From the NCBI GenBank assembly GCA_021817825.1, contig JAKAFS010000006.1, positions 1 to 64,000 of the forward strand: DNA of 64,000 bases, written 5' to 3'. Each line of letters opens with the position of its first letter. Position 1 is the stretch's first letter. Positions 1 through 64,000 of the stretch are shown here, in pieces. The position numbers were made by a program, and so were the translations under genes. The DNA is from Deltaproteobacteria bacterium. Lineage in GTDB: Bacteria > Desulfobacterota > Syntrophia > Syntrophales > UBA5619. The notes under the pieces are model-generated. The model had not been told where the DNA came from. It did no database searches and was given only the letters and a program-made list of their open reading frames with translations.

Positions 1-1864
1 CCAACTCCTGGAACTGAACGTCCCGCTGGTCCTGGCCTTCAACATGAGCGACGAGGCAAAGGCGCGGGGCTATGAATTCGATCTGGAGCGGCTCAGCGAA
101 ATCTTCTCGGCTCCCATTGTGCCGACCGTCGGGCACAAGGGGCAGGGGATGGCGGAACTGCTCACGGCCATTGCCGCGACCGCCGCGGCCGGGCCTAAAG
201 AGAGAGAAAAGCCCCTCGTCGATTACGGACCGGAGATCGAGGCGGAAATCGGCAAGGTCGAAAAAAGGCTCGCCGAGGTCCGCGCCGTCCGGCCGGAGCA
301 AATTCCCGCCGCGGACCGCTACAATGCCCGCCGGCTGGCCGTTGCGCTCCTGGAGGAGGATAAAGAGCTCGCGGCCGAGGTGCCGGCGCCCGAAATCCGG
401 GAACTGCTCCGGGAGAGCGCGGCGCGGATCGAAAAACGGCTGGGCGAGTCGCCGGCGACGGCGATCGCGGGGCGCCGCTACGGCGTGATCTCCGGGGCCT
501 GCCGGGAAGCGGTCCGGTCCACCATCGAACTGCGTCATACCCTCTCCGATCGGATCGATGCGGTCCTCACGAACCGCATCCTGGGGCTGCCCATTTTCCT
601 GGGGCTCATGTATCTCGTCTTTCAACTGACCTTTACCCTCGGCGAGCCCCCCATGGGGTGGATCGAAAACGGCTTTTCCTGGCTGGCGGAGCAGGTGAGC
701 CGCTGGTGGCCGGAAGGATCGGAAAGCGCCCTGCGCTCCCTGTTCCTGGACGGGATCATCGGCGGGGTCGGCGGCGTGATCGTCTTTTTGCCCAATATCC
801 TCCTGTTGTTTCTCGCCATCGCCTTTCTGGAGGACACGGGGTACATGGCCCGGGCGGCCTTCCTCATGGATCGGCTCATGCACCGGATGGGGCTCCAGGG
901 CAAGAGTTTCATCCCCATGCTCGTCGGCTTCGGTTGCTCGGTTCCGGCGATCATGGCGACCCGGACCCTGGAGAATCGGCGCGACCGCCTGGCGACCATG
1001 CTGGTCATTCCGCTGATGAGCTGCGGGGCGCGCCTGCCCATCTATGCCCTGATCATTCCGGCCTTTTTTTCCCCGATGTGGCAGGGGCCGGTGCTCTGGT
1101 TGATTTACATCATCGGCATCGCCCTGGCGGTCCTGGCGGCGAAACTGCTCCGGATGACCCTCCTGAAGGGCGAATCGGTTCCCCTGGTCATGGAACTGCC
1201 GCCCTACCGGCTGCCGACGCTGCGGGGGATCGCGGTGCACATGGGGGAGCGGGGCTGGCTCTATCTTAAGAAGGCGGGGACGGTGATCCTGGGCGTCTCC
1301 ATCCTGCTCTGGGCCATGACCAGCTATCCGCAAAAAACGGTCTTTGATCGGGATTATGAAACCGAGAGGACCCAAGCCGAGCAGGCCTATCTGCTGGACA
1401 AGGCGGAGGTTCCCTTCCGGGCGGCCTTGACGGAGCTGGAACAGGCCCAAAAGGGCGAGGAAATGGCCTATTCCCTCGCCGGCCGGATCGGACAGGCCCT
1501 GGAGCCCCTCATCCGGCCCATGGGATTTGACTGGCGGATCGGGACGGCCCTGATCGGCGCCCTGGCGGCCAAGGAGGTCTTCGTTGCCCAGTTGGGGATC
1601 GTCTACGCCCTGGGAGAGGCGGGAGAGGATTCGGCGTCGCTGCGCGCGGTACTCCGCTCCCAGTACTCTCCCCTGGTGGCCTTCTGCATCATGCTTTTTT
1701 GTTTGATCAGCGCCCCCTGCATGGCGACCATCGCCGTCTGCTGGCGGGAGAGCCAATCCTGGAAATGGGCGCTCTTTCAGCTGGGCGGGCTGACCCTCTT
1801 GGCCTACGGGATCACCGTTTTGGTCTACCAGAGCGGCCGCCTGCTGGGTATCGGTTTGGGATAG
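1..1864 (+). CDS. feoB: Ferrous iron transport protein B, 5'-truncated by window edge
   Basis: Frame is open from base 2 (QLLELNVPLVLAFNMSDEAKARG, the G4-like NMSD region of the FeoB GTPase) through a polytopic membrane domain with GFGCSVPAIMATRTLENRRDRLATMLVIPLMSCGARLPIY, typical of FeoB. Confidence 0.96.
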   Translation, partial: QLLELNVPLVLAFNMSDEAKARGYEFDLERLSEIFSAPIVPTVGHKGQGMAELLTAIAATAAAGPKEREKPLVDYGPEIEAEIGKVEKRLAEVRAVRPEQIPAADRYNARRLAVALLEEDKELAAEVPAPEIRELLRESAARIEKRLGESPATAIAGRRYGVISGACREAVRSTIELRHTLSDRIDAVLTNRILGLPIFLGLMYLVFQLTFTLGEPPMGWIENGFSWLAEQVSRWWPEGSESALRSLFLDGIIGGVGGVIVFLPNILLLFLAIAFLEDTGYMARAAFLMDRLMHRMGLQGKSFIPMLVGFGCSVPAIMATRTLENRRDRLATMLVIPLMSCGARLPIYALIIPAFFSPMWQGPVLWLIYIIGIALAVLAAKLLRMTLLKGESVPLVMELPPYRLPTLRGIAVHMGERGWLYLKKAGTVILGVSILLWAMTSYPQKTVFDRDYETERTQAEQAYLLDKAEVPFRAALTELEQAQKGEEMAYSLAGRIGQALEPLIRPMGFDWRIGTALIGALAAKEVFVAQLGIVYALGEAGEDSASLRAVLRSQYSPLVAFCIMLFCLISAPCMATIAVCWRESQSWKWALFQLGGLTLLAYGITVLVYQSGRLLGIGLG

Positions 1865-1874
1865 GAGGAAGGCC

Positions 1875-2096
1875 ATGAACGAAGATATCGTTGTTGCCCT
1901 CATCGTGGCGGTGGTGCTGCTTCTCGCCCTCCGCTCTCTCTATCGGACTGTGCGCGGGAAGGGGGTGGGATGCCGCTGTGGGGGAGGCTGCCGGGCGGCC
2001 GGCCCCTTGTCTCCGGGGGGCGACACTGGTGATGCAAAGGAGGCGCGAGGCGCAAAGATCGTCTGCAAAGGAACTTGTCGGGGTCTTGGTCATTAA
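1875..2096 (+). CDS. FeoB-associated Cys-rich small membrane protein
   Basis: 73 aa, one N-terminal TM helix followed by CRCGGGC; 10 bp downstream of feoB with RBS AGGAGG. Confidence 0.75.
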   Translation: MNEDIVVALIVAVVLLLALRSLYRTVRGKGVGCRCGGGCRAAGPLSPGGDTGDAKEARGAKIVCKGTCRGLGH

Positions 2097-2149
2097 TTGG
2101 AATATTACTGTTGTGTTAATAATATAGGAGATATGGAAAGGAGAGGTTT

Positions 2150-3352
2150 ATGAAAAAGAAGAAATGGTTGGGTGCAGTAGCGTTGCTTTTTCTGCTGGCT
2201 TCCGAGCCGGCTATGGCTGACCAGGCGGTCTCGCGGGAAGAAATCGAGACCTTGAAGGAAAAACTGAAGGTGCTGGAGGAGACGGTCGGCAAGGATGCCG
2301 AGCCGCACTGGTACGACAAGATCGATCTTTCCCTCGATGCGACGGGCGTGGTCCAGGGCACCGTGGGCGTCAAGGACCGCCTCCGTTCGGGAGGCGATCT
2401 TGCCAGCGGTACGCTGAATGTGGATCTGGAAGCGACGGCGCCGATCGTTCCTCGGGGATCGCTGTTCGTTCACTTCAAAGCCGGGGCCGGTAAAGGGCTG
2501 GACGGCGACATCCCCTCTCTGAACGGTTTCAACAACCTGGCCGTGGACAACGACAATGCCCGGCTCTGGGAAGTGTGGTACGAGCACCGATGGCTGGATG
2601 AGAAGCTCCGGTTCCGGGTGGGAAAGGTCGATCTCACGACCGATTTCGATACGAACCGGGTGGCCAATGACGACATGGAACAGTTTCTCTCCAAGGGGTT
2701 CGTGAACAATTCGGGGGTGGAATTTCCCGATCAGAACGGTCCGGGGGCCATGCTCTGGCTGGCCCCCCATCCCCTGATCGACTTAGGCGTCGGGGTGGCC
2801 GACGCCGGCGGGAACTGGGAGAATATCGACAGGCAACCCTTCGTCATTGCCGAAATCGATTTCAAGCCGCGCCTTGGCGAACGGCAGGGCAACTATCGCT
2901 TCTATGGCTGGTTCAACGGCAAGGACCACAGGGAACACAAGGATGCGGCGAAAACCCAGGAACCCAATGCCGGCTTCGGGTTCTCCTTCGACCAGGAACT
3001 GACCGAAGCGGTCACCGCTTTTGCCCGCTATGCCCGGCAGACGGACCGGGTGGCGACGGTGAGCGACGCCTGGAGCACGGGACTTGAAGTGAGCGGAAAA
3101 TGGTATGGCCGGGAGAACGACGCCCTGGGCGCGGCCTACGGCATGGCCCTTTTAGGAAAGGATTTTGAAGCGGTCTCCCTGGCCTCGGGCATCGATACCG
3201 GCCACGAGCAGCATGCCGAGGTCTATTACCGCTGGCGGATTCACGAACACCTGGACCTGTCCCCCCATGTGCAATGGGTGAAAAGCATCAACGGCGACCG
3301 CGACAATGCCGATGTCTGGGCCTTCGGCCTGCGGGCTCATCTGGATTTTTGA
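2150..3352 (+). CDS. Outer-membrane porin, carbohydrate-selective (OprB-like)
   Basis: Signal peptide, short coiled coil (REEIETLKEKLKVLEE), beta-rich body with RVGKVDLTTDFDTNRVAND and a C-terminal LRAHLDF (aromatic end). Confidence 0.75.
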   Translation: MKKKKWLGAVALLFLLASEPAMADQAVSREEIETLKEKLKVLEETVGKDAEPHWYDKIDLSLDATGVVQGTVGVKDRLRSGGDLASGTLNVDLEATAPIVPRGSLFVHFKAGAGKGLDGDIPSLNGFNNLAVDNDNARLWEVWYEHRWLDEKLRFRVGKVDLTTDFDTNRVANDDMEQFLSKGFVNNSGVEFPDQNGPGAMLWLAPHPLIDLGVGVADAGGNWENIDRQPFVIAEIDFKPRLGERQGNYRFYGWFNGKDHREHKDAAKTQEPNAGFGFSFDQELTEAVTAFARYARQTDRVATVSDAWSTGLEVSGKWYGRENDALGAAYGMALLGKDFEAVSLASGIDTGHEQHAEVYYRWRIHEHLDLSPHVQWVKSINGDRDNADVWAFGLRAHLDF

Positions 3353-3408
3353 TGGCCCTCCAGCACCCGGGGCCCCCGTCGTTGCGGGGAGAGATGCGTT
3401 TTAGAACG

Positions 3409-3442
3409 GACAAAGGGGTATCTCCCGGGATGCCCCTTTGTC
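3409..3442 (+). terminator. Stem-loop downstream of porin gene
   Basis: GACAAAGGGGTATC...GATGCCCCTTTGTC inverted repeat; not followed by a T-run. Confidence 0.5.
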
Positions 3443-3649
3443 GTCTCAGCATGGCCGCATCAAAGCAACCGATGGGCAAAGGCGATCGGCGAATTGCCGT
3501 TTTGCCCGATGCTAGCTAACCCGACGACCATGCGGACAGGTTGTCGCGCCGCTGCGGAAAGGATATCTGGGCAAGCAAGGACCGGCATTGCGATGGCTGC
3601 CCGTGGGGAGCGGACAAAGGGGCGCGGGATTGGCGGAGCCCTTTTTTTC

Positions 3650-3678
3650 TTGACAAATTAAACAAGGTAAAATATTAT
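3650..3678 (+). promoter_or_regulatory. Sigma-70-type promoter for riboswitch-terC
   Basis: TTGACA (3650-3655), N17, TATTAT (3673-3678), immediately upstream of the riboswitch. Confidence 0.7.
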
Positions 3679-3685
3679 ATAAATT

Positions 3686-3821
3686 ATAAAGGGGAGTAGT
3701 TATCGGTCAGTGGAAAACCGACCCGGATTCCGTCAAGACGGTCGAAAGACCCGGACCCGGGGCAGATTTCTTGCCAACAAGACCTTTATCCAGGCAACGG
3801 TGCCACGGGTAAAGGTTTTTT
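3686..3821 (+). ncRNA. yybP-ykoY (Mn2+-sensing) riboswitch with overlapping intrinsic terminator
   Basis: ATAAAGGGGAGTAG ... GCCAACAAGACCTTTATCC matches the conserved ends of the yybP-ykoY aptamer. ACCTTTATCC (3782-3791) can alternatively pair with GGGTAAAGGT (3807-3816) followed by T6. It lies upstream of a TerC-family gene, the classic context. Confidence 0.88.
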
Positions 3822-3857
3822 ATTGCCCGGCGGCGCCCAAATCAAGGAGGGAGTCTT

Positions 3858-4592
3858 GTGATCGATTTAGGCTGGCTGGGGCAGATTGCGTTGACAGGGG
3901 AATTTCTTACGGCGGTGATGAGCATCGTCCTCATCGATCTGGTGCTGGCGGGCGACAATGCCGTGGTGATCGCCATGGCAGTCAAAAACCTTCCCGGCAG
4001 GCAGCGCCTCTGGGGGATCGCCCTGGGATCGGGAGGCGCCGTCCTGATTCGGGTGGCCTGCACTTTCCTGGTGGCCCAGCTGCTGAACATGCAGTTCATC
4101 AAGCTGGTAGGCGGGGTGGTGATCATCTGGATTGCGGTCAAGCTTCTGACCGAAGGAGCCAAGGAAAAGGGTTCTTGCCGGGAGTGCGGAAGCCTCTGGC
4201 AGGCATTATGGATCATCATCGTGGCGGACATGAGCATGGGTATCGACAACATGCTCGCCGTCGGCGCTGCCAGCAAGGGCAATCTCTTCCTGCTCCTCTT
4301 TGGCCTCATGCTCTCGATCCCCCTGGTGGTGTTCATGAGCAACCTGCTTTCCAGACTGATGGATCGGTATCCGCTCATCCTCTGGGCCGGTGCGGCGATT
4401 CTGGGAAAAGTGGGCGGGGAGATGATCATTACCGATCCCTGGGTTCGCAGCCTACTGAACCCGCCCCTGTGGGTCGAGTATGCCGTGATGGCCCTCTTTG
4501 TCGCCTTTGTCTGCGGGCTGAGCAAGTGGATCGCCACTCGCTCCCGGGGCTCCCTTCCGGAACAGGACGCTGCCGTGGAGGAGGGGGCTTGA
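3858..4592 (+). CDS. TerC family integral membrane protein (YjbE-type, putative metal exporter)
   Basis: SIVLIDLVLAGDNAVVIAMAV and DMSMGIDNMLAVGAAS motifs; GTG start after AAGGAGG. Confidence 0.9.
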   Translation: MIDLGWLGQIALTGEFLTAVMSIVLIDLVLAGDNAVVIAMAVKNLPGRQRLWGIALGSGGAVLIRVACTFLVAQLLNMQFIKLVGGVVIIWIAVKLLTEGAKEKGSCRECGSLWQALWIIIVADMSMGIDNMLAVGAASKGNLFLLLFGLMLSIPLVVFMSNLLSRLMDRYPLILWAGAAILGKVGGEMIITDPWVRSLLNPPLWVEYAVMALFVAFVCGLSKWIATRSRGSLPEQDAAVEEGA

Positions 4593-4689
4593 TGATCCCG
4601 AAGGGCTGAGAAGGACAAAAAAGGGATTCGCGCGCTATTTTGCAAGGGTGATGGAGAAATGAACGATATTTTTTAACGGAGGCAGCGGA

Positions 4690-5118
4690 ATGAAAAGACA
4701 GATGGTCAAGGTACTTGCGGTCATGGCGGTTGTGATGTTGATGGGCATGACCGTCCTGGAGTTGAGCGCCCAGGCAAGGGTCGGAGGCGGACGGTCTTTC
4801 GGCAGCCGTGGTTCGCGCAGCTATTCGACTCCGGCCGGCCCTTCTGCCCAGCAGAGCCAGTCGCGGCAGCCGTACGCGGCACCGAACGCCGCCCAGCCGC
4901 GAACCGGCGGAGGCTTTATGAGCGGCATTGCCGGCGGGATGATGGGCGGTATGCTGGGAAGCATGCTGTTTAGCGGCGTTGCCGGCGCCGGCAATACCCC
5001 GGGAGCCGCTTCCGGCTCCGGGATCGGCCTGCTGGAAATAGTGCTCCTGGCAGGCGCAGGCTATCTTCTCTACAGGGTTATCAGGAAAAAAAGGGCGGAC
5101 GATTCCTCCCTGCGATAG
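4690..5118 (+). CDS. Short Tim44-like N-terminal-region membrane protein, no C-terminal Tim44 domain
   Basis: Signal/TM, ARVGGGRSFGSRGSRSYS, Gly/Met-rich GGMMGGMLGSMLF and a C-terminal TM; resembles the N-terminal part of Tim44-like bacterial proteins. Confidence 0.55.
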   Translation: MKRQMVKVLAVMAVVMLMGMTVLELSAQARVGGGRSFGSRGSRSYSTPAGPSAQQSQSRQPYAAPNAAQPRTGGGFMSGIAGGMMGGMLGSMLFSGVAGAGNTPGAASGSGIGLLEIVLLAGAGYLLYRVIRKKRADDSSLR

Positions 5119-5419
5119 AGGCCGAGTACCGCCGGTGCGAGAGGGCCCGCATTCCCACCCCCCTGGGGGTGTGGGCCTCCTTGCCCCGGCGTCGAACCTT
5201 CCCGCATCGATCTTGCGGGTCCCTTCCCTCCCGGCAGTGCCTCCCGTAAAAGCGGCCTGCCGCCACCATCCCGATGAACCTCTCAGTGAGAGCCGATCAA
5301 CCGGCCGCCGGCAGGGGTTATTGAACGTCGGCAGGCGATATGCTATGGGTATTCGCTCAGAAGATAACGGGGTCGCCGGGCCAGTAAATCGGTTATTTAC
5401 GGATCAGCGGAGATATCGG

Positions 5420-5764
5420 ATGAAGAAGAGGATTTCGCTCATGTTGCCCATCGTCCTTACGGCTGCGGTTGTCGCCTGCGAAGCCTCAGCGGCCACGCTC
5501 GACGTGCGGAGCGGTTGCGGGGCAGCGGTTCCGGTCTCCGTCTATGGGGAATCTTACAGTACCCCGCTCGTGACGCAGCAGGTCTGGATGAACCAGCCGT
5601 GGCAAACCACCGTGAATCCCTGTCCCAGCCGCATCGGCGTGGATGTCTCGAAGTCAGCGTCAGCGAGCAGCGTCCGGTTTTTCTATCCTTCAGTCTGCAA
5701 GACCATGCTGGTCACCATCAAGGACGGCTCTCCCGATTGCTCGGTGGAGTTCTCGGAGAAATAG
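5420..5764 (+). CDS. Small secreted protein of unknown function
   Basis: Internal ATG of ORF 5135-5764 gives MKKRISLMLPIVLTAAVVACEASAA signal peptide plus a 4-Cys mature region. Confidence 0.6.
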   Translation: MKKRISLMLPIVLTAAVVACEASAATLDVRSGCGAAVPVSVYGESYSTPLVTQQVWMNQPWQTTVNPCPSRIGVDVSKSASASSVRFFYPSVCKTMLVTIKDGSPDCSVEFSEK

Positions 5765-5830
5765 ACGACGACGACGAGAGCTTCCTGAACCATCTGCCCG
5801 GCAATGCCTCAACCCTTCCCTTTGCCAGTG

Positions 5831-5864
5831 GGACAGGGTGCCAACGTTTGTTGGCACCCTGTCC
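5831..5864 (+). terminator. Strong 15-bp perfect stem-loop (GTTT loop)
   Basis: GGACAGGGTGCCAAC GTTT GTTGGCACCCTGTCC. Confidence 0.6.
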
Positions 5865-6049
5865 ACCCAGTGGGCGGGCCGGAAGCAGAGAGGAAAAAGA
5901 ATATCCTTGCAAAATCCTTTAGATACAATATATCTTCCCTGGCACGATTGCTGAATAGGATATCGTCAGTGTGACTCATTCCGGGCTGCGTCACGCCGGA
6001 AGGAAGGGCGGGAAAAGCGCGGAAGAGGTCTTGAAAAAAGGAGCGAACG

Positions 6050-6505
6050 ATGAAAAAAGCATTGAAAGTGTTCATGATGGTGGGATTAGGCGCCGTTATT
6101 CTGCTGGGTAAGGGCAGTCTGCCGGGCGGCACCGACCGTTGGTTCGGTCTTTTTTCCGCCAGTTCCGCTCATGCCGGGGGCATTTGCTTCAATTATACGG
6201 CAGAAAAAAGAAATGCGGTGACCACGTGGTGCCGGGACAGCCAGTGCAGTTCCGAATGCTCGGGACAGGCAGCCGGTTGCCTTGCGGACTGCCAAAAAGG
6301 GTGTAACCGGTTTGTCGAAAATTTGCCCAAAGGCCCCTGGCTCGCAGGTCAATGCCATCTCGACGAGGACCAACTCGACACTGCGGATACGGCCTGTAGC
6401 GCCTCGTGCCAAACCGGCTACCCCGGTTCCGTTGCCAACGTGAAGAATTGCCAGCGCGGGTGCGAAGCTTACCGGCTCGGGTTATTCCAGAAGCGCGGCT
6501 TATAG
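6050..6505 (+). CDS. Secreted Cys-rich protein with CX3C pairs
   Basis: Signal peptide; CSSEC, CLADC, CQKGC, CSASC and CQRGC motifs in the mature region. Confidence 0.7.
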   Translation: MKKALKVFMMVGLGAVILLGKGSLPGGTDRWFGLFSASSAHAGGICFNYTAEKRNAVTTWCRDSQCSSECSGQAAGCLADCQKGCNRFVENLPKGPWLAGQCHLDEDQLDTADTACSASCQTGYPGSVANVKNCQRGCEAYRLGLFQKRGL

Positions 6506-6624
6506 AAGGGATCGGAAGAGTTGGCCCCCGGTCCGCTCGGGATAAGCGTTTATTCAGGTGCCCTATGCCGGTGAATGAGACCCGGTCGGCCCGCTGTTCA
6601 TGGAAAAAGAAGGGAGAAATCGAC

Positions 6625-6942
6625 ATGCCCATCACGAAACCGATTAGAATGGTCTTGATCCTGGCCGCCGCCCTTTTCGGATTGACCGTCGCCCCGCCGC
6701 AACCCCACGCGGCCGTCAACCAGGGGTACATCGCCTATTTCAACACCGGCTGTGCAGCCGCCACCGGGGGGGTGAGCGACCCCCAGTACCTTTCCTGCGG
6801 CGGCGTGGCCTGGGCCCTGTCCAGCGGCGGCAAATGGAAAGCGCCTTTCCAGGAGGACTGCAACGCCGCCTGCGCAAAGACCTATACGAACGAGACCCAG
6901 CGGACCAAATGCACGAACGCCTGTTTCCGGCTGACCTTGTAA
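6625..6942 (+). CDS. Secreted twin-CX3C protein
   Basis: Internal ATG of ORF 6406-6942 (MPITKPIRMVLILAAALFGLTVAPPQPHAA); YFNTGC..., CNAAC-N12-CTNAC. Confidence 0.65.
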   Translation: MPITKPIRMVLILAAALFGLTVAPPQPHAAVNQGYIAYFNTGCAAATGGVSDPQYLSCGGVAWALSSGGKWKAPFQEDCNAACAKTYTNETQRTKCTNACFRLTL

Positions 6943-7022
6943 ATCGCTCCGCCCAAGGATGGGGAAACGTTGCGCCATCCCCGGGCCAGCCGGAAACGAG
7001 GAGATCCAGAGGAGAGAGGGAG

Positions 7023-7346
7023 ATGGAGATGACGAAAAAGCAACTGAAGGTATTCCTGATGGGGGCGGCAGCCCTTTTCTGCCTGATCGCCGGTCCCCTG
7101 CCGGCCTCTGCGGCAGTCACCAACAGCGCGGCCTATTATTTCAACACGATCTGTGAAAGCGCCGCCGCGGGGCCTGAGGAAAAGACCGCCTGCCGTTCGC
7201 TCGCCCAGAGCATCGAGGCCAATAAAGCCTCCTTCACACCGATCTGTAACGACATGTGCAAGGCCTTCTACGGACAACCGACCCAAATCAACGCTTTTAA
7301 CACATGCCAGAGCGGCTGCCTCGCCCTGACCGGGACCGCCTATTGA
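7023..7346 (+). CDS. Secreted twin-CX3C protein, paralogue of the preceding CDS
   Basis: Internal ATG of ORF 6834-7346 (MEMTKKQLKVFLMGAAALFCLIAGPLPASAA); YFNTIC..., CNDMC-N15-CQSGC. Confidence 0.65.
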   Translation: MEMTKKQLKVFLMGAAALFCLIAGPLPASAAVTNSAAYYFNTICESAAAGPEEKTACRSLAQSIEANKASFTPICNDMCKAFYGQPTQINAFNTCQSGCLALTGTAY

Positions 7347-7409
7347 GCTTCGGGCAGCAATGGGGCATTTCCCCGGTATAATGCCGAAAAGGGATGATAT
7401 GCATACTTT

Positions 7410-7853
7410 ATGGAGGAAAGGATGATGAAAAAAGTCTGGCTCACGACGTTGCTTTGGGGGGCGCTTCTGCTTGCAGCTGCCACCGCGTCGGCGGCGGATC
7501 ATACCTGGAAGGTGACCCTGCCCGCTGATCTGCCCTTCAACCACTGCCACATCTTTTTTGAAAACGACGGCGGTTCCGATGTGGGCGAAAAAGAGATCGC
7601 CACCGGGAGTTCGGCAAGCTGGGGAGCCAAGACCCCCCTCAGCTATATCAGCGGCAATTGCAATGTTCTCAATCCGGGCGGAAATCAAGTATGGCGATTG
7701 CAGAGCCGGACCTGCACCGGCGTCGATTTTACCAGCGGCGTAGAGGGCGGGATTCGTTGCGAAACAAAGCTTCTGAGGCTGAAGATCTGCCCCAAGGTAG
7801 CGCTGCCCGTTGCCTTTCCCCGTGATTACCAGTATGGTTTCTGTGATGAATGA
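7410..7853 (+). CDS. Secreted Cys-containing protein of unknown function
   Basis: Signal peptide MMKKVWLTTLLWGALLLAAATASAA; several Cys in the mature region; same orientation as the Cys-rich cluster. Confidence 0.6.
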   Translation: MEERMMKKVWLTTLLWGALLLAAATASAADHTWKVTLPADLPFNHCHIFFENDGGSDVGEKEIATGSSASWGAKTPLSYISGNCNVLNPGGNQVWRLQSRTCTGVDFTSGVEGGIRCETKLLRLKICPKVALPVAFPRDYQYGFCDE

Positions 7854-8013
7854 AAGCGGTTGCCAAACCCGGCGCCGGGTAAACGGCCCGGGCCTGACGG
7901 CTGGTGGTTGGCACCGGCGGCGATTCATCGCGCTTTACATGGTTGTTGAGAATCTCAGATGGTCATCCTGAGGTTCGGCTATTCTTTAACGATTAAGATT
8001 CAGGAGGATCCAC

Positions 8014-8316
8014 ATGGTCATCGTCATCGCCAAGATCGCAGTCCAACCGGGGAAGAAGCAGGAAGTCTTTGCCCTTGCCCAAACCATCATCGCCGCCACC
8101 CGAACCGAGGAGGGGTGCATCAGCTATGAACTTCTCGACGATCCCCAGGACGCCGGCGCCTGCTCCTTTGTGGAGCGCTGGACGGACATGGACGCCCTGA
8201 AGCGCCACATGAAAACCGATCACTTCCTGAAGTGGCGCGAGGCCTCGCAGGGCCTGCTCATTGCCGGCCGGGACCAGGTCGGGATTTACCAGGCCGAAGC
8301 GTTGAAGCGGGGTTAG
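8014..8316 (+). CDS. Antibiotic biosynthesis monooxygenase (ABM) family / YgiN-like quinol monooxygenase
   Basis: MVIVIAKIAVQPGKKQEVFALAQTIIAATRTEEGCISYELLDDPQDAGACSFVERWTDMDALKRHMKTDHF is the classic ABM fold signature. Confidence 0.88.
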   Translation: MVIVIAKIAVQPGKKQEVFALAQTIIAATRTEEGCISYELLDDPQDAGACSFVERWTDMDALKRHMKTDHFLKWREASQGLLIAGRDQVGIYQAEALKRG

Positions 8317-8469
8317 GCCAGCCCTTCCGGGATGGGGCCGGTGGGCGGGCCGTTCAACCGGCGCTCCCGCCCCGCCGCCGACTCTGTGAGCCGGCAGTGC
8401 AATCGGTATTTGACAGGGATGCCCGATCTGCATATACTCCGCCATCAAATTTGTTGCGATGGTTCCCTG

Positions 8470-9639
8470 ATGTCCATTTATTTTACGCTGCTCCAGGCGT
8501 TCCTGTTAGGCACCGGCATGAAGACCGGCCGGGTGGTTTTTACCTTATATGCATTGAAGATGGGGGCGCAGCCCTTTACCGTCGGCCTCCTGATGGCGAT
8601 GTCCGAGGTGCTGCCCACATTGCTGGCCTGGCATGCCGGCCGCTTGGCCGACCGCTTCGGCTGCCGCTGGCTGCTCATGGTCAGCGCCGGCGCCGGGGCG
8701 TTGGGGATGCTGATCTCCTATCTCATCCCCAGTCTGGCCGCCCTTTTTGCCACCGCGGTTCTCTATGGCTTGATGTCGGCCTTTTACGGGGCTCCCGTGC
8801 AAAACCTGGTGGGCCTACAGAGCGGGCCGCAGGACAGGGCCCGGAATTTCAGCAATTTCAGTTTGGTGACCTCTTGCACCGGCTTGCTGGGACCGCTCCT
8901 GGCCGGTTTCACGCTGGACCATGCCGGTCCGGAGGTGGCCTGCCTAGGGCTGGTGCTGCTCTTTCTGGCGGCAATCGTGGTGCTCGTCGTCTGGGGGGGG
9001 AAGCTGCCCAGCGGCACACGGACCACCAAGCCCACGGGAAGCGTCCGCGTCCTGCTTTCCGAATCGGGTCTCTGGCGGGTGATGGCCACGAGCAGCCTGG
9101 TGATTACCGGCGTCGACCTCTTCCAGGTCTTCATGCCGATCTACGGCCACAGCATCGGACTGTCCGCGTCGGCGATCGGCATCATCCTGGCGATATACGC
9201 CTCGGCGGCCTTCGTGGTCCGCTTCTTTATGCCCACCCTGATCAGGCGATTGACCATCGAACGGCTGCTGGCCTACTCTTTTCTCATCGGAGCGGCAGGC
9301 TTCCTGCTCGTGCCCTTTTTCAAAAGCATCGTCGTTCTTTCGCTGGTTTCCTTCTTCTTCGGACTCGGGATGGGGCTCGGCCAGCCGCTGACCATCATGA
9401 TGACCTTCAGCAATTCCAGCCAGGGACGCTCCGGAGAGGCGATGGGATTGCGGGTGACGGTCAACAACATCACCCGCATGGCCAGTCAGGTCTTGTTCGG
9501 ATCGATCGGTTCCGCCTTCGGCGTCTTTCCCGTATTTTGGGTCAATGCGCTCCTGCTGGCCTCGGGATGGGCGGTCAGCCATCCGCGTGCCGCCGCCCCC
9601 GCCGCCGTCGCTGACAAGGACGAGCAGAAGGATTCCTGA
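8470..9639 (+). CDS. MFS transporter
   Basis: 12-TM-like protein with MFS loop 2-3 signature GRLADRFGCRW; ORF extends from 8332 but ATG at 8470 is more plausible. Confidence 0.85.
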   Translation: MSIYFTLLQAFLLGTGMKTGRVVFTLYALKMGAQPFTVGLLMAMSEVLPTLLAWHAGRLADRFGCRWLLMVSAGAGALGMLISYLIPSLAALFATAVLYGLMSAFYGAPVQNLVGLQSGPQDRARNFSNFSLVTSCTGLLGPLLAGFTLDHAGPEVACLGLVLLFLAAIVVLVVWGGKLPSGTRTTKPTGSVRVLLSESGLWRVMATSSLVITGVDLFQVFMPIYGHSIGLSASAIGIILAIYASAAFVVRFFMPTLIRRLTIERLLAYSFLIGAAGFLLVPFFKSIVVLSLVSFFFGLGMGLGQPLTIMMTFSNSSQGRSGEAMGLRVTVNNITRMASQVLFGSIGSAFGVFPVFWVNALLLASGWAVSHPRAAAPAAVADKDEQKDS

Positions 9640-9752
9640 CCCGCTCCCGGTTTGGGTCGGGGGAGGGGGCCGGCTCCCGGGGGTGCCGAATGGGCATTCA
9701 GGGTTGCCGTGCCGGCGTGATCCTGCGAATGGGTCACCGCCGTGGGGCTTCT

Positions 9753-10532
9753 CTAGTTGAACAGGTAGCGGATCCCGGCAAAGACCCCCTGGAAGCGGAG
9801 GGGCGCCCAGGTCTGGTCGACATCGAACCCCGCAGGGACATTGTTTGCGGAGGCCCGGCCCGCATCGGCAGAGACGCGGCCGAGGTCCGCATACCGGTAG
9901 GAGAGGTCCAGGACGGTCCGTTCCGACAATGCGATCCCCATTCCGATGCCGGCCATCCAGGCGATATCGGTCTTGTTTCCGCCCGGGGTGATGGTCACCT
10001 TGTGCGCTCCGGGGTTGCCGGGAAAGAGATAGGTGACATCGCCCAGTTGGTTGTAGCTGGCCCCGATGCCTCCTCCCAGGTAAGGCTGGAAGCGGCCGCT
10101 GTTCAGACCGAACAACGGCGCCACATCGCAAAAGAGATTGACCATTCCCGTCAGCGCATCGGCGCGGGCCGACACCGGCTGATCGCCCGGCACGCCCCGG
10201 AAATTCGCCTGGCCGCGATACTGCATGTCGGGCCGGTAGTGGACGGCAAATTCGGTTCGCAGCCAGGGAAGAAGCTGCTTGCCCGCAGCCGCCTCGATGG
10301 AGGGAAAACGGCCGAAATCGCCGTAGGCGCCGATCTGGCGTCCGTCGCGTCCGGGACCGGTGCCGAAGAGGGCCGGCGGGTTCTGGGCGGTGGATTCCCG
10401 GTCGGAAAAGTCGCCGGCCAGGGACCATTCGAATCCCAGTCCTCCGCGCATATACCAGCCGGCGGCGCCGGCGGGGGCGGCGGAACTGGAGAGGAAGAGC
10501 ACGGCCAAGAGCAGGAGAAGTAATTTTTTCAT
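9753..10532 (-). CDS. Outer-membrane beta-barrel protein (OmpA/Omp25-like)
   Basis: MKKLLLLLLAVLFLSSSAAPAGAAGWYMRGGLGFEW ... GIRYLFN C-terminus; internal start of ORF 9753-10820. Confidence 0.75.
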   Translation of the reverse strand: MKKLLLLLLAVLFLSSSAAPAGAAGWYMRGGLGFEWSLAGDFSDRESTAQNPPALFGTGPGRDGRQIGAYGDFGRFPSIEAAAGKQLLPWLRTEFAVHYRPDMQYRGQANFRGVPGDQPVSARADALTGMVNLFCDVAPLFGLNSGRFQPYLGGGIGASYNQLGDVTYLFPGNPGAHKVTITPGGNKTDIAWMAGIGMGIALSERTVLDLSYRYADLGRVSADAGRASANNVPAGFDVDQTWAPLRFQGVFAGIRYLFN

Positions 10533-10632
10533 CGGTTTTGTCACATTCCTTTCAGTTGGAATCCCTCGATCCGTTTTGCTGGTCCTGCCGGTCAGAATGG
10601 AAATGGCGCCTTGGCAGAAGAAGGGACGTCCT

Positions 10633-11286
10633 CTAGCGGTTCCCGTAGAGGTTGTTTTTGACGATGTAATGGCGGACCGCCTCGGGGACGAGGTAGTGGA
10701 TCGATTTCCCTTCGCCGGCCCGCTTGCGGATGTTGCTCGACGAAATGTCGAGGAAGGTGACTTCGCGGAAATAGAGGCAGTGGCCCGTTGTGCTGCGGTA
10801 TCCCTGCGCCTCTTCGTCATAGGTAAAGTGTGCGGCGAACTCGGGGGGCAGGATGTCAGTGAGCCCCCGGCTGACGTAGCCCGGACGGGTCATGACGGCG
10901 AAGTTGCAGAGCAGCAGCAGCCGCTCCCAGTCCTTCCAGGATCGGATGGCATGGAAGGCGTCCTGGCCGAGAATGAAGTAGAGTTCGAGATCTTCCAGCC
11001 GGTACTTGTCCAGCAGGTACTCGACGGTTTCCACCGAGTAGGAGGTTCCGCCCCGCCGGTTCTCCACGTCGGAGAAGGAAAAGGCCGGATTGTCCTCGAT
11101 GGCCTGGCGGATCATCTGTTCGCGATGGTAGAAGGGGGTCACGGCCGCATCGATCTTGTGGGGCGGCTTGGCTGCGGGAACGAAGATGATCCGGTTGAGA
11201 TCGAAGAGCTCCATCACTTCTTGGGCGCAGCGCAGATGCCCGATGTGGATCGGATCGAAGGTGCCCCCGAACAGCCCCCACTTCAT
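10633..11286 (-). CDS. nadD: Nicotinate-nucleotide adenylyltransferase
   Basis: [21 protein letters not shown] nucleotidyltransferase motif and C-terminal [28 protein letters not shown]. Confidence 0.93.
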
Positions 11287-12557
11287 GTGCGTACCTGACC
11301 GTTTCCGTAGATGATGAACTTCGTGGTCGTCAGCTCTTCGAGCCCCATGGGGCCGAAGGCGTGAAGCTTGGTCGTGCTGATGCCGATCTCCGCCCCGAGC
11401 CCGAGCTCGAAGCCGTCGTTGAACCGCGTCGAGGCGTTGACCAGGACGGCCGAGGAGTTGACCTCCCTAAGGAAGCGCTGGGCCCGCTCGTAATGCTCCG
11501 TGACGATCGCCTCGGTGTGGAGGGAGCTGTAGCGTTCGATGTGGGCGATCGCCTCGTCGAGATCCCGGACCACCCGGACCGCCAGGATCAGCGCCAGATA
11601 TTCCCGGCCCCAGTCCTCCTCGGTGGCCGCTTCGGCCTGGGGCAAAATCGCCCGCGTCCGCTCGCAGCCTCTCAAAACCACCCCGGCTTTGCCCAGCGCC
11701 TCGGCCACGACGGGCAGGAAGGCCGGCGCGACCGCCTCATGGACGAGCAGCGTCTCCATGGCGTTGCAGACGCCGGGGCGCTGCGTCTTGGCATTCAGGC
11801 AGATCTTGACGGCCTTGGCGAAATCCGCCGTTTCATCCACGAAGGTATGGCAGATCCCTTTGTAGTGCTTGATCACCGGGATCTTCGAGTCCCGGACCAC
11901 GGCGCGGATCAGCTCCTCCCCGCCGCGGGGGATGATGACGTCAATGAATTCCTCCAACTGGAGCAGCGCGTGGATCGCCTCGCGGTCGGTGATCGGGATC
12001 AGTTGGATCGCCTGCTCCGGGATCGCCAGCTCCCGGAGGACCTGCTGGAGGATGGCGGCCAGCGTGCGATTGGAATGGATCGCCTCGGAGCCGCCCCGGA
12101 GGATGACGGCATTGCCCGATTTGAGACACAACGCCGCCGCGTCCACGGTGACGTTGGGTCGCGATTCGTAGATGATGCCGATGACGCCGAGGGGAATCCG
12201 CATCCGGCCGACGACGAGGCCGTTGGGCCGTTGCGAAAGCCCCAGCACCCGGCCCACCGGATCGGGCAGGGCGGCCACTTCGGCGAGCCCCCGGGCCATC
12301 CCTTGGATGGTGGCCTCGGTCAGCGTGAGCCGGTCGAGCATCGCCGGGGAAAGGCCGTTCCGGCGCGCCTGATCGAGGTCCCGGCTGTTTTCCGCGATGA
12401 GCAGCGCTTGATTGGCCAAAAGGGCCTCCGCCATAGTGCCCAATGCCCGGTTCTTGAGGTCCGTGGAGACCCGGGACAGGAGCGCCGAAGCCTGCCGGGC
12501 CTGGCGGCCTATCTGGGCGATCTGTGCAGCGATATCGGTCATCCGTTCCATCCTCAT
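11283..12557 (-). CDS. proA: Gamma-glutamyl phosphate reductase
   Basis: [69 protein letters not shown]; 4-nt overlap with nadD. Confidence 0.96.
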
Positions 12558-12609
12558 TTTGCAGCCGGGCGAAGGGTCGCGAGGCCCGCCTCCTTTTGCA
12601 AAGTAACTA

Positions 12610-12637
12610 TTGACAAATCCAATGGGTTTCGTATAAG
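12610..12637 (+). promoter_or_regulatory. Sigma-70-type promoter
   Basis: TTGACA (12610-12615), N16, TATAAG (12632-12637), upstream of the patatin-like gene. Confidence 0.5.
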
Positions 12638-12799
12638 AACGCCCATCATTCCGGGGCGAGCGGCGTCAATTTACAGGACTCGGGGAAGCCTGTCAAGGCC
12701 ATTCGCCGGGCCTTTTGCACCGGGGAAGGGCTCCGGGGCGCGCCATTTCACGTTCCCGGACCAGCGCGGCGGGAGATTTCACCCCAAAGGAAACAAACG

Positions 12800-13867
12800 A
12801 TGGACGCCATCCGTGTCAAGGCGGGCCGACGGGCCTATGAACTCATCCGCGCAGGCGGTTTCACCCTGGACCAGATCGGGACCTATTTCGGTCCGGCAGG
12901 AGGCCCGCGGTGGCTGGTGGCCAGCGGCTTCGATCTGACTCTATTGGAAGGCGGCCTGCTGGGGAACCGGTATCCCGTCTGGCTCGTCGGCGCGTCTGCC
13001 GGGGCCTGGCGTTTCGCGGCCTGGCTGCAACCGGGGGCGGCCGAGAGCTACCGCGCCTTGCGGGAAGCATACATCACCAGCGTCTACACTCGCAAAGACA
13101 CACCGCAGACGATCCGGCAGTCCCTCGTCGATATCGTCAACACCTATGTCGAGGATGACGCGCTTCCCTTTGCCCTGGCCAACAAGAAGTACCGTCTGGC
13201 GATCCTGACCAGCCGGGTCGGCCACCTGATGGCCTCCGAACGCCCCTGGGTGCAGAAGGCGGGATTTGCCTTCTGCTTTCTGGCAAACGCGCTGCACCCG
13301 GCGCTGATCCATCGGCTGGCCGAGCGGGTCGTCTTCTACTACGGTCCCAAGCCGCCCGATTTCTGCCTGCGGCCGGGATTCAAGGGCAGCTACATCCCCC
13401 TTTCGGAGATCAATTTCAAAGCCGCGGTCATCGCCTCCGGGGCGATTCCCATTGCGATCGAAGGGGTGCCGGACATCTTCGGCGCGCCGCGCGGCGTCTA
13501 TCGGGACGGCGGGCTCATCGACTACCATCTTCGGGAGAACTACGAGACGCGCAACGGCGGGCTGACCCTCTTTTTTCACCATCAGGAACGGATCATTCCC
13601 GGCTGGATGGATAAAAGGCTCAAGAAACGTCGTCCTCCCGAGTCGGCGCTGGAATCGGTCGTCATGGTCACTCCGTCCGAGGAATTCGTTGCCCGGCTTC
13701 CCGGCGGCCGGATACCGGACCGCACCGATTTTACGACCTTCATGGACGATCCGGCGACCCGGATCGCCCAGTGGCGAAAAGCGGTCGAGTTGTCCGCCCC
13801 GCTCGGCGAGGCGTTTCTGGAATTGATCGCCAGCGGTCGCATCAAGGACGTGGTTGCCAAACTGTAA
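12800..13867 (+). CDS. Patatin-like phospholipase family protein
   Basis: GASAG nucleophile motif (VWLVGASAGAWRF) and YRDGGLIDYHL (Asp-Gly) motif. Confidence 0.8.
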   Translation: MDAIRVKAGRRAYELIRAGGFTLDQIGTYFGPAGGPRWLVASGFDLTLLEGGLLGNRYPVWLVGASAGAWRFAAWLQPGAAESYRALREAYITSVYTRKDTPQTIRQSLVDIVNTYVEDDALPFALANKKYRLAILTSRVGHLMASERPWVQKAGFAFCFLANALHPALIHRLAERVVFYYGPKPPDFCLRPGFKGSYIPLSEINFKAAVIASGAIPIAIEGVPDIFGAPRGVYRDGGLIDYHLRENYETRNGGLTLFFHHQERIIPGWMDKRLKKRRPPESALESVVMVTPSEEFVARLPGGRIPDRTDFTTFMDDPATRIAQWRKAVELSAPLGEAFLELIASGRIKDVVAKL

Positions 13868-13886
13868 GGCCTGAAAGGGGAAAGAG

Positions 13887-14111
13887 ATGTCCGACTTCAC
13901 CGGCCTGGGGAAAATACTGCTCGTGATCGGCCTGGTCGTTGCGGGACTCGGGCTCCTCCTGCTGCTGGCCGGAAAGATCCCCTGGGTCGGGAGACTGCCC
14001 GGCGACTTTCTTTTCAAGGGCAAGCATGTCACCTTCTATTTCCCCTTGATGACCTCGCTGGTCGTCAGCATCATCCTGACCATCGTCCTTTGGTTCATCA
14101 ACCGCCGCTAA
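13887..14111 (+). CDS. DUF2905 family small membrane protein
   Basis: 74 aa, LGKILLVIGLVVAGLGLLLLLAGKIPWVGRLPGDFLFKGKHVTFYFPLMTSLVVSIILTI. Confidence 0.85.
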   Translation: MSDFTGLGKILLVIGLVVAGLGLLLLLAGKIPWVGRLPGDFLFKGKHVTFYFPLMTSLVVSIILTIVLWFINRR

Positions 14112-14161
14112 GGACCGCCGAGGGCTGCGTCACCGGCCATTTTTCAAAAGGAGGCAACCCG

Positions 14162-16903
14162 ATGAAACGATGGCTTGTTATGGTTCCGATCTTAGGCCTC
14201 CTGTTCATGCCGCCGGGGATCGCCTCCGCCGCCGTTCTCAGCCCGACCTACGCCGAATCCCTGCCACTGGCCATCGACCATGCCGCCAACCCCGCCGGTT
14301 GGACCACTGCCTCGCTCTTCGTCATTCCCGACGGGGGCGGGGCCGAAGGGCTGGTCTATGACGGCGGAAAACTGGTCGTCCGGACGGCAACGAAATCCAG
14401 GAATTTCAAAACGAACTATGTGGGCCAGGCGGGCTACAAGATCTACGGGCCGGCGACGTCCGAGGCGGCCTGGGTGACCACCGGCAACGACGCCACCCGC
14501 TTTCTGCTCGCCAACGGCGTCACGGGCGCCAATGTGACGACTCTTCTGGAGCGGGGCCTCGGGATGGACGCCACGGGGACCCACGACGCCATCGTCGAAT
14601 ATGCCGTCGATCCGCAGTATCTCCTGCGGCCGACGCGCAACCCCGACATCACCCAGGTCTTGCCGGCGCAGTACGGGACGAATCTGCCCTTCGTCAAGCC
14701 GGCCGGGATGAGCGATGCGGCCTTCGCCAACTTCAAGGCCTACTATGCCCACTGGCTGGCCGGCGCCTACGGTCCCTACGCCTTTCCCTGGACCCAGCTC
14801 GGTTACACCTTCTTCTGGGGAAACGGCACCTCGCTTACCCAGATCAACGGGATGAGCGAGTTCATCATCCTGGGGCAGAGCCCTGTGGACATCACCGGCA
14901 TCTATGCCACCGGCTCCTATATCTACACCCGGAACAACGGCACGGCCTTCAGCACCGCCGCCGGCGCCTCCTACGGCAACGGCTTTGCCAGCTTCAAGAT
15001 CGACGGGACCTGCGACACCCTCTGGGCGGGCCACCGGTTCCAGAAAAACGTCCGGACGGCCAGCGGGACGCCCAACCAGGTGATCATCGAAAGCAACGGG
15101 AGCCTCTCCGGCGGCCAGGGACTCCTGATCTGGTCGCTCAACTACGACGTCGTCAACAACGGCACGATCAGCGGCGCAACGGTTGACAAATACGGTCTCG
15201 CCGGGACGGCGAACATCGCCGTTCTTTTCAAGGGCGATACGAGCGGCGCTTACGGGACTCCCATTACCACCGCCGGCGCAGTCAACCGCCTCACCAACAG
15301 CGGGACCCTCTCCAGCCCCGGAACGGCGGTCAAGGCCGAGGCGGGAAACACCGTCGTCATCAACAACGCCGGCGGCCTCATCTCCGGCGGGGTCTATGCG
15401 ATCCAGACCGGGGCCGGCGACGATACGGTGACCCTCAACGGCGGCGAGATCGCCGGGCGCACCGATCTGGGGGCGGGGACCGATGCGCTCACGGTCACGG
15501 GAGCGAACCACGCCCGTTTTTCTTTTACCCTGGATACGGACAACGCCTCTTTGCCCCAGGTCGTCAACACCGAGACAGTCACGATCGCCGATAACAGCGC
15601 GACCCTGGCCGTGCAAGCGACCGGTCGGCGGAACGTCCGGAGCAACGACCGGTTCCTCATCGTCGATGCGACCACCCTTTTTGTCGATCCGGCGAAACTG
15701 ACGATCGACAGCGCCCTGCCCATGGTCGCCTTTGCGGCCCAAAAGACGGGAAACCAGCTGGCCCTTGTGGCGGCGCGCAACGCGACCTACTATGGCCGGA
15801 ACGCGACGAATCCCTCCTTGGGCGCGGTCCTCGACGCCCTGGGCAACACCGCCTCGGGGGACATGGCTTTGGCCCTCGGGGCCCTCGACCGTTCCGGCGA
15901 TCCGGCCGGCAACGCCGCCAAGCTGGAGCCGGTCGTCAACGGGGGAATGGTTCAGACTGGGTTCGGGACGGCCGGACGGTTCACCCAATCCATCGTCAAC
16001 CGGATCGGCCAGGTCCTGGCGAGCCATGATACGGGGAGCGGTGTGACGGGCATCGCGGCCGGCGACGAGCCGGCCCGGGAAGGGGTCTGGGGGCAGGGGT
16101 TCGGCGCCGCCTTGCGCCAGGAGCCGCGAGAGGGGAGCGACGGCTATCGGGCGAGCCTCTGGGGCAGCTCCTTCGGCTACGACCGGTTCGTCTTTCCCCG
16201 CCTGCTTCTGGGGTTCGGCGGCGGCTATGGCCGCACGGCCATCACGACCGGCGACCGTCGGACGAGGACCGATGTGGACCACTATCAGGGGAGTCTCTAC
16301 GGGAGCCTGACGGGGGAGGGCTATTATCTCGACGGTCTCCTTTCCGTTGCCTACAGCCAGTATGACGCCGCGCGGCATATCGCATTCGACGCGATCGACC
16401 GGGTCGCAAAAGGGGATTATGCGGGACGGCAGGTGAACGGCTATCTGGAAGGGGGCTATACTTTCGAAAAGGGCGGCTTTGCCGTCACCCCGCTCCTTTC
16501 GCTCCAGGCCCTGCGGCTCCATGTCAACGACTACCGGGAAACGGGGGCCGTCGACCTCGACCTGACCGTGGAAGCCCAGGACTATAACCTTTTTCAAACG
16601 GGCCTCGGGGCCAAGGTGGCCTATCCGATCCAGGGGCGCGAGTTGAGGATCACCCCGGAATTCCATGCCCGGTGGCTCCACGACTTCGCCGGCGACCGCC
16701 AGCAAACGACCGCCCGGTTTGCCGGCGGCGGCACGGCCTTCGCGACCCAGGGTTGCGAGCCGGCCCGGGACAGCTTCAACGTCGGCGTGAAGCTGACCCT
16801 GATGACCAAAGACCGGGTGACGGTCTCGCTGAACTATGACTTGGAAAGAAAAACGGACTTCTCCGGCCACAGCGGCACCGTTCATCTCCGCTATGCCTTC
16901 TAG
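14162..16903 (+). CDS. Autotransporter domain-containing protein
   Basis: Signal peptide, repetitive beta-helix-like passenger, C-terminal beta-barrel (GVWGQGFGAALRQ ... HLRYAF). Confidence 0.88.
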   Translation: MKRWLVMVPILGLLFMPPGIASAAVLSPTYAESLPLAIDHAANPAGWTTASLFVIPDGGGAEGLVYDGGKLVVRTATKSRNFKTNYVGQAGYKIYGPATSEAAWVTTGNDATRFLLANGVTGANVTTLLERGLGMDATGTHDAIVEYAVDPQYLLRPTRNPDITQVLPAQYGTNLPFVKPAGMSDAAFANFKAYYAHWLAGAYGPYAFPWTQLGYTFFWGNGTSLTQINGMSEFIILGQSPVDITGIYATGSYIYTRNNGTAFSTAAGASYGNGFASFKIDGTCDTLWAGHRFQKNVRTASGTPNQVIIESNGSLSGGQGLLIWSLNYDVVNNGTISGATVDKYGLAGTANIAVLFKGDTSGAYGTPITTAGAVNRLTNSGTLSSPGTAVKAEAGNTVVINNAGGLISGGVYAIQTGAGDDTVTLNGGEIAGRTDLGAGTDALTVTGANHARFSFTLDTDNASLPQVVNTETVTIADNSATLAVQATGRRNVRSNDRFLIVDATTLFVDPAKLTIDSALPMVAFAAQKTGNQLALVAARNATYYGRNATNPSLGAVLDALGNTASGDMALALGALDRSGDPAGNAAKLEPVVNGGMVQTGFGTAGRFTQSIVNRIGQVLASHDTGSGVTGIAAGDEPAREGVWGQGFGAALRQEPREGSDGYRASLWGSSFGYDRFVFPRLLLGFGGGYGRTAITTGDRRTRTDVDHYQGSLYGSLTGEGYYLDGLLSVAYSQYDAARHIAFDAIDRVAKGDYAGRQVNGYLEGGYTFEKGGFAVTPLLSLQALRLHVNDYRETGAVDLDLTVEAQDYNLFQTGLGAKVAYPIQGRELRITPEFHARWLHDFAGDRQQTTARFAGGGTAFATQGCEPARDSFNVGVKLTLMTKDRVTVSLNYDLERKTDFSGHSGTVHLRYAF

Positions 16904-17137
16904 AAGAGAGTTCCTGATTCCCCTGGTGAAATACGCTGCCCACGCCGAGGGCTGGCGCGATCGGCGGCGATCGCTCCTGGCGCTGCCGTTCTGTTCGTCA
17001 CCGTAAAGGGCAAACAGGGTTCGGCGGCTCGACGGTCGCTGTTAACGCCCTCTTCGGAGAGGACCGCCGGGTATAGGAAGGAAGAGATCAAGCCGACGGA
17101 GGGACCGGAGCGGATCCGGAAGGCAACGGAAAGGGGG

Positions 17138-18088
17138 ATGGGAATGAAAGAGGTGGATGAAAGCGGACGGGTGGCAATTCTCCAAAGGGGTCGGGAGCGG
17201 TGCGTCCTTTGCCCCCATCTGTGCCGGACGGACCGGGCGGCGGGTGAAAAGGGGTTCTGCCGGCTCGGCGCCGAAATGGTGATCCATTCGGCCCTGCCCC
17301 ACCACGGCGAAGAGCCGCCCCTTTCGGGAAGCCGGGGCGCCGGGACGATCTTCTTTTCCTCCTGCAACCTCAGATGCCGCTACTGCCAGAACCACCAGAT
17401 CAGCCACTTCCCGGCGGGGCAGACCGTCTCCGTGGAGGAACTGACCGGGATCATGCTGGCCCTTGCGGCCAAAGGCTGCCACAACATCGAGCCCGTGACG
17501 CCGACCCCTCACCTGCCGGGCATCATGGCGGCCACTCTTGCCGCCCGCAGGCAGGGGCTCCGCCTGCCTCTCGTCTTTAACTGCGGCGGGTACGAACGCG
17601 AGAAGATCATCGGCCTCCTTGCGGGCATGGTGGACATCTATCTTCCCGATTTCAAATACGGCATTGCCGAGGCGGGCCGGCTCTTCTCCGGGGTGCGCGA
17701 CTATCCCCGCCATGCCCTGGCTTCCCTCAAGGAGATGGTCCGCCAGGTCGGCGACGAGCTTTCGACTGAAGAGGGGATCGCCCAGCGCGGCATTCTGGTC
17801 CGCCATCTCGTCCTGCCGGGGCATGTCGACAACAGCCTGGCGGTCCTCAAGCTGATCCGGGAGGTCTCGCCTTATGTCCCCTTGAGCCTCATGTCCCAGT
17901 ACACGCCGATCCCGGCGGTCGCTCGCCATCCCCAGCTGGGACGGCGGGTGAGCCGCAAGGAGTACGAGCAGGTGGTCAATGCCGCCTGCGACATGGGATT
18001 CGAGGAGCTCTACACCCAGGAGGTCGACGACCGGGAACTGGTTCCCGATTTTGACCGCGACAGGCCCTTCGACTGGGACGGAAAATAA
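17138..18088 (+). CDS. Radical SAM protein, PflA-like
   Basis: CNLRCRYCQNHQIS (CX3CX2C) plus N-terminal CVLCPHLCRTDRAAGEKGFCRLG. Confidence 0.88.
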   Translation: MGMKEVDESGRVAILQRGRERCVLCPHLCRTDRAAGEKGFCRLGAEMVIHSALPHHGEEPPLSGSRGAGTIFFSSCNLRCRYCQNHQISHFPAGQTVSVEELTGIMLALAAKGCHNIEPVTPTPHLPGIMAATLAARRQGLRLPLVFNCGGYEREKIIGLLAGMVDIYLPDFKYGIAEAGRLFSGVRDYPRHALASLKEMVRQVGDELSTEEGIAQRGILVRHLVLPGHVDNSLAVLKLIREVSPYVPLSLMSQYTPIPAVARHPQLGRRVSRKEYEQVVNAACDMGFEELYTQEVDDRELVPDFDRDRPFDWDGK

Positions 18089-18106
18089 AGGCGCGAAGGA
18101 GAGGGG

Positions 18107-18787
18107 TTACCGATCGAGGATCGGACCGTCCAGATCGCCTGCCTGGCTGTAGCCCGACCGTTCCCAGTAGCCCCGGTAGTTTGTGTTCCTGGACAGCTCG
18201 ATCCGCACGATCCAGCGCGCCCACTTGTAGCCCCATTTGTCCTGCGCCACGAGAATGAACGGATAGCCCTGCTCTTTCGGCAGGGTGAGGCCGTTGATCC
18301 GATCGGCGATGATCAGGTCCCGTGCCAGGACCTCCTTGAGCGGCAGCGAGGTGTCGTAGCCGTCGGCGCAGTGGAAGACGACGGTGACGGCTTCGGGTTT
18401 GGGCGGCGCCGCCTTGAGGAGTTCTCTGAGGGGGATCCCTTCCCAGAGGGCCTTGACGGTCCAGCCCTCGACGCAGTTGAGCTCGATCAGCCGCTTTGTG
18501 TGCGGCATTTTCTGGAGTTCGCCGTAGCTGAAGGCCGCTTTTTTTTCCGTCAGCCCATCGATCAACAGGCGATACTTTCCGATATCGACGGCCGGGGCGC
18601 CTTGGATCGAGTTCTCGTGGAAGTCGGTAACGGAACCGAGCTTTTGCCCCTCGTATTCCCTGATTTCGACAGCCTTCAACGGTTGGGGCGCGGCGGCCAA
18701 CAGGGGTGCGGGTCCGGCGGCGCTGACCATCGTTCCCAGCAGCAGGCAGAGCCAGTGTTTTGCAGTCATCCTTTCCTCCTTGCCCAA
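18107..18787 (-). CDS. Molybdopterin-dependent oxidoreductase (sulfite oxidase/YedY-type fold), exported
   Basis: YRLLIDGLTEKK..LPHTKR-like region, IELNCVEGWTVKALWEGIPLRELL, signal peptide; actual start probably at MTAKHWLCLLLG. Confidence 0.82.
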   Translation of the reverse strand: MGKEERMTAKHWLCLLLGTMVSAAGPAPLLAAAPQPLKAVEIREYEGQKLGSVTDFHENSIQGAPAVDIGKYRLLIDGLTEKKAAFSYGELQKMPHTKRLIELNCVEGWTVKALWEGIPLRELLKAAPPKPEAVTVVFHCADGYDTSLPLKEVLARDLIIADRINGLTLPKEQGYPFILVAQDKWGYKWARWIVRIELSRNTNYRGYWERSGYSQAGDLDGPILDR

Positions 18788-18888
18788 GGGGATTTTGCTT
18801 CATCCCCTAGTCGCAGTGTACCTCTTCCCGGCGGCACAAGCCAATACAATTTGAACCTTTTCACCGGCAGGGAAAAGCCTTTTTCCGA

Positions 18889-18917
18889 TTGACAGGACTT
18901 TCGCTTCATCCTATTGT
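18889..18917 (+). promoter_or_regulatory. Sigma-70-type promoter
   Basis: TTGACA (18889-18894), N17, TATTGT (18912-18917), upstream of the SDR gene. Confidence 0.5.
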
Positions 18918-18948
18918 TTATAAAACGAAACAGGGAGGGAGAATCACC

Positions 18949-19716
18949 ATGCAGATCAAAGATGTGAACGCAGTCATCACAGGGGGCGCCTCCGGCCTGG
19001 GAGAAGCGACCACCCGCAGTTTGGTGTCCATGGGCGCCAAGGTGGCGATCTTCGACATCGCCGTGGAACGCGGCGAGAAGCTGGCCGCCGAACTGGGCCG
19101 GAACTGTCTGTATGCGAACGCCGACGTGACGAACGACGAGGCCAGCCGGGCGGGCATCGCCCGGACCATGGCCGCCTTCGGAAAGATCAACCTGGCGGTC
19201 AACTGCGCCGGCGTTGCCGATCCCGGCAAGATTCTCTCGAAGAAAGGGCCCCTGTCGCTCGAACTCTTCAACCGCGTGGTTCAGATCAATCTCGTCGGGA
19301 CGCTGAATATCATCCGTCTGGCCGTCGAACAGATGGTCAAGAACGAACCGAACGAAGAGGGGGAAAAGGGGGTCATCGTCAATACCTCTTCCGCTGCGGC
19401 CTTCGACGGTCAGGTCGGTCAGGCGGCCTACGCGGCCTCCAAGGCCGGGGTCGTCGGAATGACGCTGCCCATCGCCCGGGAGTGCGCCGACTATGGGATT
19501 CGGGTCATGACCATCGCCCCGGGGCTTTTCGACACGCCGATGATGGCGGGACTTCCCGAGAGCGTCCGGGTAGGGCTGGCCCAGACGGTGCCCTTTCCGA
19601 AGCGGCTGGGAAAACCGTCGGAGTTCGCCCTGCTCGTCCGCCAGATCATCGAAAATCCGATGCTCAACGGCGAGTGCATCCGGCTCGACGGTTCGGTCCG
19701 CATGGCGGCAAAATAA
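18949..19716 (+). CDS. SDR oxidoreductase, 3-hydroxyacyl-CoA dehydrogenase type-2 like
   Basis: [43 protein letters not shown]. Confidence 0.9.
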
Positions 19717-19742
19717 TAAGGCCATTTTCCCGGGAGGAGGCC

Positions 19743-21740
19743 ATGGGCAAGATGCTCAATATGGTGGTCGATGAATCGGGGATCGGTGTCGTCACGATCG
19801 ACTCACCGGGGTCGAAGGTCAACATCTGGTCCTTGGAGGCCTTTGAAGACTTTCGCCGGCTGCTTTCGGAATTGGAGATTGCCAAGGGGATCCGCGGGGT
19901 CGTTTTCATTTCCGGCAAGGCCGATAATTTTCTGGCCGGCGCCGATCTGAAAATGATCGCTCAGATCGAAGACGAGGCGGAGGCGCAAAAGGTCCTCGAA
20001 CTCTTCCATCGCGCCTTCGAGCGGCTCCTTGCCATGGGGCTTCCGACCGTCGCGGCGATTCACGGTCACTGCCTCGGCGGCGGTCTGGAGTTCGCCCTGG
20101 CCTGCACGGCCCGGATCGCCAGGGAAGGAAAGGCCACGTGCTTCAACTTTCCGGAGGGCAGTCTCGGACTTTTGCCGGGCGGCGGCGGGACCCAGCGGCT
20201 GCCCCGCCTGATCGGCGCCGGCGCTGTCGAACTGATCCTGAAGGGGACGTCGCTCACGGCGGCGCAGGCCCTGGAATTGGGAATCATCGACCGCCTCGTT
20301 CCCGCCGAAGGCGACCTCCTCGGCGAGGCCCGCGCCTTTTGCGAGGCGATCGGCGCCGGGACGGCGGAATTGAAGCGGCCCGTTCATGACTTTTCCGGGA
20401 TCGACGCCGTCGCCGAGGCGGCCCGGAGCGAATTTCTCAAGGGGACGCGCGGTCGCGAGATTCCGGGACCTTTGCTGGCTCTCCAGGCGATCGGCGAGGG
20501 GGTGAAGCTGCCGCTGCGCGAGGGGCTCGAGCTGGAAAAACAGCTTTTCGTGAAGGCGGTTTTGACCCCCGAGGCGAAGGGAAGCATCCACAGCTTTTTC
20601 CTCAAAGGGATGACGGATCGGCCGCAGGCGATGATGAGCGAAGGATTCGTCCCTCTGCCCCTGGAGAAGGTTGCGGTCCTGGGGTTCGGGACGATGGGCC
20701 GGGGGATCGTCATCGACATCCTCCGCAACACCCGCCTGCCGGTCCTGGTCAAGGACGTCCCCGAGGCCCTGGAGCCGGGGAAGGCCTTCGTCCGGAAGAT
20801 CCTCGCTGGGATGGCCGAGAAAAATCGGCTCCGGGAGCCCGTGGATACGGTATTGGGGCGGTTGACGATGACTTCCGAGTACGCACCGGTCTTCGGGGAA
20901 CTGGACCTCGTGATCGAAGCGGTCTTCGAAGATCTGACCGTGAAAAAGCAGGTCTACGGGGAGTTGAGCCGGGTCATCAGGGAGGACTGCATCGTGGCGA
21001 GCAACACCTCCTCGATTCCGATCACCGCCATGGCCCCTTTCGTGACCGCTCCTGCGCGGTTCGGCGGGACCCATTTTTTCTCCCCCGTCTGGCTCATGCA
21101 GCTGGTGGAGGTGATCCGGGGCGAAACGACCGCAGCGGCGACGATCGATCAGCTCCTCCACTTCGCATCGCTGATCCGCAAACGCCCCATTGTCTGTAGC
21201 GACAATGCGGGCTTCGTCGTCAACGCCATGCTCTTTCCCCATCTTCTCAATGCCCTTCAGTACATCGAGGAGGGAAATGCCATCGAGGAGGTGGACCGGG
21301 CCATGACCCGCTTCGGGATGCCCGTGGGGCCGATCCGGCTGACCGACGAGGTGGGCATCGACGTTCCCTACAAGGCCCTGGTCGGGATGGGGATTCCCCA
21401 GGAGACCTTGAAAAAGGTCGTCGCGGCCGGGCGCTTCGGCCTCAAGAAGTCGGGCAAGGGTTTTTTTCTCAAGGACGGGACCGTCGATCCCGAGGTCCTG
21501 CCGCTCATTGCCAGGCGGGAGCCCCATCCGCGCAGCGAAGAGGAAATCCAACTGGGCATCCTGACGGCCATGGTCCGGATGGGGAAGGACCTGCTCGACC
21601 GGCAGATCGTCGCGGACGTCCGGATGATCGATGCGGGGATGATCTGGGGAATCGGCTTTCCTGCCGACAAGGGCGGGCCCATGAAGTGGGCCGATCTGAT
21701 CGGCCTGAGCCGAAAGCTTTTCGGGCGGAATTTTTACTGA
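19743..21740 (+). CDS. Enoyl-CoA hydratase / 3-hydroxyacyl-CoA dehydrogenase fusion (FadB/FadJ-like)
   Basis: Crotonase half (AAIHGHCLGGGLEFALACTARIA) fused to 3HCDH half (VLGFGTMGRGIVIDI, VIEAVFEDLTVKKQVYGEL, SNTSSIPIT). Confidence 0.93.
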   Translation: MGKMLNMVVDESGIGVVTIDSPGSKVNIWSLEAFEDFRRLLSELEIAKGIRGVVFISGKADNFLAGADLKMIAQIEDEAEAQKVLELFHRAFERLLAMGLPTVAAIHGHCLGGGLEFALACTARIAREGKATCFNFPEGSLGLLPGGGGTQRLPRLIGAGAVELILKGTSLTAAQALELGIIDRLVPAEGDLLGEARAFCEAIGAGTAELKRPVHDFSGIDAVAEAARSEFLKGTRGREIPGPLLALQAIGEGVKLPLREGLELEKQLFVKAVLTPEAKGSIHSFFLKGMTDRPQAMMSEGFVPLPLEKVAVLGFGTMGRGIVIDILRNTRLPVLVKDVPEALEPGKAFVRKILAGMAEKNRLREPVDTVLGRLTMTSEYAPVFGELDLVIEAVFEDLTVKKQVYGELSRVIREDCIVASNTSSIPITAMAPFVTAPARFGGTHFFSPVWLMQLVEVIRGETTAAATIDQLLHFASLIRKRPIVCSDNAGFVVNAMLFPHLLNALQYIEEGNAIEEVDRAMTRFGMPVGPIRLTDEVGIDVPYKALVGMGIPQETLKKVVAAGRFGLKKSGKGFFLKDGTVDPEVLPLIARREPHPRSEEEIQLGILTAMVRMGKDLLDRQIVADVRMIDAGMIWGIGFPADKGGPMKWADLIGLSRKLFGRNFY

Positions 21741-21894
21741 AAAGCCGGGGAAACGATCCCCGGTCCGCTGCTCCGCATCACCCCGTCCGTCCTTCCGCCT
21801 GGCAGCCCGGGTCACATCCCCGCTTGCGAAGAGGGTGCGATCTTCGAACCAGGTCATGGCGGATGCCTCATGAACACTTTTCCGGGAAGGAGAG

Positions 21895-22665
21895 TTATTT
21901 CAGGATCAGGTGCTGCGGATCGACCTCCTCGCGCAGGATGCGCAGTTCCTGCGCCGTGGGCGGCGTCGCTTCGGTTGCCTGGGTGCAGTCGATGGCAAAT
22001 CCGGTATGCTCCTGGACCGTGGCCGCGGTGACCCCGGGATAGGTTTCGGCCAGAAACATCTCCTTCGTCTCGGGGTGGAATTTCATCACCCCGAGCTCCG
22101 AAACGACGGCCAAAGGTCCGCCCCGCGTGAGCCCCGCGCGCTGGCGCGCATCGCCGCCGGTCAGCCATCCCGGAGAGGTCCGGTAAGCGAGTTTCTCCAC
22201 GAAGCGCCGCTTTTCATGTTCCATAAAGACGATGACCGCCGAGGCAAGGGACGCCGCGTCGCAGGCCCCGCCGCTTCCCGAGAAACGGACCCGGGGCCGT
22301 TCGTAGGGGCCGATGCAGGTCGAGTTGATGTTGCCGAACTTGTCGATCTGCGCCGCCCCCAGGAAGGCGACGGTATGCAGCCGCCGGTGCGCCACGATGG
22401 AAAAGGCCTCGATCAGCCCCGAGTTCAGGCAGGCGCCGGCCATGACCCGGGGGTCCGCCACGGCCAGAGGGAGCTCTTCCATGGCCGGATCGACGCCGCC
22501 GGTCTCGAAGAAGACCACGGCGTCCGGGGCGTGAATCCTTTTGGCCGCCGTCGCCGCCAGCATCGAGATTCCCGTTCCGGCAAAGAGGATATCCCCGTTC
22601 TGGACGAGGCGGCCGGCGCTGATGGTCATCATCTCGTGGTGGGTGTAGTTCCTGGTTGCTTCCAT
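21895..22665 (-). CDS. CoA-transferase beta subunit (GctB-like)
   Basis: Type I CoA-transferase pattern with FFETGGVD and VAFLGAAQIDKFGNINST. Confidence 0.82.
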   Translation of the reverse strand: MEATRNYTHHEMMTISAGRLVQNGDILFAGTGISMLAATAAKRIHAPDAVVFFETGGVDPAMEELPLAVADPRVMAGACLNSGLIEAFSIVAHRRLHTVAFLGAAQIDKFGNINSTCIGPYERPRVRFSGSGGACDAASLASAVIVFMEHEKRRFVEKLAYRTSPGWLTGGDARQRAGLTRGGPLAVVSELGVMKFHPETKEMFLAETYPGVTAATVQEHTGFAIDCTQATEATPPTAQELRILREEVDPQHLILK

Positions 22666-22666
22666 C

Positions 22667-23629
22667 TCAGCTCCTTTTGAGCCCCTTCTTGTACAAGGAA
22701 ACGCCGTCGGTGCGGATCGCGGCGAGGCCTTCCCGGCCCACCTTTTTAAGGTACGCGGCGTGGTCCGGAACCCCGTAGACCCAGTCGTCCAGGTACTGCC
22801 TGAAGAGCCCGTCGTCCTTGGCCATCCCCTTGTAGAGGTTCAGATGGGCCGCGTCGTAGTCGTAACAGTAAGGGCAGGCGGTAGGGTGGGCGCCGAAGGG
22901 GGCAGGGACGACGGCATCGACGAGAAAGGGGGGGATCGCGTTGCGCTCCGGTTCAGCGCGGAGCGAGGCCGCCGGGACCACCTCTTCGCAGGAGACGATG
23001 ACCGCGTCGGCCGCCTTGGCCAGTTCGATGTCGGCGAAACTCAATCCCCGAATCCGCACCGTGCCGTCGTCGCCCGCCTGCTGGCAGTGGATCAAGGCCA
23101 CATCGGGGTTCAGCGCCGGGAGGAGGACGACGGGATCGGCCTGATCGGCAAAGGGGTTCTGGAGGAGGATCGTCTTTTTTGGGGCCGTCTTTCTTGCCTT
23201 GCGGAGCTCGGGCGAAAAGCCCTCCTTCTGTAGGATGTCCGTTCCCAGGCCCGATTTGGCGGGGATGAAGGGGATCCCCAGCGACCCCGCCAGGAATCGG
23301 AGGCTCATCTGGAAGTTCGAGTAATCCTCCAGGGCGATCTCGCCCCGCTCGGCGGCCAGGCGGAAGCGGATGCAGGTCGGGGCGAAACGACCGTTCCCCG
23401 AATAAGCGATCTCGAGCTTCGCCACGCAGCCGGCGCCGATGAGCAGATCCAGCCCCTGGCCGTTGGAATGGCAGACCAGGTGCAGATTGCGGCGCCGCTG
23501 GCGGATCAGCTCGTGAATGATGACCATGGCGTTGCGGGCGATGGTGAAGCCGCCCAGGGTGATCTGCGCCCCATCGCCGATGAACCGCCGTACGGCCTCT
23601 GCGGAGGACATGATCTTCGTTGCCGCCAT
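22667..23629 (-). CDS. CoA-transferase alpha subunit (GctA-like)
   Basis: IGDGAQITLGGFTIARNAMVIIHELIRQ, LIHCQQAGDDGTVRIRG, VSCEEVVP; ATG at 23629 within the longer ORF. Confidence 0.82.
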   Translation of the reverse strand: MAATKIMSSAEAVRRFIGDGAQITLGGFTIARNAMVIIHELIRQRRRNLHLVCHSNGQGLDLLIGAGCVAKLEIAYSGNGRFAPTCIRFRLAAERGEIALEDYSNFQMSLRFLAGSLGIPFIPAKSGLGTDILQKEGFSPELRKARKTAPKKTILLQNPFADQADPVVLLPALNPDVALIHCQQAGDDGTVRIRGLSFADIELAKAADAVIVSCEEVVPAASLRAEPERNAIPPFLVDAVVPAPFGAHPTACPYCYDYDAAHLNLYKGMAKDDGLFRQYLDDWVYGVPDHAAYLKKVGREGLAAIRTDGVSLYKKGLKRS

Positions 23630-23780
23630 GCGGGCCTCCTTGTTTCCTTCCCTCTTTGCCAGACGTTGTTCTGGATCGTTTTGCCGCGTTCCAGAAGCCA
23701 GTCCTCGCCTCACTGAAAGTCAAAGAAAAAATGGCTGATGAGGCCTTCCGCGTCGCGTGGGGATAAAGAGGACCCGGCGG

Positions 23781-26700
23781 TCATTGCGCTTTCCTCCCCG
23801 CCCCGTCTCCGGTCGCCTGTTGCGGGCCCAGCACGCCGTTCACGGCGCGGGCCAGTCTGGCCAGGGAAAGGGGCTTCATGATGAATTCCCGGACTCCGAT
23901 CCGCGCCGCCTCCTCGCCGTTCATCCGCTCGCTGAATCCGGAGGTGATGATGACGGGCAGTTCCGGGCGAATCCTGAGCAGTTCCTTGGCCAGTTCGCTG
24001 CCGGTCATGTTCGGCATGGTCATGTCCGTGATCACCAGATCGAAGCGGCCCGGATTGGCCCGGAAGGCTTCCAGGGCGTCGAGGCTGCTGAACCGGACCG
24101 TGACTTCGTAGCCCAGAAAGGAGAGCATCTCCTTGCCGAGGGAAGCGAGCAGTTCCTCGTCGTCGACGAGCAGAATGCATCCCTGCCCGCCGGGGATCTC
24201 TTCCCTTTCCCCTTCCGGCGGCTTTCCTTCGCTGTCGAGCAGCGGCAGGCAGATGGTGAAGGCGGTGCCTTCCCCGGGGCGGCTCGCCACGGAAACGGCG
24301 CCGCCGTGGTTCTTGACGATCCCGTAGACCATGGACAGTCCCAGACCCGTTCCCTCCCCGGGGCCTTTGGTCGTGTAGAAGGGATCGAAAATCCTGTCCA
24401 GGACCGCCGGATCGATGCCGTGACCCGTGTCCCGGACGACCAGCTGCAAATAGGGCCCTTGGGCCAACGGACCGTCTGCGGACCTCTCGCCGGTGATGTC
24501 CAATCGGCTAAGCGCGATGTCGAGCACCCCGCCTCGCTCGCGCATGGCGTGCGCCGCATTGGCGCACAGGTTGATCAGGACCTGGTGGATCTGGGTCGCG
24601 TTGGCCAGGATCGTGTCGGGGATATTTTCCTGATGCAGGCGGATCTCGATGGTGGCCGGCAGGGAGGAGCGGAGCAGCTTCAGGGCTTCCTTGACCACGG
24701 GCGTGACAGAGAGGGGCTTTTTCTCGAGATCCCTCTGGCGGCTGAAGGTGAGGATCTGGGTGACCAGGTCCTTTGCCCGGTCGCAGGCCCGGAGGATCTG
24801 CTCCAGATAGGGCTTGATCGGGCCGTCGCAGGTTTTGAGCTGGGCCAGCCCCGCATAACCGACGATACCGCCGAGGATATTGTTGAAATCATGGGCGATG
24901 CCTCCCGCCAGGGTCCCGATGGCTTCCATCTTTTGCGCCTGATGGAGTTGCGCCTCCATGGACCTTTCATAGGTGATGTCGATGGCCGTTCCGCAGAGGG
25001 CCATTCTTTCCCGGTAGGTGATGAGGGCGCCCAAAACCTTGACCGTGACGATCCGGCCGTCCTTGCGGAGCACCCGGAAGCTGTATTCGATCTGCGGTTC
25101 CTGCCCGATCAGCCGTCTTGTCATATTTTCGGCCGCCAACGGCCGGTCGTCGGGGTGGATCATCTCCAGGGGGCTCATCAGGTCCACGATTTCTTCGTAG
25201 GCGTAGCCGGTGACATCGCAGAAGTGCTGATTCACGAACCGCAGGAGGCCGTCCTGGATGATATAGAACCCCACCAGGGAATTTTCCACGACGCTGCGAT
25301 ACTTCGCCTCCGACTCCAGGAGCGCCTGTTCGGCCTGCCTGCGCCGGGTGATGTCCTGAACGGCTCCTTCATAATAGACCAGCGTTCCCTGTCCGTCGCG
25401 GACCATGCGGGCGTTGATGGTCGTCCAGATAAGGCTCCCGTCCTTCCGGCAGAGTTCGGTCTCGAACTTCTCCACGGCCCCCGCCTCCTGGAGACGGGAA
25501 AGCAGGCGAATCCTCTCTTGGGGATGGCGATAGACCTGCCGGCCGATGTCGTTGACGGCGCTGAGCATCTCCTGGGGCGAAGCGTAGCCCGCCATCTGTG
25601 CCAGCGCCGGGTTGACGCTGATGAACCGTCCCTCGGGGGTGGTTTGAAAGATGCCTTCGATGGCGTTTTCGAAAATGTTGCGGTACTTTGCCTCGCTTTC
25701 CTGTAGGGCCGTCTGGGCCCGCTTCTGTTCCGTGATGTCCGTCGAGACGCCCAGCGTGGCCTTGACTTGCTGCCCGGAGAGGGTGAAGGGGATCTTGACG
25801 GTCCTGAGGATCCGGGTGCGGCCTTGGGCGTCGGTCATGCTTTCCTCGGGGATCTCCAGGGGGACCCCACTGTTTATCACCGCCAGGTCGTCCTTACGGA
25901 AATGGTCCACTTCCGTGGGGTCGGGGCTGAAGTCCGCATCGGTCTTGCCCGTCAGTTCTTCGACGGTGGTGCCGTAGGCCTCGGCCACGGTCCGGTTGAC
26001 CAGGATGAAGCGGCCGGCCAGATCCTTGGCGAAGATGTAGTGGGGCACGAGGTCGATGACCTGTCTGAGCCTCGCCTCGCTCTGGCGCAGCGCCTCTTCG
26101 GCCTGCCTCCGGTCGGTGACGTCCAGAAGCGTGCCGATGACGGCGGGATTGCCCCGATAGAGGGTGCGGGAACTGTAGACCTCGACGCGCCGGACTTCGC
26201 CGCTCTTCTTCCGTCCCCGGAATTCATAATGGAGCGATTCCAGCGTCCCCTCGATCCGCTTCCGGAGGTTCGCCCGGACCAGGGGCCAGTCGTCGGGGAA
26301 GATCAATGTTTCCACCGGGGCGCCGGCCAGTTCCTCGACGGTGAAGCCGAGGGTTTCGGCGAACCTCCCGTTGACATACTGGAAGACGCCGTCCTGGATC
26401 AGGTAGATGCCGGCGACGGAGTTTTCCGCCAGATGGCGAAATTTGCTTTCCGATTCCCTAAGCACGCATTCCGCTTGCCGGCGTTCGGTGATGTCGGTCA
26501 GCGTGCCCCGGAAACCCGTCACCCGATTGTCGCGAAGAATCGGACCGGCATAGACGATGGCCGGGAAGGTGCTGCCGTCTTTGCGCCGGAACGTGAATTC
26601 CAGGGGGCCGATCTTCCGGCCTTCCTTGAGCGTTTCCAGCACGGTGACGATTCGCCCCCGCTCCTCGGGCAGGAAGACCCGATCGATGCTCCTGTCGCCC

Positions 26701-27512
26701 CGTCCGAGATCGGCGATGGAATAGCCGAAGACTTCCGACGTGGTCCTGTTGGCGAAGGTCAGGTTTCCCCGCGCGTCGCATTCGAAGACCGGCTGCGGCA
26801 GCAGGTCGGTCAGATCGCGGAATCGCCGTTCACTGGCCCGCAGCGCGTCGTCGGCCTGGGCCCTCAGGACCGCGGCCCCGATCTGCGGCGCGATGTTTTC
26901 CAAGGCGTCGCGGCTCTCGGGTGGAATCCCGTCCCGCCGGTGAGAGGCGATATTCAGAATGCCGATGGCCCGCTCCCGGTCGCTGAAGGGGATCATGGCG
27001 GCCGCCGTGAGCCCCTCCTTGCGGCAATAGAGGTATTCCTCGGCCCGGAAGCTTTCCAGATCGAAATAGGCGGGCCGGTTCAGCCGCGCCATACGGACCC
27101 ACTCGGAATCGTCGGAGGCCTCGCGAACCTGGTCGGCGAAGGTTTCAGAAACGCCTGTGACGCAGATCAGACGGAAGGTATTGGAAAAAGAGTCGAGCAG
27201 GTAGATGCCGCCGCAGTCCAGATCGGACAGGCGGATGGCGGTTTCCAGACTGAGGCGCAGGGCCTCTGAGGCCGAAGAAGCGGCGGCGAGCTGGAAACCC
27301 AGGTCGCGCTGGGCGGTGATGATTCGCTCCGACTGCTTGAGTCGGGCGATCTGCGCCTCGAGAGCCCGATTCGCGGCCAGCAAATCATCGCTGGAGCTTC
27401 GGGCTTTCTCGGGCGGTTCGGCAGGGGGTTTTCGGTCCCTGTCAGCACTCCGGCTCTGGGTCGTCACGCTGTCTCTCCTGGGGCTCTGACCTACTCGTGC
27501 TCCTGTTCTCAA
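23781..27512 (-). CDS. GAF + 5xPAS hybrid sensor histidine kinase with C-terminal receiver domain
   Basis: Five ESE.+F/Y+...PAS repeats, LAGGIAHDFNNILGG H-box, DTGHGID/GTGLGLS ATPase motifs, ILLVDDEE..ITDMTMP receiver. Start codon uncertain. Confidence 0.92.
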   Translation of the reverse strand: MRTGARVGQSPRRDSVTTQSRSADRDRKPPAEPPEKARSSSDDLLAANRALEAQIARLKQSERIITAQRDLGFQLAAASSASEALRLSLETAIRLSDLDCGGIYLLDSFSNTFRLICVTGVSETFADQVREASDDSEWVRMARLNRPAYFDLESFRAEEYLYCRKEGLTAAAMIPFSDRERAIGILNIASHRRDGIPPESRDALENIAPQIGAAVLRAQADDALRASERRFRDLTDLLPQPVFECDARGNLTFANRTTSEVFGYSIADLGRGDRSIDRVFLPEERGRIVTVLETLKEGRKIGPLEFTFRRKDGSTFPAIVYAGPILRDNRVTGFRGTLTDITERRQAECVLRESESKFRHLAENSVAGIYLIQDGVFQYVNGRFAETLGFTVEELAGAPVETLIFPDDWPLVRANLRKRIEGTLESLHYEFRGRKKSGEVRRVEVYSSRTLYRGNPAVIGTLLDVTDRRQAEEALRQSEARLRQVIDLVPHYIFAKDLAGRFILVNRTVAEAYGTTVEELTGKTDADFSPDPTEVDHFRKDDLAVINSGVPLEIPEESMTDAQGRTRILRTVKIPFTLSGQQVKATLGVSTDITEQKRAQTALQESEAKYRNIFENAIEGIFQTTPEGRFISVNPALAQMAGYASPQEMLSAVNDIGRQVYRHPQERIRLLSRLQEAGAVEKFETELCRKDGSLIWTTINARMVRDGQGTLVYYEGAVQDITRRRQAEQALLESEAKYRSVVENSLVGFYIIQDGLLRFVNQHFCDVTGYAYEEIVDLMSPLEMIHPDDRPLAAENMTRRLIGQEPQIEYSFRVLRKDGRIVTVKVLGALITYRERMALCGTAIDITYERSMEAQLHQAQKMEAIGTLAGGIAHDFNNILGGIVGYAGLAQLKTCDGPIKPYLEQILRACDRAKDLVTQILTFSRQRDLEKKPLSVTPVVKEALKLLRSSLPATIEIRLHQENIPDTILANATQIHQVLINLCANAAHAMRERGGVLDIALSRLDITGERSADGPLAQGPYLQLVVRDTGHGIDPAVLDRIFDPFYTTKGPGEGTGLGLSMVYGIVKNHGGAVSVASRPGEGTAFTICLPLLDSEGKPPEGEREEIPGGQGCILLVDDEELLASLGKEMLSFLGYEVTVRFSSLDALEAFRANPGRFDLVITDMTMPNMTGSELAKELLRIRPELPVIITSGFSERMNGEEAARIGVREFIMKPLSLARLARAVNGVLGPQQATGDGAGRKAQ

Positions 27513-27573
27513 ACGACTTTGCTCTTATAGGGCAACGGCCGTGACTTGTCAATCCGGCCGCCGGGAAGAGCGC

Positions 27574-29319
27574 TTAGGAGAGGGAACGGGCCGTTGCGGC
27601 CGTTTTTCCGAACTGCCAGGAACCGTCGGTATCCAGAGCCAGGTGCAGGTCGTGCCGGTCCAGGATCGTGCTGCGATGGCCGACGCTGACCAGGACCGTG
27701 TCCGGGAGGCGCTCCTTGAGCGCTCCATAGAGAAAGGCCTCCATCGTTTCGTCCAGGGAGGCCGTCGCCTCGTCGAGAAAGACGTGGGTCGGTTTGAGGA
27801 GGAAGACCCGAGCGAAGGCGATCCGCTGCTGTTCGCCCGGAGAGAGCATCTGCGACCAGTTGCCCGGTTCGTCGAGGTGTCCTTCCAGGTGGGTGAGATT
27901 GCAGAGTTGCAAAAGCGCCCCGATCTCCCGGTCGTCGGGACGGACGGCGCCCGGGTAATAGAGGGCCTCGCGTAGCGTCCCCAGGGGCAGGTAGGGCTTC
28001 TGGGAGAGGAACATCAGGTTCTTGGCTTCCGGGATCGCGACTGCTCCGTCGCCGTAGGGCCAGATGCCTGCCAGGACCCTAAGCAGGGTGCTTTTCCCGC
28101 ATCCCGAGGGGCCGGTGACGACGAGGGAATCACCCCGCTTCAGGATGAAGCTGAGTTTCCGGGAGAGGACCTTTCCGTCGGGCAGTTGGACGTTGAGCCC
28201 TTCGATCTCAAGCCGGCCTTCGGGAGTCTCTGTCCGCCGGATTTTCTCCAGAGAACGCAGGGACTGGACGCGGTCCATCGTCTCCGTGAATCCCAGGAGC
28301 CGCTCCACGACGGCCTTCCATTCGGCGATTCCCACGAAGCTGTCGACGATGAAGGAAAGGGACCTGTGGACCTCGCCGAAGGCGTTGGAGATCTGCATCA
28401 GTCCTCCGAGCTGGATCTGGCCGGCGAAAAAGCGGGGCGAGGCGACGAGGAGCGGAAAGATGACCGAGAGCTGGTTGTAGCCGCTCGTCAGCCAGGTGAG
28501 GCGCTTCTGGCGGAGCATGATCTGGCGGAAGTTGGCCACGACGGCCATGAACCGCTCCCTGAACCCCGCCTTTTCCCGGGATTCGCCGCCATAGATGGCC
28601 ACGCTTTCACTGTTCTCCCGGAGTCGCACGAGGCTGTACCGAAAATCGGCCTCCAGCCGCTGCTGGTTGAAATTGAGCATGATGAGCGGACCTCCGACGC
28701 GCATCGTCAACCAGGTGCCGACGATGGCATAGAGGAGGGCCGCCCAGACCATGTACCCGGGGATCACGATCTGGGTCCCGTTCAGGGGGATCGTCAGGGG
28801 GCCGGAGATGCCCCAGAGGATGAAGATGAAGGAGCCCAGGGTGACGACGGCCCGCAGCAGTCCCAGCCCCAGATTCAAGGTCAGATTGACGAGGGCGTTG
28901 ATGTCCTCGCTGATGCGCTGGTCGGGGTTGTCCGTGGTCTGCTCGAAAATCTGGATCCGGTAGTAGGTCTGCCGGGCAAGCCATTCGTTCAGGTACCGTT
29001 CCGTCAGCCAGGTCCGCCAGCGGATCTGTAGCAGTTGGTTGAGATAGAGCATGTAGACGGCCACGGCGATAAAGGCGGCGGCGATCCAGGTGAAGTCATA
29101 GAGGGCCTTGATGAAACCGGCCTTGTCGAGATTCTGGATGGCATTGTAGAACCCGTTCATCCAGCGGTTGAAAAGAACGCTGATATAGACGATGCCCAGG
29201 TTCAGGCCGACGACGACGGCCAGAAGCCCCCAGGCCGCGGCCCGTTGATCCGATGTCCAGTAGGGGGTGATGAGCGCCCAGAAACCGCGGAAGAAAGCCC
29301 TGTCGAATTTTTTCATCAT
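27574..29319 (-). CDS. SbmA/BacA (YddA)-type ABC transporter, fused permease and ATPase
   Basis: WALITPYWTSDQRAAAWGLLAVVVGLNL...NRWMNGFYNAIQN; Walker A GPSGCGKSTLL; signature LSPGEQQRIAFAR; VFLDEATASLDE. Confidence 0.9.
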   Translation of the reverse strand: MMKKFDRAFFRGFWALITPYWTSDQRAAAWGLLAVVVGLNLGIVYISVLFNRWMNGFYNAIQNLDKAGFIKALYDFTWIAAAFIAVAVYMLYLNQLLQIRWRTWLTERYLNEWLARQTYYRIQIFEQTTDNPDQRISEDINALVNLTLNLGLGLLRAVVTLGSFIFILWGISGPLTIPLNGTQIVIPGYMVWAALLYAIVGTWLTMRVGGPLIMLNFNQQRLEADFRYSLVRLRENSESVAIYGGESREKAGFRERFMAVVANFRQIMLRQKRLTWLTSGYNQLSVIFPLLVASPRFFAGQIQLGGLMQISNAFGEVHRSLSFIVDSFVGIAEWKAVVERLLGFTETMDRVQSLRSLEKIRRTETPEGRLEIEGLNVQLPDGKVLSRKLSFILKRGDSLVVTGPSGCGKSTLLRVLAGIWPYGDGAVAIPEAKNLMFLSQKPYLPLGTLREALYYPGAVRPDDREIGALLQLCNLTHLEGHLDEPGNWSQMLSPGEQQRIAFARVFLLKPTHVFLDEATASLDETMEAFLYGALKERLPDTVLVSVGHRSTILDRHDLHLALDTDGSWQFGKTAATARSLS

Positions 29320-29426
29320 GGGGATGGTTCGCTCCGATATGTCCGTTTGTCCAAGCTGTCCGGTCGGCAGTGACGGATTCCCTTGTTAATTGATTTTCCG
29401 GAAACTGACAAGCGGAAAATGTCCTG

Positions 29427-31085
29427 TTACAGGGTCAGGAGGATGAGGATCTGGGCCAGGAAGACCCGCAGGAACATGGTGAGCGGATAGACCGTGGCGT
29501 AGGAGGTGGCCTGGGCCTGGACCGGGGCGATCGCGTTGGCGAATTCGAGGGCCGGCGGATCGGTCATGGCGCCTGCCAGCACCCCGCAGAGCTTGAGGTA
29601 GTTGTAGCCGAAGCAGCGAAGGAGCGAGCCGATGACGAGCGGCGGGACCAACGTGATGACCGCCCCGTAGAGCATCCAGAGATAGCCGCCGGAAAGGAGG
29701 GTCTTGACGAACTGGCCGCCGGAAAGGAGACCGACGCAGGCCAGAAAGAGGACGATGCCCACCTCGCGGAGCATCATGTTCGCTCCCGGGGTCATGTAGA
29801 AATCGAACTTGCCGATCCGGCCCTGGTAGCCGATCAGGATGGCGACCAGAAGGGGACCGCCGGCGAGTCCCAGTTTCGCCGGCGCCGGCAGCCCGGGAAA
29901 CTGAATGGGAATGCTGCCGACGATGACGCCCAGGAAGATGCCGACGAAGATCGGGACCGTGTTGGGGATGGCCAGTTCCTTGACGGAGTTGCCCAATTCC
30001 TTGCGGATCTCGTCCAGATCGTCGTGCCTGCCCACGATCCGCACCGTGTCCCCCAACTCCACCGTCGTTTCCAGGGCAGGGAGGATCTCGGTGCCGGCGC
30101 GGATGATCCGGGTGATATTGGCCTCGAAACGGCGGGCGATGCCGAGTTGCTCGATCGTCTTGCCGGCCAGGCGGCGGTTGGTGACCAGGATCTGTTCGAG
30201 CGTCATCTCTCCGCCGATCTCGCGCCGCTCCGACAGGGCCACCTCCCCCATTTTCGACTGTAGGCTTGCGATCTGTTCGAGCTCCGAGACGCCGTAGAGT
30301 TCGTCCCCCTGCTGCAGAACCTCGTCTTCGGAGGCCAGGAGAAATCGGCCGTTGCGCCGGATCCGGGAGACGGCCAGCTCTCTGTCGAAGCTCTTCTTGA
30401 TTTCGCCGATCCGCTTTCCCAGAAGGCCGGGGTTGGTGACGGTGACGACGACGCCCTGTAGCTTGTGCTGCCGGTTGAGAAGGCTGTTGTCGTAGTCCAC
30501 GATCTCCTGTTCCAGATGGATGCGGAAGAACCAGCGAATCAGCCCCATGGTGAGGATGACGCCCAGGACGCCGAAGGGGTAGGCCAGGGCGTAGCCCATC
30601 GTCGTCACGGCGACGCTCTCTCCGGCCGCCCCCTGGCCGATCAGGGCTTCCTGGGCCGCGCCGAGGCTGGGCGTGTTGGTGACCGACCCGCAGAGGATTC
30701 CGGTGATGACGGCCCCCGGGACCCCTCCGAAGCGGTGAAAGGCATAGGCGATGACGAAACCGAGCAGCACGATGGCGACGGCGATCAGGTTCTGATGAAG
30801 CCCCTCGTTGCGAAAGGCGTGGAAGAAACGGGGACCCACTTCGATGCCGATCGAATAGACGAAGAGGATAAGGCCGAACTCCCGGACGAAATGGAGAACC
30901 TCGTGGTTGATTTCAGCCCCGAGATGGGCGATGAACAGGCCGGAGAAGAGGACCCCGGCGATTCCCAGCTTGACCTTTCTGATCTCGATCTTGCCCAAAA
31001 GCACGCCCAGCAGGGCGACCAGACTCAGGTAGAGCATGGTGGTGGCCGTGCCTCGGCCGGTGAACAGCTCGGTGATTGCATCCAT
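29427..31085 (-). CDS. AspT/YidE/YbjL-type transporter with two TrkA-C domains
   Basis: Two membrane blocks flanking RCK_C/TrkA-C-like segments (LGKRIGEIKKSFDRELAVSRIRRNGRFLLASEDEVLQQGDELYGVS). Confidence 0.87.
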   Translation of the reverse strand: MDAITELFTGRGTATTMLYLSLVALLGVLLGKIEIRKVKLGIAGVLFSGLFIAHLGAEINHEVLHFVREFGLILFVYSIGIEVGPRFFHAFRNEGLHQNLIAVAIVLLGFVIAYAFHRFGGVPGAVITGILCGSVTNTPSLGAAQEALIGQGAAGESVAVTTMGYALAYPFGVLGVILTMGLIRWFFRIHLEQEIVDYDNSLLNRQHKLQGVVVTVTNPGLLGKRIGEIKKSFDRELAVSRIRRNGRFLLASEDEVLQQGDELYGVSELEQIASLQSKMGEVALSERREIGGEMTLEQILVTNRRLAGKTIEQLGIARRFEANITRIIRAGTEILPALETTVELGDTVRIVGRHDDLDEIRKELGNSVKELAIPNTVPIFVGIFLGVIVGSIPIQFPGLPAPAKLGLAGGPLLVAILIGYQGRIGKFDFYMTPGANMMLREVGIVLFLACVGLLSGGQFVKTLLSGGYLWMLYGAVITLVPPLVIGSLLRCFGYNYLKLCGVLAGAMTDPPALEFANAIAPVQAQATSYATVYPLTMFLRVFLAQILILLTL

Positions 31086-31240
31086 GAAAGTGAATCCTCA
31101 ACGGTCCTTGTGCCGGATGGGTTCCGCGAATGCCTGCGATATAGGCAAAGACGGGTCCGATGTCAATAGATATCACGCAGGGAAGGCCCGGGAAAGGCTG
31201 ATCGGTCCGAGAGGGCGGGTGACAAACCGCCCTGAAGTGG

Positions 31241-32473
31241 TTACATCCGGTTGCCGTAGGTCAGGGCGGTGCGGTCGAGGGCGACGCGCAGCTCGGCATG
31301 GAGGAGCTCCTTGCGGTCCAGAAGGAAGGGGTGGTATTCCAGGCAGGCTTCCTCCAGCCTCACCTCCAGTCCGGCGAGTTTCGGGTAGAGCCGTCGCTTG
31401 TCGGTGAGCAGTTGGGCGAGGGTGACGGCGATCCCTTCGGTCGCCTCGGAAAGCGGGAGGGTGACCGGGTAGAGGGGTGGCGCGGGAAAACGGTTTTCCC
31501 TCTCGCCGAGGGGGCGAAAGACGGTCATCTGCCTTGCCCAGCGGCTGTAGAGAGCCGGATTGACCTTGAAGGCCGGCGACCAAAAATAGAGGGACGCTGC
31601 CTCGAAGGCCGGGGTGATTGCCTTGGAGAGGTTGGCCAGGCGGATCAGATCGGCATAGGAGGAAAGATCCAGTCCTGCGATCCGGGGCTTCATCCGCCAA
31701 AAGGGGAGGTAGAGGGCGATCTGGGTCGTACCGGCAGGCGGTTTCAGAACGGCGAAGGCGACCCGCTGGAATTCGTTGCCCCGGCATTCCCAGGCGGAGT
31801 CGCAGTTCCGGCAGAGCAGAACGAGGGAATCCTTTTCCCCTTCCAGATCCCGGCCGCAATGCGGGCAGAGGGCGGGGACGAAGCGGACCTCTTTTGCCGG
31901 CGGCGATGAAGATTTTTCAAAAAATTCCCGTCTGTCCGTTCGGCAGTCACAAACGGGCCGGCCGAGAACGGCGTCGAAGAGCCGGTCGCCCCGGAGGAAG
32001 AAAGGGGCGTGGATCAGACTCACCGCGTCGCCGATGAACGCCCGGTGGAAGAGGTCCGGCGACGATGCCGCAAGCTCCGGAATGGCCTGTTTTACCGGGA
32101 GCTCCGGCGCGATGAACCGTCCCTCCCGGTTGGGGATGGTAAAACGGAGTTTTAGAACCTGCGGGCGAAGTCCCAGCGAGGCGGGAAGTTCCGGAAGGGG
32201 CAAGGCCAGGGCGTTGGCATCGACGAAACGGTGAGTGACCTCGGAATCCCGGACGGAGAAGCAAGAGCCCCGGAGACGCCAGTAAGGGAGGAAGAGGAGC
32301 TGCCCTTCGCCTCCCGCTGCCGGGGGGAGGTAGTAGTGAAAGGGGCCGTCGGCCGCGATGCAGAGGCGCGTCCGGCAGAAGGGACAGGCCAGGAGCCGGT
32401 CCGTTTCGTCGAGCGTCGTCGGCGCCCCGCACTGGGGGCAGCCCTGTTCGATTTGCCAGTTCGCGCCGTTCAC
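31241..32473 (-). CDS. Uncharacterised protein with two zinc-ribbon motifs
   Basis: CPQCGAP..ACPFC and CPHCGRD..LCRNC, each followed by a LPYWRLR / LPFWRMK segment. Confidence 0.7.
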   Translation of the reverse strand: MNGANWQIEQGCPQCGAPTTLDETDRLLACPFCRTRLCIAADGPFHYYLPPAAGGEGQLLFLPYWRLRGSCFSVRDSEVTHRFVDANALALPLPELPASLGLRPQVLKLRFTIPNREGRFIAPELPVKQAIPELAASSPDLFHRAFIGDAVSLIHAPFFLRGDRLFDAVLGRPVCDCRTDRREFFEKSSSPPAKEVRFVPALCPHCGRDLEGEKDSLVLLCRNCDSAWECRGNEFQRVAFAVLKPPAGTTQIALYLPFWRMKPRIAGLDLSSYADLIRLANLSKAITPAFEAASLYFWSPAFKVNPALYSRWARQMTVFRPLGERENRFPAPPLYPVTLPLSEATEGIAVTLAQLLTDKRRLYPKLAGLEVRLEEACLEYHPFLLDRKELLHAELRVALDRTALTYGNRM

Positions 32474-32492
32474 CGCAGCCTTTGTGAAAAGT

Positions 32493-33089
32493 TCATTCCA
32501 TGGCCGTCAGGGCCGATTTTTCGGGGAACTTCCCCATGATGCCCCTATAGAAGCCGCGGATCTTCTCCATATCGGCCTCGATATTGCCGGTGGGATGGAA
32601 GGTCTGGCCGATCCCGCCGACCTTGTGACAGTAATCCAGAAAGCCCATCACGATGGGCACCTTGGCGCCGTCGGCGATTCGGTAAAACCCCGTCTTCCAG
32701 ACGGCGACCTTTTCGCGGGTCCCCTCCGGGGAGATGACCATGACCATCCGCTTCATCTCCTGGAAGGCATGGATGGATTGGGCGACCACATTGTTGGCCT
32801 TCGACCGGTCGATGGGGATGCCTCCCAGCCAGCGGAAGAAACCATGGAGCGGCCAGCGGAAGAGGGCGGCCTTTCCCATCCAGCAGATCTTCATCCGATA
32901 GGAGAAGACCAGGGCCATCGTGAGGGGAAAATCCCAATTGGAGGTGTGCGGCGCGGCGATGAGGACGAACTTGTCGATGGCGGGCGGATGGCCGGACCTT
33001 CGCCAACCCGACAGCTTCAGGAAGAGCAGGGATGCCACCTGCAATAGATATTTGAGCAACGGGACATCAAAGATGGTCGATTGTTTCAT
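32493..33089 (-). CDS. Lysophospholipid acyltransferase (PlsC-like)
   Basis: HTSNWD (HX4D) and SPEGTREKV motifs. Confidence 0.85.
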   Translation of the reverse strand: MKQSTIFDVPLLKYLLQVASLLFLKLSGWRRSGHPPAIDKFVLIAAPHTSNWDFPLTMALVFSYRMKICWMGKAALFRWPLHGFFRWLGGIPIDRSKANNVVAQSIHAFQEMKRMVMVISPEGTREKVAVWKTGFYRIADGAKVPIVMGFLDYCHKVGGIGQTFHPTGNIEADMEKIRGFYRGIMGKFPEKSALTAME

Positions 33090-33303
33090 TGAACATTTTG
33101 CCTTCGATTGTATTTGATGATTTCCGGATTATCGATCAAAAGAGGTGGGCGCAAGATCATCGCAAAAAACATCGCAGGGACATTATCGGAAATACCGGCG
33201 AACCGCAAGCGCTATTATCTCGGTTGGCCTTCGGGCAGGGGGAGGACGACTGGGAGGAGAAGCGGGCAAAGGAGGCCTGACCGGTTTTTCGCGTGACCCG
33301 TTA

Positions 33304-33333
33304 AGGAGCCGGGGGCGACCGCCCCCGGCTCCT
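33304..33333 (-). terminator. 13-bp GC-rich stem-loop downstream of the hydroxyacid dehydrogenase gene
   Basis: AGGAGCCGGGGGC GACC GCCCCCGGCTCCT. Confidence 0.65.
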
Positions 33334-33345
33334 GTCGGCGGAGTT

Positions 33346-34305
33346 TTAATCTTCTTCCGCGATGGCGAGCGAAAGGGGCTTTTGCCCTGCGGCGACCCGC
33401 TGGATGTTCTCCCAGGCAAACTGGGATCTCCGAAACCAGCCCTCATAGGAATGGCCGGCCGAATGGGGGGTCAGCAGCACATTTTCCAGTTCGAGCAGCG
33501 GGTTGTCGGGAGCGATGGGTTCCTTTTCGAACACATCCAGGCCGGCCCCGGCGATTTGCTTCGCCTTCAGCGCCTCGACCAATGCTTTTTCGTCCACAAT
33601 CGGTCCGCGGCTCGCATTCAGAAGGATGGCATTGGGCTTCATCAGCGACAGCGCCTGCTTCCCGATCAGGCCGCGGGTTTCTTTGAGCAGCGGGAGGTGG
33701 AGCGAGATGATGTCCGCTTTTTGCAGCAGTTCCTCAAGCGAGACCCGGCGGGCGCCCAGCTCTTTTTCGATTTCGGCGGACGGAAAAACATCATAATAGA
33801 GGATGTCGGTTTCAAAAGATTTGAAACGCCTGGCCACCTTCCGGCCGATGTTGCCCGCTCCGATCAGCCCCAGCGTCTTTCCCGCCACTTCGAAGGTATT
33901 GAAGCCCGTGATCGGCTTGCGCCAAGTGCCTTTGCGAACCGACTGGTCGCTTTCCCGCAGGCGTCTGTAGAGGGCCAGCAGCATCGCCACGCTGTGCTCG
34001 GCCACTGCCCAGCCATTGACGCCGCCGTTGGTAGCGACGGGAATTCCCAGCTCCGCCGCCAGCTTGAGATCGATCTCGTCATAGCCGGCGGTCAAAAGCT
34101 GGAGCAGCCGCAGCGACTTGGCCTCTTTCATGATTTCCTGGGAAACCGCTGCCGGGTGAAGGACGAGAAACTCGACCTCCTTGAGCAGGGTTTTATCCTG
34201 CAAAGGGTAGGGCTGCCAGGAAACCGCAAAGCCTTCCGGCGCTTTTCCGCAGAAGATCTTGGCGACCTCTTCGCGTTGCCCGGTGATAAAAAGAACTTTT
34301 TTCAT
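33346..34305 (-). CDS. D-isomer-specific 2-hydroxyacid dehydrogenase
   Basis: LGLIGAGNIGRKVARRFKSFETDILYYD, HLPLLKETRGLIG, NASRGPIVDEKALVEALK; ATG at 34305 inside the longer ORF. Confidence 0.93.
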   Translation of the reverse strand: MKKVLFITGQREEVAKIFCGKAPEGFAVSWQPYPLQDKTLLKEVEFLVLHPAAVSQEIMKEAKSLRLLQLLTAGYDEIDLKLAAELGIPVATNGGVNGWAVAEHSVAMLLALYRRLRESDQSVRKGTWRKPITGFNTFEVAGKTLGLIGAGNIGRKVARRFKSFETDILYYDVFPSAEIEKELGARRVSLEELLQKADIISLHLPLLKETRGLIGKQALSLMKPNAILLNASRGPIVDEKALVEALKAKQIAGAGLDVFEKEPIAPDNPLLELENVLLTPHSAGHSYEGWFRRSQFAWENIQRVAAGQKPLSLAIAEED

Positions 34306-34358
34306 GTGCACCTCCTTAATGTCGATGTAAGTGGCGAACTCCCAATTCCGGTTATGGG

Positions 34359-36698
34359 TCACTGGGCATAGTAATTGATCAGGCAGCCGGACAGCAGAAT
34401 CGCCCGATCGTCCCGGGAGAGCCCCTCCAGATTGAGGGCGATGGGTTTCCGGATGCCGTCGTGGATCAAAAAGGCGGCGATCTTCTCGGCGCCCTCCTGC
34501 ACGGCCTTGCGAATCCCGGGAACATAGAGGAGATCGCTGACGGCCAGCTCCGCAGTCTCTCCCGGGGCTACCGTGAAAGGCAGGAGTCCCCAGTTGATCA
34601 GGTTGCTCCGGTAACGCTTCGTGGCGTATTCGACGGCGATATTGGCCTGACCGCCGAGGACCTTCTGGCACGACGCCGCCTGCTCGCGGGCCGAGCCGTC
34701 CCCCGGTTTGATCGCGAAGACCAGGCTGCCCAACCCCGTGCGCGACAGCCAATCGCGCAGAGTCTCCGGCGTCGGTTTTACCTCGGCGGGCAGGGAGGCG
34801 AGAAACTGCGTCAGCTCGGGCGACTCGCTGCCCCCGGCGAGAAAGGCCAGTCGCTGGGATTCCAGTTTGTTTGCCGCCTTGGCCCGGGCCACATAACCGG
34901 GGTCTTTACGCGACAGGGTGAATTCGGCCAGTTTCAACGGGTCGGAGCGATAGGACGAGGTTTCTCCCGAGGGGATCAACTCGTCCGTGGTCGTGACCGG
35001 GTCGCGGATCACCGAGGCCAGGGTCAGCAGCATGTCCTCCGCCAGCGGCTGCATCCGCGGCCAGTCGGCGATGTTCGGTCCCAATTGCAGCGGCTCTTCG
35101 CCTTTGGCCTTTCCGAATCCCTGGTAGACCCGCGTTTGGTAGATCGATCCGTCGAAGACATATTCGGCCGACGCCGTGGGGCAATCCACCTCCGTGGCCG
35201 GTGTGAGCAGTCCGTTGTTGAGCGCCGTGGCGGCGATCGACCGGGCGTCCATCAGGGCCACCGAGGCGATCTGGCCGCTGGACGGTTTCGATCCCTCCCG
35301 GTTCGGAAAGTTGCGCGTCGCATGGCGGATGCACAGGCCGTTGTTGCCCGGCGTATCGCCGGCGCCGAAGCAGGGGCCGCAGAAGGCCGTGCGGATCGTC
35401 ACCCCGGCGTTCATCAGCGTTGCCATCGACCCGTTGCGGGTCAAGGCCAGTCCGACCGGCTGGCTCGCCGGGTAGACGCTCAGCGAAAAGGCCCCATCGC
35501 CGATCGACTTTCCGCCCATGATGCCCGCCACCGCCGCCAGGTTGTCGAAGGTCCCGCCGGCGCAGCCGCCGACCACCCCCTGGTCCACCCGGAGACGGCC
35601 GCCGACGAGTTTCTCGGTCAGACGCAGTTTCAGGTTGGGATTCTCGATCATCTTGTTTCCCGCCTCTTCCACCTCTTTGAGGATCTCCGCGGCATGGCGG
35701 TTGAACTCGGCGATCGGCCAGGCGTTGCTGGGGTGGAAGGGCAGGGCGATCATCGGCTCCACCCGGCCAAGGTTGATCTCGATGATCCTGTCGTACCAGC
35801 AGAGGTCGCCGGGTTCCAGGAGGCGATAATCCTCCGGACGCCCGTGGTTTCTGTACCACGCCTCCACCTTGTCATCGGTCCGCCAGATCGAGGAGAGGCA
35901 GGTCGATTCGGTGGTCATCACGTCGATCCCGTTGCGGAAGTCCATCGGCAGATTGCCGATCCCCGGACCGATGAACTCCAGGACCTTGTTTTTCACGAGC
36001 CCCTTGGGAAACACGGCCCTAAGGAGCGCCAAAGAGACGTCCTGAGGTCCTACCCCGGGAAGCGGCTGTCCCGTGAGGAGAACGGCCACCACCTCGGGAC
36101 GGGGCAGTTCGTAAGGCTTGGAAAGGAGCTGCTTGACGAGTTCGGGTCCCCCCTCGCCGATTCCCATCGTTCCCAGGGCCCCGTAGCGGGTGTGGCTGTC
36201 CGAGGCCAGGATCATCCGGCCGCAACCGGCCATCATCTCCCGGAGATACTGGTGGATCACCGCCATATGGGCGGGAACGAAGATCCCCCCGTACTTGCGG
36301 GCCGCCGACAGGCCGAAGAGATGGTCGTCCCGGTTGATCGTCCCGCCGACGGCGCAGAGGCTGTTATGACAGTTCGTCAGCACATAGGGGACGGGAAAAA
36401 CCTCCATCCCGCTGGCCCGGGCCGATTGGATGATCCCCACATAGGTGATGTCATGCGACGCCAGCGAATCGAACTTAAGCTTCAGGGTCTGCGGGTCTTC
36501 CGAATGATCGTGGGCGGCAAGAATTTGATAGGCAAGGGTTCCGCGACGGGCCGACTCCCGGTCGATCGCCCCTTTCCAGGGCTCAAGGCCCGCCGACTCC
36601 AGGCGGCGATTGAGCTGCGCGGGAGAACCTGTTTCCGCCTCCTCGACGACCAAGCGCCCCTGAAATACAAATGCCGCCTTTTCCGATACTTTTACCAT
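34359..36698 (-). CDS. Aconitase-family hydratase (YbhJ-like)
   Basis: ILASDSHTRYGALGTMGIGEGG, VVGGCAGGTFDNLAAVAGIMGGK, AFCGPCFGAGDTPGNNG, NFPNREG; three putative cluster cysteines retained. Confidence 0.88.
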   Translation of the reverse strand: MVKVSEKAAFVFQGRLVVEEAETGSPAQLNRRLESAGLEPWKGAIDRESARRGTLAYQILAAHDHSEDPQTLKLKFDSLASHDITYVGIIQSARASGMEVFPVPYVLTNCHNSLCAVGGTINRDDHLFGLSAARKYGGIFVPAHMAVIHQYLREMMAGCGRMILASDSHTRYGALGTMGIGEGGPELVKQLLSKPYELPRPEVVAVLLTGQPLPGVGPQDVSLALLRAVFPKGLVKNKVLEFIGPGIGNLPMDFRNGIDVMTTESTCLSSIWRTDDKVEAWYRNHGRPEDYRLLEPGDLCWYDRIIEINLGRVEPMIALPFHPSNAWPIAEFNRHAAEILKEVEEAGNKMIENPNLKLRLTEKLVGGRLRVDQGVVGGCAGGTFDNLAAVAGIMGGKSIGDGAFSLSVYPASQPVGLALTRNGSMATLMNAGVTIRTAFCGPCFGAGDTPGNNGLCIRHATRNFPNREGSKPSSGQIASVALMDARSIAATALNNGLLTPATEVDCPTASAEYVFDGSIYQTRVYQGFGKAKGEEPLQLGPNIADWPRMQPLAEDMLLTLASVIRDPVTTTDELIPSGETSSYRSDPLKLAEFTLSRKDPGYVARAKAANKLESQRLAFLAGGSESPELTQFLASLPAEVKPTPETLRDWLSRTGLGSLVFAIKPGDGSAREQAASCQKVLGGQANIAVEYATKRYRSNLINWGLLPFTVAPGETAELAVSDLLYVPGIRKAVQEGAEKIAAFLIHDGIRKPIALNLEGLSRDDRAILLSGCLINYYAQ

Positions 36699-37024
36699 TG
36701 CTGTTTTACCCCCTTATTTCAGATTTATAGCAGGGACTGTTTTGAAAAGGGGATAGCATGTTTCGTGCCATGAAAATTACCTTCGCCGGAAGGGCAAAGG
36801 GCGGGGACGGATGGGAAAGTCGCCCGGCCGCGAGAGTCCCGGTCTGCCCTCGGGATTCTGGCTCGCCGCGCTTTTTCTCCCGCCGCCCCATTGCGCATGT
36901 CTCCCGCGAATTCATCAAGACAAAGGGCCGCTTGGCGCCCTTCTTTCTAATTTGCTTGACAATGTGTAACAAATATATAACAGACAGATGCATAATTGAA
37001 ATACCTGATGCCGGAGGGCAAACC

Positions 37025-39007
37025 ATGCAGGACAAACCATATCAGATTGGCGTGCTTGTTTCCAGTATGCCGCTTATCGAGAAAATTCAAGAGCTGGCTA
37101 AGAAAGAGGGACACATCATCCATAGTTCCCGGGCCGCTTTCGAGGAGGCGGTGGCTGACGGCAAAAAGATGGAGGCCAGTGGCGTAGAGGTGATTATCAG
37201 CCGCCGGGGGCTGGCCCAAATGCTCCGCACCAACCTGCGGATTCCGGTGTTGTCGATTCCCTATGCCTCCGTCGATGCCCTTAAAAGCCTCAAGCAGGCC
37301 TCCGAGCTGGGCCGCAAGATCCTGCTGGCATCCTTTATGGAAAAGATAGACCGCATTGAGGTGATCGCAGAATTTCTCAATGTGGAGATCAAACAGTTCG
37401 TGTATGCGGATATTGCTTCCCTGGACGAAGGGCTTCGGTCCGCGGAAAGCCAGGGCTATGAGGTGGTTGTGGGCGGCCGTTGGACCATGCGCACCGCGGA
37501 GAAGCTGCGGACCATGAAGTATGTGCAATTGAGATCGATCGATATCGATGAGGATATTGCGGCGACCATCGAAAGCGCGACATCGGTCGCCCAGGTCAAC
37601 CGGGAAGAGAAAAAAAGGACCTATCGGTACCAGTGCATCATCGATGCCACGACGGAAGGGATCATCGCCGTCGACAATAAAGGCCGGGTCAACGCCATCA
37701 ACAAGGCGGCGAAGAACTTCATGAATATCACGGCCGCGAATATCATGGGGCAGCCGATCAGTTCGTTCATCAACAGCCCTTCGGTGTTGGATTTTCTCAA
37801 TGCCAAAGCGCCCATCTGGAACAAGCTCGAGAAAATCAATGATGAAATGTTCGTGTTCAACCACCTCCCGGTCGAGATGAGTAAGGAGATCATCGGAGGG
37901 GTATCGACCTTCAAGGACGTCAACAATGTGATGGTGGCGGAAAATGCCGTCCGGCAATCGTTGACCAAAGGATTTGTGGCCAAGTATTCCATCGCTGATC
38001 TCGTTCATGCCGACCCGGCGATGCGGAACGTGGTCACCAAGGCCCGGCAGTTTGCCAAGACGGATTCGACCATCCTGCTGGTCGGTGCGACCGGGACCGG
38101 GAAGGAGATCCTGGCGCAAAGCATCCACAATCTCAGCCCCAGAGCGGAAAATCCCTTCGTCAGTTTGCATTGCGGAGCGCTTCCCGAATCGCTGCTCGAA
38201 AGTGAACTCTTCGGATACGAAGAAGGCGCCTTTACGGGCTCCAAGAAGCGAGGCAGCGCCGGCCGGTTTGAAATGGCCCATACCGGGACTCTCTTTCTCG
38301 ACGAAATCGACACCACGCCGCTCAATGTCCAGACCCGTTTGCTCCGGGTTCTTCAGGAAAAAGAAGTGATGCGGTTGGGCGGAGGGCACAAAATTCCCGT
38401 CAACATCCGGATCATTGCGGCGGCCGGCCGGGATTTGGCGTCCGCCCTCCAGGAGGGGCGTTTCCGGGAGGATCTTTTTTTCCGGCTGAATGTGCTGCGG
38501 ATCAATATCCCGCCTTTGAAGGACCGCGCGAAAGACATTCCGGTTCTTCTTAAGCATTACATCGGCCAGCTGTCGGCAAAAAACGGACTGGAGCCGATCT
38601 CGCTGCCTTCTGCCTATGTGCAAAAGCTGATGGCCTATTCGTGGCCCGGTAACGTTCGCCAACTGCGCAATTTCGTGGAGTGTCTGGTGCTCAATTCCCA
38701 TCTGCGCTCCCACACGACCCCGCTTGAGGAGCTCTATGAAGAATTTTATGAGGAGCTGATGCAGTACGGTCCGGAAAATAAGATCGCTGAATCTGTAAAA
38801 GAGGCGAAGTCGATCAAAAAGGGGATGAAAGAACGAAAGCGGGATCAGGAATCGATCATCATTTGGGAGGCCCTGGAGGAGGCCAAATTCAACAAAACCA
38901 GGGCGGCGAAGGCGTTGGGCATCACCAGAACAACCCTTTGGCGTAAAATGAAAGAAGCGGGATACGACCTTCTTCCTCAAGACTCGGCAAATAGGCAGGA
39001 AAATTAG
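37025..39007 (+). CDS. Sigma-54-dependent activator: PrpR_N sensor + PAS + AAA+ + Fis HTH
   Basis: PrpR-like N-domain (ASGVEVIISRRGLAQMLRTNLRIPVLSI), PAS, GATGTGKEILAQSIHNLS, GAFTGSKKRGSAGRFE, C-terminal NKTRAAKALGITRTTLWRKMKEAG. ATG at 37025 within the longer ORF. Confidence 0.93.
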   Translation: MQDKPYQIGVLVSSMPLIEKIQELAKKEGHIIHSSRAAFEEAVADGKKMEASGVEVIISRRGLAQMLRTNLRIPVLSIPYASVDALKSLKQASELGRKILLASFMEKIDRIEVIAEFLNVEIKQFVYADIASLDEGLRSAESQGYEVVVGGRWTMRTAEKLRTMKYVQLRSIDIDEDIAATIESATSVAQVNREEKKRTYRYQCIIDATTEGIIAVDNKGRVNAINKAAKNFMNITAANIMGQPISSFINSPSVLDFLNAKAPIWNKLEKINDEMFVFNHLPVEMSKEIIGGVSTFKDVNNVMVAENAVRQSLTKGFVAKYSIADLVHADPAMRNVVTKARQFAKTDSTILLVGATGTGKEILAQSIHNLSPRAENPFVSLHCGALPESLLESELFGYEEGAFTGSKKRGSAGRFEMAHTGTLFLDEIDTTPLNVQTRLLRVLQEKEVMRLGGGHKIPVNIRIIAAAGRDLASALQEGRFREDLFFRLNVLRINIPPLKDRAKDIPVLLKHYIGQLSAKNGLEPISLPSAYVQKLMAYSWPGNVRQLRNFVECLVLNSHLRSHTTPLEELYEEFYEELMQYGPENKIAESVKEAKSIKKGMKERKRDQESIIIWEALEEAKFNKTRAAKALGITRTTLWRKMKEAGYDLLPQDSANRQEN

Positions 39008-39269
39008 CGGTCCTCGGGTCTTGGAGCCCTTGGGCAATGGGTCGGTTTGGCTCGCAGATGCCTCATGAGATGCGTCTGCACGCGCCAAGTCGACTCACTC
39101 ATTGTCGGCCCTTGATTGGGGTAGGCTTGTGGCGTCGGATGTGGTATGCCGTCTGTGCAATGGCCCTTTCGCTCTCTCTTCTGCACCCTGCTTTGATCTG
39201 TAGAAACTGTCTTGAAGCGTTTCGTCATCGGAAGGAAGCCTGCATTGTCGATGGTTGTCGTAGGGCTTC

Positions 39270-39320
39270 TGTTACATTCTGCTTAAATAAGTAAACAGTC
39301 CCCTGAACAAAAATGTAACA
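39270..39320 (+). promoter_or_regulatory. Paired upstream activator site 1 (TGTTACATT-N33-AATGTAACA)
   Basis: Perfect 9-bp inverted repeat, 76 bp upstream of a -24/-12 element; matches a second copy at 58691-58741 with identical spacing. Confidence 0.72.
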
Positions 39321-39395
39321 TAGCGATGAGGCTCTCGGGCCCTCGAATAGCGTCCGATCCCGGTCTGTAGGCGATTAAACGTAACGTCGGTGTCC

Positions 39396-39410
39396 TGGCA
39401 TCTGTCTTGC
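39396..39410 (+). promoter_or_regulatory. Sigma-54 (-24/-12) promoter of the citDEF-like operon
   Basis: TGGCATCTGTCTTGC; GG-N10-GC; 49 bp upstream of citD-like start. Confidence 0.82.
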
Positions 39411-39458
39411 TTTGACTAGGTAAGACGCAGAGCTGCGCTGCAAAAAAGCACTCAGGAG

Positions 39459-39764
39459 ATGATGAAGCGTATGGCACGTCAAGCGACCAGAATTCGTCGT
39501 GAATCCAAAGCCGGCCTTGATGAAAAAGGTGATATCGTCGTTTGCCTTTCCCCGGGGAAGAAGAACAGCGGCATCGAGATGGAGATTGAGAGCACCGTCA
39601 AGTCCCTCTTTGGCGAGCAGATCCGCGCCTCGATCCGGGAAATTATCGAAGAATACGGCATTGCGGATTTGAAGATTGCGGTCCGCGACCAGGGGGCGTT
39701 GGATTATGCGATCCGGGCTCGGGTGCAAACCGCCATCGAGAGGGCCCTAAAGGAGTGTGAATAA
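39459..39764 (+). CDS. CitD-like (citrate lyase gamma / acyl carrier subunit-like) protein, modification serine apparently absent
   Basis: GIEMEIESTVKSLFGEQIRASIREIIEEYGIADLKIAVRDQGALDYAIRARVQTAIERA matches the CitD core; N-terminal AGLDEKGD replaces the expected AGTLESSD. Confidence 0.8.
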   Translation: MMKRMARQATRIRRESKAGLDEKGDIVVCLSPGKKNSGIEMEIESTVKSLFGEQIRASIREIIEEYGIADLKIAVRDQGALDYAIRARVQTAIERALKECE

Positions 39765-40639
39765 TGGCAAAACTCAGACGTTCACGCATCTATCTGCCGG
39801 GCAACCGACCCCGGGTGATCCAGAAAGGCACCCTGCTGGGCGCCGATGTGGTGATCCTGGATTTGGAAGACTCGGTGGCCCCGGACGAGAAGGATGCGGC
39901 GCGGATTCTGGTGACCAATGCGATTAAATCCGTGAACTTCGGCGCCGCCGAGGTCATGGTGAGAATCAATCCCCTGACCACCTGCGGGCGGGAGGACCTG
40001 GCCGCCGTGTTGCCCGTGGAACCCGATGCGATTGTGGTTCCCAAGTCGGAAAACCGTGAGGGGGTTCAGGTGGTGGAGCGGGCCATTCTGGAAAGCAAGC
40101 TCGGAAAACGGGTCGCGATCCTGCCGCTGATCGAATCGGCAAAGGGGATTCTGAACGCCTACGATATCGCCAGCGCCTCGACGCTGGTGGAGGCGATCAC
40201 CTTCGGCGGCGAAGACTTCACCAAGGACATCGGGGCGACGCGCACCCGCGAGGGACAGGAGATTTTTGTCGGTCGGAGCCTGCTCGTGATTGCCGCCAAG
40301 GCCGCCGGCGTCCAGGCCCTCGATACGGTCTTCTCGGATTTCAACGATATGGAGGGGCTGCGCAAAGACACCCTGGCCGTCAAACAGATGGGATTCGACG
40401 GCCGGGCGGCGATTCATCCTTCCCAGATCGAAGTGATCCACGAAGTATTTACCCCGACGGAAAAGGAAATCCAAGCCGCCGTCAATGTGATCCGGGCTGC
40501 GGAAATCGCCCGCAAAAAAGGCAGCGGCGTGGCGGTCGTCAAGGGAAAGATGATTGACAAGCCGGTCATCGAGCGGGCCGAAAAGGTCATCTGCATCGCC
40601 GAACGGTTGAGCCTGCCGATTCCCGAGCCCGAAGGATAA
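39764..40639 (+). CDS. Citrate lyase beta subunit-like (HpcH/HpaI/CitE family)
   Basis: RSRIYLPGNRPRVIQKGTLLGADVVILDLEDSVAPDEKDAAR, LPLIESAKGI, FGGEDFTKDIGATRT, IHPSQIEVI; TAATG overlap with the citD-like gene. Confidence 0.9.
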   Translation: MAKLRRSRIYLPGNRPRVIQKGTLLGADVVILDLEDSVAPDEKDAARILVTNAIKSVNFGAAEVMVRINPLTTCGREDLAAVLPVEPDAIVVPKSENREGVQVVERAILESKLGKRVAILPLIESAKGILNAYDIASASTLVEAITFGGEDFTKDIGATRTREGQEIFVGRSLLVIAAKAAGVQALDTVFSDFNDMEGLRKDTLAVKQMGFDGRAAIHPSQIEVIHEVFTPTEKEIQAAVNVIRAAEIARKKGSGVAVVKGKMIDKPVIERAEKVICIAERLSLPIPEPEG

Positions 40640-40668
40640 GCAGGGTATTGAAAAACACATTGCTTTGG

Positions 40669-40791
40669 AGGCTGTTCAAAAACGGTTAGCTGCAAGGCGC
40701 GCAAAACCTGAGGAATGAGGCGTACTTTTACGTACGCCGCAGTGACGAAGGTTGCAGTGCAACGCAGCAGATGAACGTTTTTCAACAGCCT
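40669..40791. repeat. 123-bp imperfect palindromic element (REP/MITE-like) between the citE-like and citF-like genes
   Basis: Ends AGGCTGTTCAAAAACGGTTAGCTGC / GCAGATGAACGTTTTTCAACAGCCT are inverted; central GGCGTAC-TTTTAC-GTACGCC. Confidence 0.75.
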
Positions 40792-40809
40792 ATAAGAGGA
40801 GAATGCCCC

Positions 40810-42381
40810 ATGTCGAAAGCAAATGAGGCCGTCAATGCCGTCGGGAGGAAAGTGCCCCTGCAAATCGACGGCAGGCGCTATCGTCCCTTTTCGGGCGCCT
40901 TTGCCGAACCCCCCAAGGAGGACAAAAGACGCGTCGGACCGCGGCTCGGAACCATCTTGCATCCCGGCGAGGACAAGGTGGTCGCCACCCTGCGCAAGGC
41001 GATCGAACGGACGGAGCTGAAAGACGGCATGACCGTCTCCTTCCATCACCATTTCCGGGAGGGAGACAAGGTCCTCAACATGGTCATGGCGGAGATTGCC
41101 GCCATGGGATTCAAGAACATGACCATCGCCCCTTCCTCTCTGTTCCCGGTCCACGAACCGCTGCTCGAACACATCAAAAACGGCGTGGTCACCTGCATCG
41201 AAGGGGGCAGCGCCCAGGGGAAGATCGGCCGGGCGATTTCCCGGGGCGTGATGGAGCGCCCCATGGTCATCCGCTCCCACGGCGGCCGGGTGCGGGCCAT
41301 CGAAAGAGGGGATCTGCACATCGACGCGGCCTTTATCGGCGCCCCCTGCGCCGATGCCATCGGAAACTGCAACGGCGTGAAAGGACCCTCGGCCTGCGGT
41401 CCCCTCGCCTATGCCCTGGCCGACGCCATCTACAGCGAAAAGACGGTGGCCGTGACCGATTACCTGGAAGAAACGCCGGTCGTTCCCATCAGCATCACCC
41501 AGGAGTTCGTGGGAACGGTCGTCAAGGTGGACAACATCGGCGACCCCGCGAAAATCGTCTCCACTTCCCTGCGCATCACCAGGGACACGGTCAATCTCGG
41601 GATTGCCAGGAACGCCGTGCGCGTCATCGAGGCCTCCGAGGTCTTTCGCAACGGCATCCGCTTCCAGACCGGGGCCGGCGGGACCTCTCTGGCGGTGACC
41701 CAGTTCCTCGGCGAACGGATGAGAGAGCGGGGCATCGTGGGCAGCTTCGGCATGGGGGGGACGACGGAGGGGCTGGTCCGATTGCTCGAACAGGGACTCC
41801 TCAAAAAGATCCTGACCGTCCAGGCCTTCGATCAGTACGCGATCCAATCGCTCCTGAACGACGTGAACCACATCGAAATCGGGGCCGGCTTCTATGCCAA
41901 CCCGCATAACCGCGGCACGGCGGTCAATCTGCTGGACGCCGTGGTTCTGGGCGCCACCGAAATCGACGTCCACTTCAACGTCAACGTGAACACCCACTCC
42001 GACGGGTTGCTCCAGTATGCGACGGGGGGCCATGCGGACACCGCGGCGGGCGCCAAACTCACCATCATCACCACCCCTCTCATTCGGGGGCGCATTCCGG
42101 TCGTCGTGGACGACGTGGTCGTGGTGTCCACGCCCGGCGAATCGGTGGACGTTCTCGTGACGGACTACGGCATCGCCGTGAATCCGCGGAGGCCCGATCT
42201 GATCGATCAGATGAAGGCCGCGAACGTTCCTTTGAAGACGATCGAAGAATTGCGGGACTTGGCTTACAGCATCACCGGAAAACCGCAGAAGCCCGTGTTT
42301 ACCGATAAGGTCGTCGCCCTCATCGAGTACCGGGACGGCACGCTGATCGATGTCTTGCGGCAAATCGCGCCGGAACGTTGA
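40810..42381 (+). CDS. Citrate lyase alpha subunit-like (CitF family CoA-transferase)
   Basis: LKDGMTVSFHHHFREGDKVLNMVM, GDLHIDAAFIGAPCADAIGNCNG, FQTGAGGTSLAV, GATEIDVHFNVNVNTHSDG, GGHADTAAGAKLTIITTPLIRGRIP. Confidence 0.93.
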   Translation: MSKANEAVNAVGRKVPLQIDGRRYRPFSGAFAEPPKEDKRRVGPRLGTILHPGEDKVVATLRKAIERTELKDGMTVSFHHHFREGDKVLNMVMAEIAAMGFKNMTIAPSSLFPVHEPLLEHIKNGVVTCIEGGSAQGKIGRAISRGVMERPMVIRSHGGRVRAIERGDLHIDAAFIGAPCADAIGNCNGVKGPSACGPLAYALADAIYSEKTVAVTDYLEETPVVPISITQEFVGTVVKVDNIGDPAKIVSTSLRITRDTVNLGIARNAVRVIEASEVFRNGIRFQTGAGGTSLAVTQFLGERMRERGIVGSFGMGGTTEGLVRLLEQGLLKKILTVQAFDQYAIQSLLNDVNHIEIGAGFYANPHNRGTAVNLLDAVVLGATEIDVHFNVNVNTHSDGLLQYATGGHADTAAGAKLTIITTPLIRGRIPVVVDDVVVVSTPGESVDVLVTDYGIAVNPRRPDLIDQMKAANVPLKTIEELRDLAYSITGKPQKPVFTDKVVALIEYRDGTLIDVLRQIAPER

Positions 42382-42414
42382 ACCCTGAAGCGGCATCGGA
42401 ACGGGGCGTCTTTC

Positions 42415-42445
42415 CCGATCCTTAGGACTGACGGATAAGGATCGG
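42415..42445 (+). terminator. 10-bp stem-loop downstream of the citF-like gene
   Basis: CCGATCCTTA-N11-TAAGGATCGG; no T-run. Confidence 0.45.
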
Positions 42446-42628
42446 CAGACAAATGATTTGACAAAAAACCTGGGCAGTGTTTTTTTATTCTTACCTTAAC
42501 TGATCGTTCTGGCCCGCCTGATGGGCACGTTTGCATCGAAGTCGGTTTTCGATCGGTCGATCGGGAACCCTTTGACTCGGTTTTCAATTTTGAACTGCTG
42601 TAGTTCACACAAACATGAAGGAGACAAT

Positions 42629-43879
42629 ATGAAGGAATCATCTAAGACACCTTGGGACATCGAAGGAAAGTGGTCTGTTTCGCCTTATGGATGGGCAGAA
42701 GAGGTGCGCAAGGAATTTCCCCTGATGCCTAAAAAGATCCTCATCCGCGACGACACCTTCCGGGAAGGCGACCATTGCATCGGATATCGCATGAGTTTCG
42801 AAGACAAGATCGAGCTCCTGCGCCTCGCCGTGGAAATGGGGGTCGAGGAGATCGACATCGGCGGTCCCACGCTGCACCAGACCGAATACAATCTGACCGG
42901 CGCCCTGAAGTCTTCCGGTATCAAAGTTCGCAAGACGGCCCGCATCTTCGGTAACAAAAACGCTGATTTTCGGCGGGAAATCGATATGTGCATGGAAGCC
43001 GGCGCCGACAACCTGCGCATCGTTCTGATGTATCTCAACGAGCAGAAGGTTCTCGACGAGCTCAAGAACCTTCCCGCCCTCTTCGACTACGTTCACAGCC
43101 AGCACAAGACCACCATCAGCTGGGCGATCTCGGACACTCCCCGGGCCCCCATGCATCTGATCCGGAAGGTCTACGAAGACGGCCTGGCCGCCGGCGGAGA
43201 CAAGGCGGGAGTCAACGACACCTTCGGGATCGCGACCCCGACGGTGATGCGCTATCTGACCCGCGTGATTCGGGAGATCATTCCGCCGACGATGGACCTC
43301 AAGGCCCATTGCCACAATACCTACGGCTTGGCCACGGCCAACACCCTGGCCTGTGCCGAGGGAGGGGCCACGGAACTTGATTGCTGCATCAACGGCTACG
43401 GCGACGAGGCGGGCAATGCCTCTCTTGAGGAGGTGGCCGTGAGCCTTGAGGCGCTCTATGGTGTCGATACGGGGCTTGACCTCACGATGATGAACAAGTA
43501 TTCGCAGTTGGCCGTCGAGAAGGGAAAGATGCCGATCCAGGCCTTCAAGGCCGTCGTCGGTGAAAACGCCTTCCTGCGGCCGATGTTGATCTGGTCGGGC
43601 GTCAACATGGCCAAAGAGTCCTGGATGCTCCATGAACCGCTGGATCCGGACTGCGTGGGAGCGACCTCGACGGTGGTCTTCGGTCCGGCCCAGAGCCTGG
43701 AAGACGAACCGATCGAAGTGAAGTTCAAGGAAATGGGGATTCCCTGCACGCCGGAGAAGATCGTCAAGGCCCGAGCCGAGGCGGAGAAGATGCTCGCCGA
43801 AGAGAGGACGGTCAAGATCCGCGCCCACAAGTACGTGACCGAGGCGGAGTTCGAGGACATTCTGAAGAAGATCGGCTGA
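42629..43879 (+). CDS. DRE-TIM metallolyase family enzyme (HMG-CoA lyase / homocitrate synthase-like)
   Basis: ILIRDDTFREGDHC at the start of the TIM barrel and HCHNTYGLATANTLACAEGGATELDCCINGYGDEAGNASLEEV (HXH and conserved Gly/Asn loop). Confidence 0.85.
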   Translation: MKESSKTPWDIEGKWSVSPYGWAEEVRKEFPLMPKKILIRDDTFREGDHCIGYRMSFEDKIELLRLAVEMGVEEIDIGGPTLHQTEYNLTGALKSSGIKVRKTARIFGNKNADFRREIDMCMEAGADNLRIVLMYLNEQKVLDELKNLPALFDYVHSQHKTTISWAISDTPRAPMHLIRKVYEDGLAAGGDKAGVNDTFGIATPTVMRYLTRVIREIIPPTMDLKAHCHNTYGLATANTLACAEGGATELDCCINGYGDEAGNASLEEVAVSLEALYGVDTGLDLTMMNKYSQLAVEKGKMPIQAFKAVVGENAFLRPMLIWSGVNMAKESWMLHEPLDPDCVGATSTVVFGPAQSLEDEPIEVKFKEMGIPCTPEKIVKARAEAEKMLAEERTVKIRAHKYVTEAEFEDILKKIG

Positions 43880-43960
43880 TGGAGAGCTTTCCTTGCAAGC
43901 TGAGAAGGTGAAGAAGTTTAGAAGTTTGGATACCAAAACTAACAAAGGAGGATGAAGATT

Positions 43961-44392
43961 ATGGCGGACGTAGTGACAGTATACAAGTTGACCTTGGAGG
44001 GAGCGCACAAGATCATGGATGCCGTCTATAAAGCGGCCGGGGAAAAGGCAAAGAAGATGAGCGTGGCCATCGTGGACGACGGGGGGAACCTGATTCTCTT
44101 CTCCCGGTCGGACAATGCCGGCCTCACGACCCAGAGCGTCGCCCTCACCAAGGCACGCGCCGCGGCGATGACCCGCATGCCCTCGGGCAAGAAGAGCGGC
44201 TCCGGCAAGGAGAGAAGCGATCACCACGCCCTGGCGATCACGATGGCCTCCGGATTCGATCGCTTCTGCACCATGGAAGGCGGGATTCCCATCAAGGTGA
44301 AGGGCCAGGTGATCGGCGGGGTGGCCGTCAGCGGCGTGGGCGACAATGACCCGGATATCGCCGCGGCCGGGGCCAATATCCTCGACGTGTAG
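43961..44392 (+). CDS. GlcG/HbpS family protein
   Basis: AHKIMDAVYKAAGEKAKKMSVAIVDDGGNLILFSRSDNA ... GGIPIKVKGQVIGGVAVSGVGDNDPDIAAAGA, typical GlcG/DUF336. Confidence 0.9.
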   Translation: MADVVTVYKLTLEGAHKIMDAVYKAAGEKAKKMSVAIVDDGGNLILFSRSDNAGLTTQSVALTKARAAAMTRMPSGKKSGSGKERSDHHALAITMASGFDRFCTMEGGIPIKVKGQVIGGVAVSGVGDNDPDIAAAGANILDV

Positions 44393-44460
44393 GAAAAACC
44401 CAAGCCCTCTCCGACGCCAACAGGCATCAGGAGAAGAGGACAGGCGATTGGGAAGACGGC

Positions 44461-44488
44461 CCCGGCAGATCTGGACCGATCTGCCGGG
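44461..44488 (+). terminator. 11-bp intergenic stem-loop
   Basis: CCCGGCAGATC TGGACC GATCTGCCGGG. Confidence 0.5.
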
Positions 44489-44659
44489 CCGCCATCATGC
44501 GGCGGCGAAGGCCGGACCAAGTGAAGATTCAATGGAAGCGCTCCACAGCACCGTAGGCTGCGGCGAATCTTCGCCTCCCTTTAAAGAGGGATAAATAATG
44601 TCATTTTGCTCGCTTGCCCCTACGGACAAGCCGCGGGGAGTGCGTTCGCGGGCGGATTC

Positions 44660-45799
44660 ATGGAGGATGAAATGGACCAAAAGGTTATTGGGGCCGAGAC
44701 AGTGTTTCAGATCGCAAAAATACGCACCTGGCGAGCGATCCTGAAGAGAAAGCAGGTCTGGAAGACGGCGCGTTATACGAAGGGGGACATCGAGTCCCTG
44801 ATCGTCGGGTTGGAAGACAAGGAAGGCAACATCGGCTACGGTTATGTGCCGTCCATGTTCCTGGAAGGCGAATCCGCCCCCTCGGCCGAGGCGATCCTGT
44901 ATACGGTTCTGGCCAAGGTGCTTGTGGGCCGGGAGTATGCGGGACCCCAGATGGTGATGAGGGAAGTGGAGTCCTCGCTCTACCACAACCACCAGATCAA
45001 GTTCGCCGTCGAAGAGGCCATGCTCGATCTCATGGCCAAGAAGCTCAACACCCCGCTGTTCAATCTGCTCGGCGGGCTCTGTTTCCCGGAAATGCCGGTC
45101 ATGAAGGCCCTGACCCTGAAAACGCCCGAGGAAGTGGCGGCCGACGCCCTGAAGCTCAAGGAGAGGGGCTTCACCCATTGCAAGCTGAAGGTCGGCATCG
45201 ACCCCAAGCGTGATGTGGCGGCCGTGAAGGCGGTCCGCGCGGCCGTGGGTCCCGAATTCTTCATCTCCATCGACGCCAACCAGTCCTACACGCCCATGCA
45301 GGCGATCAACGTGATCAACGGCTGCGCCGATGCGGACCTCAATCTGGCCGAGCAGCCGATCCGGCGGGACGATCCCAAGCAGATGGCCTTTGTCCGGCAG
45401 CGGGTTTCCGTCCCGATCATGGCGGACGAAGGATGCCGGACCCCGATGGATGTGATGCGGCTGATCGAGGCGAACGCCGTCGACGCCGTGAGCATCAAGC
45501 TCTGGAACGTGGGCGGTTTCTTCAAGGGCAAGGAGATCGCCGCACTGGCGAGCGCGAACAACATCCTGACCCACATCGCCAGCACGCCGGCGAGCCGGCT
45601 CATGGAGGCCGGACAGCTCCACTTTGCCGCCTCCACGCCCACCATGTTCGGCGGCTGCGAGCTCGGCGAATTCGATCCCTTGCTCGAAGATCCGGCCTCG
45701 GGGCTGGATATCGTCGACGGCAAGCTCAAGGTGCCGATGGGACCCGGCTTGGGGATCAAGCTTGACCTCAGCAATGCCCGCGAGACGACACCTGCGTAA
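44660..45799 (+). CDS. Mandelate racemase / muconate-lactonizing enzyme family (enolase superfamily, MLE-like subgroup)
   Basis: CKLKVG (KXK), SIDANQSY, NLAEQPI, DAVSIKLWNVGG (second Lys). Confidence 0.9.
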   Translation: MEDEMDQKVIGAETVFQIAKIRTWRAILKRKQVWKTARYTKGDIESLIVGLEDKEGNIGYGYVPSMFLEGESAPSAEAILYTVLAKVLVGREYAGPQMVMREVESSLYHNHQIKFAVEEAMLDLMAKKLNTPLFNLLGGLCFPEMPVMKALTLKTPEEVAADALKLKERGFTHCKLKVGIDPKRDVAAVKAVRAAVGPEFFISIDANQSYTPMQAINVINGCADADLNLAEQPIRRDDPKQMAFVRQRVSVPIMADEGCRTPMDVMRLIEANAVDAVSIKLWNVGGFFKGKEIAALASANNILTHIASTPASRLMEAGQLHFAASTPTMFGGCELGEFDPLLEDPASGLDIVDGKLKVPMGPGLGIKLDLSNARETTPA

Positions 45800-45818
45800 C
45801 AAAACAGAGTCCCGGATT

Positions 45819-45853
45819 CCGGCTCTCCCGCTCCTTGTGACCGGGAGAGCCGG
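45819..45853 (+). terminator. 12-bp intergenic stem-loop
   Basis: CCGGCTCTCCCG-N11-CGGGAGAGCCGG. Confidence 0.5.
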
Positions 45854-45912
45854 GTCCGCTCCGGTTTGGGAACATCTTTAACTGAATACGGTTTTTTGAT
45901 AGGAGGACCAGG

Positions 45913-47349
45913 ATGCACAAACAGAGTGATTCCGCGCCAGAGGAAGCGACCCGCACCCTCTCCCGATTCATCGCCGAAGCCGATTATGCCCAGCTTCCCG
46001 CCGTCGTCACCGAAAGGGTCAAGCACAGCATCCTGGATACCCTCGGCATCATCATGCCGGCGAGCGTCTTGATGCCCGATCTTACGGCCGCCATCGATCT
46101 GCGCATCGAAGCGGGCGGCAAGGAGGAAAGCAGCATCCTGGCCTACGGCGTCAAGGCGCCCTGCTGGGAGGCGGCCTTCGCCAACGGCGTCCGGGGCCAC
46201 GCGCTCGATTACGCGGACGGCCATCTGGAAGCGGTCTTCCGGATCGGGATCAGCGTCATCCCCGGGGCCTTGGCCATTGCCGAAAGGATCGGCGGGGTCA
46301 GCGGCAAGGCGTTCATCACCGCCGTTGCCACGGGCGAAGAGATTCTCTGTCGTCTCGGCATCTCCGTCGCCCGCAAACGCAAGACCATGGGCCCCTGGCA
46401 TTCCGGCATCCTGCTGGGGAATTTCGGGGCCACCGCCTCGGCCGCCAAAGTCCTGGGCTTGAACGCCGATCAGACCGACCGGGCCTTCGGCATCGCCTTT
46501 CTGCAAACCGGCGGCACGGAAACCACCACGGCGCCGGATTCCAATATCCGCGGGATGTATGGCGGTTTTGTCTCCCAGACCGGCGTCCTGGCCGCCCTGA
46601 TGTCGCAACGGGGCATCCTCGGCCCCAAGGGTTGCCTGGAGTCGCCCGAGAATGGGTTGTTTGACGCCTATTATCGCGGCCTCTACGACCGGGAAGCCCT
46701 TATCGACCAACTGGGGGCGCGGTACGAAGTGGAGAACCTCAGCTTCAAGCCCTGGCCGGCCTGCGCCTTCACCCACCCCTATATCGGCGCGATGCTGGAT
46801 CTTCTGGCGGAAAACAAGCTCAGCGGCGAGGATATCGAAGAAATCGATGTCTATGTCGGGAAAATCAACTGGGCGCTCTGCGAGCCCATCGACCCGGACC
46901 AGGGAAAGGTGCCGACCACCACCAATGACGCCAAGCGCAGCATTCCTTTCAACGTGGCCGTCGCTGCCGCCCGGGGAAAGGTCTCCTTCGGCGATTTCAC
47001 CGCCGAAGGGCTTCGCGATCCCGAGTTGTTGAAGATGGCCAAAAAAGTCCGCCGCCTATCGGATCCGGAACTCGACGCCGACAATTTTGCGAAAGAGGGC
47101 AGTCAGCTCCCTCCCGGCAAGGTGGGGGTGAAGGTCAAGGGCGGGAAGCGCTACATCAAACAGGTCAGCGTGCCCTACGGCCATCACCTCAACCCCGTCA
47201 AGGGCCCCGACATCGTGGAGAAATTCCGGGACTGTGTGGCCTTTTCTCCGCGGCCGATTCCCGCCGCCGACCGGGAGCGGGTGATCGACATGATTCTCCA
47301 TCTGGAAGAGGTTCCCGATATTCGGGAGATCATCCGGTTGCTGGCCTGA
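45913..47349 (+). CDS. MmgE/PrpD family protein
   Basis: VKHSILDTLGIIMPAS, FANGVRGHALDYADGHLE, GPWHSGILLGNFGATASAAKVLGLNADQTDRAFGIA, KPWPACAFTHPYIGAMLDL. Confidence 0.93.
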   Translation: MHKQSDSAPEEATRTLSRFIAEADYAQLPAVVTERVKHSILDTLGIIMPASVLMPDLTAAIDLRIEAGGKEESSILAYGVKAPCWEAAFANGVRGHALDYADGHLEAVFRIGISVIPGALAIAERIGGVSGKAFITAVATGEEILCRLGISVARKRKTMGPWHSGILLGNFGATASAAKVLGLNADQTDRAFGIAFLQTGGTETTTAPDSNIRGMYGGFVSQTGVLAALMSQRGILGPKGCLESPENGLFDAYYRGLYDREALIDQLGARYEVENLSFKPWPACAFTHPYIGAMLDLLAENKLSGEDIEEIDVYVGKINWALCEPIDPDQGKVPTTTNDAKRSIPFNVAVAAARGKVSFGDFTAEGLRDPELLKMAKKVRRLSDPELDADNFAKEGSQLPPGKVGVKVKGGKRYIKQVSVPYGHHLNPVKGPDIVEKFRDCVAFSPRPIPAADRERVIDMILHLEEVPDIREIIRLLA

Positions 47350-47373
47350 TTTTGATATAAAGAGCGAGGGACC

Positions 47374-49233
47374 ATGCCGTACGGATACACGGGCAGAATT
47401 CTCTGGATCGACCTGACCGAAGGGTCGATCCGGGAAGAAACCCCCGATGAGAGCTTCTACCGCAGGTATGTCGGAGGACGCGGCATCGGCGCCTGGGCGT
47501 TGCTGAAATATCAGTCGGCCCGGGTGGATGCCTTCGGTCCCGACAACATCCTCGGATTTACCGCGGGCCTCCTGGTCGGCTTCCTGCCCGGAGCGACCCG
47601 CTGCTCCATCGTGACCAAGTCGCCGCTCACGGACGGCTGGGGGGATGCGAGCGTCGGCGGCCCCCTGGCCACGAAGCTCAAACAGGCGGGATTCGACGCC
47701 GTCTTCCTCAAAGGCATCGCTCCCCATCCCGTTTACCTCACCCTGATCGACGGCCAGGCCGAGTTGCACGATGCCCGACCCCTCTGGGGAAAAGGGACTC
47801 GCGAGACCCTTGATTTGCTGGCCGCCGAGACCCCGGGAATCCGTCCCGGCATCGCCTGCATCGGCCCGGCCGGCGAAAACCGCTCCTTGATCGCGGCGAT
47901 CGTTTCGACCCAGGGGGTGGCGGCCCGGGGCGGGTTGGGGGCGGTCATGGGGGCAAAGCAGCTCAAGGCGATCGTCGTGCAAGGGGCGGCCAAGCCCGAG
48001 GCGGCGGACGCCGCGCGGGCCAAGGCGCTACAGAAAGAGATCTTCAAACATCTCAGCACGAGCCCGATGATGCCCTTGGCGAAATTTCGCGGTCAGGGCA
48101 CCTGTGCGGGCTTTGAGGACAATGTCGTTTCCGGCGGCGCCCCCATCAAAAACTGGCAACTTTCCGGCGCCGAGGCCATGCCGACGTACACAAATCTCGG
48201 CAAGGTCCTGCAATACCGGACCAAGGAAACGGCCTGCCCCGGCTGTCCGATCGCCTGCAAGGGCCGGGTGCGCATCGCGGAGGGGCCTTTCCAGGGGGCG
48301 GAGATGGAAAAGCCCGAGTATGAAAGCCTCAATGCGCTAGGTCCCATGTGCCTCAACGACAACCTCGAAGGGGTGATGAAGGCCAACGATCTGTGCAACC
48401 ACTACGGCCTGGATACCATCTCCGCGGGAACGACCGTTGCCTTTGCGATGGAGTGTTACGAGCGGGGTCTCATCACCCAAAGGGATACCGGCGGCGTGGC
48501 GCTGACCTGGGGCAATATCGAGGCCACCCTGACCCTGATCGAACAAATGGCCCTCCGGCAGGGTTTCGGCGCGATCCTGGCCGACGGGACGCGCAAGGCC
48601 GCCGAGCGGATCGGGCGGGGCAGCGAGCGCTATGCGGTCCAGGTCCATGGTCGCGAAGTGCCGATGCACAACCCCCGCCAGTTTCCCGGAACGGCCCATA
48701 TCGTCGCCTACAGCTGCGAACCCAACCCTTCCAACCACGTCCCCAGCAAAGGGATCGGCAACATCGAACTCGCCAAGGACCTGGGGCCCTATCCCGAACT
48801 CAAAGGCGTGAAAGCGGAGATGGACGATTTTCAGGCCAAGCTGGACATCTACCGAAGGGGCCACTCCTGGTTCCACTTCGTCGAGGCCTGCGGCCTGTGC
48901 TCCTTCGTGATGAATACGGGCCTGCCGATCGTGGATGTGGTGCAGGCCGTCACGGGTTGGGACTTCACCGCCGAGGAATTGCTGTTGACCGGGGAACGGA
49001 TCCAGACGCTGCGGCAACTCTTCAATTTCCGGGAAGGGATCAGGCCCGCCGATTTCCAGCTGCCCGAGCGCGTCGTAGAACCGCCGCCCACGGGTCCCCA
49101 CAAGGAAAAAAGGTATCCCATCGATGACATAAGACGCACCTATTTTCAGGCGATGAGTTGGGACCCGGTGACCGGGCAACCTTCGCCGCAGCGGCTGCGT
49201 GAACTCGGTTTGGAGGGGATGATCGAAAAATAG
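47374..49233 (+). CDS. Aldehyde:ferredoxin oxidoreductase (AOR) family
   Basis: YVGGRGIGAWALLKY, GGLGAVMGAKQLKAIVVQG, CPGCPIACKG, EACGLCSF; W/Mo-pterin AOR fold signatures. Confidence 0.95.
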   Translation: MPYGYTGRILWIDLTEGSIREETPDESFYRRYVGGRGIGAWALLKYQSARVDAFGPDNILGFTAGLLVGFLPGATRCSIVTKSPLTDGWGDASVGGPLATKLKQAGFDAVFLKGIAPHPVYLTLIDGQAELHDARPLWGKGTRETLDLLAAETPGIRPGIACIGPAGENRSLIAAIVSTQGVAARGGLGAVMGAKQLKAIVVQGAAKPEAADAARAKALQKEIFKHLSTSPMMPLAKFRGQGTCAGFEDNVVSGGAPIKNWQLSGAEAMPTYTNLGKVLQYRTKETACPGCPIACKGRVRIAEGPFQGAEMEKPEYESLNALGPMCLNDNLEGVMKANDLCNHYGLDTISAGTTVAFAMECYERGLITQRDTGGVALTWGNIEATLTLIEQMALRQGFGAILADGTRKAAERIGRGSERYAVQVHGREVPMHNPRQFPGTAHIVAYSCEPNPSNHVPSKGIGNIELAKDLGPYPELKGVKAEMDDFQAKLDIYRRGHSWFHFVEACGLCSFVMNTGLPIVDVVQAVTGWDFTAEELLLTGERIQTLRQLFNFREGIRPADFQLPERVVEPPPTGPHKEKRYPIDDIRRTYFQAMSWDPVTGQPSPQRLRELGLEGMIEK

Positions 49234-49272
49234 TTTTAACTTAAGTAGCCAAATAACGAATAAGAGGTGCTC

Positions 49273-50910
49273 ATGACTCAGATGACTGGCGGTAAAGCAA
49301 TCGTTAAATCGTTGATACTGAACGGTATCGATACTCTGTTTTGCATCCCGGGAAAGGAACTGGACCAATTCTTCGTCGCCCTTTACGACGAGCGCGAGGC
49401 CATCCGGGTGATCGCGAACCGCCATGAACAGGGCTGCGGCTACATGGCCTTCGGTTACGCCCAGTCCACAGGCAGGGTCGGGGCCTACGCCGTGGTTCCG
49501 GGTCCGGGCTTCCTCAACGCCTCGGCTGCCCTTTGCACGGCCTATGCAGGCAACGCGCCGGTGCTTTGCGTGACCGGCCAGGTTCCCTCGAAGCAGATCG
49601 GCCGCGGGGCCGGCGCCCATCACGAGATCAACGACCAGTTGGGGATCATGCGCAACCTGACCAAGTTCGCGACGCGCATCGAACACCCGGCCCTGGCGCC
49701 CGAGGCGGTGGAGCAGGCCTTCCGCGCCCTTTCCAGCGGCCGCCGAAAGCCGGCCGGAATCGAAATGGCGCCGGACATTCTGGCGATGTCGGCGCCGGTG
49801 ACGTTGCGCGCCCCCGTGCCGGCTCCCGCGCCGGTCGAACCGGACCCCGAGTTGGTCGACCAGGCCGCTGCCCTGCTGGGAGAGGCCCAGAATCCGATCA
49901 TTGTCGCCGGCGGGGGCATCTTCGGCGCCGAGGAGGCGCTGTTGGCCGTGGCCGAAACGGTACAGGCGCCGGTGTCGATGTCGCGGAACGCCAAGGGAGC
50001 GGTCAGCTTCCGCCACTATCTCGGCGTGCCCGAAACGGTCGGCCACAAGCTCTGGCCCGACGTCGATGTGGTCCTGGCGGTCGGCACCCGGCTCGATGAT
50101 CAGTACAAGCGTTGGGGCATCGGCAAGGAGGTCAAGGTGATCCGTGTCGACGTCGATCCGGCGGAGCTGGAACGGAACGGAAAGCCGGCGGTAGGCCTGC
50201 TGGCGGATGCCAAATTGACGCTGGTCGCTCTGGCGAACGCTTTGGGACGTCATAACCGCAAGCGGCCGTCGCGTAAAGAAGCGTTGGAAGGTCTGAAGGT
50301 CCAACTGCAAAAGGAATACGATCACCTATCCCCCCAAATCGACTACATCAAGGTGATTCGCGCGGAACTTCCCGACGACGGCATCTTCGTCGGCGAGGCC
50401 ACCCAGATCGCCTACGCCGCCCGCGTGGCCATGCCCTTCTACCTGCCGCGCACCTTCATCACCCCCGGTTATCAGGGAACGCTCGGTTATGGCTTCACGA
50501 CCGCCCTGGGCGCCAAGGTGGGCAATCCCGACAAACAGGTCATCTCGATCACCGGCGACGGCGGCTTCCTGTTCGGCGCCTCGGAACTGGCAACGGCTGT
50601 GCAGCATCGGATCGCGACGGTCACCTTGGTCTTCAACAACAATGCCTACGGGAACGTCAAGCGTGAGCAGATTGAAAAATACGGCGGGAGAGTGATCGCC
50701 ACGGACCTGAAGAATCCTGATTTCGTCAAACTCGCCGAGGCTTACGGGGCGCAGGGGCTCCGTGCGGAAACGCCGGAAGCCTTGGCAAAAGCCATTCGGC
50801 GGGGATTCGACCACGACGGTCCGACGATCATCGAGATCCCGGTTCCCGACGATATGCCCAGCCCCTGGCATCTCATCGACATGCCGAAGGCCGGCAAGGG
50901 CAAACATTGA
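49273..50910 (+). CDS. Thiamine-pyrophosphate-dependent enzyme (acetolactate synthase / 2-oxoacid decarboxylase-like)
   Basis: NRHEQGCGYMAFGYAQ (cofactor-activating Glu), TGDGGFLFGASELATAVQH..FNNNAYGNV (TPP/Mg motif). Confidence 0.92.
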   Translation: MTQMTGGKAIVKSLILNGIDTLFCIPGKELDQFFVALYDEREAIRVIANRHEQGCGYMAFGYAQSTGRVGAYAVVPGPGFLNASAALCTAYAGNAPVLCVTGQVPSKQIGRGAGAHHEINDQLGIMRNLTKFATRIEHPALAPEAVEQAFRALSSGRRKPAGIEMAPDILAMSAPVTLRAPVPAPAPVEPDPELVDQAAALLGEAQNPIIVAGGGIFGAEEALLAVAETVQAPVSMSRNAKGAVSFRHYLGVPETVGHKLWPDVDVVLAVGTRLDDQYKRWGIGKEVKVIRVDVDPAELERNGKPAVGLLADAKLTLVALANALGRHNRKRPSRKEALEGLKVQLQKEYDHLSPQIDYIKVIRAELPDDGIFVGEATQIAYAARVAMPFYLPRTFITPGYQGTLGYGFTTALGAKVGNPDKQVISITGDGGFLFGASELATAVQHRIATVTLVFNNNAYGNVKREQIEKYGGRVIATDLKNPDFVKLAEAYGAQGLRAETPEALAKAIRRGFDHDGPTIIEIPVPDDMPSPWHLIDMPKAGKGKH

Positions 50911-50938
50911 TCCAAAAATCGAAAGGAGATTGAAAACA

Positions 50939-51799
50939 ATGAAGACGAAGATTGTTGACATCCATCCCCATATCGTTTCTACCGATACGGAACGATACCC
51001 GATCACTCCCCTGGAGGGAAAGCAGTCGGAATGGTCCAAAAAACGGTCCGTAACCTTTGAAGAGATGATCGCCGCCATGGACGACGCAGGTGTGGACAAG
51101 TCCGCCCTGGTTCATTCGTCAACGACCTACGGCTATGACTGCTCCTATGTGGCCGACAGCATCGCCAAATTCCCCCAGCGGGTCACGGGGATTGCGTCGC
51201 CGAACATGATGGCCGACGATGCCGTCGAAAAGATCCGCTATTGGGTGAAGGAAAGAAATTTCGCCGGCCTGCGGTTGTATACGGCGGGGGGAACCCATGA
51301 AAAGCAGTCGGGTTGGATGGCGGATCCCAAGATTTTCCCCGGCCTGGAATATGCGCAGGAGCTCGGGCTCGCGGTCTGTGTTTCTTTGAAACCGGCAGGC
51401 ATCCCACAGCTGTTGGTGATTATCAAGAAATTCCCCAAGATACGCTTCGTCATCGACCATATGATGGAGCCGCCCATCGCCGAGGGGATGCCCTATGCGG
51501 GGTCGGAGTTCCTGTTCGATTTGGCGCAATACGGGAACGTGGTTCTCAAGATGACCACCCTCAACATCCGGGCCTCCCGCAAAGAGAAAGGATCTCCCGA
51601 GACCTTCTTCCCCCTGCTGGTGAAGAAGTTTGGCGCGTCCCGGATCGCCTGGGGTTCAAACTATCCCTCGGCGCAGGGGTCCCTGAAAGAGATGGTGGAA
51701 GAGGCGAAGGCGGCTCTGGCCTGTCTGTCGGAGCAGGATCGGGAATGGATCTTTGCCCGGACGGCTCAGTCGCTCTATCCCGCCCTGGCGGACAAATGA
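50939..51799 (+). CDS. Amidohydrolase-2 family metal-dependent hydrolase (PDC-lactonase/ACMSD-like fold)
   Basis: VDIHPHIVSTD (HXH), FVIDHMMEPP, IAWGSNYPSAQGSLKEMVEEAK. Confidence 0.87.
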   Translation: MKTKIVDIHPHIVSTDTERYPITPLEGKQSEWSKKRSVTFEEMIAAMDDAGVDKSALVHSSTTYGYDCSYVADSIAKFPQRVTGIASPNMMADDAVEKIRYWVKERNFAGLRLYTAGGTHEKQSGWMADPKIFPGLEYAQELGLAVCVSLKPAGIPQLLVIIKKFPKIRFVIDHMMEPPIAEGMPYAGSEFLFDLAQYGNVVLKMTTLNIRASRKEKGSPETFFPLLVKKFGASRIAWGSNYPSAQGSLKEMVEEAKAALACLSEQDREWIFARTAQSLYPALADK

Positions 51800-51819
51800 T
51801 CCGTAGTGCAGATGCATGT

Positions 51820-51851
51820 CCTCAGGGATATCCTTTCCGGTATCCCTGAGG
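51820..51851 (+). terminator. 11-bp intergenic stem-loop
   Basis: CCTCAGGGATA-N10-TATCCCTGAGG. Confidence 0.5.
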
Positions 51852-51903
51852 GCCACGGAAACAGAACTGCTGGATACAGAAGACAAGGATAGGCGGATTA
51901 GAT

Positions 51904-52863
51904 ATGACATCTTTGATTTTTCGCAGATTGATTCAATCCATCATGGTTGTTTTCCTGGTCAGCATCATGGTGTTTTTCGTGATGCGCTTTTTACCCGGCG
52001 ATCCGGTGCTGGTCTATGTCAGTCAGAACGAGGTGAGCTTCGCCACGCCGGAACGGATCGCAGAAATCAGACACAAGTTCGGGCTCGATAAACCCGTTAT
52101 CGTGCAATATCTCTACTGGTTGGGCGATATTGTCCGCGGCAATTTGGGCCATTCGATCATCAACAACACGACGGTGAACGAGGAGATCGGCCGGGCCCTG
52201 CCGAAGACCATGTTTCTGGGATCTTGCTCCTTCACCCTCTCCATCCTCTTGGGAATTCCCTTAGGGATTATCGCCGCGATCCGGCGCGGCAAATGGGCCG
52301 ATACCTTCTGCACCTTGGTTGCCAACCTGGGAGTCACCGCCCCCGTCTTTTGGGTCGGCATCGTGTTGATCCTGATCTTCGGCTATTACCTGAAATGGCT
52401 GCCCATCTCGGGCTGGGTTTCTCCCACTGAAAACTTCGGGCAGAGTCTCCTCCACATCATCATGCCGGTCCTCTGTCTCACGGTTTATCCGATGGCGGCC
52501 GTCGCCCGCCAGACCCGCTCCTCGATGCTGGAGGTGATCCGCCAGGATTACATCCGGACGGCCTGGGCCAAGGGCTTGAACGAACGGCAAGTCATCCTGA
52601 AGCATGCCGTCCGCAACGCCCTGATTCCCGTGATCACCTTGATCGGGATCAATATCCGCCAGATTTTCGGCGGCGCGGTGCTCATCGAAACGGTTTTCAG
52701 CATCTACGGCATGGGAAAGTTATCGGTCGACGCCCTGTTCAGCTCTGATTATGCGATCGTTCAGGGCGTGATCCTGGTGATCGGGGTTGTGGTGGTGTTC
52801 AGCAATCTGATTGTTGATCTATCTTACGGCTGGATTGATCCTCGGATACGATACGACGATTAA
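51904..52863 (+). CDS. ABC transporter permease (DppB/OppB family)
   Basis: RRLIQSIMVVFLVSIMVFFVMRFLPGDP; EAA-like loop RTAWAKGLNERQVILKHAVRNALIP. Confidence 0.94.
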   Translation: MTSLIFRRLIQSIMVVFLVSIMVFFVMRFLPGDPVLVYVSQNEVSFATPERIAEIRHKFGLDKPVIVQYLYWLGDIVRGNLGHSIINNTTVNEEIGRALPKTMFLGSCSFTLSILLGIPLGIIAAIRRGKWADTFCTLVANLGVTAPVFWVGIVLILIFGYYLKWLPISGWVSPTENFGQSLLHIIMPVLCLTVYPMAAVARQTRSSMLEVIRQDYIRTAWAKGLNERQVILKHAVRNALIPVITLIGINIRQIFGGAVLIETVFSIYGMGKLSVDALFSSDYAIVQGVILVIGVVVVFSNLIVDLSYGWIDPRIRYDD

Positions 52864-52873
52864 GGAGAATGGA

Positions 52874-53776
52874 ATGATGGCAGCGGTAAACGGAACCACC
52901 TTGGAACAATTTGAAGAAGCACCCCCCCGCGTAAGCGATTTGAGGCGTTTTCTCCGCGTCTTTCTGGGACGGAAGATCGTCGTGTTCGGGATGATCGTCA
53001 TCGGCATGTTGCTGCTCACCGCTCTTTTTGCACCCTGGCTGGCGCCCTATGATCCGAATGAGCCTTCGCTGACAAACACCTTAGCCCCCCCCAGCAGCGC
53101 CCATCTTCTGGGGACGGATTCTCTGGGCAGAGACACCCTGAGTCGCATCATTTACGGCTCCCGGCTGGCGCTGGCCGTGGGCTTTATCGCCGTCAGCATC
53201 GCTGCGCTCATCGGCATGACGCTGGGGTTGCTGGCCGGGTTCTACGGTAAATTTGTCAACGCGATCATCATGCGATCGATGGATGCCATCATGTCCGTTC
53301 CCATGATTCTGCTCGCGGTCACCATTTCGGCGCTGCTGGGCGGCGGCTTGAAGAATGTGCTGATCGCCCTGGGGATCGCGCTGATCCCTCCCTATGCCAG
53401 GCAGATGTGCAGCCAGGTCCTGACGGTGAAGCAAAACGACTATATCACCGCCGCCCGGGCCGGCGGAGCCAGCGACCTGCGGATCATGCTGGCCCATATG
53501 CTGCCTAACTGCTTTCCCCCCTTGATTGTCCTGATGACCATGCAAATCGGTACGGCCATCCTTTCCGAGGCCAGCCTCAGCTTCCTGGGAATCGGCATCA
53601 AGCCGCCGGACGCGGCCTGGGGTTCCATGGTCAGCGAGGGCTACCAGAACATGCTGCGGGCTCCCGTCCTTTCCATTGCGCCCGGCATTGCCATCATGCT
53701 GGTGGTCTTTGCCTTCAACATGGTGGGCGATGGGTTGAGAGATGCACTCGATCCCAAGCTGCGGGGAACATTATAG
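52874..53776 (+). CDS. ABC transporter permease (DppC/OppC family)
   Basis: LAPPSSAHLLGTDSLGRDTLSRIIYGSR; EAA loop ITAARAGGASDLRIMLAHMLPN. Confidence 0.94.
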   Translation: MMAAVNGTTLEQFEEAPPRVSDLRRFLRVFLGRKIVVFGMIVIGMLLLTALFAPWLAPYDPNEPSLTNTLAPPSSAHLLGTDSLGRDTLSRIIYGSRLALAVGFIAVSIAALIGMTLGLLAGFYGKFVNAIIMRSMDAIMSVPMILLAVTISALLGGGLKNVLIALGIALIPPYARQMCSQVLTVKQNDYITAARAGGASDLRIMLAHMLPNCFPPLIVLMTMQIGTAILSEASLSFLGIGIKPPDAAWGSMVSEGYQNMLRAPVLSIAPGIAIMLVVFAFNMVGDGLRDALDPKLRGTL

Positions 53777-53813
53777 GATCGGTACTCATTAAAGTCGGGC
53801 CAAGGGAGAGATT

Positions 53814-54821
53814 ATGGGAGTCCTACTGGAAGTTAAAAATTTACAGACACAATTTAAAACGGAAGCCGGGTTGGTGAAGGCGGTTGACGGCGTTTCCTAT
53901 CATATCAATGAACATGAAATTGTGGGCATGGTCGGGGAAAGCGGATGCGGCAAATCGGTCAGCCAGCTGTCCGTCATGCAGCTCATCGCCTCTCCGCCCG
54001 GGAAAATTGCCGGCGGCGAAGTCTGGTTCGAAGGAAAGGACTTGCTGAAGTACGCCGCTCATGGTGCGGAGATGAACCATATCCGGGGATCGAAGATATC
54101 CATGATTTTTCAGGAGCCGATGACCTCACTGAATCCCGTGCTGAGCGTCAATCAACAGCTTTCCGAGTCCATGCAGATGCATCTGGGCCTCAGCAAAGAG
54201 GATGCCCGGAAAAGAGCCATCGAGCTGCTGAAAATGGTCGGCATCCCGGCCGCCGAAAGCCGAATTGATGATTACCCCCATCAGTTCAGCGGCGGTATGC
54301 GGCAGCGGGTGATGATCGCCATGGGGCTGTCCTGTAATCCCCGGCTCATCATTGCCGATGAACCGACCACGGCCTTGGATGTCACGATCCAGGCCCTCTT
54401 GCTGGAACTGATGAAAGATCTGGTTACCCGGTTCAATACTTCGCTGGTGCTGGTGACTCATAACCTGGGCGTGGTCGCCCGGTATGCCCAACGGATTTAT
54501 GTCATGTATGCCGGCCGGATCGTGGAGTCCGGCACCACCAAGGAGATCTTTGCCCATCCCCGGCACCCCTATACCGTCGGGCTCTTGAAATGCGTGCCCC
54601 GTCTGGATGAACCCAGGAATCGAAAGCTGGTCCCCATCGAGGGCTTGCCCCCCAACCTGGTCAGGATGCCGCCCACCTGCGCCTTTTTGCCCAGGTGTCC
54701 TTATCATACTGAACAGTGCAAGCAGGAGCCCTGGCCGTCGTTGACAACCGTCCGGGATGAACATCAGGCCGCCTGTTTCGTGAATTTGGAGGAAAAAAAC
54801 CTTGGAATCAACGCAAAATAA
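53814..54821 (+). CDS. ABC transporter ATPase (DppD/OppD family)
   Basis: [52 protein letters not shown]. Confidence 0.95.
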
Positions 54822-55797
54822 TCCCCTGTTGGATGTGAGACATCTGAAACTGTATTTCCCGGTGACCAGGGGAATATTGAGAAGGCAAGTGGCTGAGGTC
54901 AAGGCGGTGGACGATGTCAGCTTCAAGGTTGATGCCGGCGAGACCATGGGACTGGTAGGCGAAAGCGGTTGCGGAAAAACCACGGTCGGACGCGGCATCT
55001 TAAGGCTTTGCGAACCCACCGCCGGCGAGGTTTTTTTCGAAGGGCAGGATATCCGCAAAATATCAAAGGATAAAATGCGCCAGCTGCGCCGCAAGATGTC
55101 CTTGATCTTTCAGGATCCCTATGGCTCGCTTGATCCCCGGCAAAGCGCGGGAAGCATTGTCGGCGAGTTGTTGACGATTCACCATATGATCAACAACAAG
55201 TCGGAATATGAGGACCGGATTGCGCAGCTCTTTCGTCGCGTCGGCCTGGATCCGGCGATGACCACGCGGGTCCCCCATGAATTCAGCGGCGGGCAAAGAC
55301 AGCGCCTCGGCATCGCCCGGGCGCTGGCCTGCGAACCTTCCTTGATCATCTGCGACGAGCCGATTTCCGCCCTGGACGTTTCCATTCAAGCTCAGATCAT
55401 CAACCTGCTACAGGAATTGCAGCAGGGCATCAAAGGCCTGTCTTACCTTTTCATCGCCCACGATCTTTCGGTGGTGAAACATATCAGCGACCGGATCGCC
55501 GTAATGTACCTGGGCCATATTGTCGAAATAACGGATTCCGATTCCCTCTATCAAAACCCCCTCCATCCTTACACCAGGGCTCTGTTGTCGGCGGTCCCCA
55601 TCGCCGATCCTTTCGTCGAAGAAAACCGGGAGCACATCCTTCTCAAGGGGGAAGTTCCCAGCCCGCTGAACCCGCCTTCGGGCTGCACTTTTCATCCGCG
55701 CTGTACCGAGGCGATCCCGGAATGCAGCAAAGTGGCCCCGCAACTCGTAGAAGTCGGCAACCGCCATCAGGTCGCTTGCATCCGCGTTAAAGTTTAA
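54802..55797 (+). CDS. ABC transporter ATPase (DppF/OppF family)
   Basis: GESGCGKTTVGRGILRL, FSGGQRQRLGIARALACEPSLIICDEPISALDVSIQAQ; TTG start overlapping the DppD-like gene by 20 nt. Confidence 0.94.
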   Translation: MESTQNNPLLDVRHLKLYFPVTRGILRRQVAEVKAVDDVSFKVDAGETMGLVGESGCGKTTVGRGILRLCEPTAGEVFFEGQDIRKISKDKMRQLRRKMSLIFQDPYGSLDPRQSAGSIVGELLTIHHMINNKSEYEDRIAQLFRRVGLDPAMTTRVPHEFSGGQRQRLGIARALACEPSLIICDEPISALDVSIQAQIINLLQELQQGIKGLSYLFIAHDLSVVKHISDRIAVMYLGHIVEITDSDSLYQNPLHPYTRALLSAVPIADPFVEENREHILLKGEVPSPLNPPSGCTFHPRCTEAIPECSKVAPQLVEVGNRHQVACIRVKV

Positions 55798-55993
55798 AAA
55801 AAGACTTTACTAATAGATTGAAATGCGCCAGGCAAATAAAATCTTTCTTATGTCCAAAAGGGAAACTCCCTTGGCAGGAGCCAGGGGCATCTTTGGGCTG
55901 CAAGCGAAGCTTGCTTGAGCCCTCCGGCCTGCCGCCACATCTCCGGACGAGGGTCAGGAGTTTTATGCGGCCGAATAAAAAGGAGGAGAGAGT

Positions 55994-57553
55994 ATGAAAA
56001 GATGGTTTATTGCATGCGTAGTCGCTCTATCAATGGTCTTTCTGCTGAGCCCTTGCACCCCTCAGGCGGCCAGCCCGGCCGCTAAACAGGATGCCGTAAA
56101 ATCTTCCAAGGACGGCGGGGTCATGACCATCCTCATCACCCGGCCGGCCACCCGCTTCGGTTATCCGCCCGCGATTGCCGGTCCCGATAGAGACTATGCG
56201 CCGCCTTTTTTTAACCGGCTGCTGTACATCGGAGATGATGGCAAGTACAAACCGGAATTGGCGCTGAGCTGGAATGTCTCTGCGGATGGGAAGGCCATCA
56301 CCTTCAAACTCCGACAGGGCGTCAAATTCCATGACGGCACCGATTTCAACGCCGCGGCGGTCAAGTTCAACTTCGATAAACTCATTGCCCCCAATCCCAT
56401 TATTATCGACGGCATCGCTTCCGTCGATATCGTCGACAGCTACACGGTGAGGGTCAGTCTCACCAACTACAACAACCTCATTCTCTATCAAATCGCTTCC
56501 AGCTACGCCTGCTACATGTATTCCCCGACGGCGTTGCAAAAGAACGGTCCCGATTGGGCCAATACCCATCCGGTGGGAACCGGTCCTTTCATGCTGAAGG
56601 AATTTCAGCCGACCACTTCCATGACCTATGCGAAGAATCCCAATTATTGGGATAAGGGATTGCCCCATCTGGACCAGATCAGAATCGCTTCAATCCAGAA
56701 TCCCATGACCCAGTTGGTCACTTTCAAGGCCGGCCAGGCCAATGCCATTTATGATGCCGTCCCCACCACGGCCGCTCAATTGAGGGATGCCGGGTTCAAG
56801 TTGCTGAACGCGCCGGGAGCGCTTTATACCCTCTCGTTCGACGCCAAGAACTCTGAAGCGTTCGGCAAAGTCAAAGTCCGTCAGGCGATTGAATACGCCG
56901 TTGACAAAGAAGCGATCTGCAATGGCCCCGGCCTCGGTTTGTACAAACCCATCTACCAGATCGTCACCAGCAATTCTCCCGACTACAACAAGTCCCTGAC
57001 GCCGCGCAAATACAATCCCGAAATGGCCAAGAAATTGCTGGCCGAGGCGGGATATCCGAACGGGTTCAGCTTCCGGGGCTTCTTTCAGGACAACACCTGG
57101 AAAGACGGCGTCGTCGCCGTACAGAGCTACCTGGCCAAAGTCGGCATCAAAATGGAGATTATCTATATCAACTCCGCCGCCTATTCCGCGATTCGGGCGC
57201 TCGGCAAAATCGAGAAGGGGGCTGCCGCCCAGGCAACCATGAACGTCTTTTCCAACAACCTTTTCCTGATGGATTTTTATTTCCGGTCCGACTCGGCAAT
57301 TTTTCAGTATATGACCAGACCGGCGGGCAGCGACAAGCTGATCGACCAGGCCAAATTGGCCAAAGATCAGGCCTCGGCGACCAAGATCAACCAGCAGATT
57401 GCCAAGTTGGTTTATGATGATGCGACCGTGGTGCCGCTCTGGTTGAATCCCCGGATTGTCGTCCTCGACAAAACCGTGCAGGATCCCGGTTGGTTCCTCA
57501 ACGACGATTCCAACAACAACATGTTCGGATTCGAAACGTGGCTGAAGAAATAA
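55994..57553 (+). CDS. ABC transporter substrate-binding protein, family 5 (DppA-like)
   Basis: Signal peptide; LALSWNVSADGKAITFKLRQGVKFHDGTDFNAAAVKFNFDKL; VRQAIEYAVDKEAI. Confidence 0.95.
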   Translation: MKRWFIACVVALSMVFLLSPCTPQAASPAAKQDAVKSSKDGGVMTILITRPATRFGYPPAIAGPDRDYAPPFFNRLLYIGDDGKYKPELALSWNVSADGKAITFKLRQGVKFHDGTDFNAAAVKFNFDKLIAPNPIIIDGIASVDIVDSYTVRVSLTNYNNLILYQIASSYACYMYSPTALQKNGPDWANTHPVGTGPFMLKEFQPTTSMTYAKNPNYWDKGLPHLDQIRIASIQNPMTQLVTFKAGQANAIYDAVPTTAAQLRDAGFKLLNAPGALYTLSFDAKNSEAFGKVKVRQAIEYAVDKEAICNGPGLGLYKPIYQIVTSNSPDYNKSLTPRKYNPEMAKKLLAEAGYPNGFSFRGFFQDNTWKDGVVAVQSYLAKVGIKMEIIYINSAAYSAIRALGKIEKGAAAQATMNVFSNNLFLMDFYFRSDSAIFQYMTRPAGSDKLIDQAKLAKDQASATKINQQIAKLVYDDATVVPLWLNPRIVVLDKTVQDPGWFLNDDSNNNMFGFETWLKK

Positions 57554-57565
57554 GGATTTTCTCTT

Positions 57566-57596
57566 GAACGACCGCCGACGGGGTCGACGGTCGTTC
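57566..57596 (+). terminator. Stem-loop 3' of the substrate-binding protein gene (first of two)
   Basis: GAACGACCG c CGAC GGG GTCG a CGGTCGTTC. Confidence 0.6.
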
Positions 57597-57613
57597 CTGC
57601 TTGGCTTGTTTAA

Positions 57614-57643
57614 GGAGTGCGGGGTCTTTGGACCCCGCACTCC
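57614..57643 (+). terminator. 13-bp perfect stem-loop (second of two)
   Basis: GGAGTGCGGGGTC TTTG GACCCCGCACTCC. Confidence 0.6.
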
Positions 57644-57701
57644 ACCCCTGGCGGTCTCGTTGGTCGCCGATTCAACCCACAAAGAAAGGTCGTACCCCTT
57701 G

Positions 57702-58652
57702 GCAAATGGATTTTCCGCAAGTTCAATGCCTTTGCCTCCCAGCGAGGCGCTCCTGCCGCAAATCCCGGCCGATCCCTGGCTGAGAATCGATGCCGGAGAT
57801 GTTTTTCTCAAAGGGATGGCCTTTGATCGCATGGATCAGCTGATTTTGATGGCCGCTTATCCTGGGGCGGTCAAAGGGATGGCCGGCCGGACCGAGAGAA
57901 GCATCTTGCGGGTCGCGCCCGGAAAAAAGATCACCACCGTCATTGCCCAGCACGGCGTCAGGATGGGAGGCTTGGCCATCCATAAAGACGGCAGGATATT
58001 TATCGCCTGCCTCACCGGAGAGCTTCTGGTGATGAATCCCGACGGCAGCGACCTGCGGCCGATCACGGCAAGATGGAAGGGGAAGCCGGAACGATTGAGC
58101 GATGTGGCCTTCGATTCCGCCGGGAATCTTTACGCCGCCGATTTTACAGGTCATACGGGAAATCCCACCGGGGGGATCTACCGCTGGTCCCCCGATTGCC
58201 GTTCGGTGGAGCCCTTTATCGCAAATCTGACGACTCCCAACGGCATGGCTTTTACGGTTGATGAAAAATCGCTCTGGGTGGGTTGTTCCTTGGCCAACGA
58301 GATCTTTCACCTCACCCTACAGGAGCATTGCCAGTCGGTGCAAAAGGCCGCGGTATGGTATCGATTGACCGGACATGACGGAGCGGACGGCATTGCCGTC
58401 GATCTCCAGGGGAACATGTATCTGGCCGTGAATGATCATGGCCGGGTTCTGATCTTCAACAAGCAGGGAATCCCCATCGCCGGCGTGCTGATGCCCGGAC
58501 GTGAGCGCGGCGAATTGCTCAGAACCACCAATGTGGTTTTCAAGCCCGGCACCGATGAGGTGTACGTCGCCGCATCGGGAGAGACCGGCGGCGCCTGGAT
58601 TTACAAATTCCGGGGGCTGGCCGAGGGCGCGCCTCTTTTTTCCCATCAATAG
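57702..58652 (+). CDS. SMP-30/gluconolactonase/LRE family protein
   Basis: GGLAIHKDGRIFIACLTGELLVMNPDG, LSDVAFDSAGNLYAADF, NGMAFTVDEKSLWVG, DGIAVDLQGNMYLAV. Start uncertain (TTG 57702 or ATG 57726); the ORF-track start at 57564 lies in a hairpin. Confidence 0.85.
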   Translation, partial: ANGFSASSMPLPPSEALLPQIPADPWLRIDAGDVFLKGMAFDRMDQLILMAAYPGAVKGMAGRTERSILRVAPGKKITTVIAQHGVRMGGLAIHKDGRIFIACLTGELLVMNPDGSDLRPITARWKGKPERLSDVAFDSAGNLYAADFTGHTGNPTGGIYRWSPDCRSVEPFIANLTTPNGMAFTVDEKSLWVGCSLANEIFHLTLQEHCQSVQKAAVWYRLTGHDGADGIAVDLQGNMYLAVNDHGRVLIFNKQGIPIAGVLMPGRERGELLRTTNVVFKPGTDEVYVAASGETGGAWIYKFRGLAEGAPLFSHQ

Positions 58653-58690
58653 GTATTGAAAAATCCGAGAACCTGCTTCCTGAGGATCTC

Positions 58691-58741
58691 TGTAACATTA
58701 TGCTAAAATAAATAAACGCTATCCTGAACAAAAATGAAACA
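58691..58741 (+). promoter_or_regulatory. Paired upstream activator site 2 (TGTAACATT-N33-AATGAAACA)
   Basis: Near-identical to 39270-39320, including internal AAATAARTAAAC and CCTGAACAAAAATG; same N33 spacing; 76 nt between site and -24 box. Confidence 0.72.
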
Positions 58742-58817
58742 GGTGCGCCGGGTCTTCAGGTTTTCGAACCGCACATGATTCCCGGTTTGCAAGCCTTCAG
58801 GGGCGACGCCGTCGTCC

Positions 58818-58832
58818 TGGCACCTGTCTTGC
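58818..58832 (+). promoter_or_regulatory. Sigma-54 (-24/-12) promoter of the hydroxyacid dehydrogenase-tctCAB unit
   Basis: TGGCACCTGTCTTGC; GG-N10-GC, matches TGGCAY-R/N-N4-TTGC consensus. Confidence 0.85.
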
Positions 58833-59006
58833 TTCGGTGGCAAGCCAGACAAATGCGGCCAATGATGAAAAAAGGAAATGGATTCACATGTAAATACCCC
58901 GCGGTGAAAGGGTAATGTAGTTGATTTTGTAATATTAACCGGTACAAAGCGCTTGACAATATCTTAATCTTTGATACGAAAACAAACAAGAAGAGGAGCA
59001 CCATTC

Positions 59007-60071
59007 ATGTCGAAACCCAGGATTTTTATTTTCGCTCCCGTCCACAGGATGGGCGCATCCGCCAATGCCTACGACCCGCTGGAAGAAGCCGCCGAGGTCA
59101 TCTATGGCGACGCTTCGTGGCAGACGCCCCAGGGCAACAGCGAAGAGGAGATGTGCAGCATTGCCAAAAACGCTGATGCCCTGACCGGCGGTTCCATCAA
59201 GAGCAGCCCCATTACCGGCAAAATCATGGACAGCGCGCCGAATCTGCGGATCGTTGCCAAATGCTCCATCGGCGTCGATGACGTCGATGTGGAAGCAGCC
59301 ACCCGGCGGGGAATCCTGGTGACCCATGGCCCCACGGAATCCAACTGGTCGGGCGTCGCCGAAGGCGCCATGGCCATGATGCTGACGCTGCTTAAAAAGA
59401 TTCGTGAAAGGGATGAATTCGTCAAGGCCGGCAAGTGGCGCGATCCCTCGCTCCAGGGCTGCTCTCTCAGCAGACACCAGGACGGTTATGCCGGCATCAC
59501 CGTCGGCATCATCGGCCTGGGCAGGATCGGCCGCCGTTTCGCCGACCTGCTGGCGCCTTGGCGGGTCCGGATCCTCGCCTATGATCCCTACGTGGAGGAG
59601 TCCTTCTTTATTCTCCACAATGTGGAACGGGTCGATCTTGCGACACTGCTGCAAGAATCCGATGTGGTCAGCCTCCATGTGGTCCACACCAAGGAAACCG
59701 AGCAGATGCTGGGCGCGAAGGAATTCGCCCTCATGAAGAAAGGGGCGGTGCTCGTCAATACGGCCCGCGGGATGTGCGTGAACGAAAAGGCGCTGGTGGC
59801 AGCGTTGCAAAGCGACCACCTCGCCGCCGCGGCGCTGGATAGCTTCATGGAGGAACCGCTGCCTGCCGATTCGCCGTTGCTCAAGCTGGGACATAAAGTG
59901 CTGTTGTCACCCCATATGGCCTCCTCCAATCTGGACGGCGGCCTGAGGCAGGGGATCATCTGGGCAAACCGCGCGGTCTTGGCGGCCTTCAAGGGCGAGG
60001 TGCCCGAGGGGGTCTACAACAAAGAGGTCATTCCCCGCTGGAAGGAACGGTTCGGCGGGCGCAAGCTGTAG
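59007..60071 (+). CDS. D-isomer-specific 2-hydroxyacid dehydrogenase
   Basis: VGIIGLGRIGRRFADLLAPWRVRILAYDP, NTARGMCVNEKALVAALQ, LLSPHMAS; ATG at 59007. Confidence 0.93.
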   Translation: MSKPRIFIFAPVHRMGASANAYDPLEEAAEVIYGDASWQTPQGNSEEEMCSIAKNADALTGGSIKSSPITGKIMDSAPNLRIVAKCSIGVDDVDVEAATRRGILVTHGPTESNWSGVAEGAMAMMLTLLKKIRERDEFVKAGKWRDPSLQGCSLSRHQDGYAGITVGIIGLGRIGRRFADLLAPWRVRILAYDPYVEESFFILHNVERVDLATLLQESDVVSLHVVHTKETEQMLGAKEFALMKKGAVLVNTARGMCVNEKALVAALQSDHLAAAALDSFMEEPLPADSPLLKLGHKVLLSPHMASSNLDGGLRQGIIWANRAVLAAFKGEVPEGVYNKEVIPRWKERFGGRKL

Positions 60072-60188
60072 TCGTTTTCGTTGTCGGCAAAATAAGAGGT
60101 GTGGCAGATCGGGTCGAAATATCCGGTTGTTTTTGGATACGGGTCCGGTTATGTTGTCAGTCCCATAACTACTAAAAAGGGGGTCTCT

Positions 60189-61184
60189 ATGAAACGAAAA
60201 GTGCTTTTGGTCGCGTTTTGCATGATGATGGGTTTTCTCTTGACGAGTCAGTGTCTGGCCGCTGAAGATGCGGCAACCTTTTACAAGGGAAAGACGCTCA
60301 ACATCCTCATTCCCAGCTCTCCGGGCGGCACCTTTGACCTGCTTTCCCGCGCCCTGGGTCCCTATCTCGAAAAGTATACGGGCGCCCGGCCGCTCATGCA
60401 GAACAGCCGGAATATCCAAGTGCAGAATATGCTTTTTAGGAGCAAGCCGGACGGCTTGACGCTCGTTCTGGCCGGCCATGGACCGAAGGAAATCACGGCC
60501 CAGATGTTCAAGCAGGAAGGGGTCGTCTTCGACTGGACCAAATTCACCCTCCTGGGACGGCTGCCCTCCAGCTCGACCGCCTTTGCCGTCGACAAAAAGA
60601 TGGGCGTGAAAAAGCCGGCCGACCTGCGGGGCAAGGCCTTCTTCGCCGGCGCCAGCAGCCCCTTCTTCGAGCCCCTCTTTGCCGAGGCCTTGGGCTGGGA
60701 TAAGATGATCGTCATTCCCGGCATGTCCGGCGGGGAAAGGTCCCTGGCAATGCGCCGGGGCGAAATTCAGGGCTGCTCCGGCGGCGCCGCCCAGATGTCG
60801 AAGGATGCCGACCTGATGATGCCCATCGTCGTGTCGACCAAGGATCCCAAGGGGTTCCCCGGCATCCCGACCGCCGAGGAAGCGGCCGTCAAGGGCAAGG
60901 AAAAATGGGGTCGTTTGGCAGGCGCCTGGGACGAACTCATGTACTGGTCCTATGCGACCCCGGGTATCCCGCAGGATCGGGCGGCCTTCCTGGAAAGCGC
61001 ACTACAGAAGGCGTACAATGACCCGGCCTACCGCGCCGACTTGGTGAAACTGAAGATCGACCTGTCGGAGCACTTTGTGGGGTCGAAGGAATTGAAGTCC
61101 TTGACCAAGGAAATCGAAGGCATGTCGGAAAAGGAAATCAAGGAGATGGAAACGATCATCGAAACGAAATACCTGAAAAAATAG
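60189..61184 (+). CDS. Tripartite tricarboxylate transporter substrate-binding protein (TctC/Bug family)
   Basis: Signal peptide; FYKGKTLNILIPSSPGGTFDLLSRALGPYLEKYTGA; downstream tctA/tctB. Confidence 0.88.
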   Translation: MKRKVLLVAFCMMMGFLLTSQCLAAEDAATFYKGKTLNILIPSSPGGTFDLLSRALGPYLEKYTGARPLMQNSRNIQVQNMLFRSKPDGLTLVLAGHGPKEITAQMFKQEGVVFDWTKFTLLGRLPSSSTAFAVDKKMGVKKPADLRGKAFFAGASSPFFEPLFAEALGWDKMIVIPGMSGGERSLAMRRGEIQGCSGGAAQMSKDADLMMPIVVSTKDPKGFPGIPTAEEAAVKGKEKWGRLAGAWDELMYWSYATPGIPQDRAAFLESALQKAYNDPAYRADLVKLKIDLSEHFVGSKELKSLTKEIEGMSEKEIKEMETIIETKYLKK

Positions 61185-61205
61185 AAAAGACGGACAGAAT
61201 GGTCT

Positions 61206-61242
61206 TGGCTGGTTCCCGGGGGGGTGCCCCGGGAACCAGCCA
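61206..61242 (+). terminator. 16-bp perfect intercistronic stem-loop between tctC and tctA
   Basis: TGGCTGGTTCCCGGGG GGGTG CCCCGGGAACCAGCCA; no T-run. Confidence 0.7.
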
Positions 61243-61331
61243 GCGAGTTTGAACTTCCGGGCTCGGCCGGAGGCGATGTGATTTCTATTTTGTGTCGAGA
61301 AGTGGCTTAACTTCTGGAAGGAGGTACGCGC

Positions 61332-62813
61332 ATGCTTGAAGCTGCCGCAAGCGCATTGTTGCAACTGTTTACACCGTACTATTTTATGTTGTTCATGATC
61401 GGGATTTTCTTGGGCCTCATCACGGGAATCATCCCCGGCGTCGGCGGGACCGTCGCCCTGGCCCTGATCCTTCCCTTCGTCATGAAGCTCGATGCTGCCG
61501 CGGCGCTGCCCCTGGTGATCGGTTTGATCTCCCCTGTGCTCACCTCGGACTCCATTCCCGCGATCCTCATCGGGGCGCCCGGTTCGGCGAGTGCCGCGGC
61601 CACGATGATGGACGGCTTTCCCATGGCCAAACGGGGGGAAGCCGGCCGGGCCTTGGGCATCGCCTTTACGGCCTCGGCCATCGGCGGCGTCTTCGGCGCA
61701 GTGCTGATCGCCGTTTCCATCCCGGTCCTGAAACCCCTGGTGCTCTTCTTTGAAACGCCGGAATTTCTGGCCATGAGCGTCCTGGCCATCTCCGCGGTGG
61801 CCATTCTCAGCGGCGGCAGCATTCTGAAGGGCGTCGGCGCCGCCGGGATCGGCCTTTTGCTGGCCATGGTCGGGGAGGATCCCATCCGCTTCGTGCCCCG
61901 CTGGAATTTCGGCGTCGAATATCTGGTCAACAGCATCCATATCATTCCCGTGGCCATGGGGCTCTTCGCGATCCCCGAGATGCTGGAAACCTGCATCGGC
62001 GGCGCCGCCATTGCGGATGTCTCGGCAGAATCGATGAAGGGTAGACGGGTCGGGCTGATGGATGTGCTGCGGGAGTGGAAATTGGTATTGAGCTCCTCGG
62101 CCATTGCCTCGGTCATCGGATTTTTGCCCGGCTTGGGCAGCACGGTGTCGACCTGGATCTGCTACACCTGGGCGATGCTCACCAGCAAGGACAAAACCGC
62201 TTTCGGCAAGGGCGACATCCGGGGCGTCATCGGCTGCGAAGCCGCCAACAACGCCAGCGCCGGCGGCGCCATGATTCCCACGATCGCCTTCGGCGTGCCG
62301 GGATCGACGATTACCGCTCTCGTCCTGGTCGTCTTCTGGGCGGTGGATATCAACCCGGGGCCGAAGTTGCTGACCGAACATCTGGATCTGGTCTATTTGA
62401 TCGTCTGGTCCATTGCCCTGGCCAACATCATCGGCGCCGCCATCTGCTATCTGGCGACCAATAAATTGGCCCTGCTCACCAAGGTGCCGGCCCATATCCT
62501 GGCCCCCCTGGTGATGACGGTGCTGGTGGCCGGCACCCTCTATGCCACGGCTTCCGTGGGCGGCGTCGTGGTCCTCATTGCCTTCGGGATTCTCGGTTGG
62601 TTCATGAAATCCCTCGGCTGGCCGCGCCCGGCCTTTTTGCTGGCCTTTATTCTGGGTCCGGTCATCGAGCGGTTCTACTTCCATTCGGTCATGATGTACG
62701 GCAGCGGCTGGGTCGCCCGTCCCGCGGTGATCATCATCCTCCTTTTGGCCGTCGCCCTCATCTATACGGGATGGAAAATACAAGGTAAAGCCGAGCATCA
62801 GGGAGGAGCCTAA
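61332..62813 (+). CDS. Tripartite tricarboxylate transporter large permease (TctA family)
   Basis: LFMIGIFLGLITGIIPGVGGTVALALILPFVMKLDAAAALPLVIGLISPVLTSDSIPAILIGAPGSASAAATMMDGFPMAKRGEAGRALG. Confidence 0.96.
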   Translation: MLEAAASALLQLFTPYYFMLFMIGIFLGLITGIIPGVGGTVALALILPFVMKLDAAAALPLVIGLISPVLTSDSIPAILIGAPGSASAAATMMDGFPMAKRGEAGRALGIAFTASAIGGVFGAVLIAVSIPVLKPLVLFFETPEFLAMSVLAISAVAILSGGSILKGVGAAGIGLLLAMVGEDPIRFVPRWNFGVEYLVNSIHIIPVAMGLFAIPEMLETCIGGAAIADVSAESMKGRRVGLMDVLREWKLVLSSSAIASVIGFLPGLGSTVSTWICYTWAMLTSKDKTAFGKGDIRGVIGCEAANNASAGGAMIPTIAFGVPGSTITALVLVVFWAVDINPGPKLLTEHLDLVYLIVWSIALANIIGAAICYLATNKLALLTKVPAHILAPLVMTVLVAGTLYATASVGGVVVLIAFGILGWFMKSLGWPRPAFLLAFILGPVIERFYFHSVMMYGSGWVARPAVIIILLLAVALIYTGWKIQGKAEHQGGA

Positions 62814-62816
62814 ACC

Positions 62817-63284
62817 ATGAAAAACATCTTGCAATATACTTTTACATCCCTCTGGATCGTCGGCGTGGCGATTGCCCTTTATGTGGCCAGAAACTGGAAT
62901 TCCACCACGGCCCTTTTCCCGAAATCGGTAGGATATCCGATGCTGGCCTTGTTGATTGCCATCCTGGTGATCGATATCCTCAAAGGCCTGCGCCGGAAAG
63001 AGAAGGGGAAAGGGGCTGAGGAAGACGATTTTTCCGCCAAGAACCGCTGCATGGTCGTTTATTTAAGCTGGCTGGTCGGGTTTGCGCTTCTCGTTTGGGC
63101 CATCAGTATTCAATATGCCATTCCGATCTACATCTTCGCCTATATGAAGATCCAGGGGAAATATAGCTGGCTCAAATCGGCTCTCTATGCAGCAGCCGCG
63201 ACGGCCTTCGTTTTTCTCCTCTTTCAATATGCATTCAGCGTCTCCTGGCCCGATGGGGAGATCCAAACCCTGTTGGGTTTATAG
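62817..63284 (+). CDS. Tripartite tricarboxylate transporter small permease (TctB family)
   Basis: Four-TM small protein 3 nt after tctA stop; FPKSVGYPMLALLIAILVIDILKGL. Confidence 0.85.
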   Translation: MKNILQYTFTSLWIVGVAIALYVARNWNSTTALFPKSVGYPMLALLIAILVIDILKGLRRKEKGKGAEEDDFSAKNRCMVVYLSWLVGFALLVWAISIQYAIPIYIFAYMKIQGKYSWLKSALYAAAATAFVFLLFQYAFSVSWPDGEIQTLLGL

Positions 63285-63323
63285 ATCCCCAGGTCCTGCC
63301 ATCACGCTGAGGCATGGAAAATT

Positions 63324-63360
63324 AAAAAGGTTTCTGAAGGCATTCAGAAACCTTTTTTTT
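63324..63360 (+). terminator. Intrinsic (rho-independent) terminator after tctB
   Basis: AAAAAGGTTTCTGAA GGCA TTCAGAAACCTTTTT followed by TTT. Confidence 0.92.
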
Positions 63361-63505
63361 CAGTCCCGGCCCCCCCGGATCGGCCTTGGCCGCCTTGAAG
63401 GGTCTGTGAAGATGTGGTACATGCCTGAGTCACAGGTCAGTCAGCCACTCATCGGTAAGAAAGCGAAACCGGGCAATGCAACCTTTTTAGCGATCAACGA
63501 AAGGG

Positions 63506-64000
63506 ATGAAAACCTTGAATGCCGTCAATGTGATATTGGGTTATAAACTTGCGGAGGGCTTCCGGCGCCGGATTGCCGAGCTGGACGGCCGGGTGAGGGT
63601 ATGGGACCTGTCCGGTCTGCTCCAGAAAGAACTCCAGTGGACGGATCAGCCCCGGATATCCGGTGGGGAAAGGGCGGAACTCTACGGCCTGCTGCACGAT
63701 GCCGAAGTCTTTATCTTACCCAGGCCTCCCAAAAAAATGCCGTCCGGGTCGCCGAAAATTTCCGATATATTCTCTGAATCCTCAGGCTTGAAATGGATCC
63801 ATTACGTCGGCGCCGGCCTGAACTGCTTCGATGAGATGGGGATCTGGGAAACGAAAGCGATCGTCACCAATTCTTCGGGGGTCGCGGCAATTCCCATCTC
63901 GGAGCATGTTCTGTACATGATGCTGGTCTTTGCCCGCAAGGCCCTGGTCAACTTTGCGAACAAGACCGATAAACGCTGGGTGAGGATCAAGTCTTGCGAG
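63506..64000 (+). CDS. D-isomer-specific 2-hydroxyacid dehydrogenase-like protein, 3'-truncated by window edge
   Basis: Open frame from ATG 63506 to window end, absent from the ORF track: MKTLNAVNVILGYKLAEGFRRRIAELDGRV...LKWIHYVGAGLNCFDEMGIWETKAIVTNSSGVAAIPISEHVLYMMLVFARK. Confidence 0.8.
   Translation, partial: MKTLNAVNVILGYKLAEGFRRRIAELDGRVRVWDLSGLLQKELQWTDQPRISGGERAELYGLLHDAEVFILPRPPKKMPSGSPKISDIFSESSGLKWIHYVGAGLNCFDEMGIWETKAIVTNSSGVAAIPISEHVLYMMLVFARKALVNFANKTDKRWVRIKSCE

Follow-up and report, generated by a model that had tools for sequence, protein, structure and literature searches.

A probable citrate lyase-like complex without a covalent coenzyme A arm, and its relatives among bacteria and archaea

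The citDEF genes in the 64 kb stretch of DNA analyzed here (the window; 64,000 nucleotides) probably encode a citrate lyase-like complex that lacks the 2'-(5''-phosphoribosyl)-3'-dephospho-CoA arm and uses free CoA esters, judging from subunit sequences and gene content. In citrate lyase, a textbook enzyme, it is a covalently bound CoA derivative that defines the action. Since both the serine that holds this group and all of the genes that make and attach it have been lost, the window enzyme, and with it many bacterial and archaeal relatives with this change, probably uses ordinary free coenzyme A.

The attachment site of CitD and the partner subunits

The ORF encoding the CitD-like subunit (39,459–39,764, + strand) is intact and 101 aa long; homologues suggest that the true start is the ATG at 39,471 rather than 39,459, which would give a protein of 97 aa. 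The protein scores above the cut-offs of both the TIGR01608 citD equivalog (79.6 bits; cut-off 63.5) and PF06857 (89.1 bits; cut-off 25.1), in keeping with the original prediction of a well-preserved CitD core, and below that of the MdcC model TIGR03130 (27.8 bits; cut-off 84.1). With Klebsiella CitD as reference, the attachment loop A18-G-L-D-E-K-G-D25 (39,510–39,533, + strand) aligns gap-free from the AG to the D anchor, AGLDEKGD against AGTLESSD. Lys23 (codon AAA, 39,525–39,527) thereby falls opposite Ser14, the carrier of phosphoribosyl-dephospho-CoA, and Gly24 opposite the next residue. A larger alignment of 128 CitDs, anchored by E. coli CitD from NC_000913, gives the same column and bears out the lysine originally predicted at the prosthetic-group position. 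Lys or Arg occupies this column in five relatives on other contigs, so Lys23 is not a sequencing slip; the serine that holds the prosthetic group is absent from the window CitD, as it is across its clade.

Within the clade, the loop has no conserved Ser, Thr, Cys or Tyr. Ser45, which lies outside the loop, is widely conserved and is probably structural because canonical CitDs have it too. Ser16 (the S of ESKAG), the residue that the original prediction had named as the possible alternative site, was rejected as the site of modification; it is Ala in L015–L019.

A structural model, one of the checks proposed at the outset, shows that the CitD fold is intact (AlphaFold with 35 natural CitDs as input; pLDDT 89.6). 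The best whole-chain match in the PDB is MdcC of malonate decarboxylase (5vit_C; TM 0.76/0.78, 1.9 Å), and on this comparison the window CitD has the acyl-carrier fold; EF-G entries outrank MdcC by E-value but have lower TM-scores and an rmsd of 5–7 Å. MdcC was reached by fold comparison only, as a PDB sequence search, profile included, found no structure of CitD or of the complex. In the model, Lys23 lies in a loop between strands 16–19 and 26–32 that corresponds to the Ser25 loop of MdcC. In MdcC itself, the loop joins two strands and has the modified Ser25 at its tip, and the protein acts as a bridge in its complex (PMC5534430).

CitD is encoded together with a CitE-like lyase subunit of the HpcH/HpaI family (39,764–40,639, + strand; PF03328, 182 bits) and a CitF-like CoA/ACP transferase subunit (40,813–42,381, + strand). 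CitF exceeds the TIGR01584 citF cut-off (649 bits; cut-off 501), while CitE is below the equivalog cut-off of TIGR01588 citE (294.5 bits; cut-off 443.4) and also below that of NF038242, the RipC itaconate lyase model (193 bits; cut-off 375). Both subunits carry residues typical of the clade: CitE has Arg8, found in 19/19 sequences of the serine-less type vs. Met in 34/37 others, and CitF has Glu130 and His395, present in 23/23 of that type.

Distribution of the Lys/Arg state and of the modification enzymes

The original prediction concerned one odd protein, and the window CitD now proves to be one member of a large clade of bacteria and archaea. Searching GTDB species genomes with CitF returned seven close relatives (78–87% identity), after which identity drops to about 54%; the seven belong to Syntrophaceae, Syntrophobacterales, Desulfobacula, Desulfobulbaceae and one contig labelled only deltaproteobacterium. 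All readable CitDs of the window’s CitF clade have Lys or Arg at the serine column, in the motifs ERGD, EKGD or DKGD. Across the 128 CitDs of our first set, this column contains S (92), K (17), A (7), E (3), T (3), R (2), N (1) and G (1), with two rows short of the column, and all 19 CitDs with Lys or Arg come from genomes without CitX. The few CitDs found in the window’s order are all of the Lys/Arg type, one of them fused to CitE; elsewhere in its phylum, ten of 11 family matches are CitDs, all with Ser, and the remaining one falls below threshold and is not a CitD. Lys or Arg also occupies the column in CitD-CitE fusions of Krumholzibacteriota, Riflebacteria and Actinomycetota. Within the Thermoplasmatota, CitD is encoded on 39 of 246 genomes, with many copies fused to CitE; none of the 41 CitDs read has Ser or Thr at the serine position, and 40 have Lys or Arg there or at the next residue.

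Natural CitD-CitE fusions are common in Thermoplasmatota and also occur in several bacterial phyla, and all of those read are serine-less. Two further arrangements were observed among the relatives: a same-type CitD (ERGD) split over two frames (L140; an assembly error or a pseudogene), and CitE and CitF in a single ORF of 824 aa (L016:9104–11575; a fusion or an assembly error). At six loci, a second CitD copy in which Ala, Glu, Asn or Gly replaces the serine is found beside a canonical CitD and the modification machinery, and is possibly another non-carrier paralogue.

The window’s genome, which has one CitD, was searched for CitX and CitG, and none were found; a search for a true CitC returned a single weak PF08218 match, rejected because it is CoaD (TIGR01510, 195.6 bits). 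Of the features of holo-citrate lyase (EC 4.1.3.6), the genome thus lacks CitG with CitX and also CitC. CitX is likewise missing from all 57 handles of serine-less genomes tested (most genomes sampled are MAGs, and a few handles may be one genome reached twice), and CitG and true CitC are missing from those, the window’s included, that were also searched for them. Among 61 genomes, CitX, CitG and true CitC were all found in 30 and all absent in 31, and every genome of the Lys/Arg type, again including the window’s, is among these 31. In a further set of 60 handles, CitX occurs in 0/39 Thermoplasmatota, 0/4 Lys/Arg-type genomes of the window’s order and 10/10 Synergistota. The CitDs of the Synergistota (motif ESMD) keep the first Ser, and CitG is present in 15 of the 16 genomes searched; CitX, CitG and CitC are nearly always present in serine-type relatives.

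There is an exception group of 10 genome handles (Desulfosporosinus, Peptococcaceae and some Desulfovibrionaceae), in which CitD retains Ser or Thr and no CitX, CitG or CitC was found where tested. Loss of the machinery alone therefore does not force loss of the serine. The CitE of this group is only about 230–244 aa long, without the C-terminal part. In addition, a prpD-citE-citF cluster occurs in a Syntrophomonadaceae genome (L089) that has neither CitD nor the modification machinery.

A maximum-likelihood CitF tree (84 rows) recovers the Lys/Arg types, the CitD-CitE-fused forms and CitF from archaea without CitD as one clade of 28 rows (support 94/89), with the Synergistota CitDEF as its sister. 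By parsimony, Ser was exchanged for Lys once on this tree, and the machinery changed state (present or absent) three times; one of the three cases is a small genome that is probably incomplete. An independent-pairs test of Lys against machinery loss yields one pair. The association of Lys with machinery loss is thus not statistically repeated: the correlation is strong across genomes, yet it is one evolutionary event in this sample. With midpoint rooting, the tree does not polarize the change, and the covalent arm could even have arisen from a serine-less CitDEF. Four archaeal CitF genes (L024, L035, L039 and L046) come from genomes with no CitD and no good CitE-family match.

Gene neighborhood and predicted substrate

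A sigma-54 type -24/-12 promoter, TGGCATCTGTCTTGCT (39,396–39,411, + strand), lies upstream of citD and matches TGGCAYNNNNNTTGCW exactly. A second exact promoter, TGGCACCTGTCTTGCT (58,818–58,833, + strand), precedes a 2-hydroxyacid dehydrogenase-like gene (not family-scanned) and the tct genes; exact matches to TGGCAYNNNNNTTGCW number 2 in the 64 kb, vs. 0.07 expected. The tct genes encode a tripartite tricarboxylate transporter (60,099–63,284, + strand; PF01970, 390 bits, and PF07331, 47 bits), with TctA at 61,332–62,813, TctB at 62,817–63,284 and a probable TctC that is assigned by position only and has no Pfam match. The second promoter suggests that citDEF and the tct genes belong to one regulon, and a PrpR-type sigma-54 dependent activator (37,025–39,007, + strand; PF06506 PrpR_N, PF00158 Sigma54_activat and HTH_8) is the likely regulator of citDEF. 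On the opposite strand is a YbhJ-like hydratase of the aconitase family (34,359–36,698, − strand; NF008503, 1188.7 bits vs. a cut-off of 641). The region from 47,374 to 51,799, downstream of the cit cluster, contains genes for an aldehyde ferredoxin oxidoreductase, a thiamine pyrophosphate enzyme and an amidohydrolase.

In relatives, citDEF is found in a citDEF-tct-icd-acnB cluster (L017; Tct transporter, NADP-isocitrate dehydrogenase and aconitase B) and in a tcuA-prpF-icd-citDEF-prpD cluster (L018; tricarballylate dehydrogenase, a PrpF homologue, a monomeric isocitrate dehydrogenase and a PrpD homologue), and homologues of the L017 TctA/TctB-type transporter are encoded at L015 and L016. These neighbors, together with the PrpR-type activator and the paired sigma-54 promoters, point to citrate or a close relative as the putative substrate.

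With CitE scoring below the citE cut-off, the enzyme could instead act on the acyl group of another hydroxy-tricarboxylate or of a citramalate-like acid, and it is possible, if rather unlikely, that the window encodes a free-CoA lyase for citramalate, methylcitrate or a homocitrate-like acid. This alternative touches only the choice of substrate and does not conflict with loss of the arm. It would fit the genes that follow citF in the window, which encode an adjoining isopropylmalate/homocitrate-synthase-like HMGL protein (42,521–43,879, + strand; PF00682, 128 bits, below all NCBIfam equivalog cut-offs), an enolase-superfamily enzyme and an MmgE/PrpD-family protein (45,913–47,349, + strand; PF03972 and PF19305). 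However, the isocitrate dehydrogenase, aconitase B or tricarballylate dehydrogenase genes of the L017 and L018 clusters, the TctA/TctB-type genes shared by L017 and the window, and a CitF well above the citF cut-off argue against it.

Proposed mode of action and comparison with known systems

If citrate is the substrate, CitF would form citryl-CoA by moving CoA onto citrate from free acetyl-CoA, with release of acetate; CitE would then split citryl-CoA into oxaloacetate and acetyl-CoA, and the latter would enter the next round. Dimroth and Eggerer reportedly found in 1975 that free CoA esters are substrates for the isolated CitF and CitE subunits, so the cycle should need no arm and no CitC, CitX or CitG. 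Characterized stand-alone CitE-like enzymes also use free acyl-CoA thioesters (PMC3832036). CitD, its fold kept, may serve as a bridging subunit or scaffold, as MdcC does in malonate decarboxylase, and, more speculatively, the Lys or Arg at the old serine position may lie beside the bound CoA and contact its 3'-phosphate. More tentatively, we propose that the clade as a whole, which spans Thermodesulfobacteriota, Thermoplasmatota, Krumholzibacteriota, Riflebacteria and Actinomycetota, is a widespread group of citrate lyases free of the prosthetic group, in which CitD may have turned from carrier into structural subunit and the basic residue may hold non-covalent CoA in place of the arm.

The original prediction had left two options. 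Absence of the machinery from the window’s own and related genomes strongly favors the first, in which free acyl-CoA thioesters would be used and CitD would be structural; the second, modification at another site, is disfavored, as the precursor-making enzyme is absent and the loop has no conserved nucleophile. A CitD that is still a carrier, with phosphoribosyl-dephospho-CoA or 4'-phosphopantetheine attached to another residue by an unrelated enzyme, would naturally retain its subunit and fold, and unknown enzymes could in principle replace CitG-like functions. The lack of any conserved candidate residue in the loop, the presence of Ser45 in canonical CitDs, the absence of CitG, and the clade members with CitD fused to CitE or without CitD nevertheless make such a carrier very improbable. 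We consider it very improbable that the complex is broken or decaying, with Lys fixed by neutral drift after loss of the machinery. While the loss of the whole modification pathway and the frame-split CitD of one relative (L140) would agree with decay, citDEF is intact and collinear and follows a sigma-54 promoter and an activator gene, the basic residue is kept in both bacteria and archaea, and CitF is 78–87% identical among relatives with its group-specific residues conserved. That the machinery genes are missing only through incomplete MAGs is barely credible even though the window’s genome is a MAG in 204 contigs (95.5% complete), given the absence of CitX from 57/57 genome handles of this type and the loss of the serine as well.

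An arm-free complex using free CoA is thus our preferred reading, and neither a serine-less CitD nor a CoA-only CitDEF turned up in the literature searched, which covered few subscription journals. The window CitD exceeds the equivalog cut-off, and automatic annotation names CitDs of the clade acyl carrier proteins; should the clade use free CoA, many archaea and anaerobic bacteria are misannotated in this respect. With such a clade, one could also ask by natural comparison why the covalent arm exists, and its three-gene citrate lyase, simpler and free of accessory enzymes, could be used for citrate cleavage or acetyl-CoA supply.

Based on these sequence comparisons, the window CitDEF is best classed as a variant of citrate lyase, not a separate kind of system. 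It shares with the canonical CitCDEFXG enzymes of E. coli and Klebsiella the collinear citD-citE-citF order, a CitD and a CitF that pass the equivalog cut-offs and the CitD fold; it differs in having Lys/Arg for the serine, in lacking CitC, CitX and CitG, in a CitE below its equivalog cut-off and in other residues at CitE position 8 and CitF positions 130 and 395. The Synergistota CitDEF, although sister to the window’s clade in the CitF tree, keeps the first Ser, CitG and CitX. MdcC (5vit chain C) resembles the window CitD in its fold and corresponding loop and bridges other subunits, but retains Ser25 and its modification enzymes. The itaconate enzymes RipA/RipC and other free-CoA CitE-like lyases couple a CoA transferase to a CitE-family C-C lyase, as the window complex would; unlike the window, RipA/RipC-type systems have no CitD, their transferase subunit is not CitF, and they act on other acyl groups.
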